Source: Candidatus Solibacter sp. (GTDB lineage: Bacteria > Acidobacteriota > Terriglobia > Bryobacterales > Bryobacteraceae). From it: a DNA stretch of 36,646 bases. A program made the position numbers and the translations under genes. Every line of letters begins with the position of its first letter. Position 1 is the first letter of the stretch. Location of the stretch: contig JAOAPT010000062.1 of the NCBI GenBank assembly GCA_025463045.1, positions 1 through 36,646 on the forward strand, in the 5' to 3' direction. The notes under the pieces were generated by a model, which was not told the DNA's origin, searched no databases, and saw nothing but the letters and a program-made list of their open reading frames with translations. Of this stretch, positions 1-36,646 are shown one piece after another.

Positions 1-20
1 CCACCGATCCGCCGCCGCGT

Positions 21-780
21 GTCGGCTAGCGGTTTAAGCTACAACGCGCTCGGCGCGAACGATGAACCGAATGGCGTGCGGGACGTAGCACCGCCGGCAA
101 CTCGCGCGCGCGACCAGCAGGCCGGTGTTCGGTCGCGGCCCGCACGGTACTACCGATTTGGGCCCGCGTATATCGGCTGTCAGCACGATGGACCGATCGG
201 GGCCAGAGCCTTGGAAAGCAGAACGGGTGACAGGCGACGTCCGCCAGAATGGCGCGCAGGGACGTAGCACCGCCGGCAACCCGGACGCGCGACCAGCAGG
301 CCGGCGTTCGGTCGTGGCAGCGCCGCAAGCTGCTACCGATCTGGCCCCACATATGTCGGCTGGCAGGATAAGGAGAACGCGTTCGGCACGAACGATGAAC
401 CGGTCGGGAGCGGAGCCTTGGAAAGCAGAGCGGGTGGCAGGCGACATCCGCCGGACCGACGATCCGGCTGAGAACGCCCGCCCGAATGGCCTGCCGAGGG
501 ACGTAGCACCGCCGGCAACTCGCGCGCGACAGGCCACCGCGAACCAGCAGGCTGGCGATCGGGTGAACATCGCCGGCGGTCGCGCGAGCGCAGCGTCGGC
601 TGGGGAGGAGTTAAGGTACAACGCGGGCGGCGCGCACGAGCAGGCGACATCGGCCGGACCAACGATCCGGATGAACATCGCTGCGTCGACTGGGAAATTA
701 AGGTACGACGCGTTCGGCGCGAACGATGAACCGGTCGGGGGCGGAGCCTAGAAAGTAGAACGGGTAGCACGTGACCAGCG
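21..780. repeat. Mosaic of imperfect direct repeats derived partly from the sortase 3' end
   Basis: No convincing gene lies left of 698. The stretch is built from a few recurring blocks. Block B (GGACGTAGCACCGCCGGCAA) occurs at 81, 260 and 499, each time followed by a CGACCAGCAGGC-like tail. Block D (GTCGGCT...ACAACGCG...GAACGATGAACCG) occurs near 21, 355, 595 and 685. Block A (GAACGATGAACCGGTCGGG, then GCGGAGCCTTGGAAAGCAGA) occurs near 389 and 719, with a weaker copy near 185 and a short copy at 57. Block C (CTACCGATTTGGGCCC-like) occurs at 149 and 333. The copy at about 719-775 is the genuine 3' end of the sortase. On the minus strand the copies at about 185-240 and 389-450 resemble a decayed sortase terminus, with one base inserted after the TTTC that follows the catalytic Cys codon. 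Long open frames here are by-products of GC richness. Confidence 0.8.
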
Positions 781-1258
781 TGAGGACTTCGCCGTCACTG
801 GCGGCCAGGACCTCGACATCCGCGGGCCGAACGATCCGCGTGGTTGCGACGCGATAGCGGTACTCGCCCGCCAGGGTCGTGAGCGTGATGACGTCGTTCT
901 TACGGACGTTTCGCAGCGGCCGGAAGAACGTGTCGCGGTGGGCCGAGATCCCGATGTTGCCCGGCTGTCCGGGGAGCGCCGTGCCCGCGATGTGACCGGC
1001 GGCGCGCCGCAGTGCCGTCGCTCCCGTCCCCTCCACAACCATGACCGAAATGCCGAGCCGCGCAATCTCGATCCGGCCGATCATGCCGCCAACCGCGGCG
1101 GGCAGCAGATGATTGGACACCGTGCGGCCGGCCAGCAGCGCGTCGAGTTGCCGTCGCTCGCTTCGCTGAAACGTCCACGTGTCGAAGAGGACGAATGCGC
1201 AGTAGCCGAGCAGGAGCAGGGCGCACGCGAAGAGCGCGCGCTGAACGACGAGCCTCAC
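698..1258 (-). CDS. Class-D-like sortase (cysteine transpeptidase)
   Basis: This is a predicted membrane-anchored sortase of 186 aa. Sortases cleave a C-terminal sorting motif and join the protein to an amine acceptor at the cell surface. An N-terminal membrane segment (about residues 8-25) is followed by the sortase fold. All three catalytic residues are visible: His in ISAHRDTFF, Cys in TLVTCYPFYF and Arg in APDRFIVRA. The spacing and the TCYPF/RFIVRA signature fit class D better than class A. The GTG start at 1258 overlaps the TGA of the VWA gene (GTGA), and it removes an arginine-rich extension that a longer frame would add. The gene is third in a malic enzyme-VWA-sortase operon. Its last 70 or so bases recur as decayed copies downstream. 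A candidate substrate with an LPSTA signal is encoded at 3958-4698. Confidence 0.88.
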   Translation of the reverse strand: MRLVVQRALFACALLLLGYCAFVLFDTWTFQRSERRQLDALLAGRTVSNHLLPAAVGGMIGRIEIARLGISVMVVEGTGATALRRAAGHIAGTALPGQPGNIGISAHRDTFFRPLRNVRKNDVITLTTLAGEYRYRVATTRIVRPADVEVLAASDGEVLTLVTCYPFYFLGSAPDRFIVRAERVVP

Positions 1259-2172
1259 CGCGGCGCCTCGCCGGCCGCGAAGTAGCCGGAACGCGTCCGC
1301 ACCGTGAGCTTGGATTTCCCATCCGGCCGGGCGACGACTTGAATCGCTCGCCACGCTCCAGGCCGGCCGGCGTTCGTCGACACATACCCAAGCGTGTACT
1401 GGTGGCGGATATCGCGCGCGATGCGCTCGCAGATCTCGACCACCTCGCCATACTCTTTCGGGAAATACGCATCGCCGCCGCTGGCTTGCGCCAGGCGCTT
1501 GAGCACTTCCGGATTGCGATCCGCGTCCTCCGCGTCGAAGATGCCGATCGCGTAGATCAGCGTGTTCGACTGCGCGGCCAGCGTCAGTACTTCCGGCTGC
1601 GTGTGCACGCTCGCGTTGTCGCCGCCATCGCTGATCACGAGCAGCACCTTCTTCGCGTGGCGGCCCGATTTCAATCGCGACTGTGCCTGCACGATGGCGT
1701 CATATAACGCGGTCTGACCGGCGGCGGGGACATCGGAGATGGCGTGCGCCAGTTCGTCCGGGCGATTCGTGAACGAGAGGTTGGGGGGCCGTCCCATACC
1801 CACCCTTTCGTTGAAGTTGATGACGAACATCTCGTCCTCGGGACTGCTGAAATCGACGAAGGTGCGGGCGGCGGCGGTCACATCGGCCAGCTTGGCGCGC
1901 ATGCTGCCGCTATGGTCTACTACGAGTCCGACGGTGACCGGAATATCTTCGTGGCGGAACAGGCGGAGGGTCTGGCGGACGCCGTCTTCGAAGACCGCGA
2001 AATCCTGCTCGCGCAGATCGGAGACGGGCGCGCCCTTACGGTCCCTCACCGCGGCGTTCAACAGGACGAGATCCACATTGACCGACATCTGGTAGGGCTG
2101 TTGCGTCCCGCCGGGAACGCAGCTCAGCAGCAGCAGCGCGAGCGGGAGACGGACCAGCGTGGACGTGGTCAC
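1255..2172 (-). CDS. VWA-domain (VWFA-related) exported protein
   Basis: This predicted exported protein of 305 aa carries a von Willebrand factor A domain. The GTG start at 2172 overlaps the malic-enzyme stop (GTGA). It gives a signal sequence ending in LLLLSC, a possible lipobox, so it may be a lipoprotein. A short N-terminal beta-rich stretch (residues about 30-75, including VFEDG) precedes the VWA fold. The metal-dependent adhesion site motif DHSGS is near residue 90, and the later Thr and Asp positions look conserved (AGQTALYDAI, VISDGGDN). This arrangement matches the VWFA-related family that is abundant in Acidobacteriota. VWA proteins usually mediate metal-dependent protein contacts, and the partner here is unknown. 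Co-translation with a sortase suggests an envelope role, but the protein itself has no LPXT-type signal. It ends by overlapping the sortase start. Confidence 0.88.
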   Translation of the reverse strand: MTTSTLVRLPLALLLLSCVPGGTQQPYQMSVNVDLVLLNAAVRDRKGAPVSDLREQDFAVFEDGVRQTLRLFRHEDIPVTVGLVVDHSGSMRAKLADVTAAARTFVDFSSPEDEMFVINFNERVGMGRPPNLSFTNRPDELAHAISDVPAAGQTALYDAIVQAQSRLKSGRHAKKVLLVISDGGDNASVHTQPEVLTLAAQSNTLIYAIGIFDAEDADRNPEVLKRLAQASGGDAYFPKEYGEVVEICERIARDIRHQYTLGYVSTNAGRPGAWRAIQVVARPDGKSKLTVRTRSGYFAAGEAPR

Positions 2173-3878
2173 GAGGCCAATATCCGCCGGTACTCGGGCT
2201 GCCACATGGCGTCCTGCACCTGCTGCACGATATCGGTGAATCTGATCCGCGCAAGACCTTCGGCTTCGGCGGCTTCGGCGACCGCGACCGCCACGGTCGC
2301 GGACACGCCGCGCAGGTCGTCGAGGTGCGGGAGCAGCGACGCGCCGGGCTGACGCACGGTCACCAGACTGGACACGGCGCTCGCCGCCGCGACGAACATA
2401 CCGTCGCTGATAAGGCTGGCTTGCGACACGATGGCTCCGAGTCCCAGGCCGGGATACAGCATCGCGTTGTTCAGCTGCGCGACGACGTACGTCACACCCT
2501 TGTGCGTGATGGGAGCGGCCGGAACCCCGGTGGCGAGGAGCGCGCGGCCGTCGGTCCAGGTAATCAGATCGGCGGGGTTGGCTTCCGCACGGGAGGCCGG
2601 ATTGGAGAGCACGAAGATGATGGGCCGCTCCGTGTTCGCCGCCATTTCCCTGACGAGCGACTCGGTGAAACACTCGGGGGAGGCCGATGCGCCGATCAGC
2701 ATGGTGGGCTTCACGCGCCGCACCACCTCGGTGAGGCTGCAGCCGAAGCCTTCGTCCGCCCCCCGCGCGTACGCAGCCTGATAGTCGCGGAGTTCGCCGC
2801 GCATGCCGGCGGTGAGAAGGCCCTCGCGGTCGACGCACCAGAAGCGCTTGGCGGCATCATCCTTGGAAAGCCCTTCACGGACCATCGCATCGCGCAACTG
2901 GTCGGCGATTCCGATGCCGGCGGTGCCGGCCCCGAAAATGACGACGCGCTGATTGCGCAGCGGCGTGCCGCAGACACGGACTGCGGAGATTGCCGCTGCC
3001 AGCGTGATCGCGCCCGTCCCCTGCATATCGTCGTTAAAGGTGCCGATGCGGCCGCGGTACTTCTCGAGAATGCGCCGTCCGTTGCCCGGCGCGAAGTCTT
3101 CCCATTGCAGAAGAGCGCGTGGAAAGAGACGGGTTGCGACTTCGACGTACGCTTCGATAAACGCGTCGTAGCGCTCGCCCGCGATGCGCGCGTGGCGGTT
3201 GCCGATGTAGGTGGGATCTTCGAGCAGGTTCTCGCGATTGGTGCCGACATCGAGCATGACGGGGATCGCGCGCGCCGGGTCGATGCCGCCGGCCGCGGTG
3301 TAGATGGCGAGCTTGCCGATCGACACCTCCATCCCGCCAACGCCCCAATCGCCGATGCCGAGCACCTGTCCGGCATCGGTGGCGAGGATGAGGTCGATGT
3401 CATCGGGACCGGCGCCCACATTGGCGAACGCTTCTTCGATCGCGCCGGGATGATCGATCGAGAGGTATACGCCGCGCGGACGGCGGCACTCGTGATGATA
3501 CTGTTCCATCGCCATACCGACCGTCAGATCGTTGACAATGGGGACCATTTCACGGAGGTGTTCGGAGAACAGCCGGTAAAAAAGGACTTCGTTGCGATCG
3601 TGGAGCGCGGTGAGGTAGACATTCTTACTCAGTGAATCCGGCAGCCGCTGGTACTGAATGTAAGCGCGCTTGACCTGAGTTCGCAGCGTGCTGACGTCGG
3701 GCGGAAGAAGTCCCGTGAGTTCGAGCGCTTTCCGTTCCTCTTCGGTGAACGCCGTGCCTTTATTGAGGACCGGTGAATTGAGCACCGCTAAGCCGCGAGC
3801 CTTGGTCCGGTGGCTGTCTTCCCTGCTCTGCCGGGCTTTGGTCACCGGCGCCAGGATCGGGATCACAATCTGTCGCAT
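2169..3878 (-). CDS. Malic enzyme family protein with altered active site
   Basis: The 569-aa product aligns by eye along its whole length with NAD-type malic enzymes, which oxidatively decarboxylate malate to pyruvate. A GGGAGAA ribosome-binding site precedes the ATG. Metal ligands are present (WEDFA; FNDDMQGTG), as is the catalytic-lysine segment (IGKLAIYTAAGGI) and the NAD-binding GAGTAGIG. Two key positions differ. The usual PIVYTPTVG with the catalytic Tyr reads PIVNDLTVG, and TDGERILG, whose Arg contacts substrate, reads TDAGQVLG. The N-terminal 35 residues are basic and non-conserved. Whether it still makes pyruvate is uncertain; it could have a changed reaction or be regulatory. It is the first gene of the operon with VWA and sortase, an odd pairing for a central-metabolism enzyme. 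Confidence 0.9.
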   Translation of the reverse strand: MRQIVIPILAPVTKARQSREDSHRTKARGLAVLNSPVLNKGTAFTEEERKALELTGLLPPDVSTLRTQVKRAYIQYQRLPDSLSKNVYLTALHDRNEVLFYRLFSEHLREMVPIVNDLTVGMAMEQYHHECRRPRGVYLSIDHPGAIEEAFANVGAGPDDIDLILATDAGQVLGIGDWGVGGMEVSIGKLAIYTAAGGIDPARAIPVMLDVGTNRENLLEDPTYIGNRHARIAGERYDAFIEAYVEVATRLFPRALLQWEDFAPGNGRRILEKYRGRIGTFNDDMQGTGAITLAAAISAVRVCGTPLRNQRVVIFGAGTAGIGIADQLRDAMVREGLSKDDAAKRFWCVDREGLLTAGMRGELRDYQAAYARGADEGFGCSLTEVVRRVKPTMLIGASASPECFTESLVREMAANTERPIIFVLSNPASRAEANPADLITWTDGRALLATGVPAAPITHKGVTYVVAQLNNAMLYPGLGLGAIVSQASLISDGMFVAAASAVSSLVTVRQPGASLLPHLDDLRGVSATVAVAVAEAAEAEGLARIRFTDIVQQVQDAMWQPEYRRILAS

Positions 3879-3906
3879 GCTGCTTTCTCCCTGTTTAAAC
3901 GCGTGT

Positions 3907-3940
3907 TCGCGCGGCGGGCCTGGAGGGGCGCGCCGCGCGA
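3907..3940. terminator. GC-rich hairpin between operons
   Basis: A perfect 10-bp stem (TCGCGCGGCG with CGCCGCGCGA) and a 14-base loop sit between the end of the LPSTA-protein gene and the malic-enzyme start. No clear U-run follows on the minus strand, so it may be a factor-assisted terminator or an mRNA-stabilising element. Confidence 0.5.
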
Positions 3941-3957
3941 TGGATGAGAACGCCGAT

Positions 3958-4698
3958 CTAGGCGCGGGCGGCGGTGGCGCGAAGGGCGAACGCGGCGGCG
4001 AGCGCGAGCAATCCAGCCAACCCGATCAGCGGCAAGGAACTCGCAGTGGACGGAAGCGCTGTGGCGGCGGCAACGGGTGCCGCGGCGACTTCAACCTCGG
4101 CGGGCGGCGGCGTGACTACGGCGGCGAGCTGGACTTCCTCGCCGCTCGGCTGAATCGCCATGATGGGGGCGCGTTTCAGCTCCTCCACCATGGGCTCGGC
4201 GTCGGCCTTGATCACGGCAACTTCGGAAGGCATCTCGGCAGGCGTAAAGAGCACCGGCACGTTGCCGGCTTTGGACAGCGCGACAGCCTTGGCCTTGGGG
4301 TAGACGAATTCCTCGCCCCAGTTGCGGCCCGGATAGAACCATGCGCGAAGCGCTTCCGGTTCACCGGCCGGACGTTCGCTGAAGGTCATCACGGTTTTGT
4401 CGGTGGCCTTGAGACGATAGTTCGGGATCGCCAGGATGGTGGCGTAGATCATGGTTTCGTCCTTGTTGAAGATCTGGACGATGTGGCGATCGGACTGCGA
4501 ATCCAGGATCTTGAAGACATACGTTCCGGCCGGCAAGACTCCCCAACCTGCGAGGTGCACCCCTGGAATTTCCACCGGACCACTGAAGGTGATCACGGTC
4601 TTCCGGTTCGTTTCGTCCGCCTTGGCGACGGGCGCAAGAATCGCACCAATCAGAGCCAAGCAAGAGATTGTTGCTGCTGCTGTTTTGAGTATTTTCAT
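3958..4698 (-). CDS. Exported protein with C-terminal LPSTA sortase-type anchor signal
   Basis: The 246-aa product has a classic Sec signal peptide (MKILKTAAATISCLALIGAI, ending near AKA-DET). Next comes a beta-rich domain (residues about 30-125) of a kind I recognise from many acidobacterial proteins of unknown function (PAGTYVFKILDSQSDRHIVQ). A Pro/Ala/Val-rich linker (about 185-210) follows, then a sorting-signal-like tail: LPSTAS, about 20 hydrophobic residues and the basic end RATAARA. I chose the ATG at 4698 over a GTG at 4713 because GGGAAA lies at suitable distance and the signal peptide starts cleanly. LPxTA-type motifs are known substrates of class D sortases, so the sortase at 698-1258 is the natural candidate enzyme. 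This pairing is inferred. Confidence 0.85.
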   Translation of the reverse strand: MKILKTAAATISCLALIGAILAPVAKADETNRKTVITFSGPVEIPGVHLAGWGVLPAGTYVFKILDSQSDRHIVQIFNKDETMIYATILAIPNYRLKATDKTVMTFSERPAGEPEALRAWFYPGRNWGEEFVYPKAKAVALSKAGNVPVLFTPAEMPSEVAVIKADAEPMVEELKRAPIMAIQPSGEEVQLAAVVTPPPAEVEVAAAPVAAATALPSTASSLPLIGLAGLLALAAAFALRATAARA

Positions 4699-4715
4699 TT
4701 TGGTTTTTCCCACGT

Positions 4716-4740
4716 TACTTGTCGATCTGCTACTTGTCGA
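4716..4740. repeat. Direct repeat TACTTGTCGA x2 upstream of the LPSTA gene
   Basis: TACTTGTCGA occurs at 4716-4725 and 4731-4740, a 15-bp period, just upstream of the ribosome-binding site of the LPSTA protein. It could be a regulator site or chance duplication. Confidence 0.35.
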
Positions 4741-4771
4741 GTTAAGGAAGCATGCCGGAATCCGTCTGCGA

Positions 4772-4963
4772 TCATCGAGTGAGGCGGAAGTTAGTTACGT
4801 TCGCCCACAGGCCGGCAGCTTGCAGCAGCCAGACGCAGACGACCACGACCACCACGACATTCAGAATCGTTTTGATGCTGGATGCCATGGGAATGAAGCG
4901 ATTGATCAGGTAGAGACCTACGCCCACCACAATCAACATGACGACCACATTCAGTAAAGGCAT
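4772..4963 (-). CDS. Thivi_2564-type small membrane protein
   Basis: A 63-aa protein with two membrane segments (residues about 3-22 and 33-52) separated by INRFIPMASSIKTI. Length, the INxxIPM loop and the hydrophobic valine-rich second helix match the small proteins annotated as the Thivi_2564 family, whose function is unknown. AGGAG lies nine bases before the ATG. It is upstream of, and in the same direction as, the LPSTA protein with a gap of about 70 bp, so the two may be cotranscribed. Confidence 0.75.
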   Translation of the reverse strand: MPLLNVVVMLIVVGVGLYLINRFIPMASSIKTILNVVVVVVVCVWLLQAAGLWANVTNFRLTR

Positions 4964-5107
4964 TTTCTATTGCTCCTGCAGACAGTAAGGTGCAATCGCC
5001 GGCCCGATTCGCCGGCGGGGGCCTCGATGCCGGCCTTTTTGCAGGCAGGCGCGGCGTTGGCGAGAACAATGGCGCGTGCCGGCGGGCGGTAAGCGGCGGG
5101 TCGCGGT

Positions 5108-5141
5108 TGACCACATAAGGTCATTTGACCGCGCCCGGTCA
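5108..5141. promoter_or_regulatory. Alternating TGACC/GGTCA half-sites in a divergent spacer
   Basis: The 302-bp spacer between the divergent genes at 4963 and 5266 holds TGACC (5108), GGTCA (5119), TGACC (5126) and GGTCA (5137). The central pair forms the palindrome GGTCATTTGACC. This looks like an operator for a dimeric regulator. The rest of the spacer is GC-rich, with a small inverted repeat near 4997 (CGCCGG...CCGGCG), and no gene I can support. Confidence 0.4.
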
Positions 5142-5265
5142 TTCGGCGGGTTGCGTTACTCCAGGTTTCAGCGAGTGGTCGTGCGGCGCCGAATCGCCGC
5201 AATGGACCTCGAAGTGCCTATAGGTATTCCGTGACGCGGTTTGCGCACGCGATAGGGGAAAAGCG

Positions 5266-5586
5266 ATGTTGCAAGTAATCACCAAGATCGTCAAGTGGAG
5301 TTCGATACCGGTGCTGCTGATGAGCTCGATGCTCTCGCGGTTTGCCGGGAGCTATGAATTACCGGTCGATCTGGTGATCTGGCTGGGCGCTTTTTTCCTA
5401 GCGGCGAGGGCCGTGCGATCCGGAGACTACGTTTGGGCCGCGGGGCTCGGCGTTGTCGTGATCGTATTCAGCCCGCTGCTGCCGGGAGACAAGACTCTTC
5501 TGTTCATGGGCTACACCGGCATCGCGACTTTCCTGACGCTGGCAGCGGTCTTCGGTCCCCAACCGCTGGCAGCGGCCGAAGTATGA
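5266..5586 (+). CDS. Small polytopic membrane protein, unknown function
   Basis: The product is 106 aa, preceded by AGGGGAAAA at good spacing. Three or four hydrophobic segments are visible at residues about 12-25, 33-48, 56-72 and 80-98. I recognise no family motif. It is the first gene of a four-gene run joined by ATGA overlaps (5266-8163), so its product probably works with, or is made in step with, the exported proteins downstream. Confidence 0.7.
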   Translation: MLQVITKIVKWSSIPVLLMSSMLSRFAGSYELPVDLVIWLGAFFLAARAVRSGDYVWAAGLGVVVIVFSPLLPGDKTLLFMGYTGIATFLTLAAVFGPQPLAAAEV

Positions 5587-6182
5587 ATATACAGCCGACC
5601 TTATTGTTCGCGGCCATTTCCCTGGCGATTCCGAGCATCAGTTCCGGACAGAGCACGGGTGAACTGGACTGGAAGGGCAAACTGCGGTTTCACGGCGAGA
5701 CCACTTACAGCCCGATGGCGATCGTAGGCTTCGCGGCCTACGCCGGCGTACTGCAGCGGTACGATGCTCCCGAAGAATGGGGACAGGGCGGCGCGGCTTA
5801 CGGTAAACGTGTGGCTTCGACGGCTGGCTGGTCCGGCATTCATAGTGTTTTGGCATTCGGCCTGGACACCACGCTTCATCAGGATCCGCGTTACTATCGC
5901 TCGCTGAACCGCGGCTTCTGGCGGCGCACCGGACACGCGCTGCGGGGCACGGTCGTCACGCGAACCGATAGGGGCGGAGAGACCATCTCGACCTGGCGGA
6001 TCGGCAGTGCATACGGCTCCGCGTTCCTCTCTAACCTTTGGTATCCGGACCGTCTCAATACGGTGAAGCTGGGGATGATTCAGGGATCGGTGGGACTTGG
6101 ATTCGGTCTGGTCGGAAATATCGGAGCGGAGTTCTGGCCGGACATTAAACGCAGTGTATTCCATCGCAAGGTGACGCCATGA
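5583..6182 (+). CDS. Exported protein of unknown function, possibly outer-membrane associated
   Basis: The product is 199 aa. The ATG at 5583 overlaps the preceding TGA (ATGA), and an upstream in-frame extension lacks a signal sequence. A signal peptide (residues 1-22, ending SISSGQ) is followed by an aromatic, Gly-rich chain with motifs such as LHQDPRYYRS and GSAYGSAFLSNLWYP. The repeated short amphipathic stretches and the Gly-rich C-terminal half would suit an envelope protein. I recognise the overall pattern from acidobacterial hypothetical proteins but can assign no activity. The stop overlaps the start of the phospholipase-like gene. Confidence 0.78.
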   Translation: MNIQPTLLFAAISLAIPSISSGQSTGELDWKGKLRFHGETTYSPMAIVGFAAYAGVLQRYDAPEEWGQGGAAYGKRVASTAGWSGIHSVLAFGLDTTLHQDPRYYRSLNRGFWRRTGHALRGTVVTRTDRGGETISTWRIGSAYGSAFLSNLWYPDRLNTVKLGMIQGSVGLGFGLVGNIGAEFWPDIKRSVFHRKVTP

Positions 6183-7480
6183 TCGCTCGCATGATGCTGC
6201 ACGCCGCCACGTTGTCGTTATTAGCAGGATGCTGGGTTCCAGCGGCATCCGGGTACTCAGTGCTGACGCATGAGGCGATCATCGACTCGACCTGGGATAC
6301 CGGCATCAAGCCGCTGCTGCTGAAGCGATTCCCGGGTTCGACCGACGAGCAGTTGACCGAGGCGCACGCTTACGCCTACGGCGGCAGCATCATTCAGGAC
6401 CTGGGATATTACCCGTTCGGCAGCCACTTCTACAGCGACCTGACGCATTACGTGAGAAGCGGCGACTTCATCGTGAGCCTGATTCGCGAGGCGCAGGATC
6501 TGAACGAGTACGCGTTCGCTCTGGGCGCGCTCGCACACTATGCGGCGGACAACAACGGTCACCGCATGGCTACGAACCTCTCGGTGCCGCTGCTCTACCC
6601 GAAGCTCGGCTTGAAATACGGGAAGTCGGTGACCTACGCGGACAACCCTCTCGCGCATTCCAGGACGGAGTTCGGATTCGACGTGTTTCAGGCGTCGAAG
6701 AGCCGCTACGCTCCCGAAGCGTACAAGGGCTTCGTCGGTTTTCAAGTCTCCAAGCCGGTGCTGGAGCGCGCGTTTCAGGACACGTACGGGATGCCGATCG
6801 AGCACGTATTCTTCAACATCGATCTGGCGATCGGCTCGTACCGCCGCGCGGTGGGCACGGTTCTGCCGGCGTTGACGAAAGTCGCGTGGCAGATCAATAA
6901 GCAGGAGATCCGCAAGGATGCTCCGGGAATGACGCGGAAGAAGTTTCTCTACAATCTTTCGCGCTCCAGCTACGAAATGAACTGGGGCTCGACTTACCGT
7001 CGTCCCGGAATTCGCTCCAGAATCCTGGCCACGATATTTCGTGTGCTTCCCAAAATCGGTCCGTTCTCGGCCTTGTCTTTTAAGAAGCAGACACCGGAAA
7101 CCCAGAGACTTTACATGACCGGCTTCAACGCATCGATCGACCGGTACCGCGAACTTCTGGCCGGAGTGGGCGCAAGTACCTTCAAGCTGCCGAACGACAA
7201 TTTCGATGTGGGGGAGGCGACCAAGGCCGGCAGCTACGGCCTGATGGACTCAGCGTACGCCAAGCTGCTTCACAAACTGGACGGACACTACACGGAGATG
7301 TCGCCGGAGCTCCGCAGCGACATACTCTCCTTCTATAGCGACCTCAGCCTGCCGATCGCCACGAAGAGCAACGAAGGCGACTGGACGCGGCTGCTGGGAG
7401 AACTCAATCATCTGGATGCGGTGAACCGCGACGTCGTGGGGACATCCAAGGTCCCGACGGCAGTGGGCGCGACCAGATGA
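6179..7480 (+). CDS. Zinc-dependent phospholipase C-like exported protein
   Basis: The product is 433 aa with a signal peptide (MLHAATLSLLAGCWVPAASG). The mature part opens with YSVLTHEAIIDSTWD. Further His/Asp-rich segments follow: SHFYSDLTHYV at about 80-90 and ALAHYAADNNGH at about 118-129. This all-helical His/Asp pattern is that of the zinc-dependent phospholipase C / S1-P1 nuclease fold (PF00882-like). Family members cleave phospholipid head groups and bind three zinc ions. The residues after 250 are poorly conserved and basic in places. The substrate is unknown. It lies between an exported protein and a LolA-like protein with 4-bp overlaps on both sides, suggesting a role in envelope lipid or lipoprotein handling. 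Confidence 0.82.
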   Translation: MIARMMLHAATLSLLAGCWVPAASGYSVLTHEAIIDSTWDTGIKPLLLKRFPGSTDEQLTEAHAYAYGGSIIQDLGYYPFGSHFYSDLTHYVRSGDFIVSLIREAQDLNEYAFALGALAHYAADNNGHRMATNLSVPLLYPKLGLKYGKSVTYADNPLAHSRTEFGFDVFQASKSRYAPEAYKGFVGFQVSKPVLERAFQDTYGMPIEHVFFNIDLAIGSYRRAVGTVLPALTKVAWQINKQEIRKDAPGMTRKKFLYNLSRSSYEMNWGSTYRRPGIRSRILATIFRVLPKIGPFSALSFKKQTPETQRLYMTGFNASIDRYRELLAGVGASTFKLPNDNFDVGEATKAGSYGLMDSAYAKLLHKLDGHYTEMSPELRSDILSFYSDLSLPIATKSNEGDWTRLLGELNHLDAVNRDVVGTSKVPTAVGATR

Positions 7481-8163
7481 CGCGATGGCTGGCCATAGTC
7501 GTCGTGACCTGTTGCCTCGCGGCCGATTCCGTCACGCCCACGAGTGAGGAGATTCTCGAGCGGGTGGAGAGCGAAACCAACCGGCGCCAACTGGTGTTGA
7601 AGGAGTACTCGGGCGCGCGGCAATACACGATGCAAAATCAGCGGTTCGGCAAGCAGGCTGCGGTTGCGGTACGGATGAATTACCGCGAAGCGGAGGGCGA
7701 GCGATATACCGTGCTGACGCGGTCCGGCTCCGACAAGCTGAATAGCATTATCGACAGGGTGCTGGTCTCCGAGGCAGGCGCCAGCGTGCCGCCGGAACAT
7801 GCGCGGCACCAGATCGCGGCCGCGAATTATCGGGCGCGGCTGGTAGGAACCGAGGTCGCGGCGGGACGAACCTGCTATGTCCTGGTGTTGACGCCCAAGA
7901 GCCGGAATCAGTATTTGATCGTCGGGAAGGCGTGGATCGACACCGGCAGCTTTGCGGTGGTGCGGATTGAAGGCCAGTTCGCGGCCAGCCTTTCGGTACT
8001 GGTGGGCGCTCCTCGTATCGTTGAAGAGTTCGTCGAGGTGCAGGGGTTCTGGCTGCCGCTGCGCGTACACTCGGTTAGCTCGAGTTTCCTGCTTGGTCCG
8101 ACCGAACTGGAGATTCTGTTTTCGGATTATCAGGTGGAGCGCGATTCGACCGCTGCGCAGTAG
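7477..8163 (+). CDS. LolA-like exported protein
   Basis: The product is 228 aa with an N-terminal signal (MTRWLAIVVVTCCLAADSV). The chain has the half-barrel pattern of LolA/LppX-type lipid carriers: an N-terminal helix (EEILERVESETNRR), successive beta strands, then YLIVGKAWIDTGSFAVVRIE and GFWLPLRVHSVS, which resemble the outer-membrane lipoprotein-sorting family. The start overlaps the phospholipase stop (ATGA). Its likely role is to carry or bind a lipid or lipoprotein in the periplasm. It is last in the overlapping gene run, and a gap of about 57 bp follows. The lipid ligand is not predictable. Confidence 0.72.
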   Translation: MTRWLAIVVVTCCLAADSVTPTSEEILERVESETNRRQLVLKEYSGARQYTMQNQRFGKQAAVAVRMNYREAEGERYTVLTRSGSDKLNSIIDRVLVSEAGASVPPEHARHQIAAANYRARLVGTEVAAGRTCYVLVLTPKSRNQYLIVGKAWIDTGSFAVVRIEGQFAASLSVLVGAPRIVEEFVEVQGFWLPLRVHSVSSSFLLGPTELEILFSDYQVERDSTAAQ

Positions 8164-8220
8164 CCAGCGATGTGGCACGGCCACCAGCGTGCAGTGATAT
8201 TACCGGAAGAGGAAAAAAAG

Positions 8221-8910
8221 ATGCGAATGATACTTACCGCTACATTGGCGATATTGCCCTTGATGGCCAAAAGCAACGACTCCGTGAAACGGTTGGATGA
8301 AGCCGCCGCGGTGTTCTCCGAAATCATGGCTACACCCGATAAGGGCATCCCACAAGACATGCTGGAACGTGCCCATTGCATCGTCATCGTACCGTCACTG
8401 AAGACGGCGGCGTTTGTGGTTGGCGGAAAATACGGCAAGGGATACGTATCGTGCAGGAGCAAGAGCGGCACCGGCTGGTCGGCGCCCGGCACGGTGCGGA
8501 TCGAGGGCGGCAGCGTGGGATTCCAGATCGGCGGAAGCACGACCGATTTGATCATGCTTGTGATGAGCGAACGCGGCGCGGATAAACTGCTCGCGAGTAA
8601 GTTCACGTTGGGCGCCGAAGGCTCGGTGGCCGCCGGCCCGGTGGGACGCACAGCGACGGCGCAGACCGACGCGCAGATGCACGCGGAGATTCTCTCGTGG
8701 TCGCGGACGCAGGGCGTGTTCGCCGGCCTCGCGCTCGAAGGCGCGACGCTACGGCAGGACCTGGACGACAACGCGGTGCTCTACGGCAGCAAACTGGAGA
8801 ATCGCGAAATCGTAACTACTTCGGTGCACACGCCGAAGGCAGCCGCGAAACTGATCGGTCTTCTGAATAAGGCTTCGGCGCACGAGCGCAATACAGGCTC
8901 CAGCCAATAA
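8221..8910 (+). CDS. SYLF-domain (Ysc84-type) lipid-binding protein
   Basis: The product is 229 aa, with GAAGAGGAAAAAAAG directly before the ATG. A short signal-like N terminus (LTATLAILPLMAKS) precedes a full SYLF domain: RAHCIVIVPSLKTAAFVVGG, KYGKGYVSCR, GSVGFQIGGSTTDLIMLVM, FTLGAEGSVAAGPVGR, then a C-terminal GLALEGATLRQD. SYLF domains bind phosphoinositides or other lipids in eukaryotes, while bacterial members are periplasmic proteins of uncertain role. The gap from the LolA-like gene contains a small inverted repeat (GTGGC-ACG-GCCAC, 8172-8184), so it may be separately regulated. I chose 8221 because a longer frame from 8170 has no ribosome-binding site. Confidence 0.88.
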   Translation: MRMILTATLAILPLMAKSNDSVKRLDEAAAVFSEIMATPDKGIPQDMLERAHCIVIVPSLKTAAFVVGGKYGKGYVSCRSKSGTGWSAPGTVRIEGGSVGFQIGGSTTDLIMLVMSERGADKLLASKFTLGAEGSVAAGPVGRTATAQTDAQMHAEILSWSRTQGVFAGLALEGATLRQDLDDNAVLYGSKLENREIVTTSVHTPKAAAKLIGLLNKASAHERNTGSSQ

Positions 8911-8926
8911 GTAGTTCCCGCTGCGG

Positions 8927-8954
8927 GGGGCCCGAGGAGTGCGCTCGGGTCCCC
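8927..8954. terminator. Hairpin after the SYLF gene
   Basis: GGGGCCCGAG pairs with CTCGGGTCCCC (one bulged T) around a 7-base loop. It lies 16 bp after the SYLF stop and ends 9 bp before the regulator ATG. There is no U-run, so it may be a weak terminator or may affect translation of the regulator. Confidence 0.45.
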
Positions 8955-8963
8955 GGTGGTAGC

Positions 8964-11087
8964 ATGAAGCAGCGGCCCGAACGGGGCGAAGGAGTAGGGT
9001 TGGCCTCCGAAGTCTCACCGGCGCAAGCTAAGGAATGGTTGTTGGAAAACGGTCCCCGGGAATTGGAGTTACTCTTTCGGGCGATTGTCTACCACCCTTC
9101 CGTTCCGATCCTGATCGCCGACGACGAACGCAACTACCAGGACGCGAGTTTGGGCGCCGGCAAACTGCTGGGTCTGTCGCGCGATATGATCATCGGCCGA
9201 AAGCTGGATGACTTTGCGGACGCCGGCTTCAAGCCGCAGATCTCGGAGATGTGGCGGAATTTCCTGGGACACGGCGAACAAGCGGGGACGCTTCGCCTGG
9301 CTGGTCCCGACGGCACTCAATGGGACGTCGCGTATACAGCTAAAGGGAATGTGCTGCCGGTGCGGCATCTGCTGGTGCTGCACAACAAGGGCTCCGAGGA
9401 ACAGCCGCCATCGTGGGTGCAGGACTATGCGTTGTTCCTGTTGGACGCAGGCGGGCGGATTGCGAGCTGGTACTCGGGAGCGGCGCGGATTTACGGCTAC
9501 GCGGCGGATGAGATTGTCGGCTGGCACGTCTCACGTCTCTATCCGGACGGCGAAACGGCGGCAATCGATCCACGAGAGGAACTGAGCCGCGCGGCGGCGG
9601 AAGGCCACTTCGGATATGAAGGCTGGCATGCGCGGCTGGATGGCTCGCGCTTCTGGGCGAATACAATCACGGTGGCATTGAGAGATCCGGCCGGAGAGTT
9701 GCAGGGCTTTGCGCGAGCGGTACGTGATTTCAGCGAACGTCACGAACGCGACGAAAAGCTGCGCCGCAACCGGGCGCGCGTGTGCCCGGTCCCTTCGCAA
9801 TCCACGATCGCCGGGATTGTGTCGGGCGAGTTCGATCGTGTTCCCGAGGCGAACGAAGCGTTCCTGAAAATGGTGGGATATAGCCGCGAAGATTTGCTGC
9901 AAGGGCGTCTGGTCTGGCCTGACCTCACACCGCCGGAGTACGCTGCGCTGGACGATCTGGCGCACGAAGAGGGCCTGCGGTTTGGAGCATGCACGCCCTA
10001 CGAAAAAGAGCTGCTGCGCAAGGATGGAACGCGCATTCCGGTGCTAGTGGCGACGGCCGTCTTGAAACTCTCGCCGTTCCGATGGATCTCGTTTGTGCAG
10101 GACCTTCGCGATCGCGACCAGTTGGAAAGTGTCGGGCAGGAGGATGTCGAGGGCAAGCAAAATTTCGAGGAGATGGTCGGGAACAGCGCGACGCTGCGGC
10201 GGATTTTGCGGCAGGTGGAAGTGGTGGCGCCGACGGATGCGAACGTTTTGATTCTCGGCGAGACGGGCACGGGCAAGGAACTGGTGGCGCGCGCTATCCA
10301 CAGGCTGAGTCCGCGGCGCAAGCTGCCATTCATCACGCTGAATTGCGCGGCGATTCCGACGGGGCTGCTGGAGAGCGAATTGTTCGGCTACGAAAAGGGC
10401 GCGTTCACGGGCGCGCTGTCGCAGAAGATGGGGCGCTTCGAACTGGCGCATCGCGGCACGCTATTCCTCGATGAGGTGGGCGATATTCCGCTGGACTTGC
10501 AGCCGAAGCTGCTGCGCGCGCTCCAGGAGAAATCCTTCGAGCGGCTGGGCGGCACGCGGACGATCCCGATCGACGTGCGGCTGGTGGCGGCGACGAATCG
10601 CAATCTCACCCAGATGATGGGCGACAAATTGTTTCGGAGCGATCTGTATTATCGGCTGAAGGTCTTCCCGATTACGACGGCGCCGCTGCGCGATCATCCG
10701 GAAGACATCCCGCTGTTGGCGCGGCACTTCACGCAGAAGTATGCGCGAAAGATGGGCAAGGAAATCGACAAGATCCCGTCGGAGACGATGAAGGCGTTGG
10801 AGGCCTGGCCGTGGCCTGGGAATGTGCGCGAGTTGGAGAATTTTATCGAGCGGGCGGTGATCCTGTCGCGAGGTCCGAATTTGCGAGCTCCGTTGAGTGA
10901 GATTCGGGCGGAGGCGTTCGAGGCTGCGGGCGAGAGTACGCTCGAACAGGTGGAGCGGGAGCACGTTGTGAAGATTCTGCGCGAGACGGGCGGGGTGATC
11001 AGTAAGGCCGCGATGCGGCTCGGGATCCCGCGGACGACGCTGAATGCGCTAATGAAGAAGCTGGGGATCGCGCGGAAGGATTTGTGA
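8964..11087 (+). CDS. Sigma-54-dependent activator with three PAS-like domains
   Basis: The product is 707 aa. Three PAS-like sensory segments occupy about 30-130, 150-260 and 280-395. An AAA+ ATPase follows, with Walker A GETGTGKE near 431, the sigma-54 contact loop GAFTGA near 478, Walker B-like LFLDEVGD near 500, and R-finger region FRSDLYYRL. A Fis-type helix-turn-helix closes the chain (about 675-703, ISKAAMRLGIPRTTLNALMKK). It should remodel RNA polymerase-sigma-54 in response to a signal sensed by PAS. There is no receiver domain, so phosphorylation control is unlikely. A TTG at 9000 preceded by GGAG is a rival start; I kept the ATG. No convincing -24/-12 promoter was seen in the window. 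Confidence 0.92.
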   Translation: MKQRPERGEGVGLASEVSPAQAKEWLLENGPRELELLFRAIVYHPSVPILIADDERNYQDASLGAGKLLGLSRDMIIGRKLDDFADAGFKPQISEMWRNFLGHGEQAGTLRLAGPDGTQWDVAYTAKGNVLPVRHLLVLHNKGSEEQPPSWVQDYALFLLDAGGRIASWYSGAARIYGYAADEIVGWHVSRLYPDGETAAIDPREELSRAAAEGHFGYEGWHARLDGSRFWANTITVALRDPAGELQGFARAVRDFSERHERDEKLRRNRARVCPVPSQSTIAGIVSGEFDRVPEANEAFLKMVGYSREDLLQGRLVWPDLTPPEYAALDDLAHEEGLRFGACTPYEKELLRKDGTRIPVLVATAVLKLSPFRWISFVQDLRDRDQLESVGQEDVEGKQNFEEMVGNSATLRRILRQVEVVAPTDANVLILGETGTGKELVARAIHRLSPRRKLPFITLNCAAIPTGLLESELFGYEKGAFTGALSQKMGRFELAHRGTLFLDEVGDIPLDLQPKLLRALQEKSFERLGGTRTIPIDVRLVAATNRNLTQMMGDKLFRSDLYYRLKVFPITTAPLRDHPEDIPLLARHFTQKYARKMGKEIDKIPSETMKALEAWPWPGNVRELENFIERAVILSRGPNLRAPLSEIRAEAFEAAGESTLEQVEREHVVKILRETGGVISKAAMRLGIPRTTLNALMKKLGIARKDL

Positions 11088-11278
11088 TGGTTCACGGGAT
11101 ACTGGGATTGTTCCACAGACGTTGTCCGCATTGTCGATCGATCGACTTTCGAGGAGTGGGGCCGAGGAATGCGGTGGAGGGATCGCTGCTGTGGATTTTC
11201 GAGCCCTTCCGGTGCGAGTTGTGCGGGCATCACTTTTTCGTATTGCGATGGTTGCGGGCGCTGGAGGGGACGGCGTAG
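11087..11278 (+). CDS. Small zinc-ribbon protein
   Basis: The 63-aa product has two CxxC pairs, RCPHC at about residues 13-17 and RCELC at about 43-47, separated by a hydrophobic/aromatic linker (LLWIFEPF) and followed by a hydrophobic tail (FFVLRWL). This is a short zinc-ribbon protein of a kind common in Acidobacteriota, with no assigned function. The ATG shares its A with the last base of the regulator stop (TGATG); a GTG one codon earlier is also possible. It is translationally coupled to the sigma-54 activator. Confidence 0.72.
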   Translation: MVHGILGLFHRRCPHCRSIDFRGVGPRNAVEGSLLWIFEPFRCELCGHHFFVLRWLRALEGTA

Positions 11279-11354
11279 GTGCGATATACCGGAGCGGTCT
11301 TGGCGAAGGCTGCGGCGTGCGCGGCCCTATCGACTCTTCCAGCCATCGAAGACC

Positions 11355-11741
11355 TCAATCCGGGAAATCGATATCCTCGTGCATCCGGTAATTTTCCAGC
11401 CCGGTGGAGGGCGCGAAGAAACAGATCACCTTCATCTCTTCCGCGCCTGTGTTGTGCAGCATGTGTACCTCGCCCTGGGGAAACAGGACGACGCTGCCTT
11501 CGCGTACCGCCGATACTTCGCCGGCCACCAGTACACGGCCGCTTCCGCGGATGATATAAATCACCTCTTCGCCATTCGGATGGCTGTGCGCGGGCCGCAC
11601 CTTTTCTCCCGGCGCAACCCGGATGACGCAGGCCGAACACTGCGCAGCCGGCACACCGGAACTTGACACCACCCAGCGCAAATGCCTTCCCGGAAGATCC
11701 AGTTCCTCGACGTCGCTCTCGTGTACCTGCGGTACGCTCAT
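11355..11741 (-). CDS. Single-domain cupin protein
   Basis: The 128-aa product is one cupin barrel. Cupin motif 1 is HSHPNGEEVIYIIRGSG, with both His and the Glu metal ligands. Motif 2 is FPQGEVHMLHNTG with the final His. It therefore probably binds a divalent metal. Small cupins of this size can be sugar isomerases, dioxygenases or sensors, and the sequence does not decide which. The ATG overlaps the transketolase stop (ATGA), placing it last in the DUF362-transketolase-cupin operon. Confidence 0.85.
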   Translation of the reverse strand: MSVPQVHESDVEELDLPGRHLRWVVSSSGVPAAQCSACVIRVAPGEKVRPAHSHPNGEEVIYIIRGSGRVLVAGEVSAVREGSVVLFPQGEVHMLHNTGAEEMKVICFFAPSTGLENYRMHEDIDFPD

Positions 11742-13870
11742 GCCAGCAGCTCCTGAATTCGCGCCGCCAGCTTCGGCCCGGAAAGCCCGTACACCTCGAT
11801 CAGCTCCTCATAAGTTGCCGAGTGAATGAACTGCGGCCTGCCATCCTGCGCCAGCGTGTTGACCGTAACGAACCGTGCCTTGTCCGCTCCCGCCGCTCGA
11901 TGGCGGTAGAGCACCTTGAGCAGGTTCTGTAGGATGTACCCGTTATTCTGCTCCGCAACCAGCACCAACTTGCCCGAATCGTGGAGTTGCAACAGCAGCC
12001 CTTCATCGATCGACGGCATATCGACCACGCCGACACCCGGGCACATCGCGGCCGCCGCGATCGCCTCGTGAACGCCGCGCCCGCTGCTCACGATCACCGC
12101 GCGATCGTCCGGTCCGCCGCGCAACACCTGTCCCTGCCCGTACTCGAAACGGTAGTCGGCGCCGTAGAGCACTGCCGAAGGCGTACGCATCACGCGAAGG
12201 TAGACCAGCCCGCGATTGCCTTCCATAATCCACTGCATGATCGAAAGCAATTGGCGCGGACAGGAGACGTCGATGATCTTCAACTGCGCCATGCCGTCGA
12301 AGATCGTGGCGTCGTCATTCGCCATGTGAGTCGCGCCGTTGGTGCGGGTCTCGAAGTTGGACGCCGTCGCCAGCATCGTGAGGTCCAGGCCGTGGCCCGC
12401 GCTCAGCCAGCCGCCCGGGTCATTGATCGATTCGACCCGCTCCTGCTGGCCCACGGCAATGCGGCGCATCACCTTCCAATCCCAAAATGGGCAGAAGGTG
12501 CTGGTCCACGCGTTATACCCGAGCGCTGCGAAAGCCTCCCCCAGCGCCATCATGTTGGCTTCGGCGACGCCCGCGTTCAAGGCGCGCCGTTGATCGACGG
12601 CGGCGACTCCAGCCTCCAGGCCGCTCGTCGTAGCCAGATCCGAATCGATCGACACGACGCGCCCGTCGCGCGCAAAGACCTTCATGGCACCCGTGACGAT
12701 ATCAGCCGCGCTGTATTCCTTCTTCGGATCGATCTTCGGCAGCATCGCGGCATCATGGCGAATCTGCTTGTCGCGCGGCGGAACGCGGCGCGTAAGCACC
12801 GGACCGGCCACCTGCGACATTCGGCGCTCCGGATCCAAATGCATCTGCCGCGCCAACGATGTCAGCGTGGATTGCAGCGCTCTTCCCTCGGGATGTGCGT
12901 CGAGCCGTGCGTGGTGGCGCTCGAACTCGTCTACGCGCCGCGCGCGCAGTTCGCCTTGCAGCGCGATCTCCTGCTCCAGCAATGCCTCGCTCATCACCAC
13001 TTTGTGCTTGTTCAGAAAATCGGAAAGCGCTCCGTGCCCCTTCGTGCTGTGACAGATGATCGCGGTCGGTTTGCCATTGCGCGGACCGTAGCGGAACGCT
13101 TCCAGCGCGGCGAAGACCCCGTCGTAAGAGGTCGCATCCACGCTATGCACCTGCCAGTCGAAGGCTGCGAACACCGCTTCGAGCTTCGGCATGGGGAATA
13201 CCATGCGGCTCGAGATATCGAGCTGCCCGTTGTTCTGGTCCACCAGCAGGCAAAGGTTGTCCAGATGCTTCTGACCCGCGAACATCACCGCTTCCCAGAT
13301 CGGACCCTCCTGCAATTCGCCGTCGCCGGTCATGCAGTAGGAATCGAACCGCGGAGTGAGTTTGCCCGCGATCGCAAAGCCCTGTGCGACGCCGAAGCCC
13401 TGTCCCATCGGCCCGGTCGCGATCGGAATCCCCGGCAGAATCGGCCCTGGATGGCCGTTGAGAATGCTGCTGTGCGAGCGCGAGTTGCGGAGGATCGCGC
13501 GGTCGAAATAGCCGAGTTCCGCGTAGATCGAAGCCAGCGCGGCTACCGCGTGTCCTTTGCTGAGCACGAAGGTGTCCTGGCCGGCCCTCGTCGGATCGAC
13601 GATGTCGAGGTCGAGGAAGCCCCCATAGTAGAGCGCAACCAGCGGGATCGTAGCGGAAAACGCGCCGCCGGCGTGGAGGCCCTGGTCCACCGCGTAGCGG
13701 CACTGTTCCAAAGTCAGCAGCCGGATGTCCGAATCCTTGATGGCCAGCAGCTGCAGTAATCCTTGGCGCAGCGCGTGATCCTGGCGGTTGATCCACGCCG
13801 GGTTGATCCATGCCAGGTTGACGCACGCCGGCTTGACGCACCCTTCAATCGCTGTTGTTGGTGTTGACAT
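11738..13870 (-). CDS. Full-length transketolase-like enzyme
   Basis: The 710-aa product covers both halves of a transketolase. The N-terminal TPP domain has LSKGHAVAALASIYAELG and the TPP/Mg motif MTGDGELQEG...DQNNGQ. The central pyrimidine domain has the activating Glu in NAGVAEANMMALGEAFAALG. A C-terminal transketolase domain follows. Such enzymes move two-carbon ketol units between sugar phosphates; divergent members act on other ketoses. The central domain (FCPFWDWKVMRRIAVGQQERV) differs from housekeeping transketolases, so a specialised substrate is likely. The ATG at 13870 lies 26 bp inside the end of the DUF362 gene. The first 30 residues are encoded partly by 15-bp tandem repeats, and a start beyond them cannot be excluded. 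Confidence 0.88.
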   Translation of the reverse strand: MSTPTTAIEGCVKPACVNLAWINPAWINRQDHALRQGLLQLLAIKDSDIRLLTLEQCRYAVDQGLHAGGAFSATIPLVALYYGGFLDLDIVDPTRAGQDTFVLSKGHAVAALASIYAELGYFDRAILRNSRSHSSILNGHPGPILPGIPIATGPMGQGFGVAQGFAIAGKLTPRFDSYCMTGDGELQEGPIWEAVMFAGQKHLDNLCLLVDQNNGQLDISSRMVFPMPKLEAVFAAFDWQVHSVDATSYDGVFAALEAFRYGPRNGKPTAIICHSTKGHGALSDFLNKHKVVMSEALLEQEIALQGELRARRVDEFERHHARLDAHPEGRALQSTLTSLARQMHLDPERRMSQVAGPVLTRRVPPRDKQIRHDAAMLPKIDPKKEYSAADIVTGAMKVFARDGRVVSIDSDLATTSGLEAGVAAVDQRRALNAGVAEANMMALGEAFAALGYNAWTSTFCPFWDWKVMRRIAVGQQERVESINDPGGWLSAGHGLDLTMLATASNFETRTNGATHMANDDATIFDGMAQLKIIDVSCPRQLLSIMQWIMEGNRGLVYLRVMRTPSAVLYGADYRFEYGQGQVLRGGPDDRAVIVSSGRGVHEAIAAAAMCPGVGVVDMPSIDEGLLLQLHDSGKLVLVAEQNNGYILQNLLKVLYRHRAAGADKARFVTVNTLAQDGRPQFIHSATYEELIEVYGLSGPKLAARIQELLA
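13786..13845. repeat. Four imperfect 15-bp tandem repeats at the transketolase 5' end
   Basis: Units GGTTGATCCACGCCG (13786), GGTTGATCCATGCCA (13801), GGTTGACGCACGCCG (13816) and the weaker GCTTGACGCACCCTT (13831) are contiguous. Read on the minus strand in the transketolase frame they encode a five-residue pattern (VKPAC-VNLAW-INPAW-IN). The array ends exactly at the DUF362 stop codon. Confidence 0.85.
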
Positions 13871-15155
13871 GGCAATTGGCATTGGCTTCCTGTACAGCCA
13901 GCAACTGATGCACGTAGTTCGAGATGCCGACGTCCGGACGGTTCGCCCAGATCGGCGTACAGTTGGGATACTCGCTGGTCTCACCCCAGTAAGCTGCATT
14001 GGGGAAACGTTCGAGCACGCTCTTGGCGCAATCGCCGACGACGATCACGTCGCCATCCACCGGCATGAGTTGCGGCTCGAATTGCAAACCCGTGAACACG
14101 TAGAGCGGACGCTTCAATTTGTCCAGCGTACCGTCGGCCTTGAGCTGGTCCAGTTGAATGCGCACGATCGCCTTGCATCCGGCTTCGCACGTGGACCCCA
14201 TGATCACCTTGACGTTCGGATGCTGCCCCTGCAGCATCGTATTCTGCCGCCGGAACCGGCGCTTCACCTGATCGAGCGGCACCCCGGCGAGTTCGATTTC
14301 CTCCATCAGATTCGTGCCCAGGCCCTCGGCGGCGCCCAGCACTGTCGAAGGAACGTTCGTGCCCGGATAGTCCCAGTCCATCAGCGCCTCGCAGATGGTA
14401 TCCACCGCCACCGGGTCGGGACCGCCGCAGATCGTATTGAAGTCTTTGATCAGGTCATCGCTGGCCGGGCTGAAGGGACCGTTCCCCTGGCACGCATAGA
14501 GCGAGTCCATCACGAACCAGGTGGGATTGGCCGCGCGCGTCAGGTTGACGATCTTCTGATAGATATCATCGCGATGGCATTTCACCATCCAGTTGTAATC
14601 GGGCAGGTTGCCGAACTGTAACTTCATCGCGCCGGTGAACGTGGTGTGCACGTGCACTTTCATCTTCGGCAGCCCGATGTATGCGTCCGCCTCCAACACC
14701 GGCCGCGGTACCGGAAATTCGTTGAAGCTGACCGGCCGGTCGATCTTGTACATATCGAACGCCACATGTTCGAACGGGCATAACTCCGTGCCAGTGCGCT
14801 TCGCGACCTCGACAATTCCGCATGCCTCCATCGCTTTCATCGTGTCGCCGCCCATCGCGCAGCGCTCCCCGATCTGGATACGCCCCGGGTTCTGTTCCTG
14901 CACGAGTTCGATCAGCGCCTGCAACATGCGCGGGTCGGTCGTGAAACCGGCGTTCGCGGCAACCGGAATCACCGTATTGATCTTGATCAGTACCTTATAT
15001 CCCGGCTTGACGATGTTCCCCATCCCTCCCATCGTCTGGTCCGCAACCTGCCGGATCATCGCCTTGACCTGATCTAACTGCTCCCGCGAATACTCGGATG
15101 GTTTCCCCAGGTCCGAACTGCTGTGCGCGATCGCTACTGTAGTTTTCTTAGCCAT
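13845..15155 (-). CDS. DUF362-domain protein
   Basis: The 436-aa product matches the DUF362 family in layout: an early KPGYKVLIKINTV strand pair, RIQIGERCAMGG, DAYIGLPKMKVHVHTTFTGAMK with the characteristic His-rich central motif, and CGGPDPVAVDTICEALMDWD. DUF362 proteins have no settled biochemical role, and some carry Fe-S clusters. Here there is no CxxCxxC ferredoxin segment, although scattered Cys occur (CEAGCK). It is first in the operon with transketolase and cupin, under its own operator at 15174-15188. The start ATG lies 18 bp from the palindrome. Confidence 0.87.
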   Translation of the reverse strand: MAKKTTVAIAHSSSDLGKPSEYSREQLDQVKAMIRQVADQTMGGMGNIVKPGYKVLIKINTVIPVAANAGFTTDPRMLQALIELVQEQNPGRIQIGERCAMGGDTMKAMEACGIVEVAKRTGTELCPFEHVAFDMYKIDRPVSFNEFPVPRPVLEADAYIGLPKMKVHVHTTFTGAMKLQFGNLPDYNWMVKCHRDDIYQKIVNLTRAANPTWFVMDSLYACQGNGPFSPASDDLIKDFNTICGGPDPVAVDTICEALMDWDYPGTNVPSTVLGAAEGLGTNLMEEIELAGVPLDQVKRRFRRQNTMLQGQHPNVKVIMGSTCEAGCKAIVRIQLDQLKADGTLDKLKRPLYVFTGLQFEPQLMPVDGDVIVVGDCAKSVLERFPNAAYWGETSEYPNCTPIWANRPDVGISNYVHQLLAVQEANANCHVNTNNSD

Positions 15156-15173
15156 TGCTGGGACTCGATATTA

Positions 15174-15188
15174 TTGTATAATACGCAA
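15174..15188. promoter_or_regulatory. Putative IclR operator upstream of the DUF362 gene
   Basis: TTGTATAATACGCAA, an imperfect palindrome (TTGYRTAWTAYRCAA when symmetrised), differs at one base from the site beside iclR. On the minus strand it contains TATTAT, a possible -10 element. A second partial copy TTGTATCTTAGCAA starts 21 bp further, at 15195. No longer terminator for the preceding gene fits in this 63-bp spacer. Confidence 0.75.
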
Positions 15189-15218
15189 GCACGATTGTAT
15201 CTTAGCAAGCGAGCCACA

Positions 15219-17114
15219 CTAAGGCAAGGCAAACACATACAACCGTCCCCCCGGATTATCCGGCGGCCGCGTCTCACCGCCACCCGCCAGGACTGCGACG
15301 TACTGTTTGCCGTTTTTTCCCTGAAACGTGATCGGCGTGGCCTTCGCGGCGTCGACGAGTTTCATCGCCCACAATTCCTTCCCGGTACGCGCCTCGAGCG
15401 CTCGGAAACGCGCGTCGATGGAAGCGCCGATAAAAAGCAGACCGCCGGCCGTCGCGATCGGACCGCCCCTAGGCTCGGGCGTCCCGGTCTTCGGCACGCC
15501 GAGCGCGGTCAGCTCGTCGAATTCGCCTAGCGGCCCGCGCCACGCCACATCCCCGGTATTCACATTCACGGCGATGATCTCGCTCCACGGGGGCTGCTGG
15601 CAGGGCCACTTCTTTACGCCATCCCAAAACCGCCCGCCCAGATTCGGCGGAGCCGCGTCCGGACCGACGCGGCGAAATGTGAAACCATCTTCCGCCGGCA
15701 CCATCTTGTTCACATTCGCCAGATCGTGGGAGGTGACATAGATATATCCCAAGTCCGGATGGAATGCCGTCGGACTCCAGTTGCCTCCACCCACCCATCC
15801 CGGAAAGATGACGCGCAGCTTAGGACCGTACTGCGCATAGGGACCGCCGGTCATCGCTCCGCCTTCCAGCGCCAGCAGATCCTTACAGAATTTCTCGTGT
15901 TCCGGCGTGACCTTCGAAACCTCCTCCGCTTTGAATGTCATGCGAGCGAGCGGCGGCGGCTTCACCGGAAAAGGCTGCGTGGGCCAGTTCTCATCGCCGG
16001 GCACTGGATTGTCCCGGGCGACCGCGCGCTCCTCTACCTTATATATCGGTTCGCCGGTGACCCGATTCAGAATGAAGAGCAGCCCTTGCTTCGTCCATTG
16101 AGCCACCGCGGGGATCTTCTTGCCATTCTGTGAGACGTCGATCAGCGCCGGAGCGGCGGTCACGTCGTAATCCCAGTTGTCGTGATGGGTGGTCTGAAAG
16201 AACCATTTCAGTTTCCCTGTTGCTGCCTCCACCGCCACCAGCGAAGAGCCGTACAGATTAGGTCCTTTGCGAGTCCCGCCAAAGAAATCGGGCGTCGGCG
16301 TGCCGACAGGGAGATAGAGCAGACCGCGCTCGACGTCCACCGTCATGAAGCCCCACACATTGGCGCCGGAGCGGTTCTCCCACTGATCCTCTTGCCAGGT
16401 CTCGTGATTCTTTTCGCCGGGACGGGGAATCGTGTGAAAGGTCCAGACGAGCTTTCCCGTGTGAACATCCCAAGCTCGAACGTCTCCGCTCGGACCATTG
16501 GCGGGCTCTTCCTGCAGTTGCGCGCCGGTGAAGACCAGATTCTTGTAGACCGCACCCGGACTCGATACGCCATACCGGCCGCGCGGAAACTTATCCGCTA
16601 CGCCCATCTTCAGATTGATCAGCCCGTTATCGCCAAAGGTGGTCGTGAGCTTCCCGGTCTTAGCATTCAGCGTGAACAACCAGCCATTCATCGTGGTCAC
16701 GATGAGTTGCGGAGGCAGCGTCTCGTCGCCGCCCCAGTACGCGATCCCGCGGCCCGAGGGCGGGTACGCCGATTCGTACTCCCAAATTACCTTCCCGGTT
16801 TCCGGCTCCAGCGCCACCACGCGGTTATACGGCGTCGACAGGTACAGCATTCCGCCGACCATCAGCGGCGTCGCCTGCGAAGCGCGATTGCGCGGCGCGG
16901 GTTTGGCCTCCACCCCTTCTGAGGCCGGCACCGCGGCTGGACGCGTATCGTACGTCCACGCGACACGGAGCTTCGACACGTTCGTCGTGTCGATCTGCTT
17001 GAGCGGTGAGAACTGCTGCCCGCCCGGATCGTGGCCGTAGATCGGCCAATCCGTCTGCGCGACGCACTGAGTCAAGAAACTTCCGGACAGCAAAATAGTG
17101 GCTAACGCTCGCAT
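15219..17114 (-). CDS. PQQ-type quinoprotein dehydrogenase (secreted beta-propeller)
   Basis: The 631-aa product has a signal peptide (MRALATILLSGSFLTQCVAQ), then DWPIYGHDPGGQQFSPLKQI, the typical opening of PQQ glucose/alcohol dehydrogenases. Propeller repeats follow with Trp-docking-like AxxGxxxW motifs (ETGKVIWEYE, HTGKLVWTFH, ATGKLKWFFQ, NTGDVAWRG, RTGKELWAM). TTHHDNWDYDVTAAP carries the Asp expected in the active site. There is no C-terminal CxxCH, so it is not a quinohaemoprotein; the cytochrome-HhH protein at 23067 could be an electron acceptor. The ATG at 17114 gives a clean signal; GTG 17132 directly after the upstream stop is the alternative. The substrate is probably a sugar or alcohol. 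Confidence 0.88.
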   Translation of the reverse strand: MRALATILLSGSFLTQCVAQTDWPIYGHDPGGQQFSPLKQIDTTNVSKLRVAWTYDTRPAAVPASEGVEAKPAPRNRASQATPLMVGGMLYLSTPYNRVVALEPETGKVIWEYESAYPPSGRGIAYWGGDETLPPQLIVTTMNGWLFTLNAKTGKLTTTFGDNGLINLKMGVADKFPRGRYGVSSPGAVYKNLVFTGAQLQEEPANGPSGDVRAWDVHTGKLVWTFHTIPRPGEKNHETWQEDQWENRSGANVWGFMTVDVERGLLYLPVGTPTPDFFGGTRKGPNLYGSSLVAVEAATGKLKWFFQTTHHDNWDYDVTAAPALIDVSQNGKKIPAVAQWTKQGLLFILNRVTGEPIYKVEERAVARDNPVPGDENWPTQPFPVKPPPLARMTFKAEEVSKVTPEHEKFCKDLLALEGGAMTGGPYAQYGPKLRVIFPGWVGGGNWSPTAFHPDLGYIYVTSHDLANVNKMVPAEDGFTFRRVGPDAAPPNLGGRFWDGVKKWPCQQPPWSEIIAVNVNTGDVAWRGPLGEFDELTALGVPKTGTPEPRGGPIATAGGLLFIGASIDARFRALEARTGKELWAMKLVDAAKATPITFQGKNGKQYVAVLAGGGETRPPDNPGGRLYVFALP

Positions 17115-17132
17115 GTTCGATTCCGGTGACAC

Positions 17133-19100
17133 TCACTTCTTTGCCGCGGGCTTTTTGGCAGGCCGCGATTGATTCCAGAAAATAAAAGTCCCGCGATTCG
17201 TGGACGTCACGATATCGATCGCGCCATCGTGATTCAAGTCCACCGCGATAAAGTGCGACCCTACGCCGGAGCGGTTGTGAATCAGTTCCGGTACGAACTC
17301 CGCGCCGCCCTCGGCCTTTGGATTCCGCACCGGGTGGTACGCGTACAGCACCGACGGTCCGTAGGGATCGGGATCCAGGTAGCTTTCCAGGTGAGAGAAC
17401 GAGCGTTTGCCCACCAGAAAGTCCAGGATGCCATCGCCGTCGATATCGGCGAACGTGGATGCGTGCGGTTCCGAGAAAGTCACGTTCCCGGCGTTCTTCT
17501 GGGAGAAATCACCCATGATTTTGTGTTGCACGAAACTGATCGTTCCCTGCGCATCGCGTTTCTGTTCGAACCAGGCCAGTCCCCAGCCGTGAGCCGCCAG
17601 CGCGGTGACCACGTCGTTCAAGCCGTCGCCATTCACGTCGTAAACGCCCATCTCCGCGCCGCCGCTGCCGAAGGACGCTTCGTGAAAGGTCCACGGCTCC
17701 TGGTTGGATCCCTTCGGCGGTTGCTCCCACCAGCCGCGCGATGACACCACGTCCATGCGGCCATCGCCATTGATGTCGCCGACTCCCATGCCGTGCGCGT
17801 TCACTCCATTCTTTTCCGAAATGCGATGCACAATCCACGGCGCGGTCGGGTTGGCTGGATCGGGCTTGGCATACTCCATCGCGTTGTCGCCTCCGAACAG
17901 CACTTCCGGAATCCCATCGCCGTCGATGTCCTTCAACAGTTCCAGTTCCGTCGATGCCTGCGGCACCACGTTGTACCGATCCCATCGTCGCGATTCGCCG
18001 CGCGGATTCACGTAGAGATAGATCGGCCGCTGATCCACCACCAGAATATCCGGCCAGCCATCGCCCGTGAAGTCGTATGCGAAGTTGACCATGCCCTGCG
18101 TGAATTGATTGCTCGGATTGTACGTGCGGGCAGCAGTGAACTCGTGCCGTTCCGTGTAGTCCGGACCCAGGTAATAAAACGGGCCGGAAATGATGTCCAA
18201 TACGCCGTCGTGATTGATATCCGCCGCGGCCGCACACCAACCGTAGTAGAAGTCGCTGATGCGCTGCATCCGAAAATTAGGCGACACGATCTCCTTCGGG
18301 TCGACCTTCGGATTCAGATCCTTATAAGAGACTTCGCGGAATCGTACCTCGCCCTCGCCCGCCGCATGCAGCGCGATCGGGCCGAAGCCCATCATCCGAT
18401 CGTTGGTCGACGCGCTGCCCGCGTTGCGCCCATCGATCGTAATGCCGACGATATCGGCATCCAAGATGATCTGTACCGTGTGCCATTCGCCGGCCGTCAT
18501 TGCGGGACCGCCGCGCCCTCCACGGCCACCCCGGCCGGCTCCGGCGGTACCGCTGGCCGGAGGTTTGGCGGCAGCGGCAGCCGCGGCGGCTAAGACCTCC
18601 GCGCGCGTGGGAGCGGGTTTTGAAAAGCCCGGCACCTGTTCTTCCCCGCTGGTGAAGCGCGCCGCCGCCATGCGGATCATCGGTCCCGGCCCCGGCGGCA
18701 ACTTCTCGCGCGCCACTTCCCTGCCCTGCGCATCCAGCGTGAGGTCGTACACATTTACATCGCCCTCGGCGAGCGAGACGTAAATGCCCTTGGAGCCATC
18801 CGCCGTCTTCCCGGCGCGCAGCAGCACGCCGCTCTTGCACCCGCCGGTACAGCGAAACGACGCGTAGAATGCGATGTCCTGATAGCCCTTATCGAGCACC
18901 AGCCAGCCACCGCTCTTTCGCGGCGAGCCGACAATTTCCCCCTCCTCGGCGCGCCACTCGGATGGACCCAGCTTGTGCCATCCATTGAGCGAGCTGCCTT
19001 TGAACACGACGTCCGGAACAAAATTCTGGCTCGCCGCGAACAGCGCCGATAGAAACGCTCCAATTGCGATCGCCGCGACGTAGAGGCTCTTCCTGGACAT
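17133..19100 (-). CDS. Secreted DUF1080-like plus FG-GAP/VCBS repeat protein
   Basis: The 655-aa product has a signal peptide (VAAIAIGAFLSALFAASQ). Residues about 28-260 form a DUF1080/3-keto-glycoside-hydrolase-like lectin fold (FKGSSLNGWH, WRAEEGEIVGS, GEWHTVQIIL). This is interrupted near 165-200 by an Ala-rich and GRGGRGG linker. Residues about 275-640 form an FG-GAP propeller with at least seven Ca-binding loops (DINHDGVLDI, DFTGDGWPDI, DIDGDGIPEV, DINGDGRMDV, DVNGDGLNDV, DIDGDGILDF, DLNHDGAIDI). The tail is basic (PAKKPAAKK). It probably binds or processes a carbohydrate outside the cell. GAAAGGAATGTAA precedes the ATG. It is cotranscribed between the TonB receptor and the PQQ enzyme (gaps of 26 and 18 bp). 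Confidence 0.87.
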   Translation of the reverse strand: MSRKSLYVAAIAIGAFLSALFAASQNFVPDVVFKGSSLNGWHKLGPSEWRAEEGEIVGSPRKSGGWLVLDKGYQDIAFYASFRCTGGCKSGVLLRAGKTADGSKGIYVSLAEGDVNVYDLTLDAQGREVAREKLPPGPGPMIRMAAARFTSGEEQVPGFSKPAPTRAEVLAAAAAAAAKPPASGTAGAGRGGRGGRGGPAMTAGEWHTVQIILDADIVGITIDGRNAGSASTNDRMMGFGPIALHAAGEGEVRFREVSYKDLNPKVDPKEIVSPNFRMQRISDFYYGWCAAAADINHDGVLDIISGPFYYLGPDYTERHEFTAARTYNPSNQFTQGMVNFAYDFTGDGWPDILVVDQRPIYLYVNPRGESRRWDRYNVVPQASTELELLKDIDGDGIPEVLFGGDNAMEYAKPDPANPTAPWIVHRISEKNGVNAHGMGVGDINGDGRMDVVSSRGWWEQPPKGSNQEPWTFHEASFGSGGAEMGVYDVNGDGLNDVVTALAAHGWGLAWFEQKRDAQGTISFVQHKIMGDFSQKNAGNVTFSEPHASTFADIDGDGILDFLVGKRSFSHLESYLDPDPYGPSVLYAYHPVRNPKAEGGAEFVPELIHNRSGVGSHFIAVDLNHDGAIDIVTSTNRGTFIFWNQSRPAKKPAAKK

Positions 19101-19126
19101 TTACATTCCTTTCCTGGCGGCGCGCC

Positions 19127-22100
19127 TCAGAAGCGAAGCATCACCCGCATCGTCACCTGACGTGGATCGAACGTACCCAATCCGATGGTTCCGAACGCAT
19201 CGTTCGCCCCCATTCCGACCTTGAGCCCCTTCGCCGGATTGTCCACCAGGTTCGTGTTCCCCAACCCTCCCGCGTAGGCGCCGCTATATTGCGCGGAGTT
19301 TAGCAAATTCGTAGCGTCGGCATTCACGTTCAAACTCATGCGCTCGCGAATTCGGAACGTGCGCCGGAGACTCATATCGATATTAAACCGTCCCGGACCG
19401 CGGAAGTCGCCGAAGTCTTGAGCGGCTTGCCCCACCCAGAATTGGTCCGCAATGAACTTCCCATTGGGCGCGAGCAGCGTCTGGCCTTCGAAGGCGCATG
19501 CATTGTATTTCAGGAACGTATTCTTGGTGGGAGTCACGATGCGGCCGCACGGCAGCGTCACGGAGGTCACGCCGTCATACCACTTCTGCAAGGCCTGCGG
19601 CACTTCGAGCGCCACGCCCGGAATGCGGTTCGGCCGCCCGACCAGCGCGCCATCGGCGGCGCCGCTGACGATGATCGGCATGCCGGCCTGCGCGCTCACC
19701 ACGCTTCCCACTTGCCAATTCCCGATCACGTGATTCAGCAGCTTGCTGCCGGTCGCCAGCGCTTTCCCTGGCCCGAACGGCAGTTCGTAAACCAACACCG
19801 CGGTTGCGCGATGCGGCGTATCGGCCGACCCATACCGGCGATTGTTGTAGAGATTTAAGATGTCGGGAGCACCGGCAGTGCCGCCGCTGTTGAAGCCCTG
19901 ACCATCTTCAGTCGCCGTGCTGGTGTAGTCCAGTTCCTTCGACCAGATGTAGTTGAAATCGAGTTGGAACCCGTGCGAGAACGCATGGCTGAAGCGAACC
20001 TGCAGCGAATTGAAATCCGCAAAGCCGCGCGAGTCGTTGATGCGCGCTCCCGTGCCGAACAGGTATTGATACGGCAGATACGGAATGTATTGCGAGATGG
20101 TCGCCGCTCCGATCGCGCCGTTGAACGGCAGTAGGGAGCCGCTCTTCGGCTGCAATGGATTCGGCACCAGCACATTCGCCGGATTAGTCACGCCGTTGCC
20201 CGCCAGGTACTGCTGCTTCCATCCGGCAAGCACCGAGGCCGGCACGTTCTGCATGTTCTGGAACACCTGGTTGCGGTTTGAGAGATTGCGGCTGGCCGCA
20301 CCGCTGTAGCCCACGGAGAGCAGCCAACTGCGCGCAAACGATTTCTCCACGAACACGTTCCACTGCTTCGACACGCCGTTCTTCAAGTGCCGGTCGAAGC
20401 GCGCTTCCGAGACACCGTAGATCGATGGATCGTTCACGTTCGCTCCCACCGCCAACGACAGCGGCACCGGGTCCGTGAAGCGGTACGCCGGCACGCCGTT
20501 CGGATTGTTGCCGTAAGGAATAATGTTGGTTCCGCTGCCGAAGGAGGTGGAACCGTAGTCATTGGGTCCGGAAAAGTAACCGGTGTTGCTCGGCAGGTAG
20601 GTCACGCCAAAGCCGCCGCGGACAACCAGCCCTGATACCGGCTGATACGCCAGACCGACGCGCGGACCGAAGTTGTTATAGTGCGTGTCCCACAAGCCGC
20701 GGCTGTAGCCGCTCGTGCCCGGGAAGGCCATCGCGCCCAATGTGCCGTATGGGTTGGTCTTCTCCAGATCGTACGAGGCCATGCGATTGTAGCGTTCCGT
20801 CGGACCGGGCTGCAGGTCCCAGCGCAGTCCCAGGTTGACGGTCAGCTTGGAAGAGACGCGCCAATCATTCTGCGAAAACACCGCCGTGTAGGGCTGGCCG
20901 AATGCCGCCAGCAGGTTCGCGCCCGGCCGGATCCACCAGAGCCCCGCGCCGGTGAACATGGTCGCGCCGTTGATCCCCTTTTGCACGTTCAACGTATTCT
21001 GCTGCGCCACGCCGCCGGTGGCGGTTGTGTATTCGAAGGTGAAGTTCCCGCCAACCGCGTTGCTCACCGAAGGCATCGAGACCGACGCTTCCTCCAGATC
21101 GCTGTAGTTCGAAAGCAGATTACGGAATTCGCCGCCGAACTTATGCGTCCATTGTCCATGGGTCTTGGTCACGCTCCCGCTCACCACGTGGCTCAACTGT
21201 TGTTCATGCTTGGTGCCGAAGTTGCCCGTGGCCACCGCCGTCCAGTTACTACCTCCGCCCGAACCGCCGCTGTAATTACTCACCACCGGCGCCGCGCCGA
21301 AGATTTGAATAAACGGTTGGAGATTTTTCGGAACTCCGATCTTGTCGTAATCGGTGAAGCCGCTCTTGTCGCCCGCGAACGCCAGCGTGTTGATGCGCGT
21401 GACTCCGTACCGCAGATCCAGCACCAGCGTCGGACTCAGCACGATCGTGTCGCCGATCTGCCCGTAAGGATTACGATCTTTCGTCAGTGCCGGCGCTCCG
21501 TTGAACGGCGACGTGCCGAAGGCCCTCGGCGACAGCACGGTGCCGTAGCCGAAACCCGTGCTTCCATAAATCGAATGTTTGCCCAACCGGTAGTCGATGC
21601 GCGTATTCAGGCTTTGCCGGCGCACGTTCTGCACCGTAGCCGAGGCGTAGTTATTCGTGTTGTAAACATCGTCGGGAGTACGATTCGCCTTGGGGAAAAA
21701 GCTGTACATGTACTGCGCCGCCGCAAATGCCGGCGAGTTGTTGGTCACAATCGCGTTCGGGTAGGGAGCTCTCTGGTAGAGATCTGTTCCCTGCTGCACG
21801 ACGCTGTACGGGTTGAAGACCTGTGCGGGAACCGGCAGCCCAGTCGTCTCGCGAATCATCGTCTGGCTGAAGTTGCCTACGCGCTCCAGCTCCGTCGGCA
21901 CCGTGGAAAGATTGGTCGTGCCCTTGTTGAACATCAGGTAGTGGTAGCTGCTCGAAAAGAAAAGGCGGTTCTTGATAATCGGTCCAGTCAGCGCGCCGCC
22001 CCATTCATGCGATTTGAACGGCCCTCGCGGATTGCCGTTCGCCTTGTTCGAATTCGTGTTCGCGTTCAGTGCCTCGTTGCGAATCGTATAGGTCGTCTGG

Positions 22101-22882
22101 CCGTGATACTTGTTCGTGCCGGATTTCGTGCTCATCGAAATCACGCCTTGCCCGCGCCCGTATTCCGCACTGAAATTGTTGCTGATCACCCGCACTTCCT
22201 GCAGTCCTTCCGTATTGGGGATGACCGCCGCCTCGTTGTAGCCGCCGCCCATCACCGGCAGACCGTCGAGTTGTATGTCGTTGGTAAACGCGCGCCCGCC
22301 ATTGATTCCCACCGCCGAAAACTGGCGCCGGCCGTTCACTCCGATCCCGAATGAATTGTCGCCCGTCGTCGCCGTCGCCGCATTCCTCGGCTGCACGCCG
22401 TTTTGCAGGAACGCATAGTACAGCGGATTTTGCGTGATGTTCGGAATCGAGTCGATCGCCTCCGCCTGCAATGCTCCGGTGACGCTTGTGCTCTCCGTCT
22501 GGATGGCCTGCGCTTGCGCCTGCACTTCGACCGTCGAATCCACCGTGCTGATTTTCAGCGTTGCGTCCACACGCGCGGTTTGTGCCGTTTCCAATCTTAG
22601 ACCGTTCTCCTTGAAGGTCACGAAGCCGGGCACTTTGATCGTAACTGTGTATTGGCCGGCGGGAAGGTACGGGAAGACGAACTGGCCCGAGTCCGACGTG
22701 CTCATCGTGGCGCTGATGTTGGTCTCCTGATTGGCAATCGAGACATCGGCTCCCGACACAACAGCGCCGGTGCCGTCCTTCACGGTACCGGTGATTGTCG
22801 CCGATCGGATCTGGCTGTAAGCCAGCCCGGTAAGCACCAAATGCAGCATCGCGGCTGCACGGAACAAGCGTTTGCGAGACAT
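19127..22882 (-). CDS. Oar-like TonB-dependent receptor 1
   Basis: The 1251-aa outer-membrane protein has a signal peptide (1-24), then a carboxypeptidase-regulatory-like Ig domain (about 27-115, ITGTVKDGTGAVVSGADVSI). A plug-like domain follows (about 125-265, including LDGLPVMGGGYNEAAVIP and FSAEYGRGQGVISMSTKSGT), then a long beta barrel ending in Phe (VTMRVMLRF). This architecture is typical of the expanded Acidobacteriota receptor family that imports plant or microbial glycans and similar ligands; the substrate is not readable from sequence. It heads the receptor, DUF1080-FG-GAP, PQQ dehydrogenase unit, with a putative IclR site 52 bp upstream. Confidence 0.93.
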   Translation of the reverse strand: MSRKRLFRAAAMLHLVLTGLAYSQIRSATITGTVKDGTGAVVSGADVSIANQETNISATMSTSDSGQFVFPYLPAGQYTVTIKVPGFVTFKENGLRLETAQTARVDATLKISTVDSTVEVQAQAQAIQTESTSVTGALQAEAIDSIPNITQNPLYYAFLQNGVQPRNAATATTGDNSFGIGVNGRRQFSAVGINGGRAFTNDIQLDGLPVMGGGYNEAAVIPNTEGLQEVRVISNNFSAEYGRGQGVISMSTKSGTNKYHGQTTYTIRNEALNANTNSNKANGNPRGPFKSHEWGGALTGPIIKNRLFFSSSYHYLMFNKGTTNLSTVPTELERVGNFSQTMIRETTGLPVPAQVFNPYSVVQQGTDLYQRAPYPNAIVTNNSPAFAAAQYMYSFFPKANRTPDDVYNTNNYASATVQNVRRQSLNTRIDYRLGKHSIYGSTGFGYGTVLSPRAFGTSPFNGAPALTKDRNPYGQIGDTIVLSPTLVLDLRYGVTRINTLAFAGDKSGFTDYDKIGVPKNLQPFIQIFGAAPVVSNYSGGSGGGSNWTAVATGNFGTKHEQQLSHVVSGSVTKTHGQWTHKFGGEFRNLLSNYSDLEEASVSMPSVSNAVGGNFTFEYTTATGGVAQQNTLNVQKGINGATMFTGAGLWWIRPGANLLAAFGQPYTAVFSQNDWRVSSKLTVNLGLRWDLQPGPTERYNRMASYDLEKTNPYGTLGAMAFPGTSGYSRGLWDTHYNNFGPRVGLAYQPVSGLVVRGGFGVTYLPSNTGYFSGPNDYGSTSFGSGTNIIPYGNNPNGVPAYRFTDPVPLSLAVGANVNDPSIYGVSEARFDRHLKNGVSKQWNVFVEKSFARSWLLSVGYSGAASRNLSNRNQVFQNMQNVPASVLAGWKQQYLAGNGVTNPANVLVPNPLQPKSGSLLPFNGAIGAATISQYIPYLPYQYLFGTGARINDSRGFADFNSLQVRFSHAFSHGFQLDFNYIWSKELDYTSTATEDGQGFNSGGTAGAPDILNLYNNRRYGSADTPHRATAVLVYELPFGPGKALATGSKLLNHVIGNWQVGSVVSAQAGMPIIVSGAADGALVGRPNRIPGVALEVPQALQKWYDGVTSVTLPCGRIVTPTKNTFLKYNACAFEGQTLLAPNGKFIADQFWVGQAAQDFGDFRGPGRFNIDMSLRRTFRIRERMSLNVNADATNLLNSAQYSGAYAGGLGNTNLVDNPAKGLKVGMGANDAFGTIGLGTFDPRQVTMRVMLRF

Positions 22883-22933
22883 CCAAAACCTCCCGAGTCC
22901 GTATTTACCCCTCTACGTGGTGCCCGGCAGTCA

Positions 22934-22948
22934 TTGCATAATCCGCAA
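22934..22948. promoter_or_regulatory. Putative IclR operator upstream of TonB receptor 1
   Basis: TTGCATAATCCGCAA matches the DUF362-promoter site at 13 of 15 positions. A second half-site TTGCGTTCAA begins at 22955, 21 bp from the start of the first. The remaining spacer (22949-23066) is AT-richer than its surroundings, consistent with a promoter. Confidence 0.7.
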
Positions 22949-23066
22949 TGACTATTGCGTTCAACAGACTCTTGATGGGGAGAGTAACAAGCAAAAGGCA
23001 GGATGTCAATAATGAATTTACGATCGAGTTACGAAATACGTCCTGCGCGCGTCTTGGGCGTGACCT

Positions 23067-23525
23067 CTATTTCGCGATGCTAAAATCCAGGCGGTCCTTC
23101 TTGCTTTCCACGTCGCCGGCGTCCAGTGACGGGACCTTCTTGAGATCCTCCAGCGACTTGAAGGGACCGTTCTTCTGGCGGTAAGCAACAATCGCAGCGG
23201 CAGCGTCCCTGGAGAAGCCGGCGCCCCCGACGAGGTCCTCCGCAGACGCGGTGTTCACGTTGGTCCTCGGTCCGAACCTCGTCGTCAGGTAATCGACGAC
23301 CTTATCGAATTCCGTATCGCTGACCTCGGCGCCGCGCGCAATCATATCGTCGACGATCGCGGCCCACCGTCCCCGCGTATTGCGCTCTCTCGACACGGAG
23401 GCCATCCCGTGACACTTCCCGCACGCGCGGTCCACGAGCGCTTTGCCATCGTCCTGCGCTCCCGCGGCCGTACCGATACACGTCGCGACATACATCGCGA
23501 CGCCTATGACCCGTTGCAGTTTCAT
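23067..23525 (-). CDS. Small c-type cytochrome-like protein with C-terminal helix-hairpin-helix
   Basis: The 152-aa product has a signal peptide (VIGVAMYVATCIGTAAGAQ). One haem c site CGKCH follows, with a helical region (residues about 25-85) that supplies a possible Met ligand (DDMIARG). The C-terminal half (about 90-145) is a ComEA-like helix-hairpin-helix pair: VNTASAEDLVGGAGFSRDAA and NGPFKSLEDLKKVPSLD. The ATG overlaps the SMP-30 stop (ATGA). It may carry electrons for a periplasmic dehydrogenase such as the PQQ enzyme in this locus. The HhH part normally binds DNA, so here it may serve as a protein-contact module; that is inference. Confidence 0.82.
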   Translation of the reverse strand: MKLQRVIGVAMYVATCIGTAAGAQDDGKALVDRACGKCHGMASVSRERNTRGRWAAIVDDMIARGAEVSDTEFDKVVDYLTTRFGPRTNVNTASAEDLVGGAGFSRDAAAAIVAYRQKNGPFKSLEDLKKVPSLDAGDVESKKDRLDFSIAK

Positions 23526-24547
23526 CGTTCTTCCATCCAATGCACCATGGGAAGCCCCGCCACCGGCGAACGGAAGTACGGGATTCGTTGCCCCTTCAAA
23601 GATCCAATATAGACGGTCCGCAGATCCGGCCCTCCGAATGTAACGCTCGCCATCCACGGCGCGATCCCACGGCCGGTCGGAAACAGGACGTCCCCGGTAA
23701 CGCGATTGTTCAGGAATGCCTGCTCCAGCGTAGCCACCTGCTTGGGGTCCCCTTCATCCAGCAGCAGCCGAAAATCGCCCTGCGGCGTCAGCACGAACAA
23801 CTTGTCCGAATAAACCAGCGTGCCCCAGAGATTGCCGTAACTATCGAACGCGATTCCATCGGGCCACGCGCCCGAACCAAGCCGAGAGGGGCCGAAAACC
23901 TCGCGCTCCGACGGCTCTCCGCGTTCGTCGATCCGCAGCCGCGTGATGCAGCCGCCGGTGGTCTCCACGACGTAGAGAAACTCTTCGCGCGCATCGAAGC
24001 GGATCTCGTTGGTGAACCGGAAGCCATCCGCCACGATGCGGAACTTCCCGTCTTCGTACCGCGCCAGGTAGCCATCGGCGAGATCGGTACGCAGCGCGTG
24101 CATCCAGTTCTTTACCCGCGTGGAGATCGTGATCCAGATCCTGTCCTTCGAATCGCGCAGGACGAAATTTACTTTGCCGATTGCCTCACCATCGATGCTG
24201 TCGGCCAGAACTCGCGTGGCGCCGTCGCGCGTCATCACTTCCAGGCAGTCTGTCCCGAAGTTGGAGATCAGGATGTCGCCGTTTCGCGCGAACGCGAGCC
24301 CGTTCGGCAGGGTGCCTTCCAGATAACGGGACGCCTCGCTGCTTGCGCCCGCGAAGCTCCCTGAACGCTGCTGGGTAATGATCCGCTGCTCTCCGTTCGG
24401 GCCCAACTTCGCCACTCCGCCGCGTGCATCCGCCGCCCAGAGCACACCGTCGGGCTCCGCCAGAATGCACTCGGGCCGCTGCAGACCACTGCCCACGTAG
24501 CAGACGGCTGCGGGGTCCACTCCAAAATCCAGGATGGGGTTGTCCAC
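23522..24547 (-). CDS. SMP-30/gluconolactonase-like six-bladed propeller
   Basis: The 341-aa product has the SMP-30/gluconolaconase/LRE-like propeller pattern. Likely metal ligands are the Glu in RPECILAEPDG, the Asn in FTNEIRFD and the Asp in WPDGIAFD. Such enzymes hydrolyse sugar lactones to aldonates. It starts at GTG 24547 preceded by GAGAGG, and no signal peptide is visible, so a cytoplasmic location is likely. It lies 12 bp after the TIM-barrel gene and overlaps the cytochrome start. A lactonase next to a quinoprotein dehydrogenase suggests oxidation of an aldose to lactone and then aldonate, though the SMP-30 family also has other lactones as substrates. Confidence 0.85.
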   Translation of the reverse strand: MDNPILDFGVDPAAVCYVGSGLQRPECILAEPDGVLWAADARGGVAKLGPNGEQRIITQQRSGSFAGASSEASRYLEGTLPNGLAFARNGDILISNFGTDCLEVMTRDGATRVLADSIDGEAIGKVNFVLRDSKDRIWITISTRVKNWMHALRTDLADGYLARYEDGKFRIVADGFRFTNEIRFDAREEFLYVVETTGGCITRLRIDERGEPSEREVFGPSRLGSGAWPDGIAFDSYGNLWGTLVYSDKLFVLTPQGDFRLLLDEGDPKQVATLEQAFLNNRVTGDVLFPTGRGIAPWMASVTFGGPDLRTVYIGSLKGQRIPYFRSPVAGLPMVHWMEER

Positions 24548-24559
24548 CGGGCCGCCTCT

Positions 24560-25456
24560 CTACGATCGGAACGAGTAGCCTTGCTTCTTCAGGAAATCTT
24601 TGCTGATGGCGGCCGTCTCTAAAGGCGTGTGCGGAGGATTGCGGCTCGGGTCCAATTCCACCATGATGATCTTCATCTCCGGCGCCTGTTCCAGCAGGTC
24701 CAGGACCGCCGGCAGGTTCACCTTTCCCTCTCCCAGGGGACAATATTCGGCCCAGTGCGTACCGCCATTCCAATCCTTTAAATGAACGTGGCGGATGATC
24801 GGCAGGAAATCCTTCACGACCTTCACCGGATCCACCCCGCCCTTCGCCAACTGGCCCACGTCCGGCCCGAACTTCACATAGCGCGTGTCCACCGCTTCCA
24901 GAACCGAGTAGACCTCGTCGCGACTCTCAATGCAGGTGCCGGTGTGCTGGTGCAAAGCCGGCACGATCCCCGCCTCCGACACGGCCTTGCAGATCTCATT
25001 CAGCGCCGCCACAATATCGCCCTTGCTTGCCGCGAAATCGTAAGATGCCCGCTTGACTCCGTTCGGCCCGATCACCGCCGTGACGCCGCCTGCCTTCTGG
25101 ATCAACTTCGCCCACAGCACGGCCCGCGCGATTTCGGCGCCGCGCTTCGTCGGGTCAGTGAGATTCACATTGCAGTACGCCGAGATCAGCGGAAGATGGC
25201 TCTCGTCGAGCGCTGCCTTCAGTCCGCCCTTCGGTTCCCAAGCCTCCAGCACCTCTCCAAAAGTTTCATATCCCGAATACCCCAGCGAGCCCACGTCGCG
25301 TATCGCGACCGCCGCATCCTCCGGTTTGAAGCCCCAAGTAATGCCTGTGTGGCCGATTTTGAGTTTGCGCCGGGACTGTGCGATTCCGCGGACGGCAGTG
25401 CCCAAAGCGAACCCAGCAGTGGCCAGAAAATGGCGTCGATCGATCGTCAAAGTCAT
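24560..25456 (-). CDS. Tat-exported sugar-phosphate isomerase/epimerase-like TIM barrel
   Basis: The 298-aa product opens with a twin-arginine signal (DRRHFLATAGFALGTAVRG), indicating folded export. The rest is an AP endonuclease 2 / xylose-isomerase-like TIM barrel: IGHTGITWGF, YSGYETFGE, LHQHTGTCIES, KFGPDVGQLAKGG, HVHLKDWNGG and VELDPS. His, Asp and Glu residues at strand ends would bind a divalent metal. Export means the substrate is probably a free sugar rather than a sugar phosphate. The ATG at 25456 was preferred over 25501, which would put the start upstream of the operator. It heads the operon with lactonase and cytochrome. Confidence 0.85.
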   Translation of the reverse strand: MTLTIDRRHFLATAGFALGTAVRGIAQSRRKLKIGHTGITWGFKPEDAAVAIRDVGSLGYSGYETFGEVLEAWEPKGGLKAALDESHLPLISAYCNVNLTDPTKRGAEIARAVLWAKLIQKAGGVTAVIGPNGVKRASYDFAASKGDIVAALNEICKAVSEAGIVPALHQHTGTCIESRDEVYSVLEAVDTRYVKFGPDVGQLAKGGVDPVKVVKDFLPIIRHVHLKDWNGGTHWAEYCPLGEGKVNLPAVLDLLEQAPEMKIIMVELDPSRNPPHTPLETAAISKDFLKKQGYSFRS

Positions 25457-25466
25457 GCTGGGTGCA

Positions 25467-25481
25467 TTGTAGAATACGCAA
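25467..25481. promoter_or_regulatory. Putative IclR operator between TIM-barrel and epimerase genes
   Basis: TTGTAGAATACGCAA differs from the DUF362-promoter site by one base. It lies 11 bp from the TIM-barrel start and 40 bp from the divergent epimerase start, so it may control both. TTGCGCAA begins at 25488, 21 bp from the first TTG. Confidence 0.72.
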
Positions 25482-25520
25482 TCCTTGTTGCGCAAGACCA
25501 AAGTCGCGCATCATGGAGAT

Positions 25521-26492
25521 ATGCGAGTCGTCGTCATCGGTGGCAGCGGCCACATCGGATCGTACCTCTCCCCAATGCTGGTGGAAGGCGAACATACGGT
25601 GCTCTGTGTCTCCCGTGGTCTGCGTCAGCCCTATCAGCCGGATCCCGCGTGGAGCCGCATCGAACGCGTCGTTATCGATCGTTCCTTCGCTGAAACGCGG
25701 GGCGAGTTCGGCACCAGTATCGCCGCTCTCGAAGCGGACTGCGTGATCGATCTCACATGCTACACGCTCGCGAGCGCCCGGCAGATTGTCGATGCCCTTC
25801 GCGGGCGTGTGCATCGCTTCCTCCATTGCGGCACCATCTGGGTCCACGGCCACAGCGTGCAGGTGCCCACCACCGAGGACGCGCCGCGCGATCCATTCGG
25901 CGACTATGGCTGCCGGAAACTCGCCATCGAGCAGTATCTGCATGAGGAATTCCGCACCTCCGCCTTCCCGGCCGCCGTGCTGCACCCCGGCCACCTCGTG
26001 GGCCCAGGTTGGATTCCCATTAGTCCGGCGGCCAACTTCAACCCGGAGGTCTTCGCCGATCTCGCCCGCGGGCACGAACTTCTGCTACCAAATCTCGGCA
26101 TGGAGACCCTGCATCACGTGCATGCATCGGATGTCGCCGCCGCCTTCTCACTGGCGGTGACCGCCGCCGGCAATATCGCCGGCGAAAGTTTTCACGTGGT
26201 CTCCCCCGCCGCGCTCACTTTGAGAGGCTATGCGGAACGAATGGCCGCCTGGTTCGGACGCAAGCCCGTGTTGCGATTTCTGCCCTGGGAAGAGTGGCGG
26301 GCGCACGCCTCGGAAAACGACGCCCGCGTGACCTGGGATCACATCGCGCGTTCGCCGAACTGCAGCATCGCCAAGGCACGGACGCTTCTCGGCTATCAGC
26401 CGCGCTACAGTTCACTCGCCGCCGTGCAGGAGTCGATCGCCTGGAGAGTCCAGCAGGGTCTGATGCCCGCTCCCCAGCACGCGCAGTCGTAA
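25521..26492 (+). CDS. NAD-dependent epimerase/dehydratase family protein
   Basis: The 323-aa product is an extended short-chain dehydrogenase. The N-terminal Rossmann motif is GGSGHIGSYL, and an acidic/basic strand end follows (VCVSRGL). The usual YxxxK pair appears as YGCRKLAIEQYL near residue 132. A downstream sugar-binding region (HHVHASDVAAAFSLAV) closes the chain. GGAG lies before the ATG at 25521; an upstream in-frame start at 25485 has no site. Family members isomerise or dehydrate nucleotide sugars, but short members near catabolic genes may oxidise free sugars. It is the only plus-strand gene in the putative IclR regulon and converges on iclR with 3 bp between stops. Confidence 0.87.
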   Translation: MRVVVIGGSGHIGSYLSPMLVEGEHTVLCVSRGLRQPYQPDPAWSRIERVVIDRSFAETRGEFGTSIAALEADCVIDLTCYTLASARQIVDALRGRVHRFLHCGTIWVHGHSVQVPTTEDAPRDPFGDYGCRKLAIEQYLHEEFRTSAFPAAVLHPGHLVGPGWIPISPAANFNPEVFADLARGHELLLPNLGMETLHHVHASDVAAAFSLAVTAAGNIAGESFHVVSPAALTLRGYAERMAAWFGRKPVLRFLPWEEWRAHASENDARVTWDHIARSPNCSIAKARTLLGYQPRYSSLAAVQESIAWRVQQGLMPAPQHAQS

Positions 26493-26495
26493 CGC

Positions 26496-27290
26496 TTACA
26501 CGTCCTGCACGCGGAGCCGCGCCGAGATTTCATCCGCTACCGTGCGCACCTGTTCGGCGCAGATCGGATACCGGTCTTTAGGAAAGCGAATCGCCGGAGC
26601 GGAAATGCCGATTGATCCGACCACCACTCCGTTCTCCGCCCGAATCGGCGCGGCGACGCAACGCACTCCCTCTTGCATCTCGCCGTCGTCGGAGGAATAA
26701 CCCTGCGCCCGAATCTGCGCGCACGCTCTTGCCAGTTGGGGGATGGTTACGATGGTCTGCTTGGTATAGGCGCGCAACGGCCCGTTCCCGAACAGTGCCA
26801 CGAGTTCCGGCTGCCCAAGGTCCGTCAACAATGCCTTGCCGTGCGCCGTGCAGTACAGAGGCACCGATTCGCCGGTCTGACCGGATACCGCGATCACGTG
26901 ATTGGCCGTGGCGTGGTCGATGAAGAGCGCCTGTTTTCCCTCCCGCACTGCCAGGTGTGCGGTCTCGTTCGTCAGGCTGGCCAACTGCTTCAACTGTTCG
27001 CGGGAAACGCGAATCAGCATCGTGCCCCAGTCATAGTGATGCGAGAGGCGCCACAGCGTAGGCCCGAGGATGTAGTCCTTGCGGCCTGCCGGATAGGCGA
27101 GGAATCCGCGCCGCTTCAAGGTGTTGGCCAGGCGATAAACGCTGCTGCGGTCGATCCCCAGCACGCCGGTAAGGTCTGAAAGGGAAACCGGACTGCTCGA
27201 ATTGGCGACCGCCTCCAGAATAACCAACCCGCGATCCAAGCTCTGAATCGGCGGAGTCTCCTGGCTTACGCCATTCTTAGACATTCCCAT
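26496..27290 (-). CDS. IclR-family transcriptional regulator
   Basis: The 264-aa product has an N-terminal winged helix-turn-helix (residues about 15-75; SLSDLTGVLGIDRSSVYRLANTL) and a C-terminal IclR effector domain (about 95-260; AHLAVREGKQALFIDH, CTAHGKALL, GYSSDDGEMQEGVRCVAAP, IGISAPAIRF). IclR proteins are dimers or tetramers that repress or activate catabolic operons and release or bind DNA on a small carbon-compound signal. The ATG at 27290 directly abuts the palindrome 27294-27308, suggesting tight autoregulation; an internal ATG at 27284 is possible. It is the most likely regulator of the other three matching sites. Confidence 0.9.
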   Translation of the reverse strand: MGMSKNGVSQETPPIQSLDRGLVILEAVANSSSPVSLSDLTGVLGIDRSSVYRLANTLKRRGFLAYPAGRKDYILGPTLWRLSHHYDWGTMLIRVSREQLKQLASLTNETAHLAVREGKQALFIDHATANHVIAVSGQTGESVPLYCTAHGKALLTDLGQPELVALFGNGPLRAYTKQTIVTIPQLARACAQIRAQGYSSDDGEMQEGVRCVAAPIRAENGVVVGSIGISAPAIRFPKDRYPICAEQVRTVADEISARLRVQDV

Positions 27291-27293
27291 CTG

Positions 27294-27308
27294 TTGTATT
27301 ATACGCAA
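27294..27308. promoter_or_regulatory. Putative IclR autoregulatory operator
   Basis: TTGTATTATACGCAA differs from the DUF362-promoter site by one base. On the minus strand it reads TTGCGTATAATACAA, with TATAAT seven bases before the iclR ATG. A -10 box inside the operator would mean a leaderless or near-leaderless mRNA, and occlusion of the promoter when the regulator binds. Confidence 0.72.
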
Positions 27309-27811
27309 TCGCCGCTGTGCTCCTGCTCCTCGTTAATTGGTGTGACAAAGCTTGCAGGCGAGGTGCAATGAAGAAGATCGGCTTTGCGGTCAAGTGGAAC
27401 GCCTGTGGATCAAGCTCGGCGGCGAACGCCTCTGATCCGGGCTCTTCCATCGGATAGTTACCTCACGTGAATCGCAGGCCGACGTGGAGATCGTCCAGAT
27501 GCAAGCGCTCCGTCTCCCTCCTCACGACGCGGCCACCTCGTTATCGAGATATCGGTTCAGGTGGGATTGGACACGCCGCAGCGCATCGTCGTTCTTTTGC
27601 AGGCGGCTAATCATCAGGGCACCTTCGAGCGATGCGAAAGCCATGCACCTTTGACCAACTTCTCACAGTCGTAGGGACGGCGATAGGGCACTGAAAGGGC
27701 ATCGCGGGCGCGAACATCCTAACTCACCGGTCTCCTTGCCGCCACACTGGCGGCCCCACACGGCATCGACGATTTCGGCCTGAACGCGACTAGAATACAG
27801 GTGAGATCTCC
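27309..27811. other. 503-bp intergenic region with gene debris
   Basis: This gap separates iclR from the sensor kinase. It holds one recognisable remnant, a TetR C terminus (27522-27662). The rest is non-coding by my reading: short frames with many stops and no RNA gene. GGTGAG near 27801 serves as ribosome-binding site for the kinase. Confidence 0.6.
27522..27662 (-). pseudogene. TetR-family regulator C-terminal remnant
   Basis: Forty-six codons read CMAFASLEGALMISRLQKND followed by ALRRVQSHLNRYL, the last helices of a TetR regulator. An in-frame stop lies directly upstream and no helix-turn-helix is found, so only the C terminus remains. It is probably debris from a deleted gene. Confidence 0.55.
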
Positions 27812-30769
27812 ATGCCTGTCCTCTCAGTACTGCGGCACGTGCGCTGGCTATGCGTTGCCGCGGCCTCCGTCACGTGCGCGCTCGCGCTCGATCCCGGCCT
27901 GCTCATCTCGCAGTATCAAAAGAAGCACTGGCAGGTCGAAGACGGGCTGCCGCATAACTACGTGATGGCGGTGCTGCCCGGTCCCGACGGATACCTGCTG
28001 GTCGGTACCGATGAAGGCCTGGCGCGTTTTGACGGCGTCCGCTTCCTGCCGTACGACCTCGACGCGAGCCTCGAACTTTCCAAACGATGGGTGCTCTCGA
28101 TCCTCACGGCGCGCGACGGAAGCCTTTGGGTGGGGACGTTCGATGGCGGTCTGTATCAGTGGCGAAATGGCCGCGTGATCACTCGCGTGGAGAAGGGCGC
28201 CTCGGTGTTTGCGATTCTCGAGGACTCGGCCGGGCGCATTTGGGCGAGCACGCGGAGCGGGGTGATTCGCGGCACTACCAACGGTTTCGAAGTGATCCGC
28301 CAACTGGCGCGGCCTCCGGACACGGCCTGGAATGTGCTCGCGATGGACACGCAGGGCGCGGTCTGGATCGTGAGCGATGGATTGTATCGCTGCCGCGAGA
28401 ACAAGCTGGTGCGCGTGGCGGCCACCACTGCCGGCAACGGCCAGATTCTCTCCGTGCACGCGAGGGCTGGGGGCGGCATCGACGTCGGAACGTCCGAAGG
28501 CCTTTTCGAAGCGGAGGATGCGGGCGACGCGGTGCGGTTGGTGCGGCGGAGCGGAGTGCCCGGTCCGGTGGTGAGCATTCTGCGGGACGCTGACGACAAT
28601 CTGTGGGCAGGGACATGGGGCAAGGGACTCTATCGAGTTCACCGCAACCGGGTGGAGTCCTGGTCTTCGCGCGAGGGCCTGCCCGACGATTTCGTGCGGA
28701 CGCTCTATGCCGATCGCGAAGGCAATCTCTGGATCGGAGTTCGAGGAGGAGGTCTCTGCCGCTGGAAAAATCCGACGATGGTTCCGCTGGGGATTCCGGA
28801 AGGGCTGAGTGGTGACTTCGCTTCCACGGTGGTGCAGGATCGCGCAGGAGACCTGTGGTTGGGAACGTGGCGCGGGGGGCTTTACCATGTGCGCCACGGT
28901 GTGGTCAAAAGCCAGAAGATGCCGGTAGCTCCGCTGTTTCTGACGGTGCGCGCCTTCGCAGTCGATGCACTGGGCAACGCCTGGATTGGGAATTGGGAAG
29001 GGGTGGCGCGCTTCGATGGCAAGACTTACCGGCACTTTTCCGGTCCCGAGTCTCCTTATCGCCACGTTGCCGCGCTGCTTTTCGACACACGCGGCCGGCT
29101 GTGGGTAGGTACTTCCGACCAGGGAGTGCTGGTCTTTCCGTCCGGCGAACCCTCCGACTCGCCAGGGACAAATCTCCTGCGGGGGCAAGAGATCACCTCT
29201 CTCGAGGAGGATGCCGGCGGCAATATCTGGGTCGGAACTACCAGCGGCGCGGGCTGGGTCCCGCCCGGTGGTCAACCGGTATTCCATCCTGCGCGCGAAC
29301 TTCCGCGCGACTCGGTTGCGAGCCTGTCGAAGGATTCGAAGCAACGGATCTGGGCTTGCACTTTGGGAGGCGCCATCTGGCAACTGACGACCTCGGGCAG
29401 CCGGATCCTGGATTCACGCCACGGGCTGCCGTCACATCCGCTATATCGCGCTCTCGACGACAACGCGGGCTCGATGTGGATCAGCTCGCCGAAAGGAATT
29501 CTGCGGCTCTCGTTTGACCGGATCGAACACGCCCTCGCCGGGGCGCTGGAAAACTTGAACCCCACCACCTACGAAGTCGACGATGGCATGCGGACCATCG
29601 AGTGCCACCGGCTCTCGCAGCCAGCCGGCGGGATTGATCGCGAGGGCAACGTCTGGTTCCCGACCACCAAGGGATTCGTGAAAATCCCGCCGCGGCGCGA
29701 ACCGAGCGTGGCACCTCCGCCGGTATTCGTTGAGGACTCCTCGTCGGAGGGAGTAGCCCCCGCCAATCGCGCGGAACTGAACCTGCAATCCGGATCGCAC
29801 AATCTGGCGATCCGCTTCACCGCCCTGCATTTCGGGGCCCCGGAGAAGATTCGTTTCCGGTACCGGATGGAAGGCTTTGACCAGGCCTGGATTCCCGACA
29901 GTGGAACACGCACGGCCCGGTACAACCGGCTTCCTCCCGGCGACTACCGGTTTCTGGTATCGGCGAGCCTGCCGGGCGGCGCGTGGAGCGAGCCGCCTGC
30001 CGCGATCTTCGTGCATCAACTTCCGCAATTTTCTCAAACGCGGTGGTTCGTGCTGTTGCTTGCCCTGGCAACCGCCGCTGCGGTGACGGCAGTCTTCCGC
30101 TGGCGGGTGCACATCATTCGCCAACGCTATGCGGCGGTCATCGCGGAGCGAAACCGGATCGGGCGGGAATGGCACGATACGCTGGTCGCGGGATTCTCCG
30201 CGATCTCGTTGCAGTTGGACGCTGCGATGTTCCGGCTCGGCGACCAGTCAGGCCCAACGCAGGAAGTTCTCGAAATGACCCGGAAGATGGTCCATCATTA
30301 CCGCGCGGAGGCGCGCCGCGTCATCTGGGATTTGCGGGACAACCGGCCCGACTCGGAAAGCCTGGTGGAAGCGGTGTCCAGCGCTCTGCGGCAGGCTACT
30401 TTCGGGAAGGCCATCGAAGGCACAATTGCGATTTCCGGCGAAGCGGTGAGGGCCCCCAGGGAGATGGAGCACAATCTTTTACGTATCTGCCAGGAGGCGC
30501 TCGCTAATGCCATCAGGCACGGCCAACCACAGCATCTGAGGCTCGAAGTGGAATACGCAACCGATGTGTTAAAGGTGAGGATCCAGGACGACGGCAAAGG
30601 CTTCGATCCCGAGTGTATGAACGGACTGAACGGCGGTCATTTCGGTCTCACCGTGATGGCGGAACGCGCCCGTAGGTTTGGCGGAACACTTCACCTGGAG
30701 AGCCGGTTGGGGAGCGGGACGGTTGTGGAAGCAGCAATGCCGATCGCGCAGGACGAACACCATGGCTGA
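27812..30769 (+). CDS. Propeller-type sensor histidine kinase (Reg_prop / Y_Y_Y / HisKA_3)
   Basis: The 985-aa membrane kinase has a signal peptide (WLCVAAASVTCALA). About 14 propeller-type repeats follow (residues 30-600; e.g. DGSLWVGTFDGGLYQW, EGNLWIGVRGGGL). A Y_Y_Y domain (about 655-735; RFRYRMEGFDQAWIP) leads to one transmembrane helix near 745-764. Next is a HisKA_3 dimerisation domain with the phospho-acceptor His about residue 788 (REWHDTLVAG). The HATPase has an N box (CQEALANAIRHG), G1 (DDGKGFD) and G2-type GLTVMAERA. Periplasmic propellers of this type sense glycan fragments in Bacteroidota, so a sugar-related ligand is plausible. The stop overlaps the response-regulator start by 8 bp. 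Confidence 0.92.
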   Translation: MPVLSVLRHVRWLCVAAASVTCALALDPGLLISQYQKKHWQVEDGLPHNYVMAVLPGPDGYLLVGTDEGLARFDGVRFLPYDLDASLELSKRWVLSILTARDGSLWVGTFDGGLYQWRNGRVITRVEKGASVFAILEDSAGRIWASTRSGVIRGTTNGFEVIRQLARPPDTAWNVLAMDTQGAVWIVSDGLYRCRENKLVRVAATTAGNGQILSVHARAGGGIDVGTSEGLFEAEDAGDAVRLVRRSGVPGPVVSILRDADDNLWAGTWGKGLYRVHRNRVESWSSREGLPDDFVRTLYADREGNLWIGVRGGGLCRWKNPTMVPLGIPEGLSGDFASTVVQDRAGDLWLGTWRGGLYHVRHGVVKSQKMPVAPLFLTVRAFAVDALGNAWIGNWEGVARFDGKTYRHFSGPESPYRHVAALLFDTRGRLWVGTSDQGVLVFPSGEPSDSPGTNLLRGQEITSLEEDAGGNIWVGTTSGAGWVPPGGQPVFHPARELPRDSVASLSKDSKQRIWACTLGGAIWQLTTSGSRILDSRHGLPSHPLYRALDDNAGSMWISSPKGILRLSFDRIEHALAGALENLNPTTYEVDDGMRTIECHRLSQPAGGIDREGNVWFPTTKGFVKIPPRREPSVAPPPVFVEDSSSEGVAPANRAELNLQSGSHNLAIRFTALHFGAPEKIRFRYRMEGFDQAWIPDSGTRTARYNRLPPGDYRFLVSASLPGGAWSEPPAAIFVHQLPQFSQTRWFVLLLALATAAAVTAVFRWRVHIIRQRYAAVIAERNRIGREWHDTLVAGFSAISLQLDAAMFRLGDQSGPTQEVLEMTRKMVHHYRAEARRVIWDLRDNRPDSESLVEAVSSALRQATFGKAIEGTIAISGEAVRAPREMEHNLLRICQEALANAIRHGQPQHLRLEVEYATDVLKVRIQDDGKGFDPECMNGLNGGHFGLTVMAERARRFGGTLHLESRLGSGTVVEAAMPIAQDEHHG

Positions 30770-31388
30770 GCCCATTCGTATTCTGATCGTGGAAGACCAG
30801 TTCTTCTTTCGCCTGGCGCTCCACAGCATCGTGGACGCCCGCACCGATATGACGGTGGTGGGTGAGACCGACAAGGCCGGCGCGGGAATCGAGCTCCACG
30901 CCAGTTGCCATCCGGATGTCACGATCATGGACCTTCGACTGCCGGATATGTCGGGCGTCGAGGCGATAGCCGCGATCCGGCAGCGCGAGCCAAGAGCGCA
31001 AATCCTGGTGCTGAGCAATTACGAAGGCAGCGAGGATATTCACCGGGCCCTGCGCGCCGGCGCCCTGTCTTACCTCACCAAAGATGCCAGCGGTGAGGAA
31101 CTGGTGCGCGCGATCCAAGCGGTCTCTCTGGGCAAGCGCTACCTGACACCCTCGGTGGCGGCCACGCTGGCCGCACGGGTGCCGGACGCGAACCTCACGG
31201 AGCGGGAGGCGGAGGTGCTGCGGCTGTTGGCGCGCGGCTGTAGCAACCGCGAAATCGCCGGCCGGTTAAAGATCGCCGAAAACACGACGCGCATCCACGT
31301 GAGCCGCATCCTGGACAAACTTGCGGTGGAGGACCGCACGCAGGCGGTGCTGGTCGCAATCCAAAAAGGACTTGTGCATCTGGATTGA
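30762..31388 (+). CDS. NarL/FixJ-type response regulator
   Basis: The 208-aa product has an N-terminal receiver domain: acidic pair in VEDQ, phospho-Asp in IMDLRLPD near residue 56, and Lys in YLTKDASG. A LuxR-type helix-turn-helix closes the chain (about 143-205, LTEREAEVLRLLARGCSNREIA). The ATG lies inside the kinase gene (8-bp overlap), so the pair is translationally coupled, and the kinase is of the HisKA_3 class that partners NarL-type regulators. The next gene, TonB receptor 2, starts 120 bp downstream and is the obvious target candidate. Confidence 0.93.
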   Translation: MAEPIRILIVEDQFFFRLALHSIVDARTDMTVVGETDKAGAGIELHASCHPDVTIMDLRLPDMSGVEAIAAIRQREPRAQILVLSNYEGSEDIHRALRAGALSYLTKDASGEELVRAIQAVSLGKRYLTPSVAATLAARVPDANLTEREAEVLRLLARGCSNREIAGRLKIAENTTRIHVSRILDKLAVEDRTQAVLVAIQKGLVHLD

Positions 31389-31395
31389 TGCCGTG

Positions 31396-31423
31396 TAGTC
31401 CTTTTAGACTATGCGGCCATAGT
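31396..31423. promoter_or_regulatory. Two overlapping inverted repeats after the response regulator
   Basis: TAGTC-CTTTTA-GACTA (31396-31411) shares four bases with ACTATG-CGGC-CATAGT (31408-31423). The two hairpins exclude one another. It could be a terminator remnant or an operator for the receptor gene; the spacer then has AGGAGAA just before 31509. Confidence 0.35.
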
Positions 31424-31508
31424 GCAAAGCTCTGACGCGCCCGGTTTGTAATAGAGTTACCTCTAATTAAGCACTCGGCGTCTCAGCTCGACGCTTCAGG
31501 AGAATTCC

Positions 31509-34500
31509 ATGTCGAAACTCGTACTTGCGATCGCACTTTGCACAGCCCTGCCCCTTGCCGCCCAACAGGGCCGCGGCACCATTCTCGGAACCGTAACCGA
31601 TCCGGCCGGGGCCTCGGTGGCCGGTGCAAAGGTTTCTATCGTCAATCTGGCAACCAACGTTGCCGTAACCACCCAAACCAATGGCGAAGGGTACTACACC
31701 TCGAGTCCGCTGATCGTCGGCGATTACCAGGTCAGCGCTGAGAAGACCGGCTTCAAGAAGACGGTCCGGTCCGGCATCACCCTGCAAGTGGATCAACGCG
31801 CGGAAGTGGACATCTCGCTCTCGCTCGGCAACGTGGCGGAGTCGGTCCAGGTCACCGCCGAGGCGGCGCTGATCAATACCGAGGATGCGACGGTCGGCCA
31901 GGTGATCGAGAACAAGCGCGTCGAGGAACTGCCGATCAACGGCCGCAGCGCTTTCGCGCTGGTAGGGCTGGCCTCGAACGTCAAATCCAATGCCGGCCCA
32001 ACGCAGAGCGGGTTCGCCGATCGCGGCACGAACCTGAGTGCGTTCTCGATCAACGGCGGTCCCACGGCGGTTAACTATTTCCTGGTAGACGGGATGGTGG
32101 CCATCCAAAGCTACTATCCGGATCTGAATGCGGACCTTGCTGTCGATGCGGTTCAGGAATTCAAAGTGCAGTCCGGATCCATGTCGGCCGAGTACGGGCT
32201 TACCGCCGGCGGCGTCATCAACGTCGCGACAAAATCCGGGACGAACGCGCTGCATGGATCGCTTTACGAGTTCGTCCGCAACGATGCGTTCGATGCGCGC
32301 AACACGTTTACGCCTGCGGTGTCGCCGTTCCGCTACAACCAATACGGCCTGGCTCTCGGCGGGCCGGTGCGGATCCCGAAGGTTTACGACGGACGGAACA
32401 AGACCTTCTTCTTCGGCAACTGGGAGCAGTGGAATTACCGCAAGTCGAGCCAGCCGATCACGACGGTGCCGACGGTGCTCCAACGCACCGGAGACTTCTC
32501 ACAGAACTTCAACGTCAATGGCGTGCTGATCCCGATTTACGATCCTTCGACAACCCGTTTGAACCCGAATGGCAGCGGCTATATCCGCGACATTTTTCCG
32601 AGGAACATGATTCCCGCCAACCAGCTCGACCCAGTGGCGAAGGCGGTCAATGCGTTCTACCCGCTGCCCAACCGGGCGCCGATCAGCACCTTTACCAACT
32701 CGAACAACTACCAGGGCGACGTCAGCAACATACGTTCGATGCAGCAGTACACGACGCGGTTGGACCACCATATCTCCGACCACGACACGATGTTCGCGCG
32801 CTATACCTACTTCCGGCACAATGACGACAATGGCGCGCAATCCCCGTGGCCGGACCCCGTGGTGCGCGCCCGCAACGACAGCTTCGAAACCCGTAATGCG
32901 ATCGTTTCGGAGACCCACATTTTCACGCCCACGCTGGTCAACGAGTTCCGCGTCGGCATCGCGCGCCAGTACTTCCCGTTCCAGGTGGACAGCTTTAATG
33001 GCGGGTGGCCGCAGAAACTCGGACTGCCGGCGAATGTTCCCTCCACGGCGATGCCGAATTTTTCCAACGGCCTGACCGGTTTCCCGACTCAGACCGTGGG
33101 AATCCGCGGCGCACTGACCTGGCAGTTTACGGATTCGATGACTATCGTGCGCGGCAATCACTCCATCAAGGCCGGGTTTGAAACCCGCCTGCTCTACGGC
33201 AACAATTACCAGACGTCGCAGCCCTCGGGCTCGTTTTCGTTCGCTGCTGGACTAACCGGCAATCCGCAGGCACAGAGCGGCACCGGCAGCAGCTACGCCA
33301 CCTTCATGCTCGGCGCGGTGAGCAGCGCGACGGCCAGCACCCACATCGGCGAATCGGAAAAGGGCTACGCGCTTGCCGGGTTCGTGCAGGACGAGTGGAG
33401 AGTGAACCGCCGGCTGGCGATAAGCATGGGGCTTCGCTATGACTTCCAACTGCCGCCGTACGAACGCAATAACGGGTTGAGCAACTTCAACCCCACGGCC
33501 ATCAATCCGCTGAATGGACTGAAGGGCACGACCGTTTACGCCGGCAAAGACTTCGGGCGTTCCGCATTGAATTCCGACACCAACGATTTTGGGCCGCGCA
33601 TCGGCTTTGCCTACGATTTGAGCCGCACCGGGCACACCGTGGTTCGCGGCGGCTATGCTATTTTCTATCCCGCCATTTTCCAGGTGCAATACTTCGGCAA
33701 CGTCAACGGCTTCTCCACCACCACCACTTCCTACAACTCTGCCGGCAACAACGCCAACCTCACGGCATTCCAACTGAAAGATGGGTTCCCCTCCGCTCCG
33801 ATCCTGCCGCAGGGAAGTCTGCTCGGGCCGAGCGCGTTCCTGGGACAGGGCGTCAGCTACGATCAGCCCAACGAGAAAACGCCCATGTCGCAGCAGTGGA
33901 ATTTGTCGGTGCAGACACAGCTTCCGGGCAGATGGGTGCTGGAACTGGCTTACTCTGGGAACCATGGCACGCATCTTCCCTCAGGCGGTTACGATCTGAA
34001 CCAACTCACCCCGCAGCAGTATCAGACGCTGGGCACCAGTTTGCAGAATCCTGTGGCCAACCCCTACGCCGGAATCGTTCCGGGTTCGCTGGGCGCCGCC
34101 ACGATCACGCTGCAGCAATCGCTGGCGGCTTATCCTTATTACACCAGCGTCTCGGTTCGCAATCCGCACTTGGGCAACTCCATCTACCACGCCGCATTGG
34201 TGCGCGTAGAGAAGCGGTTCAGCAACGGCCTGACGTTCCTGGCCTCGTACACGAATGCCAAGCTGATCAGCGACAGCATAGCCTCTCCTATCGGCTTCGG
34301 CAACGTCGAGCAGGTTGCGACGGTAGGCTACCAGAAGGGGCTCTATGACCGGCGCGCCGAACGTTCGCTTGACCCGACGGACGTGGCGCAGCGGCTGGTA
34401 CTGAGCGGCGTGTACGAACTGCCGATCGGCAAAGGCCGGCGCCTCAATATCAACAACCCGGTGCTCAACATCATCGCCGGCGGCTGGCAGGTGGATTCCG

Positions 34501-34931
34501 TCACGCTGTTCCAGGGTGGAGTGCCCGTAGTGGTCACGGGCGCGAGCAACTTCCTCGCGAACCGTCCGAACTCCACCGGACAGAGCGCGCATTTGGACAA
34601 CCGGACAATCGCCAAGTGGTTCGATACTTCCGTGTTCGTGAATCCGCCCAACTACACGTACGGAAATCTGGGGCGCGTGCTTCCGGACGTTCGCAATCCG
34701 GGCGTGGTCAATGTCGATCTTTCGCTGGTGAAGAATATCGCGCTTGCCGAGAGAACCCGCCTTCAGATTCGCGCCGAATCTTTCAATGCGCTGAATCACG
34801 TGAACCTGGGCTTTGCCAACGGAGGCTTCTCTCCGGGGGCCGACGGCAAGAATGTCAGCAGCACGTTCGGCACGATCTCTTCCGCGCGCGACTCCCGCAG
34901 TATCCAGCTCGGAGCGAAGTTGACCTTCTGA
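31509..34931 (+). CDS. Oar-like TonB-dependent receptor 2
   Basis: The 1140-aa outer-membrane protein has a short signal peptide (MSKLVLAIALCTALPLAAQQ). A carboxypeptidase-regulatory-like domain follows (about 24-110; ILGTVTDPAGASVAGAKVSI), then a plug (about 120-255; VEELPINGRSAF, VNYFLVDGM, MSAEYGLTAGGVINVATKSGT) and a barrel ending RSIQLGAKLTF. The Oar-type hallmarks include RTGDFSQNF and the PNR/NNYQ loops seen in many paralogues. CTTCAGGAGAA precedes the ATG. It lies downstream of the sensor kinase/response regulator pair and upstream of a FAD oxidoreductase; ligand unknown. Sequence similarity to receptor 1 is limited to the family pattern, so the two probably import different ligands. 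Confidence 0.93.
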   Translation: MSKLVLAIALCTALPLAAQQGRGTILGTVTDPAGASVAGAKVSIVNLATNVAVTTQTNGEGYYTSSPLIVGDYQVSAEKTGFKKTVRSGITLQVDQRAEVDISLSLGNVAESVQVTAEAALINTEDATVGQVIENKRVEELPINGRSAFALVGLASNVKSNAGPTQSGFADRGTNLSAFSINGGPTAVNYFLVDGMVAIQSYYPDLNADLAVDAVQEFKVQSGSMSAEYGLTAGGVINVATKSGTNALHGSLYEFVRNDAFDARNTFTPAVSPFRYNQYGLALGGPVRIPKVYDGRNKTFFFGNWEQWNYRKSSQPITTVPTVLQRTGDFSQNFNVNGVLIPIYDPSTTRLNPNGSGYIRDIFPRNMIPANQLDPVAKAVNAFYPLPNRAPISTFTNSNNYQGDVSNIRSMQQYTTRLDHHISDHDTMFARYTYFRHNDDNGAQSPWPDPVVRARNDSFETRNAIVSETHIFTPTLVNEFRVGIARQYFPFQVDSFNGGWPQKLGLPANVPSTAMPNFSNGLTGFPTQTVGIRGALTWQFTDSMTIVRGNHSIKAGFETRLLYGNNYQTSQPSGSFSFAAGLTGNPQAQSGTGSSYATFMLGAVSSATASTHIGESEKGYALAGFVQDEWRVNRRLAISMGLRYDFQLPPYERNNGLSNFNPTAINPLNGLKGTTVYAGKDFGRSALNSDTNDFGPRIGFAYDLSRTGHTVVRGGYAIFYPAIFQVQYFGNVNGFSTTTTSYNSAGNNANLTAFQLKDGFPSAPILPQGSLLGPSAFLGQGVSYDQPNEKTPMSQQWNLSVQTQLPGRWVLELAYSGNHGTHLPSGGYDLNQLTPQQYQTLGTSLQNPVANPYAGIVPGSLGAATITLQQSLAAYPYYTSVSVRNPHLGNSIYHAALVRVEKRFSNGLTFLASYTNAKLISDSIASPIGFGNVEQVATVGYQKGLYDRRAERSLDPTDVAQRLVLSGVYELPIGKGRRLNINNPVLNIIAGGWQVDSVTLFQGGVPVVVTGASNFLANRPNSTGQSAHLDNRTIAKWFDTSVFVNPPNYTYGNLGRVLPDVRNPGVVNVDLSLVKNIALAERTRLQIRAESFNALNHVNLGFANGGFSPGADGKNVSSTFGTISSARDSRSIQLGAKLTF

Positions 34932-34939
34932 GCGATTCC

Positions 34940-34969
34940 GGCGCGCGGCTCGCCATAGAGCCGCGCGCC
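34940..34969. terminator. Strong hairpin after TonB receptor 2
   Basis: GGCGCGCGGCTC pairs perfectly with GAGCCGCGCGCC around a 6-base loop (GCCATA). It starts 8 bp after the receptor stop. There is no U-run, so it may attenuate rather than end transcription into the oxidoreductase gene. Confidence 0.65.
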
Positions 34970-35019
34970 CCTCAATTGAACCGCGAGCACCACCAGATCA
35001 CGAGCAACGGATTCGGGCC

Positions 35020-36646
35020 ATGATTCAACATCCTTCCTCAGCGGGCGTCAGAACTCTCAAGACCGTACCTCTGCAAACGGACCTGGTCGTCGGCGGCGGA
35101 GGGATCGCCGGCACCTGCGCCGCCGTTACCGCGGCACGGGCCGGGCTCCGGGTAGTGCTGGTGCAGGACCGTCCCGTGCTGGGCGGCAACGCGTCAAGCG
35201 AGGTTCGTCTCTGGATGCTCGGCGCCACGTCGCACATGGGCAACAACAACCGCTGGGCCCGCGAAGGCGGCCTGGTCGACGAGATCCTGGTGGAGAACCT
35301 CTACCGAAATCCCGAAGGCAATCCGCTGATTCTCGATACCATCCTGCTGGAAAAAGTGCGCACGGAAGCGAACATCACGCTGCTGCTGAATACCGCCCTA
35401 GATGGAGTAGAGAAATCCGGCGATTCGAGCCTCGGCGCCGTGACCGCGTTCTGCCCTCAGAATCAAACTCGCTATCGGATCGAAGCCCCGCTGTTCTGCG
35501 ATGCCTCGGGCGACGGAATTCTCGCGTTCCTCTCGGGCGCCGCTTTCCGCATGGGCGCCGAAAGCCGCGGCGAGTTCGAAGAGGGTTTTGCGCCGGACGA
35601 GAGCTATGGCGAACTGCTGGGTCACTCGCTCTACTTCTATACCAAAGACACCGGGCGTCCCGTGCGCTTTGTGGCGCCGGAGTACGCGCTGAAGGATATC
35701 ACCCAAATCCCGCGCTATCGCGACGTTCGTTCGTCGGACTCCGGCTGCCGCTTCTGGTGGTTCGAGTACGGTGGACGCCTGGATACGGTTCACGACACCG
35801 AAGAGATCAAGTGGGAGCTTTGGAAGGTCGCTTACGGCGTTTGGGATTACATCAAGAACTCCGGGAACTTTCCGGAGGCGGAGACGCTCACGCTGGAATG
35901 GGTGGGCACGATTCCGGGTAAGCGTGAAAGCCGGCGTTTCGAAGGCGACTACATGCTGCATCAACGCGACCTGGTGGAGCAGCGGCTTCACGACGACGCG
36001 GTTTCGTTCGGCGGGTGGGCGATGGATCTTCACCCCGCCGATGGCGTGTACAGTGAGCTTTCCCCCTGCACTCAGTGGCACTCCAAAGGTGTTTACCAGA
36101 TTCCCTACCGCTGCCTCTACAGCCGCAACATTGAAAATCTGTTCCTGGCAGGGCGCATCATCAGCGTCTCCCACGTTGCTTTTGGCTCGACACGCGTGAT
36201 GGCGACCTGCGGCCACACGGCGCAGGCAACCGGCATGGCAGCCGTACTTTGCCACGAACACAAGTTGCTGCCCCGTGACCTAATGCAGCCCGAACGGATG
36301 CAGGAACTCCAACAGCGCCTGATTGGGACCGGCCAGTACATTCCGAACGTTGCTCTCGATGCTGGGGATGCTACCGTCTCCTCGTCCAGCCGATATCTTC
36401 TTCGCGAATTTCCGCCGAGCGCCGCTGTCGTCCCACTCGATGTATCGCGGGCGATGCTGCTGCCGGCCGCCGCAGGCGCGCTTCCCGCCGCGACGTTCAT
36501 CGTCGATGCCGCGGAGCCGACCGAACTCCTGCTCGAAGTGCGCCGCTCCTCCGTGCGCGGCAACTTCACGCCGGATTGCGTGATGCACCGTCAAGCCGTC
36601 CGCCTGGAAGCAGGGAGCGGTCAACCGGTGGTGATTCGGCCTACGG
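35020..36646 (+). CDS. FAD-dependent oxidoreductase, partial (runs off the right edge)
   Basis: The frame stays open from the ATG at 35020 to the window end (542 codons) with no stop, so the 3' end is missing. The N terminus has a dinucleotide-binding motif, LVVGGGGIAGTCAAVTAARA, then VLVQDRPVLGGNASSEVR, the pattern of the FAD_oxidored family (PF12831-like). Later motifs are FCDASGDGILAFLSGA, GRIISVSHVAFGSTRVMATC and HTAQATGMAA, which complete the FAD fold near residue 410. A less conserved extension follows (about 430-540). No signal peptide is visible. Substrates of this family are mostly unknown; neighbours of glycan receptors often act on sugar-derived compounds. It probably shares a transcription unit with receptor 2, past the hairpin at 34940. 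Confidence 0.88.
   Translation, partial: MIQHPSSAGVRTLKTVPLQTDLVVGGGGIAGTCAAVTAARAGLRVVLVQDRPVLGGNASSEVRLWMLGATSHMGNNNRWAREGGLVDEILVENLYRNPEGNPLILDTILLEKVRTEANITLLLNTALDGVEKSGDSSLGAVTAFCPQNQTRYRIEAPLFCDASGDGILAFLSGAAFRMGAESRGEFEEGFAPDESYGELLGHSLYFYTKDTGRPVRFVAPEYALKDITQIPRYRDVRSSDSGCRFWWFEYGGRLDTVHDTEEIKWELWKVAYGVWDYIKNSGNFPEAETLTLEWVGTIPGKRESRRFEGDYMLHQRDLVEQRLHDDAVSFGGWAMDLHPADGVYSELSPCTQWHSKGVYQIPYRCLYSRNIENLFLAGRIISVSHVAFGSTRVMATCGHTAQATGMAAVLCHEHKLLPRDLMQPERMQELQQRLIGTGQYIPNVALDAGDATVSSSSRYLLREFPPSAAVVPLDVSRAMLLPAAAGALPAATFIVDAAEPTELLLEVRRSSVRGNFTPDCVMHRQAVRLEAGSGQPVVIRPT

Follow-up and report, generated by a model that had tools for sequence, protein, structure and literature searches.

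The first 697 nucleotides of the window, by which we mean the whole 36,646-nucleotide stretch analysed here (all of contig C378, from a 7.7-Mb genome assembled as 1038 contigs), immediately follow a sortase gene on the minus strand and form an imperfect tandem array whose period is about 237 nucleotides. This array is very probably a lineage-specific, decaying tandem duplication of the 3' end of the sortase gene together with its flank. Every gene-end copy in it matches the adjacent sortase better than any other sortase tail compared, the blocks follow one fixed order, and the two longer copies carry the same inactivating defects.

Results

The sortase gene (698-1282, minus strand, stop codon at 698-700) is intact (Pfam Sortase, 2.7e-29) and encodes 194 amino acids counted from a presumed start codon, upstream of which the frame stays open. 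It passed the general sortase_fam cut-off of 39.35 with a score of 82.5 and is class D-like, the cut-offs of the curated class D models not being reached (133.7 bits under a cut-off of 140 for NCBIfam SrtD, and 125.3 versus 165 for class_D_sortase). Its catalytic Cys and Arg are taken to be those of the TLVTC...RFIVRA motif. The closest relatives come from Bryobacterales or Solibacter-type Acidobacteriota, with the best of them below 70% protein identity, and the tail is a part of the protein that is conserved across them. The gene belongs to a minus-strand cluster that also encodes a malic enzyme and a VWA-domain protein, the latter (1255-2172, minus strand) belonging to the TIGR03436 type of Acidobacteriota (206.7 bits against a cut-off of 81.25) and lying directly upstream of the sortase reading frame, which it overlaps. 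A further minus-strand product (3958-4713), at whose C-terminus LPSTAS is followed by a hydrophobic helix and then a short basic tail, is a likely substrate of the sortase. Similar LPxTAS/LPxTGS-like C-terminal signals appeared in most related sortase loci in a motif scan whose roughly 80 matches include some duplicates and a few that are probably false.

Each unit of the array consists of the sortase active-site tail, whole or in part, followed by about 140 nucleotides of spacer. The initial annotation had described these blocks as interleaving. A repeat comparison of the window recovered the repeat families where they had been placed; by contrast, mapping onto a 237-nucleotide reference unit (489-253) revealed no shuffling. 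The blocks run head to tail in a single order, from an RIV.PADV block through the sortase tail, a GTCGGCTGG-like block and a spacer containing the GGGACGTAGCACCGCCGGCAAC block to the next RIV.PADV block, and the array looks mosaic because the internal deletions that shorten its units differ from one unit to another.

The last 140 or so nucleotides of the sortase gene and the first 13 or so of its 3' flank constitute the first unit, with 838-814 corresponding to positions 24-48 of the unit, and 775-685, a stretch that continues beyond the stop codon into flanking sequence, corresponding to positions 45-135. Downstream on the same minus strand follow a shortened unit (597-691) with an RIV.PADV block at 674-640 and an end-of-gene block including TAA at 639-611, the most complete unit (356-596) with an RIV.PADV block at 471-437 and a tail copy at 448-376, a unit (178-355) with a tail copy at 248-170, and a unit truncated by the contig end (1-177). 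Pairwise, 185-248 and 392-455 are 86% identical over 64 nucleotides, and 355-445 matches 685-775 at 82%. The GTCGGCTGG-like block occurs at about 20, 355, 595 and 685, and a 60-nucleotide spacer block (family D2, minus strand) is repeated at 80-139, 259-318 and 498-557. Given that the contig ends inside the array, its total length and far side lie beyond the window.

The similarity to the sortase is far above background. The last 200 nucleotides of the gene scored 81.5 bits against positions 1-697, whereas the highest score was 34.6 among 200 dinucleotide shuffles and 31.9 among 500 real 697-nucleotide chunks of the same genome. Individual tail copies scored 100 (376-445), 64 (170-248) and 60 (34-69), levels reached by none of 1000 shuffles; the third retains the last 36 nucleotides of the gene at 92% identity, including TAA. 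When 117 distinct sortase tails were compared, the window's own sortase was the top match for every copy, with 87% identity versus 76-78% for the next-scoring tails in copy 376-448 and 80% versus 75% in copy 170-242. Together with the many best array matches that fall in the sortase tail in other genomes of the family, these results bear out the earlier proposal that the gene is the source. Local alignment of the spacer blocks to the sortase was no better than that of shuffles, and a reading of them as ancient sortase sequence was rejected on that ground.

If the blocks were instead a non-coding repeat family dispersed through the genome, with the end of the sortase gene landing in it by chance, many copies at unrelated genomic sites should be expected. 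Elsewhere in the 7.7-Mb genome, the array matches one other place, the end of contig C60 (locus L007, 6154-6512), where about two further units immediately precede, or extend into, the start of a gene for a protein with a DNA-binding domain (Trans_reg_C) and propeller repeats of the PD40 type. The presence of units beside a different gene speaks for dispersal. However, C60 also ends inside the array, as expected of the other side of the same locus, and the two contigs are 92% alike over 212-216 nucleotides. The C60 units thus probably represent this array's far side, split off in assembly, although an origin from a strain variant would also fit. A conserved neighbourhood joining the sortase to the C60 gene, sought in relatives in support of this connection, was not found. 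Sampled contigs totalling about 290 kb, C60 excluded, contained no array units, and neither of the genome's two other sortases is followed by a similar array. On contig C2 (locus L175), a 140-nucleotide direct repeat (3238-3376 and 3791-3930, 89% identical) is unrelated to the array.

Searched against 236 further genomes from the family, the array found matches mostly through its tail block, and in several of these genomes (for example G170:C128, G238:C19 and G145:C240) the match coincides with that of the sortase gene. More than 100 related sortase loci, with some genomes counted twice, carried no gene-end copies downstream, while a few had unrelated downstream repeats. The tail is coding sequence conserved in relatives that have no array, which further argues against a dispersed family. 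The initial annotation had named a genome-wide repeat family unrelated to sortases as the outcome that would overturn its reading; with two places in 7.7 Mb, no such family was found, and a chance insertion of the sortase end into one is very unlikely. As a point against the duplication, the spacer part of the unit, presumed to be ancestral spacer, gave nothing but short weak matches in the other family genomes.

Both longer copies (376-448 and 170-248) contain, as the initial annotation had noticed, a one-nucleotide insertion after TTTC, which shifts the reading frame by +1 between the codons for Cys and Arg. They also lack 42 nucleotides (counted by eye) that in the gene lie after the RPADV codons and before the codon for the catalytic Cys. 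Because both defects are shared, it was apparently the damaged copy that was amplified. Substitutions by codon position, in counts that are small, were 3/2/4 and 2/4/5 in these copies, compared with, for example, 4/0/9 between the genes of different species; they are evenly spread, like those of non-coding DNA, and look neutral.

These defects bear directly on the suggestion that the array is a silent reservoir, comparable to pilS or vls cassettes, from which the sortase end could be rewritten through gene conversion. pilE/pilS and vlsE are silent cassette arrays for gene conversion, and the array resembles them in having partial copies beside an expressed gene, which here adjoin it in the same orientation with 80-92% identity to its end. 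Silent cassettes should keep the frame and vary where the protein varies. By contrast, neither long copy is an in-frame variant cassette: the frameshift and the deletion are common to both, so that a conversion tract spanning them would damage the sortase. What was copied, moreover, is the active site, which is conserved. Given in addition that the tail is conserved across relatives and that those relatives have no such array, the suggestion found no support and is extremely unlikely to be correct. The last 36 or so nucleotides are the only stretch of the gene that could be exchanged harmlessly; that the array swaps short tracts with this stretch, altering the extreme C-terminus within the species, is likewise extremely improbable.

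A minus-strand frame of 214 amino acids (34-678) with repeated RFIVRAERV-like motifs stays open through three tail copies lying in the same frame, but it has next to no chance of being a real gene, as it has no Pfam match, its codon-position substitutions are even, and it is overlapped by frames of 208 amino acids on the other strand and 145 in another minus-strand frame, such overlaps being usual at 68% G+C. An RNA element in the array was also rejected (no Rfam match, folding z-score of 0.12), and a search for promoters and terminators gave nothing exceeding chance.

Discussion

The fixed unit order, the shared defects and the even codon-position substitutions support a decaying tandem duplication, the other origin that the initial annotation had put forward. 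From these features, together with the homology and the restriction of the array to this locus and a single contig end, we infer the following course of events. The sortase 3' end and about 140 nucleotides of downstream spacer would have been duplicated in tandem, after which one copy may have acquired the 42-nucleotide deletion and the one-nucleotide insertion. This damaged copy would then have undergone further amplification, with replication slippage or unequal recombination as the probable mechanism, and the units would now be decaying through substitution and deletion. The intact sortase would represent the head of the array, with the copies downstream of it presumably non-functional.

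Partial tandem gene duplications may decay as pseudogene fragments, and the array resembles them in adjacency, orientation, shared inactivating defects, neutral substitution pattern and restriction to a single lineage. It differs from the usual case in that only the gene end and spacer were copied and in that a damaged unit was amplified several times. Literature searches returned no directly relevant report. The array illustrates, at one locus, how the end of a gene can be duplicated, suffer damage and then be re-amplified into spacer DNA, and it serves as a warning not to read such repeats as cassette reservoirs or new genes. Beyond this illustration and caution, it is an ordinary feature of little import.
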